This document shows, piece by piece, positions 1 to 64,000 of a stretch of DNA of 64,000 nt (positions are counted from its first letter, which is position 1; every line of letters begins with the position of its first letter). A program made the translations under genes and the position numbers. This DNA comes from Acidimicrobiia bacterium. Its GTDB lineage: Bacteria > Actinomycetota > Acidimicrobiia > Spongiisociales > Spongiisociaceae. Location: assembly GCA_009841075.1 (NCBI GenBank), contig VXMP01000068.1:1-64000 (forward strand). The letters run 5' to 3'. The notes beneath the pieces are model-generated. The model was not told the origin of the DNA. It searched no databases and saw only the letters and a program-made list of their open reading frames with translations.

Positions 1-76
1 CGGGAAGGCGGACGCACCGTGGGTGCGGGCACAGTCACCCAAATCATCCAATAACACCAGAAACAGATAAAAGGCC

Positions 77-385
77 ATGAACGAACAAAAAATCCGCATC
101 AAGCTCAAAGCCTACGACCACCAGGTGGTGGACGAGTCGGCGCGCAAGATTGCAGAGACCGTTATACGGACCCACGCCGTCGTCCATGGTCCCGTACCCC
201 TCCCCACCAAGATCCAGAAATACTGTGTGATCCGCTCCCCCCATGTCTATAAGGATTCGAGGGAGCACTTCGAGATCCGCACCCACAAGCGATTGATCGA
301 CATCTTCAAGCCCACCCACAACACCATCGAATCGCTCATGAGGCTGGACCTCCCGGCCGGCGTGGAAGTGGAGATCGAGACATGA
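77..385 (+). CDS. rpsJ: 30S ribosomal protein S10
   Basis: ORF with S10 sequence ([28 protein letters not shown]); first gene of S10 operon. Confidence 0.98.
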
Positions 386-1023
386 CCCTCTCCGCGATCC
401 TCGGCGAAAAGGTGGGCATGACCCGCATCTTCGACGACCAGTCCCGGGCCATACCGGTAACGGTAATCAAGGCGGGACCCTGCCATATAACCCGGATCTG
501 TACCGAGGAGGGGGAGGGCTACTCGGCCGTTCAGATTTCCTACGGCGAGATACCGGCCCGTCGGGCGAACCGGCCCCAGGCGGGCCACTTCGCCAAAGCA
601 GGCGTAGCCCCCACCCGACATCTGGTGGAGGTCAGGGTGGAGGACGACTCTCTTTTCGAGCTGGGCCAGACCTTACGGGTGGAGGATGTGTTCGAGGCCG
701 GAACCCGGGCAGACGTAACCGGCGTTTCCAAGGGCAAGGGCTTCCAAGGGGTGATGAAACGCCACAACTTCCACGGCCAGGGTGCCGGCCATGGCGTTCA
801 CAAGGTTCATCGTTCACCCGGGGCGATCGGCGCCTGCGCCACACCGGCCCGGGTGATGAAGGGCACCAAACTACCGGGCAGGATGGGTGGCGAGCGCACC
901 ACGGTTCTCAACCTGGCCGTAGTAGGAGTGGATCCGGATCGCAACCTGCTGGTCTTGAAGGGGGCGGTTCCAGGACCCAAAGGTGGGCTGGTGTTGGTCC
1001 GCGAAGCGGTCAAGAACAGCTGA
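382..1023 (+). CDS. rplC: 50S ribosomal protein L3
   Basis: L3 motifs ([33 protein letters not shown]); ATGA overlap with rpsJ. Confidence 0.98.
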
Positions 1024-1724
1024 TGACCATGACCGAACCAATTGCCCCCCGCTACGACTCGTCCGGCGTTCAGCAGGGCAAGGTCTCGTTGGACGCCGAC
1101 CTGTTCGGGGTAACGCCCAATCGGGAGGTAATGCATCAGGTGGTGGTGGCCCATCTGGCCGCCCGGCGTTCCGGCACGGCCCACACCAAAACCCGGGCCG
1201 AGGTAAGGGGCGGCGGCCGCAAACCCTGGCGACAAAAAGGCACCGGCCGGGCCCGGCACGGATCGATTCGCTCGCCCATCTGGGTGGGGGGCGGCGTCGC
1301 CCACGGCCCGCGTGACCGCAACTTTGTCCAGCGCACCCCCAAGAAGATGAAGGCGCTCGCCCTCCGTGGTGCCTTATCGGCACGGGCCTCCGAAGGTGCC
1401 GTCAAAATAATCGAGCAGTTCGATTGGGAGGTACCCCGCACCAAAACGGCCGCTTCCTTGCTGGAACAAATCGGAGTCAAGGGCAAGGCCCTGGTGATAA
1501 CCGAACGCACCGAAGAGGTAGCCGCCCGTTCTTTCCGCAACCTTCCCCAGGTCATCCTGGGTCATCCCCGCTCCCTCAACACCTACGACGTGCTCTGGGC
1601 TTCCACCATAATCTTTTCCGCCTCCGCCCTGGAAACGACCTCCGATCGGGAAAGCACCGCCGGCCGGCCGGTCCAGGACGACCAAGAGATGCCGGCAACA
1701 ACCGAAGGTCAGGACAGCCCATGA
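1023..1724 (+). CDS. rplD: 50S ribosomal protein L4
   Basis: L4 motif (TKTRAEVRGGGRKPWRQKGTGRARHGSIRSPIWVGGG). Confidence 0.97.
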   Translation: MTMTEPIAPRYDSSGVQQGKVSLDADLFGVTPNREVMHQVVVAHLAARRSGTAHTKTRAEVRGGGRKPWRQKGTGRARHGSIRSPIWVGGGVAHGPRDRNFVQRTPKKMKALALRGALSARASEGAVKIIEQFDWEVPRTKTAASLLEQIGVKGKALVITERTEEVAARSFRNLPQVILGHPRSLNTYDVLWASTIIFSASALETTSDRESTAGRPVQDDQEMPATTEGQDSP

Positions 1725-2008
1725 AAGACCCGCGCGACCTGATCATCCAGCCGGTGATTTCGGAGAAGTCCTACGAGCTCATCGAGCGGACCAACACCTA
1801 CACCTTTGTGGTGGACCGTGGATCACGCAAAGAGGAGATTCGCCGGGCCGTAGAACAGCTCTTCGATGTGCAGGTGCTGAAGATCAACACCATCAACCGT
1901 AAAGGCAAGCTGAAGAGAACCAGATTCGGGGTGGGCAGGCGGTCCGACACCAAACGGGCCATGGTCACCTTACCCCCCGGCCAAACCGTGGACATCTTCG
2001 GAGTCTGA
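1721..2008 (+). CDS. rplW: 50S ribosomal protein L23
   Basis: MKDPRDLIIQPVISEKSYELIERTNTYTFVVD; start at ATG 1721 inside the longer ORF 1424..2008. Confidence 0.95.
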   Translation: MKDPRDLIIQPVISEKSYELIERTNTYTFVVDRGSRKEEIRRAVEQLFDVQVLKINTINRKGKLKRTRFGVGRRSDTKRAMVTLPPGQTVDIFGV

Positions 2009-2023
2009 GGCGGGAGAGAGCAT

Positions 2024-2857
2024 ATGGCAGTTAAAAAGAGAAAACCCACCTCCCCGGGACGCCGATTCCAGACGGTGGCGGACTTCGAGGAAATCACCAA
2101 GAAGAAGCCCGAAAAGTCGCTTATTGTCAAGAAGAAGCGCTCCTCCGGACGCAACGCCCAAGGGCGTATCACCTCCAGACATCGAGGCGGAGGACACAAG
2201 CGACGTTACCGACTGGTGGACTTCCGGCGGACCAAAGACGGTGTTCCTGCCCGGGTAGCGGCCATCGAGTATGACCCCAACCGCAACGCCCGGCTGGCCC
2301 TGCTGCACTATGTGGACGGGGAGAAGCGCTACATCCTGCACCCGGTGGGAGTCGCCGTAGGAGACATGCTGGAGTCCGGCCCGAAAGCCGAAATCCGCGC
2401 CGGCAACAGCCTTCCCCTGCGGAACATTCCGGCCGGCACGGTGGTGCACGCCATCGAAATGAAACCCGGCGGCGGGGCCCGAATGGCCCGGGCGGCCGGT
2501 ACCGGGGTACAGCTGATGTCCAAGGAAGGAAGCCGTGCCCTTCTCCGGTTGCCGTCCGGCGAAGTCCGTTATGTGCACCTTGACTGTCGGGCCACGGTCG
2601 GCCAGGTAGGTAATACCGAAGCCGAGCTAACCAAGCTGGGCAAGGCCGGAAGAAACCGCTGGAAAGGGGTTCGTCCCCAAACCCGTGGGGTGGCCATGAA
2701 CCCGGTGGACCATCCCCTGGGCGGAGGCGAGGGCCGATCCTCCGGGGGTCGGCATCCGGTTTCTCCCTGGGGTAAGCCGGAAGGTCGGACCCGAAATCGT
2801 AACAAGGCGAGCAATCGGGACATTGTGCGCCGCCGCACCAAGAAGGGCCGGAGGTAG
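2024..2857 (+). CDS. rplB: 50S ribosomal protein L2
   Basis: L2 motifs ([33 protein letters not shown]). Confidence 0.98.
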
Positions 2858-2861
2858 ATAA

Positions 2862-3146
2862 ATGGCTCGAAGCCGAAAAAAGGGTCCATTTGTGGACGAG
2901 CATCTGATGAAGAAGGTGGAGGCAGCCTCCAGTAGCGGCTACAAGCGGATGATCCGCACCTGGAGTAGGCGGAGCACCATCATTCCCGAAATGGTGGGCC
3001 TGACCATTGCCGTGCATGACGGCCGTAGACACATTCCTGTCTATATCACCGAGCAGATGATCGACCATAAGCTAGGCGAGTTCGCCCCCACCAGGACCTT
3101 CCGAGGGCATGCCGGGACCAAGAAGGAAAAGGCGGTCAGGCGGTAG
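2862..3146 (+). CDS. rpsS: 30S ribosomal protein S19
   Basis: [20 protein letters not shown]19 family. Confidence 0.98.
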
Positions 3147-3156
3147 GTATCCGAAT

Positions 3157-3522
3157 ATGAAAGCCCACGCCCGCGCCCGCAACGTACGCCAATCACCCTA
3201 CAAGGTGAGGGTGGTTCTCAATCAGGTAAGAGGCCTGTCCGCCGCCGACGCGGAAGTGGCCTTGCTCTACTCCAACCGAAGGGCCGCCCACCCTATTCTT
3301 AAGTGCCTCCGATCGGCCGTGGCCAACATGAACTCCAAGTTCGAGTTAGGCGAAGACCTTTCCGCCCTGGCCGGAGAGGTTCGGGTGGTGGAGGCCTATG
3401 CGGATGAGGGCCCTACCATAAAGCGGTTCCGCCCCCGAGCCCGAGGGCGGGCCACCCGCATCCGCAAACGCACCTGCCACATCACCATTGTGGTTTCCGA
3501 CGGCATAGAAGAGGTGGACTGA
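3157..3522 (+). CDS. rplV: 50S ribosomal protein L22
   Basis: [26 protein letters not shown]; start at ATG 3157 within ORF 3109..3522. Confidence 0.95.
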
Positions 3523-4478
3523 TGGGCCAGAAAACGCACCCCTACGGTTTTCGACTCGGCATTGTTACCGATTGGAAGTCGCGCTGGTACTCGGACAAGG
3601 ATTACACCGCCTTGGTCAACGAGGACTACCGGATACGCGATTATCTGCGCCGAGAGCTAAGGAGGGGGGCGGTTTCACGGGTGGATATAGAGCGCACCCG
3701 CGAGCGGCTTCAGGTGGATGTCCACACCTCCCGCCCCGGGGCGGTGATCGGACGAAAGGGTGCCGAGGCGGAGCGGATCCGTTCCGGTCTCGAAAAGATG
3801 ACCGCCCGCCGGGTCAAACTCAACGTGATCGAGGTGAAAGACCCGGAGACGGATGCCCATCTGCTGGCCCAAGGGGTGGCGGAGCAGCTGGAGAAGCGGG
3901 TTGCCTACCGAAGGGCGATGCGGCGCACCGTACAGACCGCTTTGAAGTCGGGAGCGGAAGGGGTACGGGTCGAATGTTCCGGACGCCTGGGCGGGGCCGA
4001 TATGAGCCGCCGAGAATGGTATCGGGAGGGCCGGGTCCCCCTCCACACCCTGCGGGCGGACATCGACTACGGATACGCCACCGCCGACACCAGCGTAGGC
4101 AGTATCGGTATCAAGGTGTGGGTTTACAAAGGCGATGTGGTGGCTTCCCTCAAGACCACCCGGGAGAAGATCGCCGCGGAAGCGGCTCTGGCGGCCGGAC
4201 GGCCATCGGGCCGGATGTTGTCGGTCAAGAGCCGGGCCGAACAGCGGGCCGGTGGACGATCCACTCCCCGGGTCATCGAAGCCGGAGGCGGCAAGCGGAT
4301 CATCGAGGCGGGAGGAGGCCGCAAGGTCAGCACCGCCGAGGCCAAGTCGGCCTACGACACCGCTCGGGCCGAGGCGAGCCGGGCTCCCGATCCAGATCAG
4401 GTCGATGACCAGTTCTGGGCCGCCGAGAATGAAGCGGCCGGCGCCGAAGAGACCCCGAGCGACGACCAGGAGCAGTAG
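3522..4478 (+). CDS. rpsC: 30S ribosomal protein S3 with acidic C-terminal extension
   Basis: [16 protein letters not shown] domain, [31 protein letters not shown]. Confidence 0.98.
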
Positions 4479-4480
4479 GA

Positions 4481-4897
4481 ATGTTGATGCCGAAGCGCAC
4501 CAAATACCGCAAGGTCCACCGAGGCCGGATGCGCGGTTATGCCAAAGGAGGCACCACGGTCACGTTTGGCGATTACGGCATCCAGGCGCTCGAGCCCGGC
4601 CACATAACCGCCCGTCAGATCGAGTCGGCCCGGGTGGCCATCACCCGAACCGTGCGACGGGGGGGAAAGGTCTGGATCAACATCTTTCCGGATAAACCTA
4701 TGACGGCCAAACCCGCCGAGACCCGGATGGGATCCGGTAAAGGGAACCCCGAGTATTGGGTGGCGGTGGTCAAGCCTGGTCGAGTGATGATGGAGCTGTC
4801 AGGTGTGGACGAGAAGATGGCCCGAGAGGCTATGCGCCGGGCGGGACACAAGCTGCCGATCCGAACCCGATTCGTGGCCCGGGAAACGTTGGTGTAG
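4481..4897 (+). CDS. rplP: 50S ribosomal protein L16
   Basis: [19 protein letters not shown]; start could be 4481 or 4487. Confidence 0.97.
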
Positions 4898-4916
4898 TGA
4901 TGATGGAGATGACGCT

Positions 4917-5117
4917 ATGAAGGCTGTGGAATTACGAAGCCTAACCCCGGATGAGCTGGAGGAGAAGTTGGACGAGGCCAAAGAGGAGCTCTTCAACCTG
5001 CGTTTTCAGCTGGCGGTCAGCCAGTCGGAGGACACCGCTTCCCTGGGGAGACTTCGCCGTGATATCGCCCGGATAAAGACGGTAATGCATGAGAGCCAGG
5101 AGGCCGGCCGTGGCTGA
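4917..5117 (+). CDS. rpmC: 50S ribosomal protein L29
   Basis: [33 protein letters not shown]; start ATG 4917 inside ORF 4803..5117. Confidence 0.95.
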
Positions 5118-5367
5118 TCGACCCCGCCGTAAAACCAGGGTAGGCGTAGTGGTGTCCGACTCCCGTTCCCGTACCATCACCGTGCAGATCGAGCGGCGTA
5201 CCCGTCATCCTCGATACGGGAAGATCGTTCGTAGTGCCTCCAAGGTTCACGTCCACGACGAGGAGAACACGGCCCGCAACGGGGATCGGGTTCTGATTAT
5301 GGAAACCCGTCCCCTGTCCAAGACCAAGCGGTGGCGTCTGGTAGAAGTGGTGGGACGGGCCCGATGA
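5110..5367 (+). CDS. rpsQ: 30S ribosomal protein S17
   Basis: [34 protein letters not shown]; probable GTG start 5110. Confidence 0.93.
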
Positions 5368-5732
5368 TCCAGCAGGAGTCCCGTCTCAAGGTCGCCGACA
5401 ACAGCGGTGCCCGGGAGGTGTTGTGCATCCGCGTCCTGGGAGGATCGCGCCGTCGGTACGCCCGGATCGGCGACATTATCGTGGCCACCGTCAAACAGGC
5501 CGTACCCGGGGCCTCTGTTAAGAAGGGGGACAAGGTGAGGGCGGTGGTGGTGAGGACCGCCAAAGAGCAGCGCCGCCGGGACGGAACCTACATCCGCTTC
5601 GACGACAACGCCTGTGTGGTGATCAACGACAACCAACTTCCCCAAGGCACCCGCATCTTCGGGCCGGTGGCTCGGGAGCTACGCGACCGCAGGTTCATGC
5701 GCATCGTGTCGTTGGCGCCGGAGGTGATCTGA
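5364..5732 (+). CDS. rplN: 50S ribosomal protein L14
   Basis: [30 protein letters not shown] 5364. Confidence 0.97.
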
Positions 5733-5733
5733 T

Positions 5734-6042
5734 ATGCCGTCTATCAGAGAAGGTGATCGGGTCATGGTGATCTCCGGTAAGGACCTGGGCCGAGAGTCGC
5801 GGGTGGCGAGGGTGCTACCCCGCCAGGGCAAGGTGATAGTCGAAGGTATCAACACCGCCAAACGCCATCAAAAGGCGCGTGGTCGGGAGCTGCAGGCCGG
5901 AATCGTGGACAAGGACATGCCGATCGACCTTTCCAATGTGATGCTGATCTGCGAAGACTGTGGACCGATCCGTACCGGAACCGGCCTGAGCGAGACCGGC
6001 CGAAAGTTCCGCCGGTGCACCAAATGTCACGGAGAGGTGTAG
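5734..6042 (+). CDS. rplX: 50S ribosomal protein L24
   Basis: KOW motif [27 protein letters not shown]. Confidence 0.96.
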
Positions 6043-6046
6043 TCCG

Positions 6047-6640
6047 ATGACCGCCGATAAGACCTCCTCCGCCACGGGTTACGTCCCCCGTTTGAAGTTG
6101 CAGTATCAGGACGGCGTTCGATCCCGACTTCTCGAGGAGCTGGGGTTGGGCAACCCGATGTTGATCCCGAACCTGGAAAAAATCGTGGTGAACATGGGGG
6201 TAGGCGAATCGGTGGGTGATCGCAAACAGGTGGGGTCGGCCATGGAGGATCTGTCCACCATTACCGGCCAGAAACCCCGTCTCAATCGGGCCCGCCGGTC
6301 TATTGCCGGTTTCAAGTTACGTACCGGGATGCCGGTAGGCTGTTCGGTGACCATTCGGGGAGATCGGGCCTGGGAGTTCCTGGACCGCCTGATTACGGTC
6401 GCCATCCCTCGTATACGGGATTTCCGAGGCCTCAAACCCTCCTCTTTCGACGGGCGAGGCAACTACAGCTTCGGGGTGAGCGAACAGCTCATCTTCCCCG
6501 AGATCGATTACGACAAGGTAACGGCCGTTCGTGGCATGGACATAACCATCTGCACCACCTCCAAGGACGACCGAGGGGCGCAGGCGTTATTAGAAGCATT
6601 CGGTTTCCCCTTCCGGCGACAGAATGTCGGTGCGGGATAA
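6047..6640 (+). CDS. rplE: 50S ribosomal protein L5
   Basis: [49 protein letters not shown]. Confidence 0.98.
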
Positions 6641-6659
6641 ATAGGCAAAGAGGTACGAA

Positions 6660-6965
6660 ATGGCCAAGAAGTCGATGATCGCCAAAAACAAACAACGAGG
6701 TGAGCTGGTGGAGCGCTATCGAGAGCGCCGAGCCGAGCTCCTCCGCATCATTAAAGACCCGGAAGCAAGCCCCGAAGAAAAGCGCGAGGCCTACGCCCGG
6801 ATAGCGAAGATGCCCCGCGATGCCAGCCCGACCCGCTACCGGAACCGTTGCGGGATCACCGGGCGGCCCCGGGGTTATCTACGTAAGTTTGGGATGTCTC
6901 GGATCGCGGTTCGAGATCTGGCCCACCGAGGCGAACTACCCGGCGTCAAGAAGTCTTCCTGGTAA
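6660..6965 (+). CDS. rpsN: 30S ribosomal protein S14, about 101-aa non-zinc (C-) form
   Basis: [41 protein letters not shown]; single Cys, no CxxC pairs. Confidence 0.96.
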
Positions 6966-6981
6966 TGGAGTAGATGACGCC

Positions 6982-7383
6982 ATGATGACCGACCCTCTCG
7001 CCGACATGTTGACCAGGATTCGCAACGCCAACATCGCCTTGCATCCCAAGGTGAGCATGCCGTCGTCAAAACTTAAAGAACAGATCGCCAAGGTGCTGGC
7101 CTCGGAGGGTTACGTCGAAGGCTATGACGTCAACCCGGCCGACCAGGGCAACACCCTGACCATCCGCCTCAAGTACACCGGCAAGGGCAACCAGTACCGG
7201 ATTATCCAGAACCTGCAGCGTATCTCCCGTCCCGGTCGCCGCGTGTATAGCGGTGCCGATAAGCTGCCTCGCTCCCAAGGAGGCCTGGGCACGGTGATCG
7301 TTTCGACCTCCCAGGGCCTCCTGTCCGACCGGGAAGCCCGACGGCGTCGGCTGGGCGGCGAGCTCATGTGCGAGGTTTGGTGA
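6982..7383 (+). CDS. rpsH: 30S ribosomal protein S8
   Basis: MMTDPLADMLTRIRNANIALHPKVSMPSSKLKEQIA; ATG 6982 in ORF 6820..7383. Confidence 0.96.
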   Translation: MMTDPLADMLTRIRNANIALHPKVSMPSSKLKEQIAKVLASEGYVEGYDVNPADQGNTLTIRLKYTGKGNQYRIIQNLQRISRPGRRVYSGADKLPRSQGGLGTVIVSTSQGLLSDREARRRRLGGELMCEVW

Positions 7384-7387
7384 TCCT

Positions 7388-7933
7388 ATGAGTCGGGTAG
7401 GAAAGGTTCCCATCCCCATTCCCGAAGGGGTAGAGATCGACATCTCCGGCCAGAAGGTCACGGTAAAAGGGCCGAAAGGCTCCCTTGACCGGGTTCTCGA
7501 AAACCGGGTGCGGGTCGAGGTAGCAGACGGTCGCTGCCTGGTCACCAGGATAAACGACGAACGACGCAGCAAAGCCCTGCACGGACTGTCCAGGGCATTG
7601 GTCAACAACATGGTGGTCGGGGTCACCGAAGGGTATCGCAAGACCCTGAAAATCGTGGGGGTGGGTTATCGGGCGCTGAACCGAGGTGAGGGGATCGAGC
7701 TCCAGGTGGGGTTCAGTCACAGCGTGGAAATTCCACCGGTAGAGGGAATAACCTTTACGGTGCCGGACGCCACCACCATCGTGGTGGAAGGGATCGATAA
7801 GGAGCTGGTCGGACAGGTCGCAGCCGAAATTCGCCGGGTCCGCCCACCGGAACCCTACAAGGGCAAAGGTATTCGCTACCAGGACGAGCATGTTCTGCGT
7901 AAAAGTGGTAAGGCGGGGGTGGCGGTACGATGA
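7388..7933 (+). CDS. rplF: 50S ribosomal protein L6
   Basis: [35 protein letters not shown]. Confidence 0.98.
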
Positions 7934-8283
7934 GCGGCGCACGTAGCAGAGCTCGGATCCGCCGCCATCGACGGGTTAGGAAGCGGGTGTCGGGAACGGC
8001 GGCGCGGCCTCGTCTGGCGGTGTTCCGGAGCAATCGATACATTTACGCCCAGGTCATCGACGACGGCCCCGGACGGACCCTGGTGGCGGCTTCATCGCAG
8101 GAGGTGTCACTACGTGACGCCGGCTTGACCACCGAAACCGCTTCCGCAGTGGGACGTTTGATCGCCACCCGTGCTTCCGAGGCAGGTGTAAAAGAGGTGG
8201 TTTTTGACCGTGGTGGACATCCGTTCCACGGACGGGTGAAAGCTTTGGCCGATGCAGCAAGGGAGGCCGGACTTGACTTCTAG
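7930..8283 (+). CDS. rplR: 50S ribosomal protein L18
   Basis: [35 protein letters not shown]. Confidence 0.97.
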
Positions 8284-8866
8284 ACCGAGAAGACGTCGCG
8301 ACGGCAGCTTCGACAGCAGCCCCCAGTTCGACGAAAGGGTTATCTTCATCAACCGGGTTTCCAAGGTCAGCAAGGGCGGCCGAAGGTTCTCGTTCACCGC
8401 CCTGGTGGCGCTGGGCGACGGCGCTGGTCGGGTAGGTATCGGCTACGGCAAGGCCAAGGAAATCCCCAACGCCATCCAAAAGGCTATCGAGTCGGCCCGG
8501 AAATCTATGTTTACCGTGCCGATGGCCGGCACCACCCTTATCCATAGGGTGATAGGTCGGCAGGGGGCCTCCAAGGTACTCCTGCAGCCGGCCGCCCCGG
8601 GTACCGGGGTCATCGCCGGCGGCGCTGTCCGCCAGATTCTCGAAGTAGCCGGGGTTCGGGACGCCCTCGCCAAATCATTGGGGGCACCCACCCACCTGAA
8701 CGTCGCCAAGGCCACCATCAACGGTCTTAAAGCCCAGCGGCGTCCCGAAGAGGTGGCCGAATTACGGGGCAAAACCCCGGAAGAGATCACTCCACCAGGG
8801 CTGCTGGCCTCCTACCGTTCGACAGAGATGATGCGGGCTTCGGGAGGAGAAAGTCGTTCACCATGA
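8273..8866 (+). CDS. rpsE: 30S ribosomal protein S5
   Basis: [32 protein letters not shown]; probable TTG start 8273 after GGGAGG. Confidence 0.95.
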
Positions 8867-9048
8867 GCGGGACCATGCTTCGGATCACCCTACGTCGCAG
8901 CCTGATAGGCGAGAAGCCCAAGGCCCGGGCTACGGTTAGGAGCCTGGGTTTGCGGAAGCTCAACGCCTCGGTTGAACGTCCGGACAGCCCGGAGCTACAG
9001 GGCATGCTGCACCGGGTTCGCCATCTGGTGGAAGTCCAGGAAGCATGA
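8863..9048 (+). CDS. rpmD: 50S ribosomal protein L30
   Basis: [30 protein letters not shown]. Confidence 0.94.
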
Positions 9049-9081
9049 TGAACGTCACAGAGTATTTAATGGAGAAACGTT

Positions 9082-9537
9082 GTGGCTAAAAACAACCAGC
9101 TGAAGCTGCACCATCTCCGCCCGGCGGAAGGGTCCAGGCGCAAGAAGATCCGAGTGGGTCGAGGCGAAGCAGGTCGCCGGGGCAAAACCGCCGGTCGGGG
9201 CATGAAAGGCCTCAAGGCTCGACGTAACCTTCGGCCCGGTTTCGAAGGCGGTCAAACCCCTCTGCAGGCCAGGATCCCCAAGCTGCGGGGATTCAAGCCG
9301 CATAACCGTGAAGAGTTCACGGCGGTCAACGTTGACGTACTGGACGGTTTTGAGGCCGGCAAGGTCATCGACCCCACCTATCTACGTGAGGCGGGGCTGG
9401 CCCGTAAAAGAGGCCGGATCAAGGTGCTGGGACGGGGAGAGATCAACACCGCCTTGACAGTGGAGGCCCATGCGTTCAGCGCTTCGGCCCGGGCCAAGAT
9501 AGAGGCTGCCGGTGGATCGTGCGTGATCGTAAACTGA
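9082..9537 (+). CDS. rplO: 50S ribosomal protein L15
   Basis: LKLHHLRPAEGSRRKKIRVGRGEAGRRGKTAGRGMKGLKAR. Confidence 0.97.
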   Translation: MAKNNQLKLHHLRPAEGSRRKKIRVGRGEAGRRGKTAGRGMKGLKARRNLRPGFEGGQTPLQARIPKLRGFKPHNREEFTAVNVDVLDGFEAGKVIDPTYLREAGLARKRGRIKVLGRGEINTALTVEAHAFSASARAKIEAAGGSCVIVN

Positions 9538-9589
9538 CCTCTCCCCCCTACTTCTGGGGCCTTACGGAGGCTATCCGACCGGTTGAGTC

Positions 9590-10912
9590 ATGCTGAGCGT
9601 ATATCGCTACATGTTCATTATCCCCGACCTCAGGGGAAAGATACTTTTCACGCTGGGCGTCTTTGCCCTGTATAGGTTGGGTGCCACCATCCCGGTGCCG
9701 GGCATCGAGCTGGATCGGCTGGACGCCTTATCCGGCCAACAACCGGGCGGGGCCTTCGGACTGTTAAACCTGTTTTCAGGTAACGCCCTTGAGAACCTGT
9801 CCGTTTTCAGCCTGGGAATCCTCCCCTACATAACGGCCAGCATCATCATGCAGCTGCTGTCGGTGGTGATCCCCCGCCTGCAAAAACTCCAGGATGAGGG
9901 CCCGTCCGGCCGTACCGTCATCACCCGATGGACCAGAATCCTGACCGTGATCCTGGCCCTCCTCCAATCAACCGGCATCACCTACCTGTTCAGCCGAGGC
10001 AGCGGCTTTACCGGAGGGATCGTCCTGATCGACGATTACAGTCCCACCCGGGTGGTGCTGATGGTGGTCACCATGACCGCCGGAACCGCCTTCGTTATGT
10101 GGCTCGGCGAGCTGATCACCCAGCGCGGTATCGGCAACGGAATGTCGCTGTTGATCTTCATCAGCATCGTGGCCGCCTTGCCCAGCCAATTCACCCTGAT
10201 CTGGCAGTACACCGTTCCGGCGGGTCGGGCTACCTTGTTCTACATAATCATCCTGCTGTTCGTATTCATGGTGGTCGGCATCCTGTTTGTGGAGCAGGGC
10301 CAGCGGCGCATTCCTATCCAGTTCGCCAAGCGGATCCGAGGACGGCGGGTTATGGGGGGACAAAGCACTTACATTCCGCTGAAGATCAATATGGCCGGGG
10401 TTATCCCGGTTATTTTTGCCACTTCGATCCTGTTCTTCCCGGTGCTGATTTCTACCTCCATCCCCAGTACGGAAGGGTTTTTCCTCTCGGTTCGAGACTT
10501 CATCAACGTCCATCTGGCCCCGTCCGGCTATGCCTCCGGTGCCACCAGCTGGATATATATCGGGGTGTTGTTCTTCCTGATCGTGTTCTTCACCTACTTC
10601 TATACCGCCATCCAGTTTGATCCGGCCAGGCAGGCGGAGACCATCCAACGCCAGGGCGGATTCATCCCGGGCCAGCGTCCTGGTCGGCAAACCGCCCGCT
10701 ATCTGGAGCGCATCCTCAACCGCATCACCCTCCCCGGGTCCATTTTCCTCGGGTTGATAGCCATCCTGCCCGCCATCGCCTCGGCACTCTGGGCTATCCC
10801 GGTCGGATTCTCCGGAGTTTCGATCCTGATTGTGGTGGGCGTCGCCCTGGAAACCATGAAACAAATCGAGAGCCAGCTCACCATGAGGAACTACGAAGGT
10901 TTCCTGACATGA
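9590..10912 (+). CDS. secY: Preprotein translocase subunit SecY
   Basis: SecY family, multi-TM; GQSTYIPLKINMAGVIPVIFA. Confidence 0.98.
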   Translation: MLSVYRYMFIIPDLRGKILFTLGVFALYRLGATIPVPGIELDRLDALSGQQPGGAFGLLNLFSGNALENLSVFSLGILPYITASIIMQLLSVVIPRLQKLQDEGPSGRTVITRWTRILTVILALLQSTGITYLFSRGSGFTGGIVLIDDYSPTRVVLMVVTMTAGTAFVMWLGELITQRGIGNGMSLLIFISIVAALPSQFTLIWQYTVPAGRATLFYIIILLFVFMVVGILFVEQGQRRIPIQFAKRIRGRRVMGGQSTYIPLKINMAGVIPVIFATSILFFPVLISTSIPSTEGFFLSVRDFINVHLAPSGYASGATSWIYIGVLFFLIVFFTYFYTAIQFDPARQAETIQRQGGFIPGQRPGRQTARYLERILNRITLPGSIFLGLIAILPAIASALWAIPVGFSGVSILIVVGVALETMKQIESQLTMRNYEGFLT

Positions 10913-11463
10913 AAATCCTTTTCCTCGGCCCCCCGGGGGTGGGGAAAGGTACCCAGGCCGTCCGAGTTGCAGAGGCACTTGAAATCCCCCATATCTCCAC
11001 CGGGGAAATGTTCAGAGAACACATGGATTCGGCCACAGGTCTCGGTAAGCAGATCAGCCGAATCGTGGCCCGAGGAGACCTGGTCCCCGATTCCCTAACC
11101 GTCGCCATGCTGCTGGAGCGACTCGGACATTCCGACACCGCCAACGGATATATCTTGGACGGATTTCCCCGTAACCTTCCCCAGGCCCACGCCCTGGATG
11201 AAGCAATCGGCGAGGCGGCCCTGGACGCGGTGGTGGTCTTGCAGGCCGAGTTCGACATGCTGAAGGAGCGCTTGTTAAATCGGGGGCGGGCGGACGACAC
11301 CGAGGAATCGGTTTCCAACCGGCTGGTGGTGTACGAACGGGAAACCGCCCCCTTGGTTCGTTTCTATGAAGACCGAGGGGTAACGGCCGGAGTCAACGGG
11401 GTGGGCTCGGTCGAAGAAATCACCGCAAACATTCTGGCCGCCTTGGCCCGCTTCCGGCCTTAA
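10909..11463 (+). CDS. adk: Adenylate kinase
   Basis: MKILFLGPPGVGKGTQA, DGFPRNLPQA; overlaps secY by 4 bp. Confidence 0.97.
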   Translation: MKILFLGPPGVGKGTQAVRVAEALEIPHISTGEMFREHMDSATGLGKQISRIVARGDLVPDSLTVAMLLERLGHSDTANGYILDGFPRNLPQAHALDEAIGEAALDAVVVLQAEFDMLKERLLNRGRADDTEESVSNRLVVYERETAPLVRFYEDRGVTAGVNGVGSVEEITANILAALARFRP

Positions 11464-11503
11464 GATCCATCGTTTGGGGCCGGGTTTCTAAAGGATATAG
11501 CCG

Positions 11504-12277
11504 GTGATCACCATCAAAAACCCGCGCCAGTTCGACAAGATGGCTACGGCCGGAAGATGCGTCGCCGCCGTCCATGAGGCCGTAGTCGAAGCCGCCGATG
11601 TGGGTGTGCAGCTGCAAGACCTGGACGAGCTGGCGGGCCAGGTTATAAGCGACCATGGATGCCGACCCTCCTTCCTGGGATACCAGGGTTTTCCGGCCCA
11701 TACCTGCATGTCCCCCAATGAGGTGGTAGTTCACGGCATCCCCGGCCCTTACCGTCTGGCCGAAGGAGACCTGCTTTCGATTGATGCCGGCGCTATCTAT
11801 AAGGGCTACCACGCCGACGCCGCCCTCACTATTCCGATCGGCGAAGTAGACGAGGAGTCCGCCCGGCTGATGGAGGTCACCCGCCAAGCCCTCTGGTCGG
11901 GTATCGACCAAACCCGGCCCGGCAACCGGGTGGGCGATATTGGTTACGCCGTCGAGATGGGAGCGGAACCCTACGGCTACGGGGTGGTCATCGATTATGT
12001 CGGGCACGGCATCGGCCGGGAAATGCACGAAAGTCCCCAGGTTCCCAACTACGGTCCCCCCGGAAAAGGGCCCCGATTACGGACCGGCATGGCGATTTGT
12101 GTGGAGCCGATGTTCAACCTGGGAACGGCGGAAACCCTGACCAAACCGGACGGTTGGACGGTGGTGACGGCAGACGGAAAAAAATCCGCCCATTTCGAAC
12201 ATACCGTGGCGCTTACAGAAGACGGGCCGGTAGTTCTTACCGTAAGCGACTTGCTAACCGCCCGCCCGTCGGGTTAA
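11504..12277 (+). CDS. map: Type I methionine aminopeptidase
   Basis: MAP family, GHGIGREMHESPQVPNY, GMAICVEPMF. Confidence 0.97.
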   Translation: MITIKNPRQFDKMATAGRCVAAVHEAVVEAADVGVQLQDLDELAGQVISDHGCRPSFLGYQGFPAHTCMSPNEVVVHGIPGPYRLAEGDLLSIDAGAIYKGYHADAALTIPIGEVDEESARLMEVTRQALWSGIDQTRPGNRVGDIGYAVEMGAEPYGYGVVIDYVGHGIGREMHESPQVPNYGPPGKGPRLRTGMAICVEPMFNLGTAETLTKPDGWTVVTADGKKSAHFEHTVALTEDGPVVLTVSDLLTARPSG

Positions 12278-12417
12278 TATGGTGGGCCGGACTTATTTTG
12301 TCGCGTCCTTCTGAATCCTACAGGGTAGAGGGGCGTGGTGGGTTCGACATAGGAAACCTAGGGCCGGATTGAACCAGCCCCCGGGATTTTGACGGTTACC
12401 AATCCAAAGGACCAACG

Positions 12418-12531
12418 GTGAAGGTACGACCCTCCACAAAGAAGATGTGCGATAACTGTCGCCTTATCAAACGCCGTCGCCGGGTTTGGGTGGTGTGCTC
12501 CAATCCCCGTCACAAGCAGCGGCAAGGCTAG
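12418..12531 (+). CDS. rpmJ: 50S ribosomal protein L36 (zinc-binding form)
   Basis: GTG 12418..TAG 12531 translates to [37 protein letters not shown]; too short for the supplied ORF track. Confidence 0.95.
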
Positions 12532-12554
12532 AAGAGCAGAAAGGTAACCCACGA

Positions 12555-12932
12555 ATGGCGCGTATATCCGGGGTTGACCTCCCGCGGCAGAAGCGGCTGG
12601 AGATCGGACTCACCTATATATACGGTATCGGCGTCAGCACCTCTCGAGAAATGTGCTACCGGCTGGAGATCAACCCGGACACCAGGGTAGACCGGCTAAC
12701 CGATGACGAGGTGAGCCGGATACGAACCTACATCCAATCCAACCTTCGGGTGGAGGGTGACCTGCGCCGGGTGGTTGCCCAGAATATCAAGCGCAAGATG
12801 GAGATCGGCAGCTATCAGGGGCTTCGGCATCGGCGGGGACTTCCGGTCAGGGGCCAGCGCACCCACACCAACGCCCGAACCCGCAAAGGCCGCCGGATGG
12901 CCATAGCCGGCAAGAAGAAGGTCAAGAAGTGA
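12555..12932 (+). CDS. rpsM: 30S ribosomal protein S13
   Basis: [45 protein letters not shown]. Confidence 0.97.
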
Positions 12933-12974
12933 TACGGCCCGAGCAGGCCGTCGAGCGAAGTAGCGGAGGACCGA

Positions 12975-13367
12975 TTGGCTAGAGAGCGACAGAAGAGGGT
13001 ACGACGCCGCGAGCGCAAGAACATAGCGTTCGGACAGGCCCATATCAGAGCCAGCTTCAACAACACCATCATCAACATCACCGACGTTAACGGCAACACC
13101 ATCGTTTGGACATCGGGTGGATCGGTGGGCTTTAAAGGCTCCAGGAAATCGACCCCCTACGCCGCCCAGGTAGCCGCAGAGGAGGCCTCCCGCCGAGCCG
13201 GGGAGCACGGCATCCGCAAGCTGGAGGTGATTGTCAGCGGCAACGGGTCGGGACGGGATACCGCCGTTAGAACCCTCACCAACATGGGCATAGAAGTGTC
13301 CGGAGTGCGTGATGTAACCCCGCTTCCTCATAACGGTTGTCGTCCCAAGAAGCGTCGTCGAGGCTGA
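12975..13367 (+). CDS. rpsK: 30S ribosomal protein S11
   Basis: [31 protein letters not shown] start. Confidence 0.97.
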
Positions 13368-13373
13368 TTCCCT

Positions 13374-13991
13374 ATGGCGCGTTACACCGGTCCTCGCACC
13401 AGAAAAAGCCGACGCCTCGGCCAAATCCTGGACGACAACAAGGCGAAATACTACGACCGCCGACCCTACCCACCTGGCGAACACGGAAGGCGGAGGGGAA
13501 GGCGAAGCAGCGATTCCGACTACCTTCACCAGCTCAAGGAAAAACAAAAGATGCGCCAGATCTATGGGATCTTGGAGCGTCAGTTCCGCCGGTACTACGA
13601 AGAAGCCGCCCGGGTAAAGGGCATAACCGGAGACAACCTGCTCCAGATTCTGGAATGCCGTCTGGACAACGTGGTGTATCGGTCGGGTTTGGCCAGGACC
13701 CGTCCCCAAGCCCGCCAGCTGGTCAACCATGGCCACTTCCAGGTCAACGGCCACAAGGTGGACATTCCTTCCTATCGGGTCCGGGCAGGCGACCTGGTTA
13801 CGGTCAAGGAAAAATCTCGCAACATCATCGTCATCCGCCACGCCGCCGACACCTCAGGTGATCGCCGGATTCCCGAGTGGCTGGAGGTCGTACTTGACGA
13901 ACGACAGATCAGAGTGATCGATGTCCCGAACCGGGCGCAGATCGACACGGCGGTACGGGAACAGCTGGTGGTCGAGCTGTACTCAAGGTAG
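13374..13991 (+). CDS. rpsD: 30S ribosomal protein S4
   Basis: MARYTGPRTRKSRRLG, S4 domain ARQLVNHGHFQVNGHKVDIPSY. Confidence 0.98.
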   Translation: MARYTGPRTRKSRRLGQILDDNKAKYYDRRPYPPGEHGRRRGRRSSDSDYLHQLKEKQKMRQIYGILERQFRRYYEEAARVKGITGDNLLQILECRLDNVVYRSGLARTRPQARQLVNHGHFQVNGHKVDIPSYRVRAGDLVTVKEKSRNIIVIRHAADTSGDRRIPEWLEVVLDERQIRVIDVPNRAQIDTAVREQLVVELYSR

Positions 13992-14078
13992 AGCCGGTCC
14001 AAGGGCTATCAAGCCGGTTCCGGTAATGCCTGGACCAGGATCGACTTTCTAAAAAACGTAATAAGTAACCCTCGAGAA

Positions 14079-15038
14079 TTGGGGAAGAAAATCTTGCAAG
14101 TGCTGGTTGTTCAACGTCCGCAGATTGAACTGGAGCCGATCAGTGCCAACCGGGCCCGTTTTGTTATTAAGCCGTTGGAACCGGGCTTCGGTTACACGCT
14201 CGGTAACACTCTGCGGCGGACGTTGCTATCCCGGATACCGGGCGCTGCCGTCTCTTCCATCCGAATTGACGGGATATATCACGAATTCACTACCATCCCC
14301 GGCGTCAAAGAAGACGTGGTGGATATCATCCTCAACATCAAACGGCTGGTGGTGCGGATGAGCGACCTCGAACCGCTCACCATCAAACTTTCCGCCACCG
14401 GTCCTAAAACCGTGACCGCCGCCGATCTTGAGGCACCTACCGGAGTCGAAATAGTCAGCCGCGATCTGCATATCGCTACCTTGTCCGAAGGTGCCTCACT
14501 GGAGGCCGAAATGGTGGTCGAGCAGGGCGTAGGCTATCGCAGTGCCGTAACAGAAGCGGGCGATGCGATCGGGACTATACCGATAGACGCCATCTTTTCG
14601 CCGGTCCGTAAGGTGTCCTTTCGGGTGGAAGACACCCAAGTGGGTCAGATGACCAACTTTGATCGGTTGGAAATCGATATAGAAACCGACGGATCGATCA
14701 ATCCAAACGAAGCCCTGTCTTCGGCCGGCAAGACGCTGGGGGAGCTGCTGAACCTGTTCGCCGATATCGGCGAAGGGGTCGGGTTGGAATTGGGAGACGT
14801 GATGGTGGTGGAGGACGTTTCGCATGATCTGGACCTTTCGATCGACGCGCTCGACCTTTCCGAGCGTCCTCGTAACTGCTTGAGGCGGGCCGAGATACAC
14901 ACGGTCGGGGAGCTGACCCAACAAACCCGGGAAGACCTCCTTGATTTGACCAATTTCGGACATAAGAGCCTCGAAGAAGTAATTGCCAAACTCGACGAGC
15001 TGGGACTGGGCATCTCCCCGTCGGGTGACAGGAATTAG
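14079..15038 (+). CDS. rpoA: DNA-directed RNA polymerase subunit alpha
   Basis: GFGYTLGNTLRRTLLSRIPGAAVSSIRIDG, alpha-CTD; start may be GTG about 14100. Confidence 0.97.
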   Translation: MGKKILQVLVVQRPQIELEPISANRARFVIKPLEPGFGYTLGNTLRRTLLSRIPGAAVSSIRIDGIYHEFTTIPGVKEDVVDIILNIKRLVVRMSDLEPLTIKLSATGPKTVTAADLEAPTGVEIVSRDLHIATLSEGASLEAEMVVEQGVGYRSAVTEAGDAIGTIPIDAIFSPVRKVSFRVEDTQVGQMTNFDRLEIDIETDGSINPNEALSSAGKTLGELLNLFADIGEGVGLELGDVMVVEDVSHDLDLSIDALDLSERPRNCLRRAEIHTVGELTQQTREDLLDLTNFGHKSLEEVIAKLDELGLGISPSGDRN

Positions 15039-15047
15039 TGAGCCGAA

Positions 15048-15398
15048 ATGCCTAGACCGCGAAAAGGTAAGCGCCTGGGGGGGAGCGCCTCCCACCAAAA
15101 GGCCATCCTGTCCAACCTCACCGAAGCCCTCATCTGGGATGAACAGATCACCACCACCCTTACCAAGGCCAAGGTGCTGAGGCCCTACGCAGAGAAAATA
15201 ATCACCAAGGCCCGTCGGGGCGATCTGCATTCCCGCCGCCTGGTGCTTAGGCATCTGTCGGATCTGGAGGTGATCACCAAGCTGTTCGACGAGATCGCAC
15301 CCAGATACAAGGAACGACCTGGCGGCTACACCCGGATCGTAAAGCTGGGCCCCAGGAGAGGCGACAACGCCGAAATGGCGATGATCGAGCTGGTTTAA
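15048..15398 (+). CDS. rplQ: 50S ribosomal protein L17
   Basis: [29 protein letters not shown]. Confidence 0.97.
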
Positions 15399-15530
15399 TC
15401 CCCGCCTTCAGAACTTCATTTAGCACCTTTCTAAAAGCCGGTATCGCAAGCCCGAGAGGTTCCCCTTTCTCCCGGGCACCAAATCTGAATCGGCTTGACC
15501 AAGGAACCCCTTTTTCCGTCCACTGCCTCT

Positions 15531-15591
15531 AGGAGGTTTGGGCCGTCATTCCATTTTCTGCGGGTCTAAACCTCCTGACCAAGGGAGGTTT
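15531..15591 (+). promoter_or_regulatory. Candidate alternative-hairpin leader upstream of the ARPP-1 gene
   Basis: AGGAGGTTT (15531-15539), AAACCTCCT (15568-15576) and GGAGGTTT (15584-15591): the middle segment can pair with either flank. Confidence 0.35.
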
Positions 15592-15692
15592 CACGAACGA
15601 GGCGCGGTTTTTGTCACACCCGACTTGCATAATTAGATCACCTGGCCGGACAGGAGTTAGAAAACCGACCAGGAAAAAGGAGGAAACGAAAA

Positions 15693-16649
15693 ATGATCAG
15701 GCGCCCACCCATTCCCCCGCCGATAGTGGAACAACCCAGCCAAATATCCCGCATTCCGGTTCTGGATCGGGCAGCAGTGGGTCAACCCGTCACTCGCCGA
15801 GGAATCTCCCTGTTTCCGGTCTACCTTCCAGGCAACCGGCTGCCCGATATCGCCACCGGCACGGACGCCGGCCTCCAAATCGAGGAACTTCCGAACTCGG
15901 CGGTGCCGCATCTGCGCATCGGCAACCCCACCAAAAAGCCCATCTTCTTGCCGGAGGGCGTGCAGCTCATCGGCGGTCTGCAAGATCGTGCCCCCAACAT
16001 CAGTGTCCTGGTCGCCCCCGAATCCGAACTTGACCTTCCGGTGTCTTGTCTGGAACGGGGCCGCTGGGGAAGCCGTACCGGTTTCCGACATGGCGATGCG
16101 TTTGCTCCCCGGCGGACCCGCCGGACAAAAAACGCCCAGGTATCCCTGGCTGTCCAAAGAAACGGCAGCCGCCGAAGCGACCAAGCCCGAGTGTGGCACA
16201 CCATCGATCAGGAGTTAAAAGACCGCCGGATCGTAGCGCCCACCTCGGCTATTAGAGCCGTAGAAGAGTCCCTCCGGTATGACGCCGGTCGAGTCCGGGT
16301 GGTGGACGAGCTTCTGGAGAAGGGGCCTCTTCCCGAGCAGTGCGGAATCGCCGTCACCCACGGATGGAGAGTGGTAGCGGTCGACATCTTCGGGGATAGA
16401 AGCCTGTTGTCGGCTCATTGGCAAGGGTTGGTCCGTTCGTATTTGTCGGAACGTCCCACCGCCGACGGCAGACCCTCCCCGACCCGTACCCTGGGCCTGA
16501 TCAACCGGCTCAATCTGGTATCCGCCACCCAGAATCCGGGGTTGGGCATGGGAGTCGAGATGCACGTGACGGATCGGCTGATGACCGCCCAGGCCCTGGT
16601 CTTAGGCGACTCCCTGGTTCACGCCTCCGCCCTGATGCCTATCCGGTAG
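15693..16649 (+). CDS. ARPP-1 family protein (ARG and rhodanese-phosphatase-superfamily-associated domain)
   Basis: Family-like pattern: ISLFPVYLPG..GLQIEELPNSAVPHLRIGNPTKKPIFLPEGVQLIGGLQDRAPNISVLVAPESELDLPVSCLERGRW. Confidence 0.75.
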   Translation: MIRRPPIPPPIVEQPSQISRIPVLDRAAVGQPVTRRGISLFPVYLPGNRLPDIATGTDAGLQIEELPNSAVPHLRIGNPTKKPIFLPEGVQLIGGLQDRAPNISVLVAPESELDLPVSCLERGRWGSRTGFRHGDAFAPRRTRRTKNAQVSLAVQRNGSRRSDQARVWHTIDQELKDRRIVAPTSAIRAVEESLRYDAGRVRVVDELLEKGPLPEQCGIAVTHGWRVVAVDIFGDRSLLSAHWQGLVRSYLSERPTADGRPSPTRTLGLINRLNLVSATQNPGLGMGVEMHVTDRLMTAQALVLGDSLVHASALMPIR

Positions 16650-17709
16650 ACCTGTCCCACACGGATCGGATCATCTCGTCGATCAGGTCTTGTCGCTGGT
16701 CAGGGTGGAGGAAGGCCGCTTCCATAGCGTTCCGTGTCACCTGTTCAACCTCCCGTCCTGACCAGCCGAAGGCCCGACAACACCGACCCAGCTCCCGGGT
16801 GAGGGTGGTGCCGCTCATCAACCGATTGTCGGTATTCACCGTCACCCGGAACCCGAGATCCAACAGTTTTCCGATCGGGTGGGTCCCGATGGAATCCACG
16901 GCACCGATATGAAGGTTGGAGGTAGGGCATTGTTCCAGGACCAAACCACGGTCCCGAACCTCGGCAGACAGCGATCCCAGGGTCCCGTCCGGATGGATGT
17001 CGTCTGTGATACGGATTCCGTGGCCGATCCGATGGGCACCGCAGGTTTGTACCGCATCCCGGATCGAATCAACCCCGGCGGCTTCTCCGGCGTGAATGGT
17101 GAAGGGCATTCCGGCCCGGCGGAGAAGGTCAAAAGCGGCCAGATGGCCGGAGGGCGGAAACCCTTCCTCGGCACCGGCAATGTCAAAGCCGACCACACCC
17201 TGATCCCGGAAGCGAAGAACCAGCTCGGCCATTTCCAGACTCCGGTTGTCTGTTCTCATCGCACAGATCAACACACCCACCTTTATATTTCGTCCGGAAC
17301 TGCCGTCCTCAAACCCGGCCAAAGCCGCCCGGACTACCTGGTCGGGCGATAAACCTCCAATCGTGTTCAACTCGGGGGCAAACCGAACCTCGGCATAGAT
17401 CACCCCGTCATCGGCCAGATCCTCCGCGGATTCGGCGGCCACCCGGTAGATGGCATTGCGGGTCTGCATTACCCCTACCGTGTGGCGGAACATCTCCAGA
17501 TACAGGCCAAGATTACGGCGGCGGGCACCGGCCTGGAGATGGGTGGCCAGTTCATCCTGGTCACGGGTGGGGAGCCCGGTGTAACCAGCTTCGTCGGCCA
17601 GGTCGATAATGGTCGCCGGACGCAACCCCCCGTCCAGATGATCGTGCAGTACCACCTTGGGGAAGGCCGACAAATCCTCAAAGCCAGGAGCGAAATCGTC
17701 GGAACCCAT
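16639..17709 (-). CDS. add: Adenosine deaminase
   Basis: PKVVLHDHLDGGLRP, TIHAGEA, RIGHGIRI, EQCPTSNLHIGAV, VNTDNRLMS. Confidence 0.93.
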   Translation of the reverse strand: MGSDDFAPGFEDLSAFPKVVLHDHLDGGLRPATIIDLADEAGYTGLPTRDQDELATHLQAGARRRNLGLYLEMFRHTVGVMQTRNAIYRVAAESAEDLADDGVIYAEVRFAPELNTIGGLSPDQVVRAALAGFEDGSSGRNIKVGVLICAMRTDNRSLEMAELVLRFRDQGVVGFDIAGAEEGFPPSGHLAAFDLLRRAGMPFTIHAGEAAGVDSIRDAVQTCGAHRIGHGIRITDDIHPDGTLGSLSAEVRDRGLVLEQCPTSNLHIGAVDSIGTHPIGKLLDLGFRVTVNTDNRLMSGTTLTRELGRCCRAFGWSGREVEQVTRNAMEAAFLHPDQRQDLIDEMIRSVWDRSTG

Positions 17710-17754
17710 CCCTCCAGGCTACCTAAGGCTCAAACCCTTGGATTAGGCGGAGGT

Positions 17755-18067
17755 TCAAGGCGCTTCGGGAACGTTTTTTTGCGTTCTTGAAATTAGGGGT
17801 TGAAAATGTCCCGGACTCATGATACGTAGGGGGTTGCCAAGCACCGAAGGCCGGGTAAAGAGGTAGGTATCCCGATCGGATCCCCGGCCCCAAGGGAACA
17901 TAAACGTATGGAGCGAACAGCCGAACCGCAGTCTCCCGGCTTCAGTCCGGGCATGGTTGACCACGCTCCGAATCAGGTGGTGTGCGGCGGGGGAGGGGAA
18001 CCCGGCGAAGCTGGGCGGCGTGTGCCGTTTTTTGCGTTCTTGTGAGTGTTTTCCCTGGTTATAGGTG
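17755..18067 (-). repeat. Dispersed structured intergenic element, copy A (candidate ncRNA/MITE-like)
   Basis: Nearly identical over most of its length to 58185-58497; homologous to the + strand at about 26281-26600 and 45520-45870. Confidence 0.85.
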
Positions 18068-18240
18068 GTTTCTACGAACCTGAAGCTGTGAGCGTTTTAG
18101 GTGAGTTGGTGAGGAACTTAGGTTCAGGATGTTAACTGGTGGGCTGTGAACCTTAGCTTCAGGGAAGCGGGCGGGCGATCAGGGATCTCGATTCGGAATA
18201 GGTCAATTCGCTATTACCAAGAGGGGTCAGATATGTCGGT

Positions 18241-19104
18241 TTACAGACCTTTGGGATGCCAGACGGTTTTGATCTCGGTAAAGGCGGCAATCATATAGGG
18301 ACTCTGGGCCTTGTCCCAGTCGAGCTTGGTCCGAGGAGGACGAACCACCCGTTTGGCCCCCCCGGCGGCAGCTTGTTCGATCTCCTCCATTTGGCCTGGC
18401 TCCGCACCGTAGGCATCAACCGCATTCACGTCCAGATGAGAGGAAAGATACGGCACCATTCCGTCTTTAGGGCCGGTCAGTATGTTGACCACCCCCCCGG
18501 GCACATCAGCCGTGGCCAAAGCTTCCGCCAGGGCAATCGCCGGGGTGGGCCACTGCTCGGAAGCCAGTACCACCGCGGTGTTGCCGGAAACAATCACCGG
18601 TGCCAACCGTGACACCAAACCGAGCAGAGGAGACGACTCGGCCGCAATAATCCCGACCACCCCGGTGGGTTCAGGGACCGAAATGTTGAAGAACGGCCCG
18701 GACACGGGGTTGAGGTTCCCTAACACCTGGGCGAACTTGTCGGCCCAACCCGCATACCAAACCAGGCGATCAATGCTGCCTGCGACCTCCCGTCGCGCCC
18801 CGGCGGAGCCGACCCCGAAAAGCCGAATCGCCGCGTTGAAGGCCGCCGCCCGATCCTCCACCATCTCCGCCACCCGATAGAGGATCTGCCCCCGGTTATA
18901 GCCGGAGCGGGCCGCCCACCCGGACTGGGCGCTACGGGCCGCTCGAACGGCCATACGAAGGTCCTTGCGGGTGCCGGCCGCTACCCGAGCCGCTATTTCG
19001 CCTCGATGATCCAGCGCCGGATAGGATCGACCCGACTCGGACCGGGGAAAGTTCCCGCCGATGTAAAGCTTGTAGGTCTTGCGGACCTCTAGTCGGCTCA
19101 CCAT
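18241..19104 (-). CDS. Aldehyde dehydrogenase-family protein lacking the catalytic half
   Basis: N-terminal ALDH homology (LYIGGNFPRSESGRSY.., SVPEPTGVVGIIAAESSPLLGL); ends without a catalytic Cys domain; probable ATG 19104. Confidence 0.8.
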   Translation of the reverse strand: MVSRLEVRKTYKLYIGGNFPRSESGRSYPALDHRGEIAARVAAGTRKDLRMAVRAARSAQSGWAARSGYNRGQILYRVAEMVEDRAAAFNAAIRLFGVGSAGARREVAGSIDRLVWYAGWADKFAQVLGNLNPVSGPFFNISVPEPTGVVGIIAAESSPLLGLVSRLAPVIVSGNTAVVLASEQWPTPAIALAEALATADVPGGVVNILTGPKDGMVPYLSSHLDVNAVDAYGAEPGQMEEIEQAAAGGAKRVVRPPRTKLDWDKAQSPYMIAAFTEIKTVWHPKGL

Positions 19105-20579
19105 CCACCCTCCAGGTAGGGAAGCAGACCATGACGGCCGCCCTCTCGGCCGAACCCTGATTCCCGGTAGCCCCCGAAGGGAGAGCCGGGGTCGAACTTG
19201 TTGTAGGTATTCGCCCACACCACCCCGGCGGCCAGCCGGTCGGCCATCCAGAGAATCCGTGAACCTTTGGTGGTCCAAACCCCGGCGGATAGTCCATAGG
19301 GGGTGTTGTTGGCCTTTTCCACCGCTTCGGCCGGCGTGCGAAAGGTCATTATCGACAGTACCGGCCCGAATATCTCCTCGGAGGCGATCCGATGACTCTG
19401 GGAAACCCCGGTGAACAGGGTGGGGGTAAACCAGTAGCCTCGCTCGGGCAGCTCGCAGGGAGGCTGATACATGGTCGCCCCCTCCGCCTGACCTATCTCC
19501 ACCAAACGGGTGATCTTGTCCAGCTGGGCCGGGCTGTTAATCGCTCCCACATCGGTGTTCTTGTCCAGAGGGTCTCCCACCCGCAGGGAACGAAGGCGGA
19601 GTTTCAGCCGGTCCATCAGCGCATCGAAGACAGATTCCTGAACCAATAGTCGACTTCCGGCGCAACACACGTGGCCCTGGTTGAAGAATATTCCGTTGAC
19701 GATTCCCTCGATAGCCTGATCGAGGGGGGCGTCATCAAAGATGATATGAGGGGCCTTGCCTCCCAGCTCCAGGGTGAGGCGTTTTCCGCTCCCGGCCAGT
19801 CGGTGTTGGATCTGCTTTCCCACCTCGGTCGAGCCGGTGAAGGCTACCTTGTCCACATCAGGATGCTCCACCAGCTCCGCTCCGGTTCTCCCATCGCCGG
19901 TAATGATGTTTACGGTTCCGGGGGGAAGGCCCGCTTCGGCGGTTAGCCGGGCGAACGCCAAGGCGCTCAACGGAGTGGTTTCGGCCGGCTTCAGCACCAC
20001 CGTATTGCCCGCCGCCAACGCGGGAGCCACCTTCCAGGCCACCATCAGCATCGGGAAGTTCCACGGGATGATCTGGCCTACCACCCCGATCGAGTCGGTG
20101 CCCAGTCCGGGGAAGGCGTATTCGAGCTTGTCGGCCCAACCGGCATAGTAGAAGAAGTGGGCGGAGCTCATCGGAAGGTCGAAGTCCCGCGACTCCTTGA
20201 TGGGCTTGCCTCCGTCCAACGTTTCCAGCACGGCGAACTCTCTGGATCGTTCCGCCAGCATCCGGGCGATCCGGTAAAGATATTTGGCCCGTTCGGACTT
20301 TTGCATCTTCCCCCAGGCACCGTTGTAGGCCTTACGAGCCGCCTCAACCGCCTTCTGAACATCCTTCCGACCGCCTTCGGCAACCCGGCTGAGGGCCTCT
20401 TCGGTAGCCGGATTTACGGTCTGGAAGTACCGGTTGGTAGAGGGTTTGGTGGGCGCGCCATCAATCCACAGGTCGTAGTTCTCCTGGATGGATACCACTT
20501 CGGTGGATTCAACTGAGGTCACATAGTCGAGGCCGGTGGGGACAATCTCAGGATGTTTAACGGGTTCGGAAGGGCACAT
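19098..20579 (-). CDS. Aldehyde dehydrogenase (NAD-dependent)
   Basis: IIPWNFPMLMVAWKVAPALAAGN, FTGSTEVGK, LELGGKAPHIIFDDA, NQGHVCCAGSRL. Confidence 0.93.
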   Translation of the reverse strand: MCPSEPVKHPEIVPTGLDYVTSVESTEVVSIQENYDLWIDGAPTKPSTNRYFQTVNPATEEALSRVAEGGRKDVQKAVEAARKAYNGAWGKMQKSERAKYLYRIARMLAERSREFAVLETLDGGKPIKESRDFDLPMSSAHFFYYAGWADKLEYAFPGLGTDSIGVVGQIIPWNFPMLMVAWKVAPALAAGNTVVLKPAETTPLSALAFARLTAEAGLPPGTVNIITGDGRTGAELVEHPDVDKVAFTGSTEVGKQIQHRLAGSGKRLTLELGGKAPHIIFDDAPLDQAIEGIVNGIFFNQGHVCCAGSRLLVQESVFDALMDRLKLRLRSLRVGDPLDKNTDVGAINSPAQLDKITRLVEIGQAEGATMYQPPCELPERGYWFTPTLFTGVSQSHRIASEEIFGPVLSIMTFRTPAEAVEKANNTPYGLSAGVWTTKGSRILWMADRLAAGVVWANTYNKFDPGSPFGGYRESGFGREGGRHGLLPYLEGGW

Positions 20580-20585
20580 TTTCGA

Positions 20586-21548
20586 TCAGTCCTTGGTGAA
20601 ATAGTCGGGCGATTGGTATCGGCCCTCCTGTATCCAGCGGATCTGCATGAGCAGGTCGTTAAGCAGGCTGGAGGCACCGAACCGGAACCGATCGGGGGTC
20701 AGCCAATCCGATCCCAGGGTTTCTGCCAGCATCACCAGATAACGGATGGCGACCTTGGCCTTACTGATCCCTCCCGCCGGTTTCATCCCCACCGGCCTGC
20801 CGGTCCGGGCGTAGAAATCCCGGATCGCTTCCAGCATTACCAGCGTGACCGGCAGGGTGGCGGCGGGAGAAACCTTACCGGTGGAGGTCTTGATGAAATC
20901 CGCCCCCGCCTCCATGGCCAGCATCGAAGCCCGCCTTACATTGTCGAACGTGCTCAGCTCGCCGGTCTCCAGGATGACTTTAAGATGCGCCGTCCCGCAG
21001 GCCTCCTTTATGCTCGCTGTCTCCTCGAACACCCGGTAGTAGTCGCCGGACAGGAAGGCTCCCCGGTTGATCACCATGTCGATTTCTCCGGCACCGGCTT
21101 TTACCGCCCACTCCACCTCCCCGATCTTGACCTCAAGCGGTGCCTGGCCGGAAGGAAAGTAGGTTGCTACCGAAGCCACCGCCACCGGATGGCCGGCCAG
21201 GGCCTCAACCGCGTACGGAACCAGATTGGGATAAACACACAAGGCCGCTACCGACGGTATGCCGGGGTCGGTAGGGTCCGGCTGAACGGCTTTCGAGGCT
21301 AATTGAGCCACCTTGCCGGGCGTATCCCGGCCTTCCAGGGTGGTCAGATCGCACATCCGGATGGCCAGGTCAAGGGCAGCCAGCTTGGACTCCCGTTTTA
21401 CCGATCGGGTTGACAGAGCCGCAGCCCGTTCCGTCACCCCCACCTCGTCCACCGGGGTTACCCCGCCCACGTAGGAGGCGACCGTCTTCGGGGTTAGGGA
21501 ACGGTCGGGAAGCGAAGTCCTCAAGGCGGTTGATACTGTGGTTGACAT
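20586..21548 (-). CDS. deoC: Deoxyribose-phosphate aldolase
   Basis: EVKIGEVEWAVKAGAGEIDMVINRGAFLSGDY, LKVILETGEL, ADFIKTSTGK. Confidence 0.93.
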   Translation of the reverse strand: MSTTVSTALRTSLPDRSLTPKTVASYVGGVTPVDEVGVTERAAALSTRSVKRESKLAALDLAIRMCDLTTLEGRDTPGKVAQLASKAVQPDPTDPGIPSVAALCVYPNLVPYAVEALAGHPVAVASVATYFPSGQAPLEVKIGEVEWAVKAGAGEIDMVINRGAFLSGDYYRVFEETASIKEACGTAHLKVILETGELSTFDNVRRASMLAMEAGADFIKTSTGKVSPAATLPVTLVMLEAIRDFYARTGRPVGMKPAGGISKAKVAIRYLVMLAETLGSDWLTPDRFRFGASSLLNDLLMQIRWIQEGRYQSPDYFTKD

Positions 21549-21703
21549 AAGAAAGCGGACGAATTGAACCTTTCCGGTTGTGGTCCGTGAGAGGCCGGTG
21601 GCTGGTTTATCCCGTCCTGATTATGGCAGCAAACCCGGGTTTCGCCGGAGTCCTCTTCGGGGAGAGACCAAAAATGTCACACCCTCTCCCTACCATGTCG
21701 GGC

Positions 21704-22882
21704 ATGGATAATTTGACAGTCATAATTATTACCGCCCTGGTGTCAGGGTTGGTGGTCAGTATCGGTTTCCTTCTGGGAGGCCGCCGTAAGGGAGAGTCGG
21801 TTTTCAAGCGTGACCCGGGCCCTCCGGAAGAACCTTCTCCTGCCGACATGCTTGATCCGATTATTCGTTTGGCAGGCCAAACCTTCCAATCCCATCTCCA
21901 GGCCGGCAATGCCGAATTAGCCCGGCAAAGGGAGGTTTTCGACACCAAATGGAGTCCCCTTGTGGCGGGTATGAACCAAGAGCTGTCGGATATTCGTGGG
22001 TTGGTCACCGACCTGCAAAAGGACCGTGCCGTCCAACACGAGGGCCTAACCGAAAAACTGCGAAACGCCGAAGAAGGCCAGCGCAATTTGTTGAGTTCCA
22101 CCCAACGCCTCAACGACATCCTGGGCAACTCTCAGGCCCGAGGCCAATGGGGCGAACGGATGGCGGACGACATCCTCCGGACGGTGGGCATGATCGAAGG
22201 GGTTAACTATCGCAAGCAGATGACCACCGCTTCCGGAACCCGGCCGGATTTCAGCTTTGAGCTACCGGACGGACGGCTTCTCCACATGGACGTTAAGTTC
22301 CCCCTGGAAAGTTACGTCCGCTATCTGGAATCCGAAAACAGCAGCGATCAGGCGGTAGCGGCCAAAGACTTCGGCAAGGCGTTGAAGGGGCACATCCTGG
22401 AAACCGCCGGAAGAGATTCCTACCAGGAGTCGATATCCACAGTGGGGTTCGTGTTGATGTTTGTCTCCAACGAAAGCATCTATTCCTTTATCCATGAACA
22501 TCACGGAGGGCTTTTGGAGCTGGCCCTTTCCAAAGGGGTGGTGGTGTGCTCCCCCTTCACCCTGTTCGGGATGCTGTCGCTGGTACGTCAGGCTATGGAC
22601 ACCCTGGCCTTGGAGAAATCTTCCCAAGAGATCTTGGATCATCTGGGAACCTTCTCCGAGGAATGGGCTCGTTATGTCGAAAAGACCGAGAAGGTAGCGC
22701 TCCATCTGGGCCGCCTTAACAAGGCGTTTCATGACCTGACCGGCACTCGTCAGAGAAAGCTGGAACGGGAGCTGGACCGCATCGACGAACTAAAGACCCG
22801 CCATTCGGGCCCCTCCCTCTCCATGGTCGAATCCCCTTATGTAGACCACGGCGAAAGGGAGGGCCTGGCCCTTTTAGGCTGA
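21704..22882 (+). CDS. rmuC: RmuC family DNA recombination protein
   Basis: N-terminal TM, coiled coil, ARGQWGERMADDILRTVGMIEGVNYRKQ, LLHMDVKFPLESY; start uncertain within ORF 21578..22882. Confidence 0.9.
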   Translation: MDNLTVIIITALVSGLVVSIGFLLGGRRKGESVFKRDPGPPEEPSPADMLDPIIRLAGQTFQSHLQAGNAELARQREVFDTKWSPLVAGMNQELSDIRGLVTDLQKDRAVQHEGLTEKLRNAEEGQRNLLSSTQRLNDILGNSQARGQWGERMADDILRTVGMIEGVNYRKQMTTASGTRPDFSFELPDGRLLHMDVKFPLESYVRYLESENSSDQAVAAKDFGKALKGHILETAGRDSYQESISTVGFVLMFVSNESIYSFIHEHHGGLLELALSKGVVVCSPFTLFGMLSLVRQAMDTLALEKSSQEILDHLGTFSEEWARYVEKTEKVALHLGRLNKAFHDLTGTRQRKLERELDRIDELKTRHSGPSLSMVESPYVDHGEREGLALLG

Positions 22883-22930
22883 TCATGGCCGGAAGACCAG
22901 ACCGCGAACCTGACCGCGAAACACGGGAAA

Positions 22931-23287
22931 GAAGCCAAAACCGCAATCTTCGGGCCAAAGGAAGGTAACGAATGAGCGACCGAAACAGAGACGACGATTT
23001 TGAGATGGACGAAGCAACCCGGCAACGTCTCGCCGCGAAATGGCAGTGGGTTCCTCCGTACACCGGAGAGGAAGCTGAACGTGTAGCCGCTAACTGGCAG
23101 CGGTGGCGGGAATCCGGTTACACCGATAAAGAAGCCGAAGCCGCAATCTATGGGCCAAGGGAAGATGATGAATGAGCGACCGAAACCTCAAACCGCTTGG
23201 AAGAAGAAACACGGGGACGTCTTGAGGCGAAATGGCAGTGGCCTCCCGATCCGGCTAGTGCTCCAGAGTATCCAGATCGACCGTAAG
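22931..23287 (+). repeat. Decayed tandem repeat, about 200-bp unit
   Basis: 22931-22986 and 23131-23186 are about 84% identical (hand aligned) at exactly 200 bp offset; a second block 'gcgaaatggcagtgg' repeats about 192 bp apart. Confidence 0.7.
22972..23175 (+). CDS. Small charged hypothetical protein (67 aa)
   Basis: ATG ORF preceded by GGAAGG; MSDRNRDDDFEMDEATRQRLAAKWQWVPPYTGEEAERVAANW. Confidence 0.5.
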   Translation: MSDRNRDDDFEMDEATRQRLAAKWQWVPPYTGEEAERVAANWQRWRESGYTDKEAEAAIYGPREDDE

Positions 23288-23313
23288 CCAACCCACTTCA
23301 GAGAGGAGATATC

Positions 23314-23481
23314 ATGACCACCAGAACGGCCACCAGGCCGGCACAATCGAGCAGGCCAACCCGGCCAGATGGTCACCTGACGACGATCAAAGCGGAGCCA
23401 GGCCACCGGGTCGAGTTCTGGGAGGGTACGACTCTCACGCTCCGCCCGGTTCACTTCGGCGGTGATTGGCAGCCGTCATGA
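23314..23481 (+). CDS. Small hypothetical protein (55 aa)
   Basis: ATG 23314 preceded by GAGAGGAGAT; MTTRTATRPAQSSRPTRPDGHLTTIKAEPGHRVEFWEGTTLTLRPVHFGGDWQPS; ATGA overlap with the next ORF; absent from the supplied track. Confidence 0.5.
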   Translation: MTTRTATRPAQSSRPTRPDGHLTTIKAEPGHRVEFWEGTTLTLRPVHFGGDWQPS

Positions 23482-23744
23482 GACCGGTCATTGTGATCGA
23501 CCTCGGCCAGCTATACGAAGACACGCACCTGGCCCGAGCGCTTAAGAGCCGCAGCAAAGAGCAGGACGTCACGATCTCCCTTATGGCCGAGACCATCGAG
23601 TCGATCCACGACGCCGGCTACGACATCCAATACCACCTCGGCGGCCTAGTCGGTCAATTGACCAGAGACTCCCGCTTCCGAGGCCGCCGAGGAGAGCTGA
23701 AGCAGGCGCTCGGCAAAGTGCTCGATACCATCAAACGGCTTTAA
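23478..23744 (+). CDS. Small hypothetical protein (88 aa)
   Basis: MRPVIVIDLGQLYEDTHLARALKSRSKEQDVTISLMAETIESIHDAGYDIQYHLGG; ATGA-coupled to the upstream ORF. Confidence 0.55.
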   Translation: MRPVIVIDLGQLYEDTHLARALKSRSKEQDVTISLMAETIESIHDAGYDIQYHLGGLVGQLTRDSRFRGRRGELKQALGKVLDTIKRL

Positions 23745-23851
23745 GATCGCGTAGGCACCGAGACCAGATACACAGGAGAAGGCTTTTACCACATACAGAT
23801 CCAATCGCAACGACTGCCCAATGTGCCGGTTCTGCACGGGACCGGAATAGT

Positions 23852-24532
23852 TCAATCGAGGACGACTTCTCTCCGTCCCACCGCTATGCGATAGCCCAGC
23901 CAGATAAGCGTTACCGAGGTCAATAGAGAGCCGGCGAAACCCCATTCGTAACCAAAAGCCAGGACGGTTCCGCCGGTTGAAGCGGCCAAGGTCCCGGCCA
24001 CAATGGACAGATTACCGACCACCAGACGAGGATTGCGTCTATAGAACCGCACCATCGACACCAAAGCCAGGACGATGATAATGGTGGCCCCCATTCCTCC
24101 CCCTATGGCCGCCCAAAGGCGGGGCCCGAACATATCCAACCAAAGGTCCCGTCCATTCGGAACCCCTCCGTGAGGCAGGGCACCGGCATCGAACGGCTGC
24201 GCCAGAGCCATTGGAATCGATATGGCAAAAAACGGGAACAAGAGCATCAGCATTATGTGGCCGGCCCGCCGTCCCACCACCAGGAACATCGATCCCAGCG
24301 CCAGAACCGGTATGTTCACGATGGCCCCGAAGAGGAAAAATGCCCGATAGCTCGCAGAGGTCCATCCGGTGGCGGTTCCCAGCCAAAAGGCCCAGGTGGC
24401 CAGGGCGAAGAAGCCGATACCGGCCGCATATGCGGCGGTATGCGGGCGGGGAGAAACCCGATACCGGCGAGCCAGATCAAAGAAGAACAGCGTGGCTATC
24501 AGGGCAGCGACCAAAGAAACTGCTGTGCTCAT
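23852..24532 (-). CDS. Multi-pass membrane protein, unknown function
   Basis: 226 aa with several hydrophobic TM segments. Confidence 0.75.
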   Translation of the reverse strand: MSTAVSLVAALIATLFFFDLARRYRVSPRPHTAAYAAGIGFFALATWAFWLGTATGWTSASYRAFFLFGAIVNIPVLALGSMFLVVGRRAGHIMLMLLFPFFAISIPMALAQPFDAGALPHGGVPNGRDLWLDMFGPRLWAAIGGGMGATIIIVLALVSMVRFYRRNPRLVVGNLSIVAGTLAASTGGTVLAFGYEWGFAGSLLTSVTLIWLGYRIAVGRREVVLD

Positions 24533-24593
24533 ATCCGGCCAATGGTAGGAGGGTAATCAAGGGTGAGCCGACAGATCCGGTACCCTAAGCCAC

Positions 24594-26225
24594 ATGGTTC
24601 GACATATTCTTGTGGCGGTAGCCTGGCCCTACGCATCCGGTTCCAGGCATCTTGGGCACCTAGCCGGTGCCTACCTACCCGCCGACATATTTGCCCGTTA
24701 TCACCGACTGTCCGGCAACCGAACCTTGATGGTCTCGGGAAGCGATGTCCACGGCACCCCCATTACCGTCCGAGCCGATGGGGAAGGGGTGCATCCGCAG
24801 GTCATCGTCGATCGGTACCATCACGAATTCGTAAACGGCTGGAAGGCCTTGGCCATACAGTGGGAGCTTTACACCTCCACAGGCACCGCCAACCATCACG
24901 AGGTCACCCAGGATATTTTTCGCCGCCTTCACGAAAACGGCTTTATCGACCGACGCACCTCCTGGCAGTTCTACGACCCGGCCGTAGACCGTTTCCTTCC
25001 CGACCGATACGTGGAGGGAACCTGCCCCCATTGCGACTACCACTACGCCCGAGGCGACCAGTGCGACGGCTGTAGCCGCACACTTGACCCGGTTGACCTG
25101 CTCTGCGCCCGTTCCAAACTTTCCGGGGTCAAGCCCATCCAGCGCGAAACCGACCACTTCTATCTTCGCTTGTCGGATTTTTCCGAGAGCCTGGAGGAGT
25201 GGCTGCGTTCCCGCCAAGGCTGGCGTAAACACGTCCTCAATTTTTCGCTGAGCTGGATCGAAGAAGGCCTCCAAGATCGGGCGATAACCCGTGACATTGA
25301 TTGGGGTATCGACATTCCGGTGGAAGGTTTGGGTGAAGGCAAGAAAATCTACGTCTGGTTCGACGCGGTTATCGGCTACCTTTCCGCCTCCAAGGAATGG
25401 GCGAAAATCCAGCGTCAGGACGAGGCCTGGAAAGATTGGTGGGAAAACCCCGACGCCGAACACGTCTACTTCATCGGTAAGGACAACATCCCCTTCCACA
25501 CCATTATCTGGCCGGCCATGCTGTTGGGCTACGGCGGCTTGGAGTTGCCCACCAACGTTCCCGCCAACCAGTATGTGACCTTCCTAGGGGGTAAGGCTTC
25601 GGCCAGCCGAGGCATCGGGCTGACCATCCGAAAAGCACTTGATCTCTACGAACCGGATGCCCTCCGCTATGCCTTGGCGGCCAACCTGCCCGAAAACAAC
25701 GATACCGAAGTATCCGAGAAGGAGCTGGACCGAAGGATCAACGACGAGCTGGTTGCCACCTGGGGTAATCTGGTATACCGGGTGCTTTCCATGACTCGAA
25801 CCAACTTCGATAACCGGATTCCCGAAAGGGTCGAACAGACCACGCAAGGCGACGAAATCCTGGCTGCGACCGGACAAACCCTTGATCAGGTGGCGGCCCA
25901 CATCGAGCGGGTGGAGCTTCGGGCCGGACTCAGAACGGCCATGGCGGGTGCTGCCCGGATCAACGCCTATCTGAACGCCACCGAGCCCTGGAAATTGGTT
26001 AAAACCGATCCAGCCCAAGCCGCTACCGTACTCAAGAACGCCCTCGACGCCATCAACCATTTGAAGGTGGCCTTCGCTCCCTACCTGCCGGTGACCTCGG
26101 AGCGACTTCATTCCATGATAGGACTACCGGGCAGGTTGTCAGATCGCGGCTGGGAAGGTGCCGAAGTACCGGCCGGTACCAAACTCGGCGAGATCACACC
26201 CCTATACCGCAAGGTGGACACCTGA
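24594..26225 (+). CDS. metG: Methionyl-tRNA synthetase
   Basis: VAWPYASGSRHLGHLAGAYLPADIFARYHRL (HIGH-like), zinc knuckle CPHCDYHYARGDQCDGC, FIGKDNIPFHTIIWPAML. Confidence 0.93.
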   Translation: MVRHILVAVAWPYASGSRHLGHLAGAYLPADIFARYHRLSGNRTLMVSGSDVHGTPITVRADGEGVHPQVIVDRYHHEFVNGWKALAIQWELYTSTGTANHHEVTQDIFRRLHENGFIDRRTSWQFYDPAVDRFLPDRYVEGTCPHCDYHYARGDQCDGCSRTLDPVDLLCARSKLSGVKPIQRETDHFYLRLSDFSESLEEWLRSRQGWRKHVLNFSLSWIEEGLQDRAITRDIDWGIDIPVEGLGEGKKIYVWFDAVIGYLSASKEWAKIQRQDEAWKDWWENPDAEHVYFIGKDNIPFHTIIWPAMLLGYGGLELPTNVPANQYVTFLGGKASASRGIGLTIRKALDLYEPDALRYALAANLPENNDTEVSEKELDRRINDELVATWGNLVYRVLSMTRTNFDNRIPERVEQTTQGDEILAATGQTLDQVAAHIERVELRAGLRTAMAGAARINAYLNATEPWKLVKTDPAQAATVLKNALDAINHLKVAFAPYLPVTSERLHSMIGLPGRLSDRGWEGAEVPAGTKLGEITPLYRKVDT

Positions 26226-26280
26226 ACCTTAAGCAATGAGAGAGTTACCGATTAAGCCCTCAACCTATAATTCAATAAAT

Positions 26281-26600
26281 GCCCTATAAACTGGGTAAAC
26301 ACCCTACAGAATCGCAAAATTCGTACACCTCGCCCGGCTCCGCCGGGCCCCAGCCCCCGCCGCCGCCTCCGAAGAAGGAGCGTGGCCGGCCATGCCCGGA
26401 CTGAAGCCGGGAGACTACTGATTGGCTTTCGCTCCATACGTTTATGTTCCCTTGGGGCCGGGGATCCGATCGGGATACCTACCTCTAACCCGGCCTTCGG
26501 TGCTTGGCAACCCTCTACGTATCATGACTTTCCGATAATTTCAACCCCTAATTTTGGGAACGCGAAAAAAATCCTGAAGCACCTCAAATCACCTAAACGG
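26281..26600 (+). repeat. Dispersed structured intergenic element, copy B (homology with copy C continues to about 26665)
   Basis: Shares CTATAAACTGGG, CCCGGC..GCCGGG hairpin, GGAGCG..CGCTCC, CCATGCCCGGACTGAAGCCGGGAGACT, GGGGCCGGGGATCCGATCGGGATACCTACCTCT..ACCCGGCCTTCGGTGCTTGGCAACC with copies A, C and D. Confidence 0.85.
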
Positions 26601-26826
26601 ACGGTCGTGTCTCCCTCGGTTGTAGCAGGCCGAAAGACCGATTCAAGGAGTTCGTGGTGAGACAAATCGGGGGCTTTTCCGAACGAATCCTGGGTTTTCT
26701 CGCCCCTCCAAGGTTCACCGGAGATGGAGGTTGATCCGGGTAATATACCGGATACCGGTAGGTTCGCCTGTACCTTCCCCGTCATCCGCCCGAGAGGACT
26801 TTTGGTTGGTGATAAGTCAAGCTTCG

Positions 26827-27747
26827 ATGTCCGGGTCGGATCCGATCATCAGGTCCAAGAGCCTATCCAAAAGCTACGGCAAGGTTCGGGCTCTCCGGGA
26901 GGTGGACCTGGATATTCCGTCCGGCGTCACCGGTCTTATCGGTGCCAACGGTGCCGGCAAGACCACCCTACTTCGGATTCTGTTAGGGCTTATCCGTCCC
27001 ACCGCCGGACAAGCCGAGGTATTCGGCATCCCCGTGTCGGAAAATCCGGCCGGGCTCCGGGCGCGGATCGGGTACATGCCCGAGAACAAGTGCCTCCCTC
27101 CCGACCAAACCGCCGCCGATTTTGTTACCTATGCGGCCGAGCTGGCCGGGATACCCTCGGTAGACGCCCGCCGCCGAGCTTCGGAAACCCTGTTCTTGGT
27201 GGGTTTGGAAGAGGAGCGCTTCCGGTTTCTCGGTGACTATTCCACCGGTATGCAACAACGGGTCAAGCTGGCACAGAGCATCGTCCACGACCCCGAGTTG
27301 GTGTTGTTGGACGAACCGGCCTCCGGTCTGGATCCGTCCGGCCGGGAGGGCATGCTCCGGCTGATCTCCCGCTTCCGTGATTATGGGATCAACGTTCTGT
27401 TCTCCTCCCACATCCTCGACGACATCGAACGCACCTGCGACTGGGTGGTAATGCTCAACGAGGGGCGATTGGTGCATTCCGAACCCTTATCGAACGCCGT
27501 GGCAGGCAACCGGATATATGTAGAGGTGTTCGGCGATCCGCAACCCTTGATCCATGAACTCTCCGATCGAGGCGTAACCACCGGCCTGGATGGTTCGGTA
27601 ATCAACCTCAGCGGTCTGGGAGATGACCCGTTTCGGCTGCTGCAGGACGCCCTGGTGCGCTCGGGGTCGTCGGTCCGGAAAATGGGTACCGGCTTAAGCC
27701 GCTTGGAAGACGTTCTGGAATCCGCCGCCAGGTCCGATCGTGGCTGA
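26827..27747 (+). CDS. ABC transporter ATP-binding protein
   Basis: Walker A GANGAGKTT, signature YSTGMQQR, Walker B LVLLDEPASGLDP; start chosen at ATG 26827. Confidence 0.92.
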   Translation: MSGSDPIIRSKSLSKSYGKVRALREVDLDIPSGVTGLIGANGAGKTTLLRILLGLIRPTAGQAEVFGIPVSENPAGLRARIGYMPENKCLPPDQTAADFVTYAAELAGIPSVDARRRASETLFLVGLEEERFRFLGDYSTGMQQRVKLAQSIVHDPELVLLDEPASGLDPSGREGMLRLISRFRDYGINVLFSSHILDDIERTCDWVVMLNEGRLVHSEPLSNAVAGNRIYVEVFGDPQPLIHELSDRGVTTGLDGSVINLSGLGDDPFRLLQDALVRSGSSVRKMGTGLSRLEDVLESAARSDRG

Positions 27748-28654
27748 CGACCAACGTCCGCCAGACCAGGCGGTAATCGTCGACCGGGGCTACCGGCACT
27801 ATGAAGGGGAGCGGACCGGACGCCGAGGGGCTATGTCGGCCATCATCAAAGAAGGGTTCCGTAGAGTTCTTGGGTTCCGCCGTAAAGCCCGATTCAAGGT
27901 TTTCCCCTGGTTTCTGGTGGCCTTGGCTCTGGCCTCGGTGGTAATCCTGGTATCTATCGCCTGGGTGGGTTCCGGCTTGGATGGCAACGAAACGGTCGAT
28001 GATTTGATTCCCCGCTATGCGGGCTATTTCGATTTCATCTCGGTGGTAGCGCTCCTGTTCGCCGCCTATGCCGGGCCGCAGCTGCTGGTTCCCGATCGGG
28101 TGCACGGGGTGCTCAACGTCTATTTTTCCCGCCCTCTCACGGTCACGGACTATTTGGTGGCCAAGGTGGCCGCCTATGCGACGGTCATCTACAGTTTTTG
28201 GCTGGTGCCCCAGATTCTCCTCCACCTGGGTTTCGCCGCTCTTTCGCCCGACGGCTTCTTCGTGTATATGCGGGAAACCACCGACGTGTTGTGGAAGGTT
28301 CCGCTGGCCGCCACGGTCTACTTCGGGCTGCAAGCGGCGCTGATCTTCTTGGCTGCTTCTTTCATCGATCGGATCGGAGCGGCCAGCTCGGCCTTTCTGG
28401 CCGGACTCTTGGGGCTCAACCTGGTAGCGGTGTTCTTTAACGAGGCCACTACTGCTCCCGGTGCCCGTTGGGCCACTTTGGTGGCTCTGGAACAGCACCC
28501 CCGCTACATCCGGGACTGGATTTTTGGACGGAGCTCGGAGGTGGTGATCCCCGCCCAGGCCGGATTCGGCCCGGAGGCTTCTTTGGCGGTGATAATCGGA
28601 GTGGTAGCTGTGTCTGTCGGGCTGGTTTGGCGGCGCTATCGGCGGCTGGCATGA
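27740..28654 (+). CDS. ABC-2 type permease
   Basis: Multi-TM, YFSRPLTVTDYLVAKVAAY; overlaps upstream ATPase gene. Confidence 0.85.
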   Translation: MADDQRPPDQAVIVDRGYRHYEGERTGRRGAMSAIIKEGFRRVLGFRRKARFKVFPWFLVALALASVVILVSIAWVGSGLDGNETVDDLIPRYAGYFDFISVVALLFAAYAGPQLLVPDRVHGVLNVYFSRPLTVTDYLVAKVAAYATVIYSFWLVPQILLHLGFAALSPDGFFVYMRETTDVLWKVPLAATVYFGLQAALIFLAASFIDRIGAASSAFLAGLLGLNLVAVFFNEATTAPGARWATLVALEQHPRYIRDWIFGRSSEVVIPAQAGFGPEASLAVIIGVVAVSVGLVWRRYRRLA

Positions 28655-29589
28655 CCGACGCACGGCACGTTTCCGACCCTACCGTGGTAGCCACAAACCT
28701 GTCCAAGTGGTTCGGCCCCAAAGTGGCGGTTTCCCAGGTGGACTGTTCCTTCGGCCCCGGCGTAACCGGCCTGCTGGGTCCCAACGGGGCCGGCAAGACG
28801 ACCTTCTTACGCCTACTGGCGGGATTGGCTTCTCCTTCCACCGGAGAGGTGTCCGTGTTGGGTCGGGCTCCTCGCCGTGACCCTTCGATCTATCGGCTCT
28901 TGGGGTTTGTACCCGAGGACGAAACGGTTTATGAGCACATGACCGCCCGCCGGTTTGTGGAGTGGAGCGCCGCGCTGACCAAGGTGGCCGATCCTGTCCA
29001 AGCCGCCCGCCGAGCCCTTCAGTCGGTAGAGCTGACCGAAAACGCCGACCGGCTTTTATCCACCTATTCGAAAGGGATGCGGCAAAGGGCCAAGGTGGCC
29101 GGTGCACTGGTGCATGATCCTCAGGTGCTTCTGCTGGACGAGCCTTTAAACGGTACCGACCCCATCCAGAGGGCCCGTCTAATAGAGATCGTCCGCCGAC
29201 TCGGCGAAGCAGGCCACACCATTATCGTTTCGTCGCATGTGCTGCGCGAGGTGGACCGTATGGCGGGCCGGGTGGTGGCGATGGTCGACGGTCGGATTGC
29301 GGCAGCCGGTACGGTATCCACCCTGCGGGACGCCATGTCGGATCAGCCCAGGTTGATCAGAATCGACACCGACCTTCCCCGTTCGTTGGCCCGCCGCCTG
29401 CTCGCCAAAGAGTGGATCGAGGCGGTGCGAATCGATCAGGCCGGAGTAGATATCCGCACCTCCGATGCCCGTGCCCTGGGAGGTGACATCGCCCGGGCAG
29501 CCCAGGAAGTCGGGGCGATAGTGACCTCGGTTTCTCCGGAAGACGAGTCGCTGGAGAGCGTCTTTTCCTATCTGGTCGAGACCCGATGA
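28651..29589 (+). CDS. ABC transporter ATP-binding protein
   Basis: Walker A GPNGAGKTT, YSKGMRQRAKVAGALVHDPQVLLLDEPLNGTDP; ATG 28651 overlaps permease stop. Confidence 0.93.
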   Translation: MTDARHVSDPTVVATNLSKWFGPKVAVSQVDCSFGPGVTGLLGPNGAGKTTFLRLLAGLASPSTGEVSVLGRAPRRDPSIYRLLGFVPEDETVYEHMTARRFVEWSAALTKVADPVQAARRALQSVELTENADRLLSTYSKGMRQRAKVAGALVHDPQVLLLDEPLNGTDPIQRARLIEIVRRLGEAGHTIIVSSHVLREVDRMAGRVVAMVDGRIAAAGTVSTLRDAMSDQPRLIRIDTDLPRSLARRLLAKEWIEAVRIDQAGVDIRTSDARALGGDIARAAQEVGAIVTSVSPEDESLESVFSYLVETR

Positions 29590-30347
29590 CCGTTTTATTC
29601 GTCATCTTCCGGGGCTTCATAACCCGCTTGTTGAACCGGCGACGGTTTTTTTGGCTGGCTCTGATCGGGGCGGCTCCGGCACCTATCTTGTTCCTCATCG
29701 CCCAGTCCGAATCCTCCGACTCGGTTGTCTCCTTATACAACGACCTAACAGTAACTCTGGGGATGTCGACCCTCTATCCGGTGGTGGCACTGATCATCTC
29801 CACCGCCGCCCTGGGCCAGGAATGGAAGAGCGGAACCCTACCGTTCCTGCTGGTTAAGCCGGTTTCCAGGTGGGGGATTGCGGCTGGTGCGCTGGCTGCG
29901 GCCGCCGTGGCCTCCTTTGTGGTGATCGAGGCCGGGGTGCTGCTCACCTGGCTGGTAGCCGGCCTGGTGGGAGGGGATTGGTCGGTCGGGTTGGCCACCA
30001 CCGTGGCCGTGGCCATCCAAAGCGTGGCTTCGGCGGCCATCTTTGTCCCGCTCGGATTAATCCTCGGACGGGCCACCCTGGTCGGTCTGGGCTATCTGCT
30101 GATTTGGGAGGGGATCCTCAGCAGCATCATCGCAGGTATTCAGGCTTCCTCCGTATACCGGATCGTGGTTTCGGCCTGGGCGGATCTGGCTTCCCTTGAC
30201 CTCGACAACCTGACTCTCGTCCTTGACATCATCGGACGGGTGGAGGTGGGGATCGGCGGCGCGGTGGCCAAGGTGTCGATAATGGCCTTGGTGTCGGTGA
30301 TGCTTACCGGATTGGTTTTACGCCACCGGGACCTGATCGGGGAATGA
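29586..30347 (+). CDS. ABC-2 type permease
   Basis: Multi-TM, GQEWKSGTLPFLLVKPVSRWGIAAG. Confidence 0.85.
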   Translation: MTVLFVIFRGFITRLLNRRRFFWLALIGAAPAPILFLIAQSESSDSVVSLYNDLTVTLGMSTLYPVVALIISTAALGQEWKSGTLPFLLVKPVSRWGIAAGALAAAAVASFVVIEAGVLLTWLVAGLVGGDWSVGLATTVAVAIQSVASAAIFVPLGLILGRATLVGLGYLLIWEGILSSIIAGIQASSVYRIVVSAWADLASLDLDNLTLVLDIIGRVEVGIGGAVAKVSIMALVSVMLTGLVLRHRDLIGE

Positions 30348-30393
30348 GGCCGGGCGAAACTGAGTGCGCTCCTTCAAGGGATCAGGAGAGCGT

Positions 30394-30810
30394 TCAGGAA
30401 GGCGGATAGAGCCCCACGTTGGCGGACTCGTCTGTCTGCCAGAAAACCCCGGCGATCCCATCTATCTGCGCAATCAAATCTTCCGCCACCGCCGGATCGG
30501 TCGACTTCTTGGCGTCTCCGGCTGCTTTTATGGCGTTCCAAAACATCTGGTGGAGCTCCGGAAAGCGCTCTAGATGGTGGGGTTTGAAAAAGTCTGTCCA
30601 GAGCACCGACAGATGGTGTTTTACCAACTCGGCCTGGGCTTCTTTAACCGAAATGCAGCGGGAACGAAACACTTCGTCGTCGCTGTCGTGATATTTTTTG
30701 GCGGCTTGCAGGACCGATTCGGCTTCAATCCGAGCCTGGGCCGGATCGTATACTCCGCAGAACAGGTCGCAGTGGGCGACCGCCCGCCTAGGTGACTCGA
30801 AAAACCCCAT
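30394..30810 (-). CDS. sodN: Nickel superoxide dismutase precursor
   Basis: Hook region HCDLFCGVYDPAQARIEAESV after a 12-aa propeptide; NiSOD fold sequence throughout. Confidence 0.93.
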   Translation of the reverse strand: MGFFESPRRAVAHCDLFCGVYDPAQARIEAESVLQAAKKYHDSDDEVFRSRCISVKEAQAELVKHHLSVLWTDFFKPHHLERFPELHQMFWNAIKAAGDAKKSTDPAVAEDLIAQIDGIAGVFWQTDESANVGLYPPS

Positions 30811-30988
30811 GAAGTACTCCTTGATTTCAAATGTTTCCGATTAGGGCTTCACAATACACCGATCAAAGAGTTTTTCGGAAAGCCGGTGTCCGTGGCTCCC
30901 GCCCTCTTTATCTTCCCTCCTACCCTTCGGACTCGAAGAACCTATATCCGATCCCCCAAACCCATCTGCATGGCAACCTTCCTGGATC

Positions 30989-31432
30989 ATGGCGAGATAC
31001 ACCCGGTTCTTTGTAGAGGATCATTCCATGTCGCCTCACATCCTGCCTGGTGACCGCCTGGTGACCGATCAGCAGTGGAGACGAAGGGGGCTAAAGTCGG
31101 GCGATGTAGCCATATACCGTTCCGAAGATGTGTATCTGGCGAAGCGGGTGGTTGGACTACCAGGAGATAACATCGCCGTTGTGGGTGGAGTGCTGGTGGT
31201 AAACGGCCTTCCTTTCCCCGACCCCTGGTGGGCCGCCGCCACCCGCCCCGAAGGCGAATGGTCTGTACCGCCGGATTGCTGGTTTTTTCTGGGAGACAAC
31301 CGGGCTAATTCCGGCCTTGACAGCCGGGTGCTGGGGCCGATAGAAGGCAGGAAAATCCACTCCCGTGTGGTATTGCGCTACCGCCCTTGGCGGCGGGCAG
31401 CCCGGTTTAAATCCACCGAGATTAGAGGGTGA
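30989..31432 (+). CDS. sodX: S26 family signal-peptidase-like NiSOD maturation protease
   Basis: VEDHSMSPHILPGDRLVTD (Ser), YLAKRVVGLPGD (Lys), FFLGDNRANSGLDSR; divergent neighbour of sodN. Confidence 0.88.
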   Translation: MARYTRFFVEDHSMSPHILPGDRLVTDQQWRRRGLKSGDVAIYRSEDVYLAKRVVGLPGDNIAVVGGVLVVNGLPFPDPWWAAATRPEGEWSVPPDCWFFLGDNRANSGLDSRVLGPIEGRKIHSRVVLRYRPWRRAARFKSTEIRG

Positions 31433-31478
31433 TATCTGTGAGGGTCGGCGGGTTCTCCGGGGCCTATAGTGATTCTTA

Positions 31479-32729
31479 ATGAAGCGTCCGATATTCCTTC
31501 GAGTTGGTGCGGTCGTAGTGGCCGGCCTTATGCTGCTGGGGGCCTGCCAAGGAGAAGACGAAGCGGTTGATCCAAGCGATTCCACTTCGGATCTAACCGC
31601 CCCGGCCGGCACCGTTGTTACCAGCACCGGCGATCCAACCGCAGAGGAACCCCCGAACACCGAGGAACCCACCGATAACGGCATCTCCGCTTCCGAGGTG
31701 TCGAGCACCACCGAAGCCCCCCTTGAAACCACTACAACCACTACCACTACGGGTGTGATAGCCGGATCATCTTCGACAATTTCCGCATCGGAGGACAACT
31801 TTCCTCCTTCCACCACAACCACCACCCTATACATTCCGGTATCACCCGTCAGCGGCCTGCCGGTTGACGACCTCTCGCTACTGGATCGTAGGTTGGTCGC
31901 CGTCAAGATAGACAACCATAGGATGGCCCGCCCCCAGTCGGGAATAGAGGAAGCAGACGGGATGATCGAATTGGTGGTCGAAGGCGGAGTGACCAGGTTT
32001 ATAGCGCTCTTTCATCACAGTGACTCTTCCTGGTTGGGGCCGATGAGGTCGATTCGTCCTACCGATTGGACCCTGGCCAAAGCCCTAAACGGGGTACTGG
32101 TGATCAGCGGGGGACAGCCCTGGATATTGAATCAGGTGGTGTCCAACGATGTGCCGATGATCGGCGATCTAGGCCCCCCTTTGACCACCCGCCTGAGGGA
32201 GCGGGCGGCCCCGCACAATCTCTATGTCAACACCTTTGAGGCCCGCCTGATAGCTGAAGAACGCAACCTGGATCCCCGCCCTCCTCCGGCCCTGTTCAAC
32301 CGAGGACCGACCAGCGCTTCTCCGCTGTCTCCTGCTACCTACATCTTTTTCGACTGGACGGACTCCATCGATGTGGTGTGGCATTGGGACGGTTCCCAAT
32401 ATCTTCGCTCGACGAACGGCCAATCCCATCAATGGTTGACTCAGGAAGGAGATAGCGGCCCGATCACGGCTGACGTGCTGGTGGTGCTGAGTGCCGAGCG
32501 CTACACAGCCTGCCCTACCGGGTCGGGTTCCTGCGTCCCGGCCTGGCGAACCGTAGGCGAAAATCGGGCGGTGGTGTTTGCCGAAGGCCGCGCCGAGGAA
32601 GGGCGATGGACCCGGGCCGATACCAGCGACTGGTTCACCCTGACCGGACTGACCGGCGAACCGATTATCGTTCCGCCGGGCCGAACCTGGATCATGATCT
32701 ACCCGGAGACCGCCGAGCTGGTCTGGTAG
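31479..32729 (+). CDS. DUF3048 (YerB-like) lipoprotein
   Basis: Lipobox LLGAC; PVSGLP..RRLVAVKIDNHRMARPQSGIEEADGMIELVVEGGVTRFIALFH. Confidence 0.85.
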   Translation: MKRPIFLRVGAVVVAGLMLLGACQGEDEAVDPSDSTSDLTAPAGTVVTSTGDPTAEEPPNTEEPTDNGISASEVSSTTEAPLETTTTTTTTGVIAGSSSTISASEDNFPPSTTTTTLYIPVSPVSGLPVDDLSLLDRRLVAVKIDNHRMARPQSGIEEADGMIELVVEGGVTRFIALFHHSDSSWLGPMRSIRPTDWTLAKALNGVLVISGGQPWILNQVVSNDVPMIGDLGPPLTTRLRERAAPHNLYVNTFEARLIAEERNLDPRPPPALFNRGPTSASPLSPATYIFFDWTDSIDVVWHWDGSQYLRSTNGQSHQWLTQEGDSGPITADVLVVLSAERYTACPTGSGSCVPAWRTVGENRAVVFAEGRAEEGRWTRADTSDWFTLTGLTGEPIIVPPGRTWIMIYPETAELVW

Positions 32730-32735
32730 CTGTTC

Positions 32736-34139
32736 GTGTCCGGTACCGATTCCATAGACACCATCGTCGACGAGGTTCGAAAAGGGGTACGCACCGCCCA
32801 TCAGGTACTGGACCACTACCTGGAGAGAGCGGAACGACTGAATCCGGCCCTAAACGCCTTCTACGAAATCCACCAGGAGGAAGCCCGTGAACAAGCCGAC
32901 TCGATCGACTCTCGACTCCGGGCCGGGGCCGCGCCAGGGCGATTGTGCGGGGTGCCGATCGCCCTCAAGGATCTGATCGACCAGGCCGGACAGGTAACCA
33001 CGGCGGGTTCGGCCTTCTACCGGCATAGGGCGAAGGAGTCGGCCACTGTGGTGCGGAGGTTGGAGGCCGAGGGGGCTGTGATTATGGGAAGGACCGTGCT
33101 TCATGAGTTCGCCTTCGGGTTTTCGTCCGAGAATCCTTGGTTCGGGCCGGTTCGTAACCCCTGGAATCTCCGACTATCTCCGGGCGGGTCGTCTGGCGGG
33201 TCGGCGGTGGCGGTGGCCGCCGGAATGGCTCCGGCCGGGATCGGGACCGACACGGGAGGTTCGGTGCGGGTACCGGCAGCCCTGTGCGGCCTGGTGGGGT
33301 TGAAGGTAACCCACGGGGCTATTCCCCTCACCGGTGTGTTCCCCCTGGCGGGATCGCTTGATACGGTCGGGCCGATGGCTAAAACAGTTCGGGATGCCCG
33401 GGTACTGTTCCGGGTGATGAGCGGGTACGATCCGAGAGATCCTTGGTCCACCCCCTCCCCCGCAGGCGCGGATCGGATTGACCGCCTCCAAGGGTTGCGG
33501 ATCGGCGTGCCGAGCGATTGGCTATCCGCCGTCCCCACCTCGGCGATGGTTCGAGATTCCTTCGGTTTGTTCTGCGAAGACCTGTCCGACCTCGGTGCCG
33601 AAGTCGAGGTGATCGAGGAGTCGGGATTGAAGCCCGGCCCGCTGCTGCAGATGGTGCCCGCCGCCGAAGCCGCCGCCGTCCATCGAAGATGGTTTGCAGA
33701 TCCGGACAAACCCTATGGGCCCGACCTGGAGATCCGTCTGGGGGCGGCGATGGAGGTCCCGGTTGACCGGTACACCGAGGCGATGCGATGGCGGGCCGGG
33801 GTAAAAAATGCCGCTGCGAAAATCTTTGACGACTTTGACTTGCTGGTCACCCCCGCCGTCGGTCACGCCGCCAAGACCATCGGCGAGGACACGATTGAGA
33901 TCAACGGACAGCCGCTGTTCTATCGGGAGGTACTGAACGGCTACAGCGCCCTGGTCAACATGATCGGATGCCCGGCCCTGGCGTTGCCGACCAACCGGCC
34001 GGGTTCGCCGCCGCCCGCTATCCAGCTGCTAGCCCCCTGGTGGGGAGAAGAAGCCCTCTTGGACGTAGGGACGCTGTTCGAACAAACCGGGCTGATCGGA
34101 TTCACCCCACCACCTCCCTTACCTGAATTGCCTGCCTAA
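32736..34139 (+). CDS. Amidase signature family protein (GatA-like)
   Basis: VPIALKDLIDQAG (Lys), LSPGGSSGGSAVAVAAG, GIGTDTGGSVRVPAALCGLVGLK. Confidence 0.9.
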   Translation: MSGTDSIDTIVDEVRKGVRTAHQVLDHYLERAERLNPALNAFYEIHQEEAREQADSIDSRLRAGAAPGRLCGVPIALKDLIDQAGQVTTAGSAFYRHRAKESATVVRRLEAEGAVIMGRTVLHEFAFGFSSENPWFGPVRNPWNLRLSPGGSSGGSAVAVAAGMAPAGIGTDTGGSVRVPAALCGLVGLKVTHGAIPLTGVFPLAGSLDTVGPMAKTVRDARVLFRVMSGYDPRDPWSTPSPAGADRIDRLQGLRIGVPSDWLSAVPTSAMVRDSFGLFCEDLSDLGAEVEVIEESGLKPGPLLQMVPAAEAAAVHRRWFADPDKPYGPDLEIRLGAAMEVPVDRYTEAMRWRAGVKNAAAKIFDDFDLLVTPAVGHAAKTIGEDTIEINGQPLFYREVLNGYSALVNMIGCPALALPTNRPGSPPPAIQLLAPWWGEEALLDVGTLFEQTGLIGFTPPPPLPELPA

Positions 34140-34349
34140 CCTCCTCGGGCGGTACCCCTTCGGATAGCCCGATTCCGAATCCCTGGCCACTACAATTCCC
34201 CTCAAGCACCCTCTTCTAGTCTTTGGCTTGGGGGTAGACTTCAGGACACCTTTCCCAGGCTGGGAAGGGATTTATCAGGATGCCTGCTTGGTCAGGTAGC
34301 TCAGGCTTTTTCCAGCCCAACCCGTAATGCATATAGAGGAGCAAGGACG

Positions 34350-36254
34350 GTGGAAAACGACCACAACCCGAACGATCACCCGCCCGAGGGGTCTCAGATG
34401 ACGGTTCCCAACGGCGGGGTGACAGTAGACCGAACCGACCGGATGGTGATTCGCTTTGCCGGCGATTCGGGTGACGGAATGCAGTTGACGGGTAATCGCT
34501 TTACCGATGCGGCCGCTATTTTCGGTAACGATCTGGCCACCCTCCCCACCTTCCCGGCCGAGATTCGGGCACCCGCCGGTACCCTGCCGGGGGTTTCCTC
34601 CTTCCAAATCCAGATCGCCGACTGGGATATTCTTACCCCCGGCGACCGTCCCGATGTCCTGGTCGCTATGAACCCGGCCGCCCTGAAGGTGCATCTAAAA
34701 GACCTGATCGACAACGGCATTCTGATCATCAACCAGGAGGCCTTCGACGAACGCAACCTCTACAAGGCGGGCTTCGACTCCAACCCTCTGAAGGACGGCA
34801 CCCTGGCCGGTTACGACCTGCACAGCGTGCCCATGCAAACCCTCACCAAGGAGGCGGTTAAAGGCACCGGCGTCAGCGGAAGAGCGGTGCTGCGGTCCAA
34901 GAACTTTCTGGCCTTGGGCCTTATCCTGTGGATGTTTGGACGGGATACCAAGGTGACCGAAGCCTGGGTCGCCCAGAAGTTCCGAAGGGTGGAGGCGGTG
35001 AAGAACGCCAACCTGGCCGCCCTCAAAGCAGGATACAACTACGGGATAACCACCGAAAGCTTCGCCCGCCAGATCGAGGTTCGGCCAGCCGAGCTCCCGC
35101 CCGGTACCTACACCAACGTCAACGGCAACGCCGCCCTCTCCTGGGGGCTGATCGCCGGGGCCCGGTTGGCCGACCTGCCCCTCTTCTACGCCTCCTATCC
35201 GATAACCCCTGCCTCCGAAATCCTGCACGAGCTGGTTCGTCATCGCAATTTCGGGGTCAAAACCTTCCAGGCGGAAGACGAGATCGCTGCCGCCGGTGCC
35301 GCCCTTGGGGCCGCCTTCACCGGATCCCTGGCGGTAACCGGAACCAGCGGTCCTGGCCTGTCGCTGAAAGGCGAGACCATCAGCCTGGCGTTGATGACCG
35401 AGCTTCCGATGGTGATCGTGGATGTCCAAAGAGGCGGCCCTTCCACCGGCCTCCCCACCAAACCGGAACAGTCCGACCTCTTCCTGGCGGTATGGGGACG
35501 ACACGGCGAATCTCCGCTGCCGGTTCTGTCGGCCTCCGCACCCTCCGACGCCTTCGAGGTTGCCATAGAAGCCTGCCGGATCGCCCTTAAATACATGACC
35601 CCGGTGATCCTGCTGTCCGACGGCTACATTGCCACCAGCTCGGAACCCTGGCGGCTCCCCGACATCGAAGCCCTCCCCCAGCTGGAGGTGCCTTTCGCCA
35701 CCGCCCCCAATGCAGGCGACAAATTCCTACCGTATTTGCGGGATTTGGACACCATGGCCCGCCCCTGGGCACTACCGGGAGTGCCCGGACTGGAGCATCG
35801 GGTGGGCGGACTGGAGAAGGAGGAAGTAACCGGTAACGTCTCCTACGACCCGGCCAACCATCAGCTGATGACCGACATCCGGGCGTGGAAGATAGCCAAT
35901 ATCGCCAACGACATACCCGATATCGAAGTTGACGACCCGGATGGTGCCGATCTGCTGGTACTAAGTTGGGGATCGACCTTTTCGGCGGTCAAGGCCGGGG
36001 TGGGTAACGCCCGTTCCTTGGGAGCTTCCGTAGCCTATGCCAGGATTCGCTACCTAAGCCCCTTCCCGCCCAACATGCCCACCGTACTGGGCAATTACAA
36101 AAAGATCATGGTCCCGGAAATGAACATGGGCCAGCTGTCAAGAATCATCAAGGCCGAGTTTGTGACGCCGGTTATATCGGTGAACAAGGTGGAGGGCAAG
36201 CCGTTCACCTCCGACGAAATCTGTGACGAAATAATGAAAGCGGCGGGACAATGA
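34350..36254 (+). CDS. korA: 2-oxoacid:acceptor (ferredoxin) oxidoreductase, alpha (gamma-alpha fused) subunit
   Basis: FAGDSGDGMQLTGNRFT; FYASYPITPASEILHEL; paired with the beta subunit. Confidence 0.9.
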   Translation: MENDHNPNDHPPEGSQMTVPNGGVTVDRTDRMVIRFAGDSGDGMQLTGNRFTDAAAIFGNDLATLPTFPAEIRAPAGTLPGVSSFQIQIADWDILTPGDRPDVLVAMNPAALKVHLKDLIDNGILIINQEAFDERNLYKAGFDSNPLKDGTLAGYDLHSVPMQTLTKEAVKGTGVSGRAVLRSKNFLALGLILWMFGRDTKVTEAWVAQKFRRVEAVKNANLAALKAGYNYGITTESFARQIEVRPAELPPGTYTNVNGNAALSWGLIAGARLADLPLFYASYPITPASEILHELVRHRNFGVKTFQAEDEIAAAGAALGAAFTGSLAVTGTSGPGLSLKGETISLALMTELPMVIVDVQRGGPSTGLPTKPEQSDLFLAVWGRHGESPLPVLSASAPSDAFEVAIEACRIALKYMTPVILLSDGYIATSSEPWRLPDIEALPQLEVPFATAPNAGDKFLPYLRDLDTMARPWALPGVPGLEHRVGGLEKEEVTGNVSYDPANHQLMTDIRAWKIANIANDIPDIEVDDPDGADLLVLSWGSTFSAVKAGVGNARSLGASVAYARIRYLSPFPPNMPTVLGNYKKIMVPEMNMGQLSRIIKAEFVTPVISVNKVEGKPFTSDEICDEIMKAAGQ

Positions 36255-37252
36255 CCTACACCAGGGTTGATTTCCAGACCGATCAGGAGGTTCGATGGTG
36301 CCCGGGATGCGGCGACTACACCATCCTCGCCTCCGTTCAGAACTTCATGGCCAACGCAGGCGTGGACCGGGAAAAAGTGGTGTTCGTATCCGGAATCGGC
36401 TGCGCGGCCCGTTTCCCCTACTACATGAATGTGTACGGAATGCACAGCATCCACGGACGGGCCCCGGCCATAGCCACCGGGGTGGCCATCACCAACCCGG
36501 ACCTTTCGGTTTGGGTGGTCGGCGGCGACGGTGACCTGCTCTCCATCGGCGGAAACCATTTGATCCACGCCATGCGGCGCAACCTGGATCTCACCATCCT
36601 CCTGTTCAACAACCAGATATACGGTCTGACCAAAGGCCAGTACTCCCCCACCTCAGAACCGGGTAAATCCACCAAATCCTCTCCCGGCGGTTCGATCGAC
36701 TACCCGTTTAATCCGGTCAGCCTGGCGCTGGGATCGGAGGCCACTTTCGTAGCCCGCACCCTGGACATGGACCGCAAGCACACCACCGACATCCTCACGG
36801 CGGCCCATACCCACAAGGGGGCGGCGTTGATCGAGATATACCAGAACTGCAACGTTTTCAACGACAAGGCCTTTATCCAGCTGACCGGCAAAACCGAGCG
36901 GTACGCCAACCGGATCGACCTGGTCCATGGGGAGCCGATCATCTTCGGTGCCGACAAGGAAAAGGCGGTGGTCTGGTCGGAAGGTGGGGCGAAAATTGTG
37001 GACCGGGCTTCGGTCAACCCGAACGACATCATCGTTCACGACGCCCACGCCGAGGACGTCTCCGCCGCGTTCGCCCTGTCTCGAATCTCGCATGGACCCT
37101 ACGGCCCCACCCCGCTCGGGGTTTTCCGCGACGTTTACCGGCCTGTCTACGACCAGGTTCTTGACGAGGAAGTGGCTTCCTCCCAGGCGGCTCGGGGGAA
37201 GGGAGACCTTTTGGAGTTGATTACCGGTCTGGGTACCTGGACGGTGGACTAA
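36251..37252 (+). CDS. korB: 2-oxoacid:acceptor oxidoreductase, beta subunit
   Basis: RWCPGCGDYTILASVQ, TPP-binding VVGGDGDLLSIGGNHLIHAMRRN, ATGA overlap with korA. Confidence 0.92.
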   Translation: MTYTRVDFQTDQEVRWCPGCGDYTILASVQNFMANAGVDREKVVFVSGIGCAARFPYYMNVYGMHSIHGRAPAIATGVAITNPDLSVWVVGGDGDLLSIGGNHLIHAMRRNLDLTILLFNNQIYGLTKGQYSPTSEPGKSTKSSPGGSIDYPFNPVSLALGSEATFVARTLDMDRKHTTDILTAAHTHKGAALIEIYQNCNVFNDKAFIQLTGKTERYANRIDLVHGEPIIFGADKEKAVVWSEGGAKIVDRASVNPNDIIVHDAHAEDVSAAFALSRISHGPYGPTPLGVFRDVYRPVYDQVLDEEVASSQAARGKGDLLELITGLGTWTVD

Positions 37253-37361
37253 GCCCACAATAATTACACAACCCGCCGTACCACAGAAGACATCCCAAGT
37301 ACACCTGGGTATTGAGCGCGAGAGATCAACCCACGACGGTGCCAGGGGACAGGCTCGTAAA

Positions 37362-40300
37362 TCAGTCGTTGTCGATGATGGTGCCGGTGGCGGTGGCGTT
37401 GTCGGCTATTACGGCACCGTCGGCTTCTGTTAACTCGATAACGAGGGTCTCGTCTCTCTCCCGTAAACGGTCGTCTCTGACGTTCACACCGGTTGTGGCC
37501 CTTGTCCAACCGGCCCAAATCGTTACCTGACCTATGCTGCCCCAATAGTCCAATCCATTGACGGCCGTGCCCGAAAGAATCCTAAAACGAACCGTAACAT
37601 CCTGCTCTGAAGGTTCGCTCAGCGTAACCTGGAACTCCAGTAGCGAGAGGAACCCGAACTCTCCCTCCACAACTGACCCGTCAGCGACCGACACCACAGG
37701 CAACCCCGGCTGTAGCGGGTCATCATTATCGGCAACCTCAACCGTGACCGAACCCTGCGTGGCCGACACCGTATAACCAGCCCGTCCGTTGACTGTCACA
37801 GTCACCGACCCGTCCAGCTCATCGGTGGTGTCATCAGAAGTCGAAACCGTCACCGTCGCCGTGCCGCTGATAGGAACCGTCACCGACCGTGAACCCGTAG
37901 ACACACCAAAATCACCCACCTGAGTGACCGTCACCGTAACCGACAAAGGCGCAGACGGAGCCGGGTTGGCGGTGACCGTAAACGAAACATCACCACCCTC
38001 CACGACCCCAGCCCCCGCCGTCACACTGATCTCCGGTGTCACAGGCAGAGGAACATCATCATCCGCCACAACAACAGTGGCAGTGCCCTGCGAAGAGGAG
38101 ACGGTATAGCCGCTGTAGGCGTTGACCGTCACAGTCACAGACCCGTCAGTTTCGTCGGTGCTGTCATTCGACGTCGAAACCGTGACGGTGGCTGTGCCGC
38201 TCGTGGGGACGGTAACCGTCCGCGAACCGGTAGAAGTTGCGTAGTTACCCTGCTGGCTGACCGTAACCTTCACCGAAAGCGGAGCAGACGGGGACGGGGA
38301 GGCGGTAACAGTAAACAAAACATCACCGCCCTCTGTGATCCCACTACCCGCAGTGACGCTGATTTCAGGTGTCACAGGCGGCGGAACATCATCATCCGCC
38401 ACAACAACAGTGGCAGAACCCAGCGAAGAAGAAACCGTATAACCGGAACCCCCGTTAACCGTAACCGTCACAGACCCGTCAGTTTCATCCGTGCTGTCAT
38501 CCGACGTCGAAACCGTCACCGTCACGCTCCCAGTAGTGGGTACGGTGACCGTGCGGGACCCCGTGGATGCACCATAATCCCCGTTTTGGCTGACCGTCAC
38601 CGACACCGACAACGCCGACGTAGGAGCGGGATCAGCCGTAACCGTAAACACCGCATCACCGCCCTCGGTGATCCCGCTTCCTGCAGTCACACTTATCTCT
38701 GGAGTGGCAGGCGGTGGGTCGTCGTTATCTGCCACATCAACCGAAGCAGAACCCTGCGAAGACGACACCGTATAACCAGAGCCCCCGTTCGCTGTAACAG
38801 TCACAGAACCGTCAGTCTCATCCGTACTGTCATCAGAAGTCGAAACCGTCACCGTCGCGGAGCCGCTCGTGGGGACAGTCACCGTCCTCGTCCCAGTAGT
38901 AGCCCCGAAATCACCGGTCTGGGCAACCGTCACCGACACCGACAAAGGTGACGAGGGTGCAGGACTGACCGTGACCGTAAACAAAGCGTCCCCGCCCTCA
39001 GTCACCCCACTACCGGCGGTCACGCTCACCACCGGAGTCGCCGGCGGCGGGGTGCCCTCCAAACACTCCAACGCCACCCTAAACCGAGACCAACGCCCAT
39101 CACCCAACTCCAACACCACAGCCTCAGCCGCCGACAACGGCGTGTTAAACGTACCGGTCACAGCCGACAACGCAATCCACGCCCGCCACCAATCATTCCG
39201 CTCCTTACGATTCGCTGCCGTATTCGCCAACCCATCATGATTCCCCTTCGCCTCCAAACCCAACGCATCCGTATCCCCACACCCCAACACCGGCGGAACA
39301 TCATCATCCGACACAACCACACTGTCTGTCCCCTGCGTGCTGGACACCGTATAACCCGACCCACCACCCACCGACACCGACACAGAACCATCCACCTCGT
39401 CCGTACTGTCATCCGAAGTCGAAACTGTCACGGTTGCGGAGCCGCTCGTGGGGACGGTAACCGTTTGCGAACCCGTAGCCACCCCAAAATCACCGTCTTG
39501 GACAACCGTCACCGACACCGAAAGCGGGGCCGTAGGTGCAGGACTGGCAGTAACCGTAAACGAAGCATCACCACCCTCGGTAACCCCACTACCCGCAGTC
39601 ACACTCACCACCGGAGTCACCGGCGGCGGGGTACCCTCCAAACACTCCAACGCCACCCTAAACCGACTCCAACGCAAATCACCCGACTCCAACACATTTG
39701 CCTCCGCAGCCGTCAACGGCGTGTTAAAGGTGCCGGTCACAGCCGACAACGCAATCCACGCCCGCCACCAATCGTTGCGCTCCTTCCGGTTCGCCAAAGT
39801 ATTCGGCAATCCATCATGATTGGCCCGTGCCTCCAACCCCAACGCATCAGTATCCCCACACCCCAACACCGGCGGAACATCATCATCAGACACCACCACA
39901 GAAGCCGAACCCTCCGACGAAGAAACCGTATAACCCGACCCACCGGCAACCGTCACCGACACCGACCCGTCGACCTCATCCGCATCGTCATCGGAAGTAG
40001 ACACGGTCACGGTCGCGCTGCCGCTCGTCGGTACCGTCACCGTCCGAGAACCCACCGACACACCGAAATCACCCACCTGGGCCACCGACACATCAACCGA
40101 CAACGGCGCGTTTGGTGCCGGGCCGGCAGACACCGTGAACACCGCATCGCCGCCCTCGGTCACTCCCGTACCCGCGGTGACGCTCACCTTCGGCTTCTGC
40201 GACGACGTGTCAGAAAACACCCAGGGACGGGCTTGTTTGATGGCCAGCGTGTTGTCGGCTGTGATCTTGAACTCGATCTCGATAGCGAACCGGTCACCGT

Positions 40301-42662
40301 CTTGTATGTTGTAGAGGGTTTTGAATCTGTCGTGGATGGTCTTGAGGTTGTTGCGGAGTTGCACCATCTGGGTATCGCTCATCAGCAGCGTCCCCGACGA
40401 GACCAGGTTGGAGCGGGCCAGCACGGTTGCCTTGCCCTTAGAATCCAGCAATAGCTGCTCGGGGTGCGACTTGGCTTCGGGGTTGGTAACCAGGTCCTCG
40501 CCCAGCTGCGAGTTCACATAGTAGGCATCAGGAGAGAAGGTGACCGGGTCGTAGCTGACGGCTACCCCGTTCACCCGCTCATCAGAAAAGTTGGGATGTA
40601 CCAACACCCCCATAGCCACCGACTTGTGATCCACCCGGTAATAATCCCGTTCCAAAAACGCCCGAAAGTTCCACAAACTCGCCCACACCGCCTTAATCGA
40701 CTTATCAATACCATCCTCAGCAGTCTCATCAGGATCCTGTGTTTTAGAGTCATATAGCCCGGCCCCGTTGAACGCGGAGAGATCTTCGTTGTTCGTGCTT
40801 GACCGATACCGCAAAGACGTCCCCACCGGATACTCCTCATGCAAATCCTCCAACGCCTCAACAATCCAATCAGGGCTGTCGGCGTCTTTGATGGCGTCGC
40901 GCAGGTCGTCCAGCATCTCCTCCTGGATGTCGTAGTCCGCCTGGAAACGCGGGTGTGCGAGGATCTGGGTCACAACCGCGCTGAGCTTCGTGCCTGCAGG
41001 CAGCGTGAGCTTGTCGGCGTCCGGCCACTTCTTCTTACCGAAAAGGGTTTCATCTGCCAGCCCGGCATTCTTCATAAACTCGTCATAAAAGTAGAACGGC
41101 ACCGCGAATCCCGTCGGCACCGTACCCTCCGGCAAACCCAACTTGCTGAGCTCCGCCAAATTCGCCGCCTTAACCCCGAAAGCATCCCAATCATCAAAAG
41201 AGACATCCGCCAACGAAGCGATTCCAGTGACGGTCAGGTCACGAACCAGCGTCTGAGTCCCCGCAGGCCTACGGCTCTGGTGAAACTCATCCACCTCCGC
41301 CTTCAACGCCTCACGCAAAACAAAACCATCAGCAGCCACAGAAAAATACACAAACTGGCCGAACAGTCCCTTCAAATCCTCATCCTTCAAAATGTCACGA
41401 ATGAAAGCATTCGGCACACCATTCTGAATCGCCCGCAAATTCACATGCGACAAAGGGGTCTGCGGCACCGTAGTAATCGACCCCGCCACCCGCGGTAAAT
41501 CATTCGGCAACGACTCATAAACCGGAATCTCATGAGGCCGAGGATCATCATCATCAGGACCCATCAACCGCAACCGACCAAAACCCTCCGCCTGATTCAA
41601 AGGCATATAATCCGCAATAGGACGAATGTCTTCGTGCAGTAGGACATTGATCCTTTTGGCACTGAAGGCGGCTTTGTTGGCCTTGTAGCGGGATTCAAAC
41701 TGCGGTTTTGAAGGGGTATACACCAAATTATTCTCAACAAAAGGCAGGGCAGACGCCAACAACTGATTCATATGGCCTGCATATGGAGTGGGAGGCAACT
41801 TCGTACCTAAGTTGTAGACATACACGCCTAAAGAACCGTCCGGAGCCATGACGTTCTCGAAATAGCTTATAGTGCCGGAAAGTCGCGATCGTGTAGAGAT
41901 GTCATCTATTCCAACCCGACGCAGCTCCTTAATAATTTCATGGTGATAGCAATCATCAGCTTGGCTGTGATCCAAGAAATACACAGATGGATTACTCGTG
42001 AGCCAATCCACAATAACGAACTTGATATGAACCTCGTGCCAGGCCTTGCAATGGTCTTGAGTGGCGTACAGGCTTGAAATCTCTTCGAAACTCTCGTGAG
42101 AGTCGATACCCACCCTGCCGACCGTGCTGCTGATTTCTCTGGCCGGATTGAGCGGGTTGTAGGCACCCAAATCATCAAGTTCGGTGATGTCATCAACACA
42201 ATCGCCGTCCAGATCGCCCGGCCGGGCCACCTCATATTTCTCAACCCGATACTTGGCCGGACCAACCGCCTTCAGGTTGTCCCGCAAGACGGTGGTTCCC
42301 TCCAGCCCACGAGTAACCGAAACCGCAATGTGTGTCGGGTTCACCTCATTGTGCCTCGGGTTGCCGATCTTGCCCGGATTCGGATGGTTCACATACAGCA
42401 CGAAATAGTCGGCAACGGTCGACGCCACAACAACCGGTACCTCGCTCACCGCCACCGACACCGGAGTCGGCGCTACATAACCATCCTCGCAAGGGCCCGG
42501 TAAAGACCCGTGATCTTCGCTGCTATCTGCGGCTACGGTCCCCCATGACGACGGCCCAACAACGCTTGCGACCGTGAGCCCCAACGCCAACCACCAAAGA
42601 CCCCCCCCCATCGACCTCATACCCCTAACCCTGGAAGGGATCTTGTGAGTGCGTCTAATCAC
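37362..42662 (-). CDS. Secreted 1766-aa protein: signal peptide, phosphohistidine-swivel plus ATP-grasp (PEP synthase/PPDK-like), then seven Calx-beta modules and two copies of an unknown domain
   Basis: Swivel TTVPQTPLSHVNLRAIQNGVPNAFI; ATP-grasp FGVKAANLAEL, GTSLRYRSSTNNEDL, FAIEIEFKITADNTLAIKQARPW; repeats of VSVTAGSGVTEGGDA.FTVT.. Confidence 0.85.
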   Translation of the reverse strand: MIRRTHKIPSRVRGMRSMGGGLWWLALGLTVASVVGPSSWGTVAADSSEDHGSLPGPCEDGYVAPTPVSVAVSEVPVVVASTVADYFVLYVNHPNPGKIGNPRHNEVNPTHIAVSVTRGLEGTTVLRDNLKAVGPAKYRVEKYEVARPGDLDGDCVDDITELDDLGAYNPLNPAREISSTVGRVGIDSHESFEEISSLYATQDHCKAWHEVHIKFVIVDWLTSNPSVYFLDHSQADDCYHHEIIKELRRVGIDDISTRSRLSGTISYFENVMAPDGSLGVYVYNLGTKLPPTPYAGHMNQLLASALPFVENNLVYTPSKPQFESRYKANKAAFSAKRINVLLHEDIRPIADYMPLNQAEGFGRLRLMGPDDDDPRPHEIPVYESLPNDLPRVAGSITTVPQTPLSHVNLRAIQNGVPNAFIRDILKDEDLKGLFGQFVYFSVAADGFVLREALKAEVDEFHQSRRPAGTQTLVRDLTVTGIASLADVSFDDWDAFGVKAANLAELSKLGLPEGTVPTGFAVPFYFYDEFMKNAGLADETLFGKKKWPDADKLTLPAGTKLSAVVTQILAHPRFQADYDIQEEMLDDLRDAIKDADSPDWIVEALEDLHEEYPVGTSLRYRSSTNNEDLSAFNGAGLYDSKTQDPDETAEDGIDKSIKAVWASLWNFRAFLERDYYRVDHKSVAMGVLVHPNFSDERVNGVAVSYDPVTFSPDAYYVNSQLGEDLVTNPEAKSHPEQLLLDSKGKATVLARSNLVSSGTLLMSDTQMVQLRNNLKTIHDRFKTLYNIQDGDRFAIEIEFKITADNTLAIKQARPWVFSDTSSQKPKVSVTAGTGVTEGGDAVFTVSAGPAPNAPLSVDVSVAQVGDFGVSVGSRTVTVPTSGSATVTVSTSDDDADEVDGSVSVTVAGGSGYTVSSSEGSASVVVSDDDVPPVLGCGDTDALGLEARANHDGLPNTLANRKERNDWWRAWIALSAVTGTFNTPLTAAEANVLESGDLRWSRFRVALECLEGTPPPVTPVVSVTAGSGVTEGGDASFTVTASPAPTAPLSVSVTVVQDGDFGVATGSQTVTVPTSGSATVTVSTSDDSTDEVDGSVSVSVGGGSGYTVSSTQGTDSVVVSDDDVPPVLGCGDTDALGLEAKGNHDGLANTAANRKERNDWWRAWIALSAVTGTFNTPLSAAEAVVLELGDGRWSRFRVALECLEGTPPPATPVVSVTAGSGVTEGGDALFTVTVSPAPSSPLSVSVTVAQTGDFGATTGTRTVTVPTSGSATVTVSTSDDSTDETDGSVTVTANGGSGYTVSSSQGSASVDVADNDDPPPATPEISVTAGSGITEGGDAVFTVTADPAPTSALSVSVTVSQNGDYGASTGSRTVTVPTTGSVTVTVSTSDDSTDETDGSVTVTVNGGSGYTVSSSLGSATVVVADDDVPPPVTPEISVTAGSGITEGGDVLFTVTASPSPSAPLSVKVTVSQQGNYATSTGSRTVTVPTSGTATVTVSTSNDSTDETDGSVTVTVNAYSGYTVSSSQGTATVVVADDDVPLPVTPEISVTAGAGVVEGGDVSFTVTANPAPSAPLSVTVTVTQVGDFGVSTGSRSVTVPISGTATVTVSTSDDTTDELDGSVTVTVNGRAGYTVSATQGSVTVEVADNDDPLQPGLPVVSVADGSVVEGEFGFLSLLEFQVTLSEPSEQDVTVRFRILSGTAVNGLDYWGSIGQVTIWAGWTRATTGVNVRDDRLRERDETLVIELTEADGAVIADNATATGTIIDND
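39045..39300 (-). repeat. Intragenic repeat encoding an unknown domain, copy 2
   Basis: LGCGDTDALGLEAKGNHDGLANTAANRKERNDWWRAWIALSAVTGTFNTPLSAAEAVVLELGDGRWSRFRVALECLEG, nearly identical to the copy at 39630-39880. Confidence 0.85.
39630..39880 (-). repeat. Intragenic repeat encoding an unknown domain, copy 1
   Basis: LGCGDTDALGLEARANHDGLPNTLANRKERNDWWRAWIALSAVTGTFNTPLTAAEANVLESGDLRWSRFRVALECLEG. Confidence 0.85.
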
Positions 42663-42758
42663 GGTCGAACAGTCCCTCGTGGAAGGCTAAGTTCGTCCAT
42701 CTTAGCTAAGTAGAAGAGGGTGCGAAGAAGGGTGCAGCCCGCCCGGGCCGTCCTTCTT

Positions 42759-43085
42759 CTATCCATTTTCCTCCGAAGAGATCTCGTCTTCTTCGGTGGC
42801 TTCTTCGGTGGCTTCTTCTACCGGAGTGGTGTCGTCCGTAACCTGTGGCAAGGGGGCCGTAGTGCCGGTATTGTCGGGGAGGGTGGTAACAACGGGGACG
42901 GTGTCCTCTCCGTTTCCTCCGCCGGTCAGCAGGTTCCCGACCACAAAGACCCCCACCACCAAGACAGCAATGATCACCCAGGAGTAAATCCGCCGCCGCC
43001 ACTTGTCTCGGGTGGCGACCCGCTTTTCCTCCTCCAGTCGGACCTGGCGGTTTTTCTTCTGTCGGGCTCGTTTTTCGCTCCCCAT
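42759..43085 (-). CDS. Single-TM hypothetical protein with basic N-terminus and acidic tail
   Basis: MGSEKRARQKKNRQVRLEEEKRVATRDKWRRRIYSWVIIAVLVVGVFVVGNLL..EEATEEATEEDEISSEENG. Confidence 0.7.
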   Translation of the reverse strand: MGSEKRARQKKNRQVRLEEEKRVATRDKWRRRIYSWVIIAVLVVGVFVVGNLLTGGGNGEDTVPVVTTLPDNTGTTAPLPQVTDDTTPVEEATEEATEEDEISSEENG

Positions 43086-43182
43086 AGGACACTATTCTAA
43101 AGGAGGGCTGGATCGTTAGAATGCGAAATCCGTCCGGCCGAGCGAAAAATGTCGGCCTTCTCCTCTTTCAGGATCCCTGCAA

Positions 43183-44412
43183 ATGTCTTTGGTTGTTCAA
43201 AAATACGGCGGCACGTCGGTGGCCGATTCGACCCGCATCAAGGCGGTAGCCCGGCGGGTGGCACACACCAAACGGGCCGGAAACGACGTGGTGGTGGTGG
43301 TTTCGGCTATGGGAAAACAGACCGACGAGATGATCGATCTGGCCAACCAGGTGAGCGCCCGCCCACCGGCTCGGGAGATGGACATGCTGCTCACCGCCGG
43401 CGAGCGGATTTCCATGGCTCTGCTGGCCATGGCGCTCCATGATGAGGGCATCCCGGCCCTTAGCCTTACCGGTACCCAGGCCGGGATTTTGACCGACTCT
43501 TCCCATGGAGAGGCCAAGATCACCGAGATCAGGGGAGACCGGGTTAGCCAAGGGATCGCCGCCGATCAGGTGGTTATCGTGGCCGGTTTCCAGGGCGTAA
43601 ACCCCGATTCCATGGATGTGACCACCCTGGGACGGGGAGGCTCGGACGCTACCGCCGTTGCCCTGGCAGCCGCCCATTCCGCCACGGTGTGCGAGATCTA
43701 TACGGATGTCGAGGGGGTTTACACAGCCGACCCCAGGATCATTCCCGACGCCCGCAAACTGGACGAGATCTCCTACGACGAAATGCTGGAGTTGGCCGCC
43801 GGAGGGGCGGGGGTGCTGATGGCCCGTTCGGTGGAGGTAGGCAGAAAGTTCAATATCCCACTCCATGTGAGGTCGTCTTTCATGGAAAGAGAAGGTACAT
43901 GGGTCAAGGAGGAGGTTATGGAAGAAGCGATTATCAGCGGCATAGCATATGACACTTCGGAGGCGAAGGTAACCCTAAGGGGGGTACCGGACCGGCCGGG
44001 TGTGGCGGCGACTATTTTCCAAAAGCTGGCCGACGCCAAGGTGAACGTGGACATGATCGTCCAAAACGTGGCGGAGGACGGATGCACCGACATCAGCTTC
44101 ACCGTCCCGGACTCCCACGTTGACAGCGCCCAAGCCACCACCACCCAACTGGAGTCGGAGCTGGACGCCACCGGAACCTCGGTGGATACCGATGTTGGCA
44201 AGGTGTCGCTGGTCGGTGCCGGGATGCGGTCTACCCTGGGAGTGGCCGCCCGGGTTTTTCGGGCCCTGGGCGATGCCGGGATCAATATCGAGATGATTTC
44301 TACCTCTTCGATCCGGATCTCCTGTGTAGTAGCCAAAGGGGTGGTGGAGGATGCGGTACGGGTCCTGCACGCCGAGTTCGATCCTCCGGTGATAGCCGAG
44401 GATGTGGGCTGA
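43183..44412 (+). CDS. lysC: Aspartate kinase
   Basis: MSLVVQKYGGTSVADSTRIKAVA, ACT domains; adjacent to asd. Confidence 0.96.
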   Translation: MSLVVQKYGGTSVADSTRIKAVARRVAHTKRAGNDVVVVVSAMGKQTDEMIDLANQVSARPPAREMDMLLTAGERISMALLAMALHDEGIPALSLTGTQAGILTDSSHGEAKITEIRGDRVSQGIAADQVVIVAGFQGVNPDSMDVTTLGRGGSDATAVALAAAHSATVCEIYTDVEGVYTADPRIIPDARKLDEISYDEMLELAAGGAGVLMARSVEVGRKFNIPLHVRSSFMEREGTWVKEEVMEEAIISGIAYDTSEAKVTLRGVPDRPGVAATIFQKLADAKVNVDMIVQNVAEDGCTDISFTVPDSHVDSAQATTTQLESELDATGTSVDTDVGKVSLVGAGMRSTLGVAARVFRALGDAGINIEMISTSSIRISCVVAKGVVEDAVRVLHAEFDPPVIAEDVG

Positions 44413-45428
44413 TGCCTGATCCGGGCGTAGCGATAGTCGGTGCTACCGGAGCGGTGGGTCGCACCATGCTCGCCATCCTTGAGGAGCGCAACTTTCCCCT
44501 GTCCTCGCTGCGCCTGATGGCTTCGGCTCGGTCGGCCGGGCGGGTTATATCCACCCGATGGGGTGAAGTGTCGGTCGAGGATTTGGCCACCGCCGATCCG
44601 GCCGGAATCGACATTGCCCTGTTCTCTGCCGGGGGAGGGAGAAGCCGGGAATATGCTCCAGGGTTCGCCACCGAGGGCGCGGTGGTGATCGACAACTCTT
44701 CTACGTTTCGGATGGTGTCCGAGGTGCCATTGGTGGTGGCCGGGGTCAACGATCATGCCCTAGCTGCTCACGAGGGGATTATCGCCAACCCGAACTGCAC
44801 CACCATGGCCCTGATGATGGCGGCCGGGCCACTCCACCGCCGGGCCGGTCTGTCTCATATGGTGGCCATGTCCTATCAATCGGTTTCCGGTGCCGGAATG
44901 ACCGGAATGGACACCTTATGGAACCAGACGGCTGCCCTGAGCCACCAGCGGGAGGCGCTGGTCCAGGGGGGTTGGGAGGCTACCGAACAACCACCTTTTC
45001 CACGGCCGATAGCCTTCAACGTGGTGCCCCTGGCCGGGGGTATGGCGGAGGACGGACACACCGACGAGGAATGGAAGCTGGTCAACGAAACCCGCAAGAT
45101 ACTAGAACGGGACGACATAGCTGTCGATCCCACCTGTGTAAGGGTGCCGGTTTTGGTCGGCCACGGCATCTCGGCTTCGATGTGGTTTGATTCCCCGCTA
45201 GAGGTCGATGCCGCCCTAAACGTGCTGGAGAAGGCACCCGGCGTAGAAATTTGGGATGACGCCCGGGTAGCCACCCCTCTGGACTCCGCCGGAAGGGATC
45301 CGGTTTTGGTCGGACGGGTTCGCCCCACCATCGGAGCTCCCGGCGGGATCAGCCTGTGGGTAGTGGGCGACAATCTCCGCAAAGGGGCCGCTCTAAACGC
45401 CATCGAGGTCGCCGAGCTGCTTCTGTAA
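44412..45428 (+). CDS. asd: Aspartate-semialdehyde dehydrogenase
   Basis: VAIVGATGAVGRTMLAIL, NPNCTTMALMMAAGPLHR, SVSGAGMTGM. Confidence 0.95.
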   Translation: MPDPGVAIVGATGAVGRTMLAILEERNFPLSSLRLMASARSAGRVISTRWGEVSVEDLATADPAGIDIALFSAGGGRSREYAPGFATEGAVVIDNSSTFRMVSEVPLVVAGVNDHALAAHEGIIANPNCTTMALMMAAGPLHRRAGLSHMVAMSYQSVSGAGMTGMDTLWNQTAALSHQREALVQGGWEATEQPPFPRPIAFNVVPLAGGMAEDGHTDEEWKLVNETRKILERDDIAVDPTCVRVPVLVGHGISASMWFDSPLEVDAALNVLEKAPGVEIWDDARVATPLDSAGRDPVLVGRVRPTIGAPGGISLWVVGDNLRKGAALNAIEVAELLL

Positions 45429-45519
45429 AGACCCCCCAAAGCGAACCCGGGATGGGAAGGGGCGTCTTAATATCCCCGGATCTGGCAGGTATTGGATCTT
45501 AAAGAAACACACTATAAAC

Positions 45520-45870
45520 TGGGAAAATACCCTCTCAAAAGCAAAAATCTACGCACGCCGCCCAGCTTCGCTGGGTTCCCCTCCCCCGCCTCGCACCACC
45601 TGATTTGGAGCGTGGTCGGCCATGCCCGGACAGAAGCCGGGAGACTGCAGCCAGAAGACTTGCTGTCGGCTGTTCGCTCCATTGGTCTATGTTCCCTCCA
45701 GACTACATTCCCTTGGGGCCGGGGATCCGATCGGGGTTTTCCTACCTCTAACCCGGCCTTCGGTGCTTGGCAACACCCTACCTATCATGACTTTGGTACA
45801 TTTTCAACCCCCTTGTTTGAGAGCGCTGAAAAACGGTGCCGAAGTGCCTCAAATCGCCTCCACGGACAGC
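45520..45870 (+). repeat. Dispersed structured intergenic element, copy C (homology with copy B continues to about 45925)
   Basis: Same ordered motifs as copies A, B and D, with insertions CAGCCAGAAGACTTGCTGTCGGCTG and TCCAGACTACATTCCC. Confidence 0.82.
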
Positions 45871-46035
45871 GTCGATATTTCGGTTGGTGGGCTCCGAAAG
45901 CCCTGTTCAAGCAGGTTATTGATGGCCAACCGGGACCAATTGCGAATGAAGCCCAGGTTTCGCACCTGCTTAGGTTCGGGACGCTTTCAGCGGTGTGGTG
46001 AACCTTGGGTTCAGGTGGGGTAGCCTTTGGTTGGA

Positions 46036-46878
46036 ATGGCTGTCGATCTTCATGCTCACTCCGCCGCCTCCGACGGCAGCGACACCCCCGCCGAGCTGGT
46101 GGGGTTGGCCGCCCAAGCCGGACTCAGCGCTATTGCTCTCACCGACCACGACACCCTGGAAGGCATCCCCGAAGCCCGCAAGGAGGCCGGACGGGTCGGG
46201 ATCGAGCTGATTTCGGGAGTGGAGCTGGCTTGTCGATGGGATCGGGGCGGGCTCCACATCGTGAGTCTGTTTATTGAGCCTGAGGCCGGCCCTCTTCAAG
46301 ATCGTTTGGCGGAGTTTCGGGCCGGACGGGAGGTTCGAAATCGGAAAATATGTCGTCTCCTCAAGGAAATCGGCATTGAAATCGACTACCCGGAGGTGCT
46401 GGATCAAGCGCAGGGCGACAGCGTAGGGCGTCCTCACTTCGGTGCCCTTTTGGTGGCCAAAGGGTACGTCCCGGATATTTCGGCCGCCTTTCGGGACTAT
46501 CTGGGACCCGACGGGGTCGCCTATGCCGTCCGTCCGCTGCTTCCTCTTGAAGAGGTGGTCGGTTTGGTACGCAATTCGGGCGGGGTCCCGGTGTTGGCCC
46601 ATCCGCATACCCTGGGGCTGAATACGGCGGATGAATATGCGGACTTTTTCGGTAAGGCGGCCTCATACGGGCTGGTCGGAGTCGAGTGTTATTACAGCGG
46701 GTATTCGACCGAGACCCGCCGACAACTGGAGGAAAGTATCCGATCGTTCGGGCTGCTCCCTTCTGGTGGGTCGGATTATCACGGTTCCTACAAACCCGAC
46801 CTGCAGGTGGGGGTTGGAAAGGGAGACCTGATGGTTCCGGACCGAATCCTGGAGGACCTGCGGGCCAGGCGGAGTTAG
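46036..46878 (+). CDS. PHP-domain phosphoesterase (YciV/RNase AM-like)
   Basis: MAVDLHAHSAASDGSDTPAELV..AIALTDHDTLEGIPEA; SGVELAC; GGSDYHG. Confidence 0.9.
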   Translation: MAVDLHAHSAASDGSDTPAELVGLAAQAGLSAIALTDHDTLEGIPEARKEAGRVGIELISGVELACRWDRGGLHIVSLFIEPEAGPLQDRLAEFRAGREVRNRKICRLLKEIGIEIDYPEVLDQAQGDSVGRPHFGALLVAKGYVPDISAAFRDYLGPDGVAYAVRPLLPLEEVVGLVRNSGGVPVLAHPHTLGLNTADEYADFFGKAASYGLVGVECYYSGYSTETRRQLEESIRSFGLLPSGGSDYHGSYKPDLQVGVGKGDLMVPDRILEDLRARRS

Positions 46879-46890
46879 GTCGAGAGCCAC

Positions 46891-48450
46891 TTGTCCGAAC
46901 CCACCCGAGGTATCGCCCGAGCCGCTTCGGTGGTGGCTATCGGGATATTGCTTTCTCGAATCTTAGGATTCGCCCGGAACGTGGTGTTGGCCAACCGGCT
47001 GGGAAACAGCCCCGCCGCCGACGCCTACGAAGCGGCCTTTATCGTCCCCGACTTCCTTAACTACCTATTGGCCGGAGGGTTCCTGGCCATCACCTTCATC
47101 CCGATCATCAGCCGACATTTGGCCGCCGACGATCCCTCCCGCGCCCGAGCTTCCTTTCGGGCGGTGTTCGGGCCGGTAGCCACGCTGATCGTCGGGCTTA
47201 CCGCCGTGGCGGTGATAGCCGCCGACCCCTTGGTGGGACTGCTGTTCGGATCCGGAGATCGCCTCGACCAGGCCCAGCTCGCCGAGGTGGTTCGTCTGAC
47301 CAGGCTGGTGTTACCCGCCCAGATCTTTTTCGTGATCGGAGGCCTCTTCACCGCCGTTCAGTATGCCCACGGCAAGTTCCTGGTTCCGACCCTGGCCCCG
47401 ATCATCTACAACCTGGGGATTATCGCCGGTGGCCTGGTGGGGACCTGGGCGGGCGAACCCTCTCCGACCGGGTTCATCGTCGGTGCAGTGGTAGGGGCAT
47501 CGGTCGGCAACTTCGCCCTGCAAGGGTGGGGGGCCGCCCGGTTGGGCTATCGGCCCCAGTTCGGTCGGCCCGATTTTCGGCATCCTTTCTTCAAGGAATA
47601 CTTCTGGCTGGCCTTCCCGCTCATGGTGGGCCAATCGATCGTGGTCTTGGATGAATCCTTGGGCAAGGTGGTGGCGGCGGCCGCATCGGACGGGTCGATT
47701 TTCGGACTGAACCTGGCCCGACGGGTCAATATGGTGCCGGTGGGGGTGATAGGCCAGGCGGCGGGGGTGGCTGCCTTCCCCTATCTGGCCCTTCTGGTTG
47801 CCAAAGGACGTCACGCCGAGATGCGGGAGGCCATGGGACGTACCATCCGAACGGTGGTGTTCGCCTCCGGTGCGGCGGTAGCAGCGGTATTGGCGGTCAG
47901 CCAACCGGCCGTTCGGGTGGCCTTCCAGCACGGCGCTTTTGACGAGGACGGCACCGTGTTGGTGGCGGCGGCCTTGATCGGATATTCGCTCGGCATCCCC
48001 GCCTGGGGAATCCATCAGCTGTTCGCCAGGAGCTTCTACGCCCATCGCCAGATGTGGGTGCCGGTGGTCGCCGGTACGATCTGGGTTCTTCCCGCCATCC
48101 CGGTTTACCTGCTCGGATACAGGATCGGGGACGTCCCTGGCATCGCCGTGGCCAGTTCCATAGTCATCACCGGCCATGCCGTGACCATGTGGCTGCTATG
48201 GCTACGACAACACGGAAGCGATGGGCTGCAAGGGATGCCGGCCACGGTCGGTCGGGCCGGATTGGGATCTCTCGTGGCCGGAGGAGCGGGATGGCTGGTC
48301 AGCCGGGGGCTAACCGGAGGGGCTATCCCTGACCTGGAGACCGGAATCCTCGCCGCCGTGGTCGGAGGGGTGGTAGTGGTGGCGCTGTATTGGGTGACTA
48401 CTTTTTTGGCCGGCGCGCCCGAGGCGAGGGCGGTCTTTCGACGCCGTTGA
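46891..48450 (+). CDS. murJ: Lipid II flippase MurJ
   Basis: MviN/MurJ family: ILLSRILGFARNVVLANRLG..DAYEAAFIVPDFLNYLLAGG. Confidence 0.92.
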   Translation: MSEPTRGIARAASVVAIGILLSRILGFARNVVLANRLGNSPAADAYEAAFIVPDFLNYLLAGGFLAITFIPIISRHLAADDPSRARASFRAVFGPVATLIVGLTAVAVIAADPLVGLLFGSGDRLDQAQLAEVVRLTRLVLPAQIFFVIGGLFTAVQYAHGKFLVPTLAPIIYNLGIIAGGLVGTWAGEPSPTGFIVGAVVGASVGNFALQGWGAARLGYRPQFGRPDFRHPFFKEYFWLAFPLMVGQSIVVLDESLGKVVAAAASDGSIFGLNLARRVNMVPVGVIGQAAGVAAFPYLALLVAKGRHAEMREAMGRTIRTVVFASGAAVAAVLAVSQPAVRVAFQHGAFDEDGTVLVAAALIGYSLGIPAWGIHQLFARSFYAHRQMWVPVVAGTIWVLPAIPVYLLGYRIGDVPGIAVASSIVITGHAVTMWLLWLRQHGSDGLQGMPATVGRAGLGSLVAGGAGWLVSRGLTGGAIPDLETGILAAVVGGVVVVALYWVTTFLAGAPEARAVFRRR

Positions 48451-48676
48451 TCTTGGCCCCGTTGGAGAACCGAGGTGAGACATATCGTTGGTTGAGGCCG
48501 GCCAAGGTCCAGTTGGTGAAGCCTCTGGTTTTAGGCCCTGAACCGTTGCGGCGTTCCTCTGCCAACCGGTGCTCGAGCACGGCGGTGATGACCGCCACCT
48601 CGTATGGCCCGGCAGCTCCCTGGATACGGAATCTCATCCCACCCTGATGGTGGGTTTTTGGAGGGTTTTTGTTCAT
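48398..48676 (-). CDS. Putative acyl-CoA carboxylase epsilon-like small subunit
   Basis: RFRIQGAAGPYEVAVITAVLEHRLAEER..FTNWTLAGLNQRYVSPRF; ATGA-coupled to the epimerase gene. Start could be internal (MRFRIQ..). Overlaps the murJ 3' end. Confidence 0.55.
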   Translation of the reverse strand: MNKNPPKTHHQGGMRFRIQGAAGPYEVAVITAVLEHRLAEERRNGSGPKTRGFTNWTLAGLNQRYVSPRFSNGAKINGVERPPSPRARRPKK

Positions 48677-49080
48677 CTAGGTAGTTGGACTAATTCGACC
48701 AGGGTTTGGTTTCCTCCTTGCGGGTGGACAAACGCGATTCGGGTACCTCGTCCCCCTTTTCTGGGGGTTTTATCGACCAGCCGGGCACCTTCGGCCTTCA
48801 GATGAGCCAGCGCCACCTCGATGTCGGCGACCGTGTAGGCGATGTGATGCAGTCCTTCTCCCCGTTTGGCCAGGAAGCGTCCCACCGGACTATCGGCATC
48901 GAGGGGCTGGATCAGCTGCAGGAATGATCCGCCTATCGCCAGCATCGCCTCCTCCACCCCTTGGTCTTCGACCACCTCCCGGTAGAGGGGTTCGATCAGA
49001 TAGCGACGCCGATACTCGGAAAGGGCTTGATCAAGGTCGTGAACGGCGATGGCCACATGGTCGAGATTGAGGAGCATCAT
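48673..49080 (-). CDS. mce: Methylmalonyl-CoA epimerase (glyoxalase fold)
   Basis: NLDHVAIAVHDLDQAL..GEGLHHIAYTVADIEVAL..LVELVQ. Confidence 0.9.
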   Translation of the reverse strand: MMLLNLDHVAIAVHDLDQALSEYRRRYLIEPLYREVVEDQGVEEAMLAIGGSFLQLIQPLDADSPVGRFLAKRGEGLHHIAYTVADIEVALAHLKAEGARLVDKTPRKGGRGTRIAFVHPQGGNQTLVELVQLPR

Positions 49081-49222
49081 CTCGTGGGAGGTTACCCTTG
49101 CGGATCCCGGGCCGGGCCGCCGCTTCTCCAGGAATCATGGGATAACAATTAGAGTCAGGTGCCCGACTACCTTTTCCAGGAGACAAACCGACCCGGGTTC
49201 GATCAATCGAAAGGAAACCAGC

Positions 49223-50368
49223 TTGCGGGTAGGAATATTGACCGGAGGAGGCGATGTCCCGGGCTTGAACCCGGCCATCAAGGCCTTCACCAACCTGATG
49301 AACGAGGCGGGCGCGACTGTTCTCGGCCTAAGGAGAGGATGGGGGGCTCTTCTCGATATTGACCCCGATGATCCCGACTCGATAGCCGGCCACACCATGT
49401 CTCTCGACCCCGCCGCCGTACGTACTATAGACCGAGCAGGCGGGACCACTCTGCATTCCAGCCGCACCAATCCCGGCCGGGTAGATAGCCGGCGACTGCC
49501 CGACTTCCTGTCCCCTTTAGACGGCGAGCCTCCCTTTGACCTCACCGACCACGCCCTGAAGGTGGTAGAGCGGCTCGGCCTGGATGCCTTGGCGGCCATC
49601 GGGGGTGACGACACACTTTCGTATGCACTGCGTATGCATAAGGAAGGGGTTCCGGTGGTGGCGATCCCGAAGACCATGGACAACGACGTACCTGGAACCG
49701 ATTACTGCATCGGCTTTTCCACGGCGGTTACCCGTTCGGTCCGATTCATCAACCAGCTCCGCAGCGCGGTGGGAAGCCATGAGAGGGTGGCGGTGGTGGA
49801 GTTGTTCGGGCGCTATTCGGGGGAGACCAGCCTGATGTCCGGCTATCTGGCCTCGGCCGACCGGACCCTGATCGCCGAGGTTCCTTTTGATATTGAACGG
49901 CTGGCCGAGATGGTTAAGGCCGACCGTGACCACAACCCGAGCCGTTACGCGGTGGTGGTGTTGTCCGAAGGTGCCACCATGCTGGGGGGCGACCGGGTGG
50001 AGAGCGGCGAAGCCGACGCCTACGGCCATCGTAAGTTGGGCGGGATCGGAGAGATGACCGGGCAGATGCTCAAGCAGATAACCGGCATCGGGATTATGAA
50101 CCAACGGATCGGATATCTGATGCGAAGCGGTCCGCCGGATGTTCTGGACCTGATGGTGGGCACCAACTTCGGCACCATGTCGGCAGAGATGCTGCTGGGC
50201 GGCTCAAGTGGGCAGATGGTGGCGATCCGAGCGGGCGTCTACACCTCCACCGGCCTTGAGGTTTTAGCCCGGGGTGCCCGCCAGGTTGATGTGGAAGCCT
50301 TTTACGACCAGGACGCCTACCGTCCCAGGATCCGCGCCCTGGCCGGCAAGCCTATGTTCCTCCACTGA
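49223..50368 (+). CDS. pfkA: 6-phosphofructokinase, probably PPi-dependent
   Basis: MRVGILTGGGDVPGLNPAIKA, GGDDTLSYA, IPKTMDNDVPGTDYCIGFSTA; probable TTG start 49223. Confidence 0.9.
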   Translation: MRVGILTGGGDVPGLNPAIKAFTNLMNEAGATVLGLRRGWGALLDIDPDDPDSIAGHTMSLDPAAVRTIDRAGGTTLHSSRTNPGRVDSRRLPDFLSPLDGEPPFDLTDHALKVVERLGLDALAAIGGDDTLSYALRMHKEGVPVVAIPKTMDNDVPGTDYCIGFSTAVTRSVRFINQLRSAVGSHERVAVVELFGRYSGETSLMSGYLASADRTLIAEVPFDIERLAEMVKADRDHNPSRYAVVVLSEGATMLGGDRVESGEADAYGHRKLGGIGEMTGQMLKQITGIGIMNQRIGYLMRSGPPDVLDLMVGTNFGTMSAEMLLGGSSGQMVAIRAGVYTSTGLEVLARGARQVDVEAFYDQDAYRPRIRALAGKPMFLH

Positions 50369-50382
50369 GGATTCTTGTCAGG

Positions 50383-50456
<74 letters not shown>

Positions 50457-50544
50457 TGTGCTATCCCCAAGCATACCCCCGGCAGACTTAAAGGTTGAGA
50501 GCACCCTTTTTTGCCACCCCCCAGCCCTGGGGGTTACCGGTGCA

Positions 50545-51819
50545 TTATGACGTCAAGGCGGGAAGGTCGGTCTGTTCCACACTGAGGGTGGCGATACGGT
50601 GTCGGTCCATCTGTTCCACCGTCAACCGTATTCCGACATGATCAACCTGGTCACCCGCCGTCGGGATTTGGCCGAACAGGCTTAGGAAGAGCCCGGCCAC
50701 GGTCGAATAAGGCCCGTCTTCAATGCTTACCCCGATGATCTCCTCAAGTTCGTCGATCGGAGTGCGACCGTCCGCCTTCCACACCCGGCTTCCGACCGCC
50801 TCGACAGCGGGTATCGGAGAGTCGGTTTCGTCTTGGAGCTCGCCTACCAGCTCGCCGACCAGATCCTTGACCGTTACCAGGCCGTCCACGCCTCCGTGCT
50901 CGTCGGTGACAATGGCCAGACCGATGCGATGGGTTCGTAGATGTTCCAACACCTGGATCACCGAAGCGCTTTCCGGGGCGTAGTAGGGGGTCTTGACCAG
51001 ACGGGCTACCTCATGGTCGGACATTTCCGCGGTGGCGCTGAACACGTCCTTCGCATAGAGCACCCCAACGATCGAGTCCAGGTCACCCTCGTTCTTAACC
51101 ACTGGAAAGCGAGAATGGGCCGAGGTCGCCACCGCCTCCCTCACGTCGGACGAAGAAACCGGCCAGGTCAGGGTCAAAATGTCCATTCTCGGGGTCATGA
51201 CATCACGAACCGGCTGATCGGCAGCCATAAAAAGGCGGTCGATGATCTCCCTAACCCCCGGCTTGATCTCGCCATCCCGTTCGCCGAGGACGGTCAGCGC
51301 CCGCACGTCCTCCTGGGTGATCCCTGGTTCCGCGCGGGCCGGCGAACGGAACAGGCCGATAATGCTTTGGCCCAGCCTCACGAAAACCCGGGCGATCGGT
51401 CTCAGGGCGATAGAGATGCCCCACACCGGAACCGCCACCGTCATCGCATACCATTCCGGGTAGCGAGCGGCCAGGGTTTTGGGGGTTACCTCCCCGATTA
51501 TCAGAACCATGATCGTTACCAACACCGTGGACAAGATGGTTCCCCAGGTCTCACCCACCAAGTCGAATACCAGAGCCGCCGCGACGGTTGTGGCCAGGAT
51601 GTTGACGAAGTTGTTGGCCAGCAGAATGGTGCCGATGGTGCCCTCCAGGTCGCCGGTGAGCAGCCCCAGTCGACGCCCTCTTCTACCGGTAGCGGCCAGC
51701 TGCTCAACGCGCTCTCTGGCTATGGCGGTGAGGGCGGTTTCGCTGCCCGAAAGGAATCCCGACAACATCAGACAGATGGCGAAGATGATCAGCAGCGTCA
51801 GGTTATGCGGAGTGATCAT
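50545..51819 (-). CDS. HlyC/CorC family protein (CNNM/DUF21 + CBS pair + CorC_HlyC)
   Basis: FLSGSETALTAIARERVEQLAATGRRG, VRDVMTPRMDILTLTWP, TDEHGGVDGLVTVKDLVGELVGE. Confidence 0.93.
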   Translation of the reverse strand: MITPHNLTLLIIFAICLMLSGFLSGSETALTAIARERVEQLAATGRRGRRLGLLTGDLEGTIGTILLANNFVNILATTVAAALVFDLVGETWGTILSTVLVTIMVLIIGEVTPKTLAARYPEWYAMTVAVPVWGISIALRPIARVFVRLGQSIIGLFRSPARAEPGITQEDVRALTVLGERDGEIKPGVREIIDRLFMAADQPVRDVMTPRMDILTLTWPVSSSDVREAVATSAHSRFPVVKNEGDLDSIVGVLYAKDVFSATAEMSDHEVARLVKTPYYAPESASVIQVLEHLRTHRIGLAIVTDEHGGVDGLVTVKDLVGELVGELQDETDSPIPAVEAVGSRVWKADGRTPIDELEEIIGVSIEDGPYSTVAGLFLSLFGQIPTAGDQVDHVGIRLTVEQMDRHRIATLSVEQTDLPALTS

Positions 51820-51844
51820 TAGGACACCAGGGGCGTCGATCCTT

Positions 51845-52210
51845 TCAGCCGACCGCTCCGATGGGCATAATGTCGGCCAGTGCCTTCCTCAGTTCCTGCG
51901 GGTTGAAGGGCTTGACCAGCCACGAATCCGCTCCGGCCCGTTTGGCGAGGAAGGAGTCGGCAGAGCGATCCAACAGCAGTAGGATCGGTCCGGTTTGAGA
52001 GCCCAAAGCTTTCAAGGTTCGGGTTATGGCCATGCCCCCCATCGAACCGACCTGCATGTCCACTATCGAAAGGTCCATACCCTTAGCCGTGGTTTCGACC
52101 TGATAAGGGTCGGCCACCGGCACAATCTGGGCAGAGCCACTCAGGGCGGCCCCTACCTGGTTACGTACCCAGGAGGCGTCGGACACCAACATAACTTTCA
52201 CGCCCACCAC
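51845..52210 (-). CDS. Single-domain response regulator receiver protein
   Basis: VMLVSDASWVRNQV, DLSIVDMQVGSMGGMAITR, WLVKPFNPQELRKAL. Confidence 0.8.
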   Translation of the reverse strand: MVGVKVMLVSDASWVRNQVGAALSGSAQIVPVADPYQVETTAKGMDLSIVDMQVGSMGGMAITRTLKALGSQTGPILLLLDRSADSFLAKRAGADSWLVKPFNPQELRKALADIMPIGAVG

Positions 52211-52310
52211 TGTAGCCAGGTTATGGGAGGGTGGGGAATACCAAACCTAAGGAGGGATCCGGTATTCGGCTTGCAACCGGAGCGGTGCATCTAAAATCGG
52301 TAGCCTGTTC

Positions 52311-53621
52311 ATGAAGGTTCGACTCTCCCACCTCCTCCTGCTCTTCTCTTTTCTGGCGGCCCTGGCCGGCCCGGTTATCGCACAGGATGACGGGGAACGC
52401 ATCGAGATCATCAAGGTCGGGGGCAACCTGGACCGCTCGGTTCTGAGCTTCGTTTCCTCACAGGTTGATGCGGCCGCCCAAAATGGTGCCACCGCCGTAA
52501 TAATCCAGCTCGACTCGGGTGCCACCCTCTCCGACCAGATCCACCATCTGGCCGCCCGGATCGCCGACCCCGCCCTTCCGCTGGTGGTTTGGGTGGGCCC
52601 GGCTCCGGCCCGGGCCTATGGAGGGGCCGCCCTTCTGCTCTCGGCTGCCCCGATCGGTGCCGCCGCCCCGGGAGTGTGGGTCGGCCACACCCAACCGGTG
52701 GTAGCGGGCGGGCCACCTTCCGGCTCCGACTTTCTCGGCTCTTCTTTGGAAGGACTGGCCTCCGAGTCATTCGAGGTTGCCGACCCCACCGCCGACGGGC
52801 TGATAGACATAGTGGCCCCTTCTATCAGCAATCTGCTGGTGGAGTTGGAGGGGGCTTCGGTCATGGTCCGGGGCGAATCCCTAACCTTAAGGACTCTCCA
52901 CCCCACCGAAGACGGAACCGCCGCCATTCGCACCGTCTTCTATGAGCCGCCCCTAGGTGTGGGTATCCTGCGCCTGGCCACCGGGGTGGAAGCGGCCTTC
53001 TTCTTCCTGGTGGTGGGGCTGGCAGTGGCAGCCTTCGAGTTCTATGCCCTGGGTCCGGGGATCGCTTCCGCAGTGGCGGCGCTGATGTTGCTGATCGGCG
53101 GTTACGGACTGACGGTTCTTCCCTTCCGGGGCTGGGCACTGGGCTTGACCTTCCTAGGCCTGGGTCTGCTGACGGCCGACTTCCAAAGGGGCCGAACCGC
53201 GCTGCTCTCGGCGCTGGGCGGGCTCGCCTTGCTGGTAGGGGGCCTATTTTTTACCGACGCCGCCCCCCAGATCCGGCCTTCCTGGTGGATCGTGGCCATC
53301 ATTGTCGTTTCGGTGGTGGCGTTCTATGCGGTGGGTATGCGGACGGTGGCCCGGGCTCGGTTCTCTACCCCCACCCTGGGCCGTACCCACCTGATCGGAC
53401 GGCTTGGTCGGGCGATCACCCGATTTGATCCGGGAGGAATAGTCGAGGTGGAAGGGGCTCGATGGCACGCCACCGCCCATCGCGAAGCGGGTCTCGGGCC
53501 GGGCGATCCAGTGGTGGTTCGAGCCGTGGAGGGGCCTATCCTTGAAGTTGATCCCCTTCCGCCACCGCCTCCCGAGGAGGAACCAGACTCGGATAGGCCG
53601 CCGGAACCAGAACCCACCTGA
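52311..53621 (+). CDS. NfeD/SOPP family membrane protein with degenerate ClpP-like domain
   Basis: Signal peptide, AVIIQLDSGATLSDQIHHLAARI.., C-terminal TMs and OB-like domain LIGRLGRAITRFDPGGIVEVEGARWHA. Confidence 0.85.
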   Translation: MKVRLSHLLLLFSFLAALAGPVIAQDDGERIEIIKVGGNLDRSVLSFVSSQVDAAAQNGATAVIIQLDSGATLSDQIHHLAARIADPALPLVVWVGPAPARAYGGAALLLSAAPIGAAAPGVWVGHTQPVVAGGPPSGSDFLGSSLEGLASESFEVADPTADGLIDIVAPSISNLLVELEGASVMVRGESLTLRTLHPTEDGTAAIRTVFYEPPLGVGILRLATGVEAAFFFLVVGLAVAAFEFYALGPGIASAVAALMLLIGGYGLTVLPFRGWALGLTFLGLGLLTADFQRGRTALLSALGGLALLVGGLFFTDAAPQIRPSWWIVAIIVVSVVAFYAVGMRTVARARFSTPTLGRTHLIGRLGRAITRFDPGGIVEVEGARWHATAHREAGLGPGDPVVVRAVEGPILEVDPLPPPPPEEEPDSDRPPEPEPT

Positions 53622-53754
53622 TCCCGGGTAATCCATCCTGGATTGCCTACAACAAGACAGGGTTTGTGCCCGACCCGATCTTTTTGTCGTATTTCCGTGG
53701 CACCTCTCTGAAATCATCTCGGGCGTTCCTCGGCTGAACCGGCCCTACGTTGAA

Positions 53755-54084
53755 TTGGCTCGCTATGTGGCCGAGTTTCGGAATCATCATTGGGAACAAA
53801 TGATGAGCCATAGAAAGTCATCAAAAGTAATAGTGTCCTCGGCGTCCAATCCATACCCAAAGAAGGCAGACAAGATCTCAGATCGGGCTGAAAAAGATGC
53901 AGGAAGGAACTTTGGAAGGATCGCCCGCACCGGAATCCTGGATCAATTTGTTGACCGGGCCGGAAACAGGCTGCTTGTAGGCATTCCGGCTCGCTATTGG
54001 AGGGGGTTCCTGAAAATATTTACCGAAACGGCGACCGAAGAAAACATCAAGACCGCTCGGGCCCGTTTTAGCGAACAGGTATAA
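53755..54084 (+). CDS. Hypothetical protein
   Basis: Uninterrupted ORF, locally more A-rich than its neighbours; no family recognised; start may be internal (MMSHRKSS..). Confidence 0.35.
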   Translation: MARYVAEFRNHHWEQMMSHRKSSKVIVSSASNPYPKKADKISDRAEKDAGRNFGRIARTGILDQFVDRAGNRLLVGIPARYWRGFLKIFTETATEENIKTARARFSEQV

Positions 54085-54092
54085 GGTCGAGG

Positions 54093-54341
54093 TTAGTGGT
54101 AGTTGGTGGTCATCAGGAAGCCGACTCCGATCAGGCCGAGACCTCCTAGAAGCAGCCAAGACGAGGTGTCTAACACGTAGCGGGTTACCACCGCCAGAAC
54201 CCCGATACCCATTATTCCGAACATGGAAACCACATAGAGAGTGGATGACTGTTTGTTCTTGGCACCCCCGCTGCTGCTCTGGGGTGGCGTAGGGCGGCCC
54301 GGCGGCCTGGACTTCTTGGCTCGACCTTTCGACTTCGGCAT
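54093..54341 (-). CDS. crgA: CrgA-like cell division protein
   Basis: MPKSKGRAKKSRPPGR..SSTLYVVSMFGIMGIGVLAVVTRYVL..GLGLIGVGFLMTTNYH; syntenic with the pknB cluster. Confidence 0.85.
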   Translation of the reverse strand: MPKSKGRAKKSRPPGRPTPPQSSSGGAKNKQSSTLYVVSMFGIMGIGVLAVVTRYVLDTSSWLLLGGLGLIGVGFLMTTNYH

Positions 54342-54419
54342 AAAGAGAAGACTAACACCCCTCGCCCATATAAAGAGTGGGCACATAAAAATCAGGGAAC
54401 TCCATTAGGCTCAACCTCT

Positions 54420-54980
54420 ATGCGGGTGCTGGTACTTGACAACTACGACAGCTTCACGTTCAACCTGGTCCAATATCTAGGCGAACTCGGTGCCGAACCT
54501 ATCGTGGTCCGTAACGACCAGATGGAAGTACCGGAAGCTGCCCTTATAGAACCGGAGCGCTTGGTTATTTCGCCGGGCCCGGGTCGGCCCGAGCAGGCGG
54601 GCTACACGGAGGACTACATCAAACACTTCGCCGGACAAATACCCGTACTGGGAGTATGTCTAGGACAGGAGGCTATAGTCACCGCCTTCGGTGGCACCAT
54701 AGACCTGGCACCCCGGATCATGCACGGTAAAACCTCCACCATACGTCATGACGGCCGGGGGGTATTCGCCGGGCTGAAAAACCCTTTCCTGGCCACCAGG
54801 TACCACTCCTTGGCAGCCAGTTCTCTTCCTGAGGTGTTGGAGCCATGTGCCTGGAGCGAAGACGACGTGATCCAAGGTATAAGGCATCGGGAGATGTCGG
54901 TCCACGGCGTCCAATTCCATCCGGAAAGTATCCTCACCGACCAGGGAATGGACCTGCTGGGAAACTTCCTGACCGGTTAA
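54420..54980 (+). CDS. pabA: Aminodeoxychorismate/anthranilate synthase glutamine amidotransferase subunit
   Basis: MRVLVLDNYDSFTFNLVQYLGELG, ISPGPGRPEQAG, GVCLGQEAI, VHGVQFHPESI. Confidence 0.92.
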   Translation: MRVLVLDNYDSFTFNLVQYLGELGAEPIVVRNDQMEVPEAALIEPERLVISPGPGRPEQAGYTEDYIKHFAGQIPVLGVCLGQEAIVTAFGGTIDLAPRIMHGKTSTIRHDGRGVFAGLKNPFLATRYHSLAASSLPEVLEPCAWSEDDVIQGIRHREMSVHGVQFHPESILTDQGMDLLGNFLTG

Positions 54981-55028
54981 ACCTCCGCCCCGGTATCAAC
55001 CACCCCTTATCAACAAAACGGCCTGCCC

Positions 55029-55856
55029 CTAACGGACGTGGGTGTAGTGCTCGCCGGTCTCTACATGGTGGGGGTCATCCAGGAAAAGATGGTTGCCCTC
55101 GGCGTTCAACAGGCCCATCCCGTAGGCGGCCGTCATGTGGTGGGCCTGGAAAACCTCGCCGGGAGAACCGGCTACCACTACCCGACCGGACAGGAGCACC
55201 ACATAGTCGGCCTCCCAGGCCTCGCCCAGGTTATGGGTCGCCACGATAACAGTGCACCCGTGGACGAGTTCAGAATGGATGGTGTTGCGGACCGCCTGGG
55301 CAGAAACCACGTCCAAACCGGTTGCAGGCTCGTCCAGTAAAAGGACATCATGATCCTGGGCCAGGCCCTGAGCCAAAAGAACCCGATGGCGTTCCCCTCC
55401 TGACAAACGGGACAGGTGCCGCCTAGCCAGATGGGTGACATTCGTCCTTTCCATGGCCTCGGCCACCCTTTCACGGTCGTCCTTGGTGAGCATACGCAAA
55501 GGGCTTCGATTGGCATAGCGGCCCATGCTTACCACCTCTTGAACGGTTACGGGCAAGGTAGCGTTAACCTTGGTTTCTTGGAGAACATAGGAAGTGCGGT
55601 AGGTACGGCCCTCGCAGCAACCCATCTCCACCTGGCCGGACACAGGATGGATCAATCCGGCGATAGCGTTCAGGAAGGTGGACTTTCCGGCACCGTTGGG
55701 GCCGATCAAAGCGGTGATTTGTCCGGCCGGAATATTCACGCTTGAGGTTTCGAGCACCGTCTTGGCCCCGTAGCGAAACACCGCGTCCTTGATCTTCACC
55801 GCCGGCCCGATAGCCTCCAGGTCTTTATCGGGTATGTGGTCGTTACAGAGCTCCAT
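55029..55856 (-). CDS. ABC transporter ATP-binding protein (metal-type ZnuC/MntB-like)
   Basis: GPNGAGKST, LSRLSGGERHRVLLAQGLAQDHDVLLLDEPATGLD; no adjacent permease. Confidence 0.9.
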   Translation of the reverse strand: MELCNDHIPDKDLEAIGPAVKIKDAVFRYGAKTVLETSSVNIPAGQITALIGPNGAGKSTFLNAIAGLIHPVSGQVEMGCCEGRTYRTSYVLQETKVNATLPVTVQEVVSMGRYANRSPLRMLTKDDRERVAEAMERTNVTHLARRHLSRLSGGERHRVLLAQGLAQDHDVLLLDEPATGLDVVSAQAVRNTIHSELVHGCTVIVATHNLGEAWEADYVVLLSGRVVVAGSPGEVFQAHHMTAAYGMGLLNAEGNHLFLDDPHHVETGEHYTHVR

Positions 55857-55868
55857 TATCCGCCTAGG

Positions 55869-57998
55869 CTACCCGTTGCCGTTCGATTCCGGATCATCAA
55901 CTCCGGCGGAAGTCGTCGACACCGGGGCTTGGCCCAACACCACCAGAACTGTATCGCCCCGCATGGCTTCCTCTCCGGGACCGGGGGCTTGGCGGACAAT
56001 CCGACCCACCAGATCGGGCGAGCCGACCGTAACCCGAGAAATACCTACCTCCATTTGGAACCCGGACTCGGCCAGCAGCAGATCGGCGTTTGCCGGGGTA
56101 AAGCCGGTTAGGTCGGGAACGCTTACCACATCCGGGCCGATTGATTCGAAAAGGGTCACCGAGTTCCCTCGGTCGGTAGTGGTACCGGCGGCCGGCTCGG
56201 TTGAGATAACCAGCCCGATCTCGAAATCGAAGCTGTTTAGCCGGATCACCTGAACCTGCATTCCGGCCTGCTCCAACGCGTCAATGGCTTCGGCTATCGG
56301 CCTGCCGGACAGATCTTCGACGGTGTAGGTGGCACTGCCTTGGGATATCACCAACAGAACATCCCGTCCCGGATTGATATCCGAACCGGCAGGAGGCACT
56401 TGACTGACCACGAAACCCACTTCTACCAGGTCGTCAAAATCCTGGGTGGAGGAAACCTCCAATCCCAGACCTTCGAGAATGCCCTCCGCTCGATCACGGC
56501 TTAGCCCGATCACCTCGGGCATCTCGATAGGCTCCGGGCCGGCCGAAATCACCAATTCGATCGCCGAGCCGGACGAGGCCTGGGTTTCCCCCGAAGGGCT
56601 CTGGCTGATCACCAGGCCTACCCCGACCGTATCGTGGCGGGCGGTGTTGATGGTTACCGAGAATCCTTGCCCTTCTAGTTGGCTGATAGCCCGCTCCTCG
56701 GTAGAGCCAACCACATTAGGAACCTGGATTTGGGCCGGTCCGCTGGAGATAACCATCGTTATAAAGGCGTCCTCCGTGACTGTTCCCACACCCGGTTCCG
56801 TCCTTAAGACCAGCCCTACCGGCGAATCGCTCGCTTCCCGACTCAACCTGACCCGGAAACCTTCCTCCTGCAATACCAGCAGCGCACCTTCCTCGGATAG
56901 ACCATTGACGTCCGGAACCTCCAAGACGACATTCGGCACGGTGGTGGAGGGCGTGGGGTCGTTGGACAAGCTGTTAAGCAGCAGGTAAGCCCCATAGACC
57001 ACTCCGGCGGCCAGGATCAGTGCGGTTAGGACGAACGGCAGTTGGGAAGGTGGTCGGCGGGAGGGTGCCTTGGTCGGGGTAGCCCCCTCCCTGGCACCGG
57101 CCGGTCGGGAGGAGCCGGTCTGAGCCGGGATGGTGCGGGTTGGTGGGCCGGTGGTGGAAAGAGATTGGTGGGAGGGCTTTCCATGCAGAACTACCACCAT
57201 GTCGTGGTGCATATCAGCGGCGTTCTTGTAGCGCTTCTGCGGGTCCTTTTCGAGGGCTTTCATAACGATGTCCTCAAGCTCCAAGGGCACATCCGTGTTA
57301 ATCCGGCTGGGCGGAACCACTTCGGCGGTTACGTGTTGGTAGGCCACCGATACGGCGCTTTCTCCACGAAATGGCGGACGGCCTACCAGCATCTCGTACA
57401 ACACCACCCCCAGGCTGTATACATCAGACCGTTCGTCGGCGGGATCGCCGCTGGCCTGTTCCGGACTGAAATAGGTGGCGGTGCCGATAACCGAACCCGC
57501 CTTGGTGAGACCCTGCGTTGAGCTGCGGGCCCGGGCCACCCCGAAGTCGGTGACCTTGACCGAGCCGTACGTGGTCAGGAGAACGTTGCCGGGCTTGATG
57601 TCGCGGTGGATGACATCGTTGTGATGGGCGGCATCCAAGGCTTTGGCGATCTCGATGGCTATCTCGGTGGCCCGTCGGGGTTGGAGCCGGCCTTCAGAAT
57701 CAAGGATGTCCCGCAGGGATCGGCCTCTTATCAATTCCATGACCATGTAGTAGGTGGAATCTTCTTCACCCCAGTCGTAAACCGAAACGATGTTGGGATG
57801 ACTCAGGTTGGCTACGGCCCGGGCCTCCTTACGGAACCGAGCCACGAAGGTGCCCGCCTCGGCATAACGTTCGTGCAGTATCTTGACGGCCACCTGCCGA
57901 TCAAGCAGACGATCACGGGCCTCGAACACGTCGGACATACCGCCCCTGGCGATCTGGGCGGTCAGCTCGTAACGTCCCAGCGAATTTCGAGATTCCAT
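55869..57998 (-). CDS. pknB: Serine/threonine protein kinase PknB with five PASTA domains
   Basis: GRYELTAQIARGGMSDVFEARDRLLDRQVAVKIL, HRDIKPGNVLL, TM, five PASTA repeats; likely ATG 57998. Confidence 0.95.
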   Translation of the reverse strand: MESRNSLGRYELTAQIARGGMSDVFEARDRLLDRQVAVKILHERYAEAGTFVARFRKEARAVANLSHPNIVSVYDWGEEDSTYYMVMELIRGRSLRDILDSEGRLQPRRATEIAIEIAKALDAAHHNDVIHRDIKPGNVLLTTYGSVKVTDFGVARARSSTQGLTKAGSVIGTATYFSPEQASGDPADERSDVYSLGVVLYEMLVGRPPFRGESAVSVAYQHVTAEVVPPSRINTDVPLELEDIVMKALEKDPQKRYKNAADMHHDMVVVLHGKPSHQSLSTTGPPTRTIPAQTGSSRPAGAREGATPTKAPSRRPPSQLPFVLTALILAAGVVYGAYLLLNSLSNDPTPSTTVPNVVLEVPDVNGLSEEGALLVLQEEGFRVRLSREASDSPVGLVLRTEPGVGTVTEDAFITMVISSGPAQIQVPNVVGSTEERAISQLEGQGFSVTINTARHDTVGVGLVISQSPSGETQASSGSAIELVISAGPEPIEMPEVIGLSRDRAEGILEGLGLEVSSTQDFDDLVEVGFVVSQVPPAGSDINPGRDVLLVISQGSATYTVEDLSGRPIAEAIDALEQAGMQVQVIRLNSFDFEIGLVISTEPAAGTTTDRGNSVTLFESIGPDVVSVPDLTGFTPANADLLLAESGFQMEVGISRVTVGSPDLVGRIVRQAPGPGEEAMRGDTVLVVLGQAPVSTTSAGVDDPESNGNG

Positions 57999-58184
57999 AA
58001 TCTTTAGCCTAAATGCACCGAGGGCGGTTAGAGGGTTGGGGCGGACTTCAGGCCTAAAATCTAGTAGGGAAAAGGAAGTATTGGGTGGAGGTTTATTGGT
58101 GGGAGGCCGGGTGTTATTCGACTCCACGGTGTCTTCTGCCCCCTGTCTCTACCCATAGCCTGGATCCGCCTACGGGAGGGGGGT

Positions 58185-58497
58185 TCAAGGCGCTTCGGGA
58201 ACGTTTTTTTGCGTTCTCGAAATTAGGGGTTGAAAATGTCCCGGACTCATGATACGTAGGGGGTTGCCAAGCACCGAAGGCCGGGTAAAGAGGTAGGTAT
58301 CCCGATCGGATCCCCGGCCCCAAGGGAACATAAACGTATGGAGCGAACAGCCGAACCGCAGTCTCCCGGCTTCAGTCCGGGCATGGTTGACCACGCTCCA
58401 AATCAGGTGGTGTGCGGCGGGGGTGGGGACCCGGCGTAGCCGGGTGAGGTGGGCGGATTTTGCGATTTCTGTGAGTATTTCCCCAGTTTATAGGCGG
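58185..58497 (-). repeat. Dispersed structured intergenic element, copy D
   Basis: Nearly identical to copy A; even the chance ORF MVNHARTEAGRLRFGCSLHTFMF.. is identical in both. Confidence 0.85.
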
Positions 58498-58568
58498 TAT
58501 TATGAGCTTTCTGGTCAGGGTCTTTATCGGTGACGCTGTGAACCTTAGGTTCGGGGAGGCTAACGGGT

Positions 58569-59669
58569 TTAGGCTTCGGCTTCTAGCACACTCACCCAGG
58601 CCCGGAGGACTCTCCGGCCGATTCGGTTCGCCTGGTTTTCGTTTGTGTCTTCGATTACCACCGCCACGATAATGGCCGGATCGGTGGCGGGCATCGACCC
58701 GAAAAACCAGGCCGTGGCCTCCCCGCTTTCGCTCTGGTGCCTCCCCATGCCGCCTTGGCCTTCGAGGGTACCGTGTCCAGAACTTTGGATGGTAAAAGGG
58801 CGGAGGTTCGGGCCGATTTCAAATGTCCCCTCGCTCAGGCTATCTGCTTCGTCAAAAGGTTGGGGTTCGGCAGAGAAGACCTGGTTGGAGTCGGCATCGA
58901 ATATTCTCGCCACCACATAGGGGCGCATTCGAAAGTCGTCGCGGGTAACGGCCGCCACCTTTATGGCGAGGCCGAGAGGCGATGCACGATCAAAGGAATC
59001 GGACGAAACCGTCTCCTCAAGGGTCAGAAAATCCAGGGAAGAAGCCCCGATCGCCCGGTTATAAAGAGGGCGATCCGGATGATCCACCAGCTCGTCCCGG
59101 TATGCTGCCGCTTCGCTTTCCAATAAGGCGTTGGGATTGAAGGACGGCGAACCGGCCATAACCAACACCTGACCGGAGGAAGGCTCCATAGCTACAACCC
59201 CTCCCTTGTGGTCGCCCAATGCCCTTACGGCAGCCGTTTGGATCTCATGGTTTAGGGTCAGCTGAATGGAATAAGGGCGCAGGTCTTCGCCTATTAGGGC
59301 ATCGAAGATTCTTCCCGGGGTCAGGCCGGCGCGGGATCGAAGGGTATCGTCCAAAGCCGCTTCCAGTCCTTGATCTCCGAACCGGCGCGAGGAAAATCCG
59401 ATCAGGTGGGCGTATTCGGTTCCATACAGATACTCGCGCCGGTAGGAATACGAATCAGGTTCCACAGGAACTGATCGGGCCAGCACCGCTGTGTCGGCCG
59501 AAATTATCGTTCCCCTCTCCTGACCGGACTCTTCCCTGGATCGACGGGGGTTTTGATCGTGATCCTGAAGTTGGTCGGCGGCTATGGCCTGCCAGTAGGT
59601 GAGTCCTACCACCAAGGCCAGCACGGCCACCCCGAATACCAGGACGGCCAGTCGGATCGGGCGGTTCAT
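58569..59669 (-). CDS. pbpA: PbpA/FtsI-family penicillin-binding protein homolog, apparently catalytically degenerate
   Basis: TYWQAIAADQLQDHDQNPR, GTIISADTAVLARS, YGTEYAHLIGFSSRRFGDQGLE, GGVVAMEPSSGQVLVMAGSPSFNPN; SxxK, SxN and KTG not found. Confidence 0.88.
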   Translation of the reverse strand: MNRPIRLAVLVFGVAVLALVVGLTYWQAIAADQLQDHDQNPRRSREESGQERGTIISADTAVLARSVPVEPDSYSYRREYLYGTEYAHLIGFSSRRFGDQGLEAALDDTLRSRAGLTPGRIFDALIGEDLRPYSIQLTLNHEIQTAAVRALGDHKGGVVAMEPSSGQVLVMAGSPSFNPNALLESEAAAYRDELVDHPDRPLYNRAIGASSLDFLTLEETVSSDSFDRASPLGLAIKVAAVTRDDFRMRPYVVARIFDADSNQVFSAEPQPFDEADSLSEGTFEIGPNLRPFTIQSSGHGTLEGQGGMGRHQSESGEATAWFFGSMPATDPAIIVAVVIEDTNENQANRIGRRVLRAWVSVLEAEA

Positions 59670-60979
59670 AGGTGTTCCAGGTGGCTGATCCGAGCCAGGA
59701 TCGCCAGTACCATGAAGCCGGCCATATTCAGGGAAAGCCCGTAGGACAAAAAGGGAATAGGTATCGCCGTGGGGGCAAGCCCGATAGCCGCCGCCGCCGA
59801 TAGCGCCAACTGGGACCCCATCAGCAGGGATAAGCCGGCAGCTACCAGCTTATGGAAGATGCCTCGGGCGCGTAAGGCCAGACCGAAACCGGTCAAAACC
59901 ACCAGGGAGTAGGCAACGATCGTCAAGACGGAACCGACCAACCCTAGTTCCTCGCCGATAACCGCAATAACCAGGCTGGTGGTCGCCTCCGGGATCAGAT
60001 GGGGACTACCTTGGCCGAGACCTACACCGAAGATTTCGCCGGAACCGAGGGCGAATAAACCGGGGGCGGAGGAGAAAACCGCATTATCCGGCTGCGACAG
60101 GGGATCGGTCCAGATCAACGAATAACCGTCTGCACCCGCCGACAGAACGATCAACACGACCAGACCGGCCAGGCCCAGTAATCCGCCGATCAGAAAAACC
60201 GGCCGATTCGATGCCAGGTAGGCCATAACCAGGAAAAGCCCCAACAGCAATAGGGCCGTACCAGGATCTCGTAGGGCGGTGCCGACCAGGATAAGCAGCA
60301 GCCCGATGGTCGTGGCAAGGAAGGATCGGCGGGATGGAAAAAACACCGAACTCCACCGAAGCTCGATCAAGGCATCCTGCTGATTGGCTAGAAAGGAGGC
60401 AAACAAAAACACCGCCACCAGCAAGACGATGGGGCCGGGATGAAAAAAGACCGAAGGGTCGGTGCTCCAGGCCACCAGGGTCAGATCGGCATCTACTTCC
60501 AGAACGGGAAGGGCTATTAAACCGAGGGCCAGGAACAAAAGGCCCATGGACAACCGGTGTTGGTTCTCCAGGAACCCGTGCTTGACCTCGACAATCCACA
60601 GCCAGGCCAGGCCGGCGCTTAGCAGCAACCACCAAACCTGACGCCCGGCCTGGTCCTGATCCAGGCGATATATGGTCACAAATCCCAAAGCGGTCAGTAC
60701 CGAAGAGGTGGCAAGTAACAGTGGGGTGGCGGTTGGTGCCCCAACCCAGATTCCGGCCAGCATCAGCCCGAAGGTAATGGCCAAGACCAAAAAGGTGGTT
60801 AAAGCCGGAAGAACCCAACTTTCCTGTTGGGCCAGGTTGACCAGCAGGACACCGAAACCGGCCAGGGCGGCGGCGCTAAGCACATAAAAGGGTTCGAAGG
60901 TCCGGCCTGCTGATCGGCGATAAGGCCACTTCCCCCCTATTGGTTTCAGCCCGGTTCTAAACCGAGAAAGGATAATCAA
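59666..60979 (-). CDS. rodA: SEDS family protein (RodA/FtsW)
   Basis: Multi-TM; DPGTALLLLGLFLVMAY, LFALGSGEIFGVGLGQGSPHLIPEATTSLVIAVIGEELGLVG. Confidence 0.92.
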   Translation of the reverse strand: MIILSRFRTGLKPIGGKWPYRRSAGRTFEPFYVLSAAALAGFGVLLVNLAQQESWVLPALTTFLVLAITFGLMLAGIWVGAPTATPLLLATSSVLTALGFVTIYRLDQDQAGRQVWWLLLSAGLAWLWIVEVKHGFLENQHRLSMGLLFLALGLIALPVLEVDADLTLVAWSTDPSVFFHPGPIVLLVAVFLFASFLANQQDALIELRWSSVFFPSRRSFLATTIGLLLILVGTALRDPGTALLLLGLFLVMAYLASNRPVFLIGGLLGLAGLVVLIVLSAGADGYSLIWTDPLSQPDNAVFSSAPGLFALGSGEIFGVGLGQGSPHLIPEATTSLVIAVIGEELGLVGSVLTIVAYSLVVLTGFGLALRARGIFHKLVAAGLSLLMGSQLALSAAAAIGLAPTAIPIPFLSYGLSLNMAGFMVLAILARISHLEHL

Positions 60980-61698
60980 TCGTCACTTTCGTCAGGCACC
61001 GCCTCCACCAGGACCACCGATATGTTGTCGAGCCCCCCCGCTTCGTTAGCCGCCTCGATCAGTCCCCAGACCGCGTCGGAGAGAACCTCCGACCCGAGTA
61101 TTTCGGCTATATGCTCATCGGTGATCATAGAAGTCAAACCATCCGAGCACAGCAGCAGACGATCCCCTTCCTCCACCTTCCTTTGCAACACGTCAACCTC
61201 TACCGAATCTTCAAGCCCTACGGCCCTGGTGATAATGGCCGACGCCGGATGGATTCGGGCCTGCTCGGGCGTGAGCAGACCGGCCTCAACCTGTTCCTGA
61301 ACCCAGGTGTGATCACGGGTCAGCTGGCGGAACCGGCCCAAATGGAGCCGGTAGGCCCGACTGTCACTGACATGGCCGATGTTGACCGTACCGTCAGACA
61401 ACAGCTCGGCAATCGTAAGGGTGGTACCCATTCCGGCTTTTTCCGGGTCTCTCTCACTCTCTTCCCAGACGGCCTGGTTGGCCGCTTTAATCCGATTTTT
61501 TACGGTTCCTTCGGTAGCGACCGCGGTTTCTATGGCTAAACGGCTGGCTACATCTCCACAAGCGTGCCCCCCTAATCCGTCTGCCACCGCCACCAGAAGC
61601 GGACCATCTTCTCGCCCGTCATGCTCCGGGTAGATCGAGTCCTCGTTATAAGGGCGAACCATTCCTTTATGGGTACCGGATGACCAGACGAACCTCAT
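60976..61698 (-). CDS. pstP: PP2C-family Ser/Thr phosphatase
   Basis: VRPYNEDSIY, LVAVADGLGGHACGDVAS, SDSRAYRL, LLCSDGLTSMI, GLDNISVVLV. Confidence 0.95.
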   Translation of the reverse strand: MRFVWSSGTHKGMVRPYNEDSIYPEHDGREDGPLLVAVADGLGGHACGDVASRLAIETAVATEGTVKNRIKAANQAVWEESERDPEKAGMGTTLTIAELLSDGTVNIGHVSDSRAYRLHLGRFRQLTRDHTWVQEQVEAGLLTPEQARIHPASAIITRAVGLEDSVEVDVLQRKVEEGDRLLLCSDGLTSMITDEHIAEILGSEVLSDAVWGLIEAANEAGGLDNISVVLVEAVPDESDD

Positions 61699-61782
61699 CC
61701 CACAAACCCTACCACCAAGGCTTCAACGACCCCGGTGTCGTCACGCCTAACCCGTGATGTGCCGGATGACCGGATACGAACC

Positions 61783-62196
61783 TCATCCCACCTCCAGCAC
61801 CGTCTTGCCGATCTGGATGGAATCCCCTTTGGCCAAACCGGTCGGCGACAAAACCCGTTTACCGTTGACATAGGTTCCTACGGCGCTGTCCAGGTCCACC
61901 AGGGTGGTAAGGCCGTCCTGATAGTCAAGTCGGACGTGAAGATCCGAAGCGTAAGGATCGCCGATATGCACATCTGCCCCTTCGCCCCTTCCCAGGATCA
62001 TGGGCGGTTTAACTACGAAGGTCCGTCCGATCTGGGTGTCGCTTCGTACCACAGTAAGTCGGGTGCCTTGACGCCTTCGGGCTGACCAGGGGTTTATTCC
62101 GATCCCCTTACCCAGCGCCGTGGCCGCCTTCCAGATCAAGAGATAGGCCAGGGCAACATAGACGAACTTGAGGGCAACCAGTACCGCACCCGACAT
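61783..62196 (-). CDS. fhaB: FHA domain protein with N-terminal TM (FhaB-like)
   Basis: FVVKPPMILGRGEGADVHIGDPYASDLHVRLDYQDG..DLDSAVGTYVNGKRV. Confidence 0.92.
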   Translation of the reverse strand: MSGAVLVALKFVYVALAYLLIWKAATALGKGIGINPWSARRRQGTRLTVVRSDTQIGRTFVVKPPMILGRGEGADVHIGDPYASDLHVRLDYQDGLTTLVDLDSAVGTYVNGKRVLSPTGLAKGDSIQIGKTVLEVG

Positions 62197-62946
62197 CTAG
62201 CCCTCCAGTCTCAGTTGGGCTTCAACCTTCCCGAAACGGATCGGGGTCCCGATGGGGATGGGCTGCGACCGGGCGGCGGTTTCATGGCCGACCAACGTGC
62301 CGTAGGTTGAACCCAGGTCACGTACCCGAACCTGACCGGCCTCCCACCAGATCAAGGCATGGTCGGGACTTAAGGAATCGTGGTCGATTATTACATCGGC
62401 GTGGCCGGCTCGGCCTACAACCGCTTGGTTGTGGGTGATTTCCAGCGCCTTGGTGCCCAGAAACAGGCAGGCCCAGGCCGGTCGCCTGCCCTTGCGTTCC
62501 GTCGCCCGGATTTCCACCTTGCCCCGCTCGGCGGGCGGGTGCTTTTCGAACCAGACCCGAACCGGGCCTTCCATTCGGCGTCCCCGCTCCATAGACTCGT
62601 CCTCGACCTGGCGCTCCAGTTCCCGCCCGATGGCTCGAAGGTCGGACCGAACGGCCCAATCACGGGGATGGAGCCTCACCGCAAAACGATTGGGTGCCAC
62701 CAAACCGAAGCGGCCCGAGCGGCTGGCCGCATCCGACTCCATCATGATCTGTGAGGCCATTTCGGCGGTGGAGACGGAAAAAACCGCAGTTTGATCCCGC
62801 CTTCCATTGCCTTCATAATGGTTCGCCATTCCCACCTGGTCCAGTCTAGGAGGGTACTGAAAAAATATCCCCGTTGGCCCGCCGACAGGAACGAAATCCC
62901 GGTTAGAAGGAAGCCAAGGGGCCGACCCATCCCCGTTTTTCAACAC
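62197..62946 (-). CDS. fhaA: FHA domain protein with DUF3662-like N-terminus (FhaA-like)
   Basis: PNRFAVRLHPRDWAVRSDLRAIGRELERQV; FHA VVGRAGHADVIIDHDSLSPDHALIWWEAGQVRVRDLGSTYGT. Confidence 0.9.
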   Translation of the reverse strand: MLKNGDGSAPWLPSNRDFVPVGGPTGIFFQYPPRLDQVGMANHYEGNGRRDQTAVFSVSTAEMASQIMMESDAASRSGRFGLVAPNRFAVRLHPRDWAVRSDLRAIGRELERQVEDESMERGRRMEGPVRVWFEKHPPAERGKVEIRATERKGRRPAWACLFLGTKALEITHNQAVVGRAGHADVIIDHDSLSPDHALIWWEAGQVRVRDLGSTYGTLVGHETAARSQPIPIGTPIRFGKVEAQLRLEG

Positions 62947-62987
62947 CCTCCTAGGAGGGCCTCCCGTATAGGGTTGTATATCGGAAA

Positions 62988-63989
62988 GTGGTCAGGCAAA
63001 ATCTGGTAGTCACAAAGGAGACGGTAAAAGTGTCATCAGAGAGGCGGCCGGTTGTGGTACTGGCCGAGGTTTTGTCGGACGTATGTGCCGAGTACCTGAG
63101 CAGGAAATGCCAGGTGGTTAACGCAAAAGGTGAACCGCGCACCCGCCTAATGGAGCTTTTGGAGGACGCCGAGGCACTGATCGTTCGTAGCGGTACTTCG
63201 GTCGACCGGGAGCTGATGGATGCCGCCCCTCGGTTGAGGGTAATCGGTAGGGCGGGGGTGGGCGTGGACAATATTGACCTTGACGAGGCCACCCGCCGGG
63301 GCATCCTGGTGGCAAACGCTCCGGATGCCAACAGCATTTCGGCCGCCGAGCACGCATTCGGGTTGATGCTCGCCCTGGCTCGTAACATCGCCTCCGGTGA
63401 TGCCTCCATCCGAGCCGGGCGCTGGGACCGAGCCTCCTTCCGGGGAGTGGAGTTGGCGGGCAAAACCCTGGGGCTGGTGGGCTTGGGCAGGATCGGAACC
63501 CTGGTCACGGCCCGGGCGCGGGCCTTTGAGATGCGGGTGGTGGCCTATGACCCCTACGTCTCGGCCGAGGCGGCCCGACAGATAGGTTGCACCCTTCTGG
63601 ATTTGGATGACCTACTGGCCGAATCGGACTTCCTTTCCCTTCATCTTCCCAGAACCCCTGAAACCGCCAACCTGCTGGGGGCGTCCGCCTTTGCGAAGAT
63701 GAAACCGGGGGTAAGAATCGTCAACGACTCTCGCGGCGGGATCATCGACGAGGAGGCCCTGGTCGATGCCATTCGCTCCGGGCAGGTGGCCGGAGCGGCC
63801 TTGGACGTGTTCGCTACCGAACCTATGGTGGGCGGCCCGCTGGTTGAACTACCTCAAGTGGTGTTGACCCCTCATCTCGGGGCTTCAACCATCGAAGCCC
63901 AGAACAAGGCCGGCCTTCATGTGGCCGAATCGGTGGTGGCGGGCCTGTGGGGGGAACCGGTCAAAGCAGCCGTTAATCGGGTGACCTGA
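62988..63989 (+). CDS. serA: D-3-phosphoglycerate dehydrogenase, short form without ACT domain
   Basis: RVIGRAGVGVDNIDLDEATRRGILVANAP, GKTLGLVGLGRIGTLVTARA, VNDSRGGIIDEEAL; start may be GTG 63030. Confidence 0.92.
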   Translation: MVRQNLVVTKETVKVSSERRPVVVLAEVLSDVCAEYLSRKCQVVNAKGEPRTRLMELLEDAEALIVRSGTSVDRELMDAAPRLRVIGRAGVGVDNIDLDEATRRGILVANAPDANSISAAEHAFGLMLALARNIASGDASIRAGRWDRASFRGVELAGKTLGLVGLGRIGTLVTARARAFEMRVVAYDPYVSAEAARQIGCTLLDLDDLLAESDFLSLHLPRTPETANLLGASAFAKMKPGVRIVNDSRGGIIDEEALVDAIRSGQVAGAALDVFATEPMVGGPLVELPQVVLTPHLGASTIEAQNKAGLHVAESVVAGLWGEPVKAAVNRVT

Positions 63990-64000
63990 CCATCATCGGC

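Follow-up and report, generated by a model that had tools for sequence, protein, structure and literature searches.

A structured intergenic element that occurs four times in a 64,000-nucleotide stretch of Acidimicrobiia DNA (hereafter the window) is best explained as belonging to an undescribed, high-copy family of stand-alone small RNA (sRNA) genes that probably act in trans and spread by duplication. We give this reading a probability of about 0.78, and it is quite likely that the element is a functional sRNA gene family. Judged from sequence comparison, the strand of the RNA, its conserved promoter- and terminator-like anatomy, its structure, the selection on it, its copy number and the existence of homologous subtypes can be regarded as established. 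To our knowledge, it is rare for a bacterial sRNA family to number more than a handful of copies. If the reading is true, a count of 36 or more in a 2.3-Mb genome would place these loci among the most amplified bacterial RNA genes known other than those for tRNA and rRNA. The family would also provide a testable case of G-quadruplex RNA function and of how an RNA gene family spreads and is homogenised in a bacterial chromosome. Because the family is absent from Rfam, annotation pipelines leave its loci blank.

Copies in the window and in its genome

The original prediction had placed four copies of the element in the window, and all four are present there (A to D; Table 1). The blocks that it described, namely CTATAAACTGGG, a CCCGGC/GCCGGG hairpin, GGAGCG..CGCTCC and GGCCGGG..CCCGGCC, were found to be common to the copies in an alignment. 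Copy C is a longer sub-variant carrying two insertions, as in locus L020. The genome that contains the window (G000; 2.3 Mb in 90 contigs) yielded at least 40 blastn matches to copy A, down to an E-value of 4e-45, which include at least 36 beyond the window copies; a covariance model counted 36 copies. These E-values and this copy number exclude a chance origin of the repeats. The true copy number probably exceeds the count because several contigs (C3, C7, C11, C20, C26, C33, C44 and C51) terminate within an element copy.

Table 1. Coordinates of the element and its predicted parts in the window
Feature	Position	Strand	Remarks
Copy A, whole repeated unit (promoter side, RNA, terminator side)	17755..18110		blastn
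Copy A, promoter-like	17800..17828	+	TTGAAA 17800-17805; 17-nt spacer with TGTCCC; TACGTA 17823-17828
Copy A, predicted ncRNA, GCCAAGCACC start to TTTTTTGC tail, ~206 nt	17830..18035	+	bounds from promoter and T-tract positions; R1 match 17832-17999 +, 110.5 bits
Copy A, G-rich arm GGTGGTGTGCGGCGGGGGAGGGG, predicted G-quadruplex	17975..17998	+	
Copy A, terminator-like hairpin and T-tract	18013..18038	+	sole terminator-like site within 17650-18250
Copy B, whole repeated unit	26283..26584		blastn; match to copy A in orientation +, E 6.6e-78
Copy B, promoter-like	TTGAAA 26544-26539; TACGTA 26521-26516	-	
Copy B, predicted ncRNA, ~201 nt	26314..26514	-	R1 match 26512-26348 -, 101.4 bits
Copy B, G-rich arm	26367-26349	-	
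Copy C, whole repeated unit	45503..45849		blastn; match to copy A in orientation +, E 4.3e-73
Copy C, promoter-like	TTGAAA 45807-45802; TAGGTA 45784-45779	-	
Copy C, predicted ncRNA, ~237 nt	45541..45777	-	R1 match 45775-45577 -, 88.9 bits
Copy D, whole repeated unit	58185..58498		blastn; match to copy A in orientation -, E 8.6e-132
Copy D, promoter-like	TTGAAA 58230-58235; TACGTA 58253-58258	+	
Copy D, predicted ncRNA, ~204 nt	58260..58463	+	R1 match 58262-58429 +, 110.7 bits

Strand, fold and ends of the RNA

Which strand encodes the RNA? In an alignment of 34 diverse copies (A1), paired positions vary as G-U in 123 cells and as A-C in 16 when read on the strand opposite to that chosen in the original prediction, whereas the latter strand, in its own best structure, gave 23 G-U and 44 A-C cells. 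Since G-U exceeds A-C only on the opposite strand, the RNA is encoded on the complement and the earlier orientation was wrong. In other words, the RNA lies on the plus strand in copies A and D and on the minus strand in copies B and C. The ATACGT/ACGTAT helix that was thought to close the structure did not hold up: of 29 own-genome copies, only 9 have all six of its pairs, and 17 form at most four. The swap in copy C that had looked compensatory is not evidence for this helix because one of the arms doubles as a -10 box on the opposite strand.

The RNA folds such that a helix, P1, closes its ends and hairpins P2 and P3 lie inside, with 93.4% of the cells paired. Two-sided changes were seen at nine pairs compared with 2.2 in shuffles, a control that ignores the relatedness of copies, especially of the near-identical ones in G000. 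P2 covaries independently in a more distant subtype (type 2), in which four pairs had two-sided changes compared with 1.4 in such shuffles; here P1 and P2 were placed by hand, and RNAalifold mispaired the G-run. A search of Rfam 15 with the window returned only a tRNA, and the element loci gave no match even at E<=1. The absence of an Rfam match, covariation above shuffles and selection on the element (see below) bear out the earlier view that this is a structured RNA outside the known classes.

On the RNA strand, a promoter-like sequence (TTGann-N17-YAnnnW, with TGTCaCA in the spacer) precedes a folded RNA of ~200-240 nt that begins with GCCAAGCACC; towards the 3' end come an invariant GGNGGNGGNGGGGGNGGG block and then a GC hairpin that runs into a T-tract, for which TTTT(C)GCG is the usual sequence. 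All four window copies carry TTGAAA-N17-TA(C/G)GTA upstream of the RNA. Copies from clade B, the sister clade of G000 (G001-G009), have TTGAAA-N17-TACGTT or TATGTT in matching register, and distant type 2 copies have TTGAnT-cTGTCaCA-N10-CATAnT in the promoter position. The pattern TTG-N17/18-YAnnn(T/A) was present in 26 of 26 type 1 copies of G000 (1.8 expected from shuffles, which likewise ignore relatedness), 49 of 117 type 1 copies of clade B (3.5 expected), 23 of 27 type 2 copies (0.9 expected) and 18 of 28 copies of a third subtype, type 3 (3.2 expected). Each copy, by its sequence, has promoter-like and terminator-like signals of its own, as is expected of a multicopy small RNA gene. A strict promoter scan found none at the G000 copies, whose -10 sequence TACGTA is off consensus. 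Because this sequence lacks the final T and was rejected by the strict scan, promoter activity appears less certain for the window copies than for their relatives. A promoter-like stretch without the RNA, TGTCACA-N10-CATAAT, lies upstream of an ordinary gene at 15596-15647 (+) of the window (a partial match, E 0.0015, to model R2, which was built from type 2 copies); given this stretch, the TGTCACA promoter motif may be general in the lineage.

The 3' arm of P1, which consists of GGNGGNGGNGGGGGNGGG, is the most invariant part of the RNA. In type 2 copies, the G positions of the G-run are conserved at 0.96-1.00 and its spacer letters at 0.59-0.81. A two-tier G-quadruplex (G4) pattern occurs in 170 of 170 type 1 and type 2 copies, 30 of 30 type 3 copies and ~2% of shuffled type 1-2 sequences; for this count, type 1 copies were collected by a CCCCCRCC anchor, the G-rich block as read from the complementary strand, and type 2 copies by the model without an anchor. 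ViennaRNA with G4 terms, whose G4 energies are approximate, favoured a G-quadruplex in all 23 sequences tested. Thus, the G-rich GGNGGNGGNGGGGG block of the 3' arm is predicted to form a G-quadruplex. A separate candidate, complementarity of GGAAAGGTGGTGG to the anti-Shine-Dalgarno sequence of 16S rRNA seen by eye, was set aside: a U-U mismatch interrupts the pairing, and G000 copies have lost the complementarity.

How would such an RNA act? Transcription would start from the sigma70-like promoter and terminate at the GC hairpin and T-tract, giving a folded ~200-nt RNA in whose 3' arm P1 pairing would compete with the predicted RNA G-quadruplex. The RNA would be abundant and would act in trans through its G-rich or G4 arm, most likely by protein binding, with the many copies supplying RNA dosage. 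We put somewhat less than even odds on the G4 arm being the working part of the RNA. A broader proposal is that these RNAs represent a new class, G-quadruplex-tailed and trans-acting, with dozens of functional copies that are recurrently re-seeded and self-propagating, limited to two Acidimicrobiia lineages and with several subtypes per genome; as a whole, this proposal is rather doubtful.

Distribution of the family and history of its sites

All nine same-genus genomes sampled contain many copies, at ~70% identity. A scan of named records for GGAGCGTGGTCRRCCATGCCCGG returned 87 stretches, mostly under titles of Acidimicrobiia MAGs, with one bin named only 'bacterium' and one 'Acidobacteria'. 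The matches look largely sponge-associated: we take several of the bin names to resemble those of sponge metagenome bins (compare PMC8163846), and the records do not state a source. There was no element match in IMG/VR, phages or plasmids, and no match for the exact 21-mer GGGGCCGGGGATCCGATCGGG in the genome contig collection. Literature searched by topic contained no description of the family.

With model R1, distant copies were recovered from further genera within the same taxonomic family and from genus g51 of a second one. Model R2, for which E-values are rough as for the other models used here, matched 19 of 395 class genomes, confined to family f1 (genera g1, g2 and g3) and to f3/g51. 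The other ~376 class genomes sampled had no R2 match and a sample of the phylum had no credible one; a phylum-wide match in G715 (30.5 bits, promoter part missing) was treated as chance. The R2 counts, which overlap with type 1, were 31 in G000, 63 in G006, 47 in G010, 27 in G011 and 48 in G117, and in addition to type 1, G000 holds six or more copies of type 2. Distant copies retain the promoter, GCCAARCACC, P2, AGGGATCA and the G-run. Type 3, found in G011, shares the promoter layout and the G-rich tail but differs in its middle part.

Evidence of selection comes from clade B, where orthologous copies occupy identical intergenic sites across the nine sister species. In orthologous sets, identity was 88% for the RNA core, 76% for the promoter, 74% for the terminator and 56-61% for the flanking spacer, while wider windows including genes were 60-78% identical. 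The 88% identity of the RNA compared with 56-61% for the flanking spacer indicates that the RNA is under selection. The element had the same orientation in 367 comparisons of orthologous sites (361 single and 6 double), which are not independent because some loci were fetched twice, and it was never inverted within the clade. Seven comparisons lacked the element, a number that under-counts empty sites since loci were fetched by element presence.

Similarity between copies was 88% within G000, 87% between clade B orthologues, 81% between clade B paralogues and 62% when G000 was compared with clade B, and the G000 copies group as one clade. Orthologue similarity may derive partly from gene conversion, as copies are homogenised within a genome. 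Few sites are common to G000 and clade B, and the element is inverted at the shared intergenic regions, three of them recognised by DNA flanks and a fourth by one flanking protein, which we read as independent acquisition. We infer that the family duplicates and that its sites turn over slowly, being stable over shorter times. A candidate empty site, L190, is a deletion that left the promoter side behind. No consistent neighbour gene lies beside the intergenic copies, the own-genome context having been read in stretches around matches.

Rival readings, known systems and neighbouring repeats

Could the element instead be a mobile but non-autonomous DNA repeat (MITE, REP/REPIN, ERIC or BOX-like) with palindromes that give RNA-like folds, any RNA being incidental? 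Its dozens of intergenic copies, the closeness of the G000 copies to each other compared with those of clade B, and the inverted orientation at the few common sites, which suggests independent insertion, would all suit such a repeat. However, in an alignment with flanks both ends carry GAACGCGAAAAA-type blocks in direct orientation, neither terminal inverted repeats nor target duplication were seen, and no precise empty site was found, the sole candidate being the deletion described above. Sites fixed across clade B without inversions, an RNA more conserved than the adjoining spacer, and the retention of promoter, G-run and terminator in subtypes that are otherwise little alike also argue against a mobile repeat, which we consider improbable. 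The mobile element of the original prediction survives in part: lineage homogenisation and the turnover of sites between G000 and the sister clade agree with it, but the fixed positions within clade B do not. A coding element was rejected as only 389 of 2779 indels were multiples of 3.

A role in cis, as a bidirectional terminator or 3'-end stabiliser for neighbouring genes, is more improbable still. Although the element has a GC hairpin and T-tract and 24 of 28 left neighbours in G000 point into the terminator end, gene orientation differs by lineage (only 17 of 30 in G006), the element is inverted at shared sites, and type 2 copies are found in all gene arrangements; furthermore, a terminator would need neither a conserved upstream promoter nor an internal fold. 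The cis-regulator proposed earlier is likewise unlikely, given that the unit brings start and stop signals of its own and that both its neighbours and its orientation vary. A riboswitch or cis leader would be expected to lie consistently 5' of related genes in the same orientation; no such placement was found among the diverse neighbours, which occur in all arrangements. There is very little probability that the copies are stand-alone guide RNAs (omega RNA, bridge/seek RNA) for a nuclease or recombinase directed by RNA. The structure of the RNA, its length of ~200 nt and its variable P2 loop, where identity between paralogues is 0.45, would be compatible with a guide, as would the IS110 genes of four relatives, but the TnpB zinc-ribbon PF07282 was in none of five genomes with the control positive, G000 has no IS110 transposase (PF01548), and the alignment has no hypervariable segment at either end. 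Between orthologues, too, the P2 loop is poorly conserved (0.62); a locus-specific guide loop was rejected, as the loop that varies most is also the one least conserved among orthologues. These results leave the earlier suggestion of a guide-RNA-like locus unsupported.

The preferred reading, a family of stand-alone sRNA genes, has partial parallels. LhrC-type multicopy sRNAs exist in a handful of copies. Like the present family, they comprise several near-identical sRNA genes with a promoter and terminator each, as in LhrC of Listeria (PMC4132741). The present family differs from them in its 36 or more copies, predicted G-quadruplex tail and lineage homogenisation. In Neisseria, transcription of the pilE G4-associated sRNA is coupled to a G-quadruplex. 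That system (reviewed in PMC4412290) also combines a small RNA with a G-quadruplex, which here is predicted only; pilE is a single recombination site, whereas here there are dozens of loci with the G4 at the RNA 3' arm and no antigenic cassette. REPIN (PMC3116915) and ERIC/RU (PMC2229807) resemble the element in being dispersed, intergenic, structured and high in copy number. In contrast to them, the element is larger and asymmetric, has promoter-like and terminator-like signals and no inverted ends, and appears to combine positions stable across species with selection on the structure of the RNA. The candidate structured RNAs that comparative genomics has yielded (PMC2864571, PMC6429828) share a conserved fold, an unassigned function and discovery by sequence comparison, but the element stands apart in lying outside the Rfam 15 families and in its unusually high copy number and narrow lineage.

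Other repeats were observed near the element. A second, unrelated hairpin repeat of ~98 nt with CTAG/GAG ends and a GTTGGCCCGCG..CGGGCCAAC core occurs at L203:5971-6070, L176:1467-1572 and L176:4231-4306. Compared with L178, L203 contains it as a precise insertion; the repeat also interrupts the ncRNA promoter in L052 and looks like an active MITE. Palindrome arrays (AACCTGAGGwTCAGGGCGTCATATATGACGCCCT) adjoin the 3' end of the RNA in clade B (L045:1280-1450, with similar flanks) and, in weaker form, are seen at 18147-18160 and 58539-58552 of the window. The clade B arrays move along when the RNA unit is inverted and are possibly part of it. A shared CCTCGGTTGGAG..CCGAAAGACCGATTCAAG block, possibly another repeat, flanks several G000 copies at their promoter side (window 26600-26660 and 45875-45930). 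Elsewhere in the window, short stretches spaced ~200 nt apart form a tandem duplication where no gene was called (22928-23246), and six ~300-nt repeats, spaced by 333 or 579, lie within a 1766-aa reading frame (37715-40171).

Follow-up and report, generated by a model that had tools for sequence, protein, structure and literature searches.

The pstP-pknB locus is conserved in Actinobacteria (PMC6554272). The versions from M. tuberculosis and M. smegmatis, described in the same work, share with the locus analyzed here the order pstP-rodA-pbpA-PASTA kinase and a PbpA with a transmembrane (TM) helix and a pedestal. On the SEDS side of such pairs, D297 is the putative catalytic residue of E. coli FtsW, the D297A form being presumed completely inactive (PMC8765783), and the D262A substitution abolishes the polymerase activity of RodA (PMC6207328). 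On the side of the class B penicillin-binding proteins (bPBPs), catalytically inactive members can keep essential roles if the SEDS protein is active (PMC12713402). Noncatalytic roles of SEDS-bPBP pairs have so far been studied with engineered dead mutants. Judging from the residues retained and lost across related genomes, we think it likely that the SEDS-bPBP pair described below is a natural pseudo-synthase that gave up both activities on the branch to three genera of one Acidimicrobiia family (g1 to g3), or shortly after it, and was kept for a noncatalytic job.

The window, i.e., the whole stretch of DNA that was analyzed, is 64,000 nucleotides long (contig VXMP01000068.1) and comes from an Acidimicrobiia bacterium of genus g1. 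The genes of the locus are as follows.

60976 to 61698, minus strand: PP2C-type phosphatase (PstP/Stp-like) of the same gene cluster
59666 to 60979, minus strand: pseudo-RodA, a SEDS partner without the catalytic Asp, 437 aa from the listed TTG (true start uncertain)
58569 to 59669, minus strand: pseudo-PbpA, a class B PBP homolog without SxxK, SxN, and KTG, 366 aa
55869 to 58127, minus strand: PknB-like kinase with five PASTA repeats, listed GTG start at 58127

The pbpA gene thus sits in a pstP-rodA-pbpA-pknB locus, as fits the PbpA subfamily of class B PBPs. The upstream rodA shares 4 nt with it in the window, and in the relatives the two genes either abut or overlap. The true start of PknB is probably the conserved ATG at 57998 (codon 44), which would make the listed start 43 codons too long. 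Measured from that position (57998-58568 in the window; loci L007-L018 and L066-L075), the gap between pbpA and pknB is 88 to 609 nt in the genomes with the dead pair, against 18 nt in the sister genus g4 and 18 to 90 nt in most Acidimicrobiia relatives, with one of 204; no tRNA or Rfam match was found in it. The locus suggests a link of the pair to PknB and PstP, but the wider gap weakens a direct tie to PknB, which may be expressed separately, possibly from its own promoter. As a separate observation, the genome of g3 (G011) has two tandem PP2C matches upstream of rodA (L075:5222-5917 and 5965-6651), and the others have one.

The pbpA open reading frame begins with ATG and is a single unbroken frame of 366 aa with zero frameshifts. 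Three of its segments need to be told apart.

59280 to 59669, minus strand: membrane helix followed by the PBP_dimer_2 pedestal, residues 1-130, the best-kept part of PbpA
58989 to 59051, minus strand: deletion scar, residues 207-227, comprising the old SxxK site and the edge of the deletion that removed SxN (from alignments)
58743 to 58751, minus strand: former KTG, now GMG, residues 307-309

The product has the N-terminal membrane helix and the pedestal of the PbpA subfamily of class B PBPs (PF21922 and PF00905), the pedestal being matched by PBP_dimer_2 at residues 52-128 (E = 7.5e-14, Pfam search). Its Transpeptidase domain is incomplete. The best Pfam piece (residues 227-354) corresponds to positions 160-293 of the 299 in the profile, a profile search of the genome adds an N-terminal piece matching positions 1-35, and about 125 middle positions are left without a match. 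With the profile matched at both ends only, the middle of the domain is absent from PbpA, and the alignment places there a deletion of about 110 residues that takes out the SxN block. In a 51-sequence alignment, the SxxK region reads YNRAIGASSLDFLTLEE, with L215 (codon 59025-59027) at the position of the catalytic Ser and E218 (codon 59016-59018) at that of the Lys; the segment NRAIGASSLDFLTLEE aligns with SRAISESYAPGSTFKTI of the sister genus g4. Farther along, GQGGMGRHQ lies over the AGKTGTAE region of the relatives, so that GMG has replaced KTG. None of the three motifs was found elsewhere within the 366 residues. PbpA is hence a predicted dead transpeptidase, with none of the three motifs left, and both penicillin binding and transpeptidation are predicted to be absent. 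The preliminary description, made from the letters of the window, had held that SxxK is missing, that the SxN region is largely deleted, and that the KTG region is altered in a short protein lying between rodA and pknB; all three losses are borne out, and the strings it quoted, the length, and the placement are exact. It had named displaced motifs as an objection to its own reading, and this objection fails on the search just given.

Structure prediction adds little to the sequence comparisons. The AlphaFold model of PbpA is poor (mean pLDDT of 57.7; about 70 to 87 in the C-terminal core; a helix at residues 3-36), and we base no claim on it; that of RodA is unusable (mean pLDDT of 38.6). A fold search with the PbpA model gave its best matches, at low TM-scores, among the class B PBPs of Atopobium and Eggerthella. 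The solved structures closest by sequence, Atopobium parvulum 4jbf and Eggerthella lenta 4mnr, are also among the top fold matches. They differ from the protein described here in that their transpeptidase domain is full-length and shows KTG when aligned, and several of the Atopobium entries are complexes with beta-lactams.

A comparison with 99 relatives and the whole family (15 genomes in four genera) recovered the deletion-type PbpA in 13 of the 13 genomes of genera g1 (10/10), g2 (2/2), and g3 (1/1). These proteins are 42 to 52% identical to PbpA of the window, and their genomes keep the same gene order; the named records are metagenome-assembled genomes of uncultivated organisms. Genome G014 of the sister genus g4 encodes a full-length PbpA with GSTFK, SCN, and KTGT, and the second g4 genome, which is 72% complete, gave no match. 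The motifs are intact in the sister genus and in the other families examined. Outside g1 to g3, no contiguous deletion-type match occurs among the matches listed by screens at the level of the class (395 genomes) and the phylum (296 genomes), a search that an independent loss with different edges would escape. A possible second dead group, f3/g36 (L111-L116), was rejected, as its members keep SxxK (PLGSAFK or PVGSVFK), SCN, KTGT, and the SEDS Asp. The PbpA of that group is shorter, at 461 aa, and divergent from about residue 176. In a tree of the PknB kinase, built without rodA and pbpA, g1 to g3 form a group (support 98/96) to which the active g4 is sister (99/97). The simplest history has one pbpA deletion on the g1 to g3 branch, with the SEDS Asp lost on that branch or later; the joint loss of both activities may count as one evolutionary episode. 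The preliminary description had named conservation of the loss in sister genomes as a check, and the loss is conserved throughout g1 to g3. A frameshift or assembly error, which it had named as the other objection, is ruled out as the cause by the intact frame and by the recurrence of the deletion in 12 other assemblies, and the gene is no recent pseudogene either. That account understated the case, because the adjacent RodA also lacks its catalytic Asp.

RodA matches the SEDS family PF01098 above the Pfam cut-off (E = 3.6e-36). The decisive residue was located by alignment to FtsW of E. coli K-12.

59975 to 59977, minus strand: codon AGC for Ser335, which aligns with E. coli FtsW D297

In the operonic RodA proteins, this column holds Ser in every g1 genome aligned, Gly or Ser in g2, and Arg in g3. 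It is Asp in 30 of the 30 operonic SEDS proteins of the relatives compared, g4 included, and in all FtsW/RodA paralogs from the same family (21/21). Among the genomes compared, loss of the SEDS Asp is thus confined to those with a dead PbpA. The g1 proteins have no conserved acidic residue next to the lost Asp. The same column separates two Thermus RodA chains, 6bar with TDF and 6bas with TAF, the latter of which we take to be the engineered inactive D255A form. RodA of the window is also changed at four positions (Q147 to His, R246 to Tyr, G371 to Ala, and G381 to Leu) at which substitutions gave dominant-negative FtsW alleles (PMC8765783). R246, G371, and G381 are also variable among some active relatives, and Q147 or G381 is retained in part of g2 and g3, which leaves the Asp as the clean marker of SEDS loss. 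RodA is predicted to be catalytically dead, with its lipid II polymerase activity lost. These observations bear on the idea that the dead PbpA allosterically activates its own RodA while another PBP does the cross-linking, an arrangement that has its model in catalytically inactive PBP2b and FtsW of B. subtilis. The TM helix and the pedestal, the parts that activate SEDS proteins (PMC6207328), are the best conserved, and inactive bPBPs offer a precedent (cited in PMC12713402). However, such an activator calls for an intact cognate SEDS protein, and wherever PbpA is dead, the operonic RodA is without the catalytic Asp, with no replacement acidic residue conserved nearby in g1. Since the partner is dead by sequence, we regard this arrangement as very improbable.

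Both rodA and pbpA are under purifying selection. Within g1, Nei-Gojobori estimates from a few pairs, at synonymous divergences of 0.3 to 0.5, give dN/dS of 0.12 to 0.20 for PbpA and 0.17 to 0.22 for RodA. Along PbpA, the values rise from the TM helix (0.03 to 0.08) through the pedestal (0.07 to 0.16) and the N-terminal part of the transpeptidase remnant (0.13 to 0.20) to its C-terminal part (0.23 to 0.29). Positions conserved in active PbpA proteins follow suit, 7 of 8 being retained in the TM segment, 28 of 36 in the pedestal, and 14 of 52 in the C-terminal domain. This is the pattern of constraint expected of a protein that has lost catalysis but still needs its membrane and pedestal parts. 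Between the genome of the window and G005, identity is 49% for RodA and 51% for PbpA, against 69% for FtsW, 78% for RodA2, and 84% for the PknB kinase; the faster divergence of the two genes than of the active paralogs means that part of the constraint has been relaxed. This divergence, the different substitutions that the genera show in place of the SEDS Asp, and the presence of redundant active pairs would all fit a slow decay, in which the two genes, made redundant by an MreB-linked RodA/PBP2, are pseudogenes in the making that no longer have any function of their own. We nevertheless hold such decay to be improbable, since the frames are open in 13 of 13 genomes from three genera, the overlap of rodA and pbpA is maintained, and dN/dS stays at 0.12 to 0.22 for both genes, tightest in the interaction parts. 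The same open frames and ratios argue against pseudogenes in general. The preliminary suggestion of a dead transpeptidase with a retained noncatalytic role is accordingly the one favored by the absence of the three motifs, the fixation of the loss across three genera, and the purifying selection.

Besides pseudo-PbpA, the genome encodes PBPs in three frames, of 584, 666, and 836 aa. The 666-aa PBP adjoins a second RodA-type SEDS protein and an MreB on contig C7, the 584-aa PBP shares contig C36 with an FtsW-type SEDS protein, and the 836-aa PBP, on C59, is probably of class A, judging by its size. A YkuD-type protein is present as well. With other synthase pairs available (FtsW/FtsI and the MreB-linked RodA/PBP2), the catalysis of a third pair is in principle dispensable. 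In G014, C22:3484-3978 holds a further SEDS match, partial and interrupted by two in-frame TAG codons; it may be a SEDS pseudogene or a contaminant introduced by binning. The genomes with the dead pair have three SEDS proteins and, besides pseudo-PbpA, three PBPs, and together with the retained pedestal and TM helix this could be read as cross-pairing, with pseudo-PbpA or pseudo-RodA serving as an accessory subunit of the active RodA2/PBP2 or FtsW/FtsI. We consider this unlikely, since the dead partners stay together, with their genes overlapping, in all the genomes, a sign that each is the other's partner.

The pseudo-synthase pair probably works as a noncatalytic regulator or scaffold and not as an enzyme. 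RodA and PbpA would still form the usual membrane complex, given that the helix and pedestal are best kept and the genes still overlap. Where the wall grows, this complex would serve as a regulator or scaffold. It might, for example, tie up partners or substrate and in this way hold back or position the active synthases, with wall synthesis itself left to FtsW/FtsI and the MreB-linked RodA/PBP2. More tentatively, the whole SEDS-bPBP complex is possibly a nonenzymatic signaling or brake device that competes with the active elongation machinery or joins it, or that detects lipid II or nascent wall, and passes its signal on via PknB and PstP, which the same locus encodes. A natural pair that has lost both activities and is still under selection separates structural and regulatory functions from synthesis, and it could be expressed in laboratory strains. 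More generally, a gene annotated as pbpA or rodA in a pstP-pknB locus need not encode an enzyme or a target of beta-lactams.

No report of a natural double-dead SEDS-bPBP pair was found in the literature searched, with most subscription papers and preprints lying outside it. When the locus is set beside the systems known to us, it departs from the M. tuberculosis and M. smegmatis pair in that its PbpA lacks SxxK, SxN, and KTG and its RodA lacks the catalytic Asp. B. subtilis PBP2b and C. difficile SpoVD S311A are likewise bPBPs that matter without transpeptidation (PMC12713402). Those are engineered mutants of active enzymes, each standing beside an active SEDS protein, whereas the present pair lost its transpeptidase by nature and has a SEDS partner that is predicted to be dead too. 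The engineered FtsW D297A and RodA D262A forms (PMC8765783, PMC6207328) have lost the same Asp position; in the locus described here, that loss is natural, fixed across genera, and coupled to a bPBP that is itself predicted to be dead.

Follow-up and report, generated by a model that had tools for sequence, protein, structure and literature searches.

The 64,000-nucleotide stretch analysed here (the window) covers the first 64 kb of contig 47; the genome spans 2.3 Mb and is 96% complete. The pstP-pknB locus is conserved throughout Actinobacteria (PMC6554272), and the window contains the actinobacterial gene order pstP-rodA-pbpA-pknB together with FHA genes. The genes of the locus were assigned as follows.

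62197..62946, minus strand: fhaA, FhaA-type FHA protein (Pfam FhaA_N and FHA)
61783..62196, minus strand: fhaB, FhaB-type FHA protein (Pfam FHA)
60976..61698, minus strand: pstP, PstP-type PP2C phosphatase (Pfam PP2C_2)
59666..60979, minus strand: third-pair SEDS protein (RodA-type), 437 aa, without the catalytic Asp (Pfam PF01098; alignment to solved RodA/FtsW)
58569..59669, minus strand: third-pair PbpA-type class B PBP, 366 aa (Pfam PBP_dimer_2 and Transpeptidase; alignments)
55869..58127, minus strand: pknB, PknB-type PASTA kinase (Pfam Pkinase and PASTA)

The SEDS gene overlaps each of its flanking genes, pstP and pbpA, by 4 bp. The named relatives used for comparison are Acidimicrobiia metagenome assemblies, several of which we take to be sponge-derived isolates. 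Between pbpA and pknB, the window contains approximately 440 bases without a long frame (58128-58568), and pbpA-pknB gaps of variable size were also seen in most other genomes of genus g1, whereas the two genes abut in several intact relatives; pknB may have acquired a promoter of its own. A trpG-type glutamine amidotransferase gene and an ABC transporter ATPase gene (54420-55856 in the window) adjoin pknB in the window's family, and the trpG neighbour of pknB is also present in other families of the order.

Catalytic residues of the SEDS protein and PbpA

The open frame at 59666-60979 encodes a SEDS protein, generating a hit on FTSW_RODA_SPOVE (PF01098) of 125 bits against a cut-off of 26.4 bits and spanning profile positions 8-353 of 356. 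A rough Kyte-Doolittle count gave 11 hydrophobic segments, the same number as in intact orthologues, where about ten membrane helices are expected for the fold. When the window protein alone was scored with the NCBIfam equivalog models, it fell below the cut-offs of both rodA_shape (TIGR02210; 90.5 vs 336.7 bits) and ftsW (TIGR02614; 114.7 vs 337.5 bits).

The initial annotation had claimed that this protein carries Ser in place of the catalytic Asp, and the claim held both against solved RodA and FtsW and in sister species. In pairwise phmmer alignments, the catalytic Asp of the solved RodA/FtsW chains 8bh1, 25hr, 8tj3, 6bar, and 6bas fell, with no local gap, on the Ser of 'PEATTSLVIAVIGEELG', leaving no Asp at the equivalent position. 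This residue, Ser335, also shared its column with both RodA D262 and FtsW D297 of E. coli K-12 in an alignment including the two proteins. SEDS frames from all loci were aligned, 155 in total, and the catalytic column contained Asp in 119, another residue in 34, and a gap in two. The 34 non-Asp rows trace to 13 genomes of the window's family, whose third-pair SEDS proteins appear there in repeated copies; both rows with a gap derive from a frame that a contig end interrupts. As non-Asp residues were limited to these third-pair proteins against 119 frames with Asp, the absence of Asp is more than chance. The column is intact in the SEDS protein of the sister genus and in the RodA and FtsW of the window's genome. 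None of the 13 genomes (three genera) of the window's family retained Asp in the third-pair SEDS protein, the substitute being Ser in genus g1 (10 genomes) and G013, Gly in G010, and Arg in G011. A sequencing error is excluded, since the 12 genomes other than that of the window, in three genera, lack the Asp too. G021, in which a text pattern found no motif, was considered as a further Asp-less case and rejected, as its Asp lies in AATDYVF.

Active-site residues identified in mutant screens of SEDS proteins (PMC8765783, PMC10449877) were compared with 29-30 intact orthologues of the same locus. The residues of the window protein at the affected positions are as follows.

59975..59977, minus strand: Ser335 (codon AGC, read 59977-59975) at the catalytic Asp position in extracellular loop 4 (alignments)
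60440..60442, minus strand: His180 at RodA Q111/FtsW Q147, Gln in every aligned active SEDS protein (alignment)
60263..60265, minus strand: Pro239 at RodA L160/FtsW L198 (alignment)
60122..60124, minus strand: Tyr286 at RodA R210/FtsW R246 (alignment), the Arg being lost in the window and two other genomes
59765..59767, minus strand: Ala405 at FtsW G371 (alignment)
59735..59737, minus strand: Leu415 at FtsW G381/RodA G343 in the SYGG motif (alignment)

Four of these positions, Q111/Q147, L160/L198, G371, and G381/G343, were invariant in the intact orthologues; all are lost in the window, and they are lost in 11, 10, 11, and 10 of the 13 genomes, respectively. R210/R246 is a proposed contact for the pyrophosphate of lipid II (PMC10449877). 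W102, D159, P257, and most of S-Y-G of the SYGG motif were kept. Overall, intact orthologues share 133 conserved positions; 81 of these, including D159, W102, P257, and EELG, were kept in most of the 13 proteins, and 52 were not. No new invariant acidic residue was found near loop 4 among the 13 third-pair SEDS proteins; therefore, a simple replacement of the catalytic base was not seen.

The adjacent PbpA had been described as degenerate as well, which the alignments bore out: it has a truncated transpeptidase domain with no aligned SxxK, SxN, or KTG motif. The transmembrane helix (residues 5-23) and the pedestal (PBP_dimer_2, 52 bits), a non-catalytic part that binds the partner, are kept. 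The Transpeptidase profile generated a hit of 45 bits that was split into two pieces, with a jump from profile position about 35 to 160.

58988..58995, minus strand: deletion junction of PbpA (approximate), where about 110 residues including SxN are missing relative to intact orthologues
59277..59594, minus strand: pedestal of PbpA, residues ~26-131 (dN/dS 0.062 vs 0.054-0.114 in intact orthologues)

In all 13 genomes, the same as those with the Asp-less SEDS protein, PbpA has a deletion that removes the SxN region, is without the KTG Lys, and has no aligned SxxK; a local SLSK or SLPK string occurs in PbpA of four species, but without SxN or KTG. Among the matches listed from a sample of 296 genomes of the class, continuous matches over the shortened PbpA came from the window's family only, and those in other families stopped near residue 235 or sooner. 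The catalytic loss in the pair is near certain. A possible second degenerate lineage, in which the PbpA match ended near residue 177 (G158, G187, G219, G256, G271, and G281), was rejected because Asp (in TSDW), SxxK, SxN, and KTG are all kept. Genus g34 of a related family (L171-L176) carries a strongly diverged third pair, with the loop TSDW, all catalytic motifs kept, and a PbpA of 461-466 aa that is altered in the middle.

Origin of the pair and selection acting on it

A tree of 50 SEDS proteins placed the 13 Asp-less ones in one clade (support 100/99), sister to the protein of G014 from genus g4, which carries a SEDS protein with Asp (AATDFIFAAVAEELG) and an intact PbpA. One state change on the tree accounts for the loss of Asp; as all 13 fall in one clade, a single ancestral loss suffices. 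The residues for both activities were lost in the common ancestor of the three genera. Long branches in the SEDS tree, including the one leading to the window's protein, are a warning, and the placement matches the genome taxonomy. The sister with an intact pair is one genus only, represented by an assembly that is 78% complete and in which the SEDS gene is split across two contigs. The end of one G014 contig (L051, 3433-4020) translates to SFPTRRSSDL and looks like leftover sequencing adaptor. Two genomes of the related family f8, G028 and G034, yielded no more than two SEDS matches, and their PbpA match was weak, the latter genome being a single contig that is 96% complete; from these matches, the third pair can apparently be lost outright.

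A search for a second, intact pair elsewhere in the window's genome, as initially suggested, turned up both a RodA-PBP2 and an FtsW-bPBP pair. On contig 7, approximately 4 kb from MreB, RodA with Asp neighbours an intact PBP2-type gene. FtsW with Asp lies on contig 36, where approximately 4 kb separates it from an intact class B PBP. An intact class A PBP is on contig 59. Cell-wall synthesis is covered by these intact synthases, and catalytic loss in the third pair is therefore tolerable.

Selection was estimated as Nei-Gojobori dN/dS, a counting method, in nine g1 genomes with bootstrap 95% intervals. The ratio was 0.194 (0.154-0.245) for the third-pair SEDS protein and 0.159 (0.125-0.198) for the third-pair PbpA, compared with 0.154 for PknB, 0.240 for PstP, 0.088 for active RodA, 0.099 for PBP2, and 0.109 for FtsW. 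The values for the dead pair are similar to that of PknB and higher than those of active RodA and PBP2. The frames of the pair were open in all 13 genomes over approximately 800 codons. Both genes are under purifying selection and are not free-running relics.

Constraint differed along the two proteins. The C-terminal remnant of the PbpA transpeptidase domain is relaxed approximately fourfold (dN/dS 0.276 vs 0.063-0.108 in intact orthologues). The SEDS protein is relaxed in all regions, namely loop 2 (0.267 vs 0.032-0.096), loop 4 (0.170 vs 0.014-0.055), and the last helices (0.115 vs 0.034-0.043), and in each region it evolves at roughly two to five times the rate of intact orthologues. A dS near 1 lowers the ratio in some comparison groups, and groups with similar dS (f5a, f3) agree. 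The constraint on the PbpA pedestal indirectly suggests that the SEDS protein and PbpA may still associate.

No fhaA was found in ten of the 13 dead-pair genomes (G001-G009 and G011, that is, nine of the ten g1 genomes plus G011), and the gene, with its FhaA_N domain, is retained in the window, G010, G013, and the sister G014. The regulatory part of the locus is remodelled together with the dead pair.

Possible roles of the catalytically degenerate pair

We favour, with moderate confidence, a SEDS-bPBP complex maintained as a pseudoenzyme. That such a pair is retained had been proposed initially and agrees with the finding that both members degenerated together and both are under purifying selection. 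The dead pair is present in all 13 genomes, although fhaA was not found in ten of them and some related genomes appear to be without the third pair, which we count in favour of a maintained complex. Control by PknB, PstP, and FHA proteins, a further part of the initial proposal, is putative and suggested by the gene order; FHA control is not a constant part because fhaA was not found in most of these genomes.

The pair could instead be a slowly eroding, dispensable relic, kept through translational coupling to pstP and a shared operon with pknB, where out-of-frame damage would be polar and the genes would be kept for now for this reason. We consider this rather unlikely. Accelerated evolution in all SEDS regions and the long window branch would fit a relic, as would the window protein having lost more positions than its relatives (R210, E183, and K186), the failure to find fhaA of the same locus in ten genomes, and the related-family genomes that appear to be without the third pair altogether. 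However, dN/dS is 0.16-0.19, far from 1, and even the upper 95% bounds stay under 0.25; coupling to pstP would not explain such low values. Moreover, the constraint differs between domains and is undiminished in the pedestal, and all 13 pairs have stayed open, though in-frame deletion is possible and occurred once.

The fully constrained pedestal, which is the activating part, and the retention of much of the SEDS fold signature (81 of 133 positions) would also be consistent with an altered yet active enzyme or transporter that uses another residue, donor, or acceptor, or moves lipid without polymerising it, with PbpA as an activator only. This seems improbable, as the substitute residue varies (Ser, Gly, Arg) with no new invariant acidic residue in the loop, the losses extend to several independent positions of the active site, and RodA D262A has no in vitro activity (PMC10449877). 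That the genomes of the window's family are probably all metagenome assemblies might point to an error in assembly, alignment, or gene calling. We assign practically no weight to this explanation, which the agreement among independent assemblies refutes: thirteen genomes agree, with three different substitutes for Asp and the same PbpA deletion, and the alignments to solved structures contain no local gap.

For a maintained pseudoenzyme complex, a regulatory or scaffolding role is probable. The third pair has lost the residues for glycan polymerisation (SEDS) and transpeptidation (PbpA) while the other synthases stayed intact, and the two proteins would still fold and associate via the pedestal and the SEDS fold, acting without catalysis. 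In active pairs, the pedestal contacts SEDS loop 4 (PMC8765783). The most likely action would be regulation through binding of lipid II or of elongasome or divisome partners, so that the dead pair would compete with, or position, the active RodA-PBP2 or FtsW pair. The FtsW mutant D297A is dominant negative and retains binding to FtsI and lipid II (PMC8765783); a natural dead SEDS protein could therefore keep lipid II or shared partners from active synthases, or position them. The PknB/PstP switch encoded alongside might govern the dead pair, as the operon suggests. As a plausible but tentative proposal, the natural pseudoenzyme complex of the three genera could be a PknB/PstP-controlled brake or scaffold that acts on active synthases via lipid II or shared partners.

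SEDS-bPBP pairs are regarded as enzymes. A natural Asp-less SEDS protein was not found in the accessible parts of the literature on SEDS proteins, RodA/FtsW, and PBPs, including dead, inactive, or pseudoenzyme forms; as this coverage excludes most subscription journals and preprints, it is weak evidence of novelty. A pair still selected after losing both activities would indicate a separable non-catalytic function of the complex, single out the pedestal as the part that matters, and offer a route to asking what the third pair of the actinobacterial pstP-pknB locus does besides making peptidoglycan. It would also be a natural counterpart to the dominant-negative laboratory mutants. FtsW D297A (PMC8765783) and RodA D262A (PMC10449877) lost the same Asp as the window's SEDS protein; they are engineered single changes in essential enzymes, whereas the present case is natural and fixed in three genera, and the window protein, unlike them, has further active-site losses and a degenerate partner. 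Lmo0421 of Listeria (PMC6624303), a non-canonical FtsW/RodA homologue, is likewise an additional SEDS paralogue that belongs to neither the RodA nor the FtsW group; the available part of that report contains no Asp loss, and its locus and regulation differ from those of the window. The RodA-PbpA pair of the Mycobacterium pstP-pknB locus (PMC6554272) shares the order FHA-FHA-pstP-rodA-pbpA-pknB and the PBP_dimer_2 pedestal; unlike that pair, the window pair is without catalytic residues in both members and the transpeptidase domain of its PbpA is shorter by about 110 residues. The best solved matches of the window PbpA include class B PBPs named Penicillin-binding protein A.
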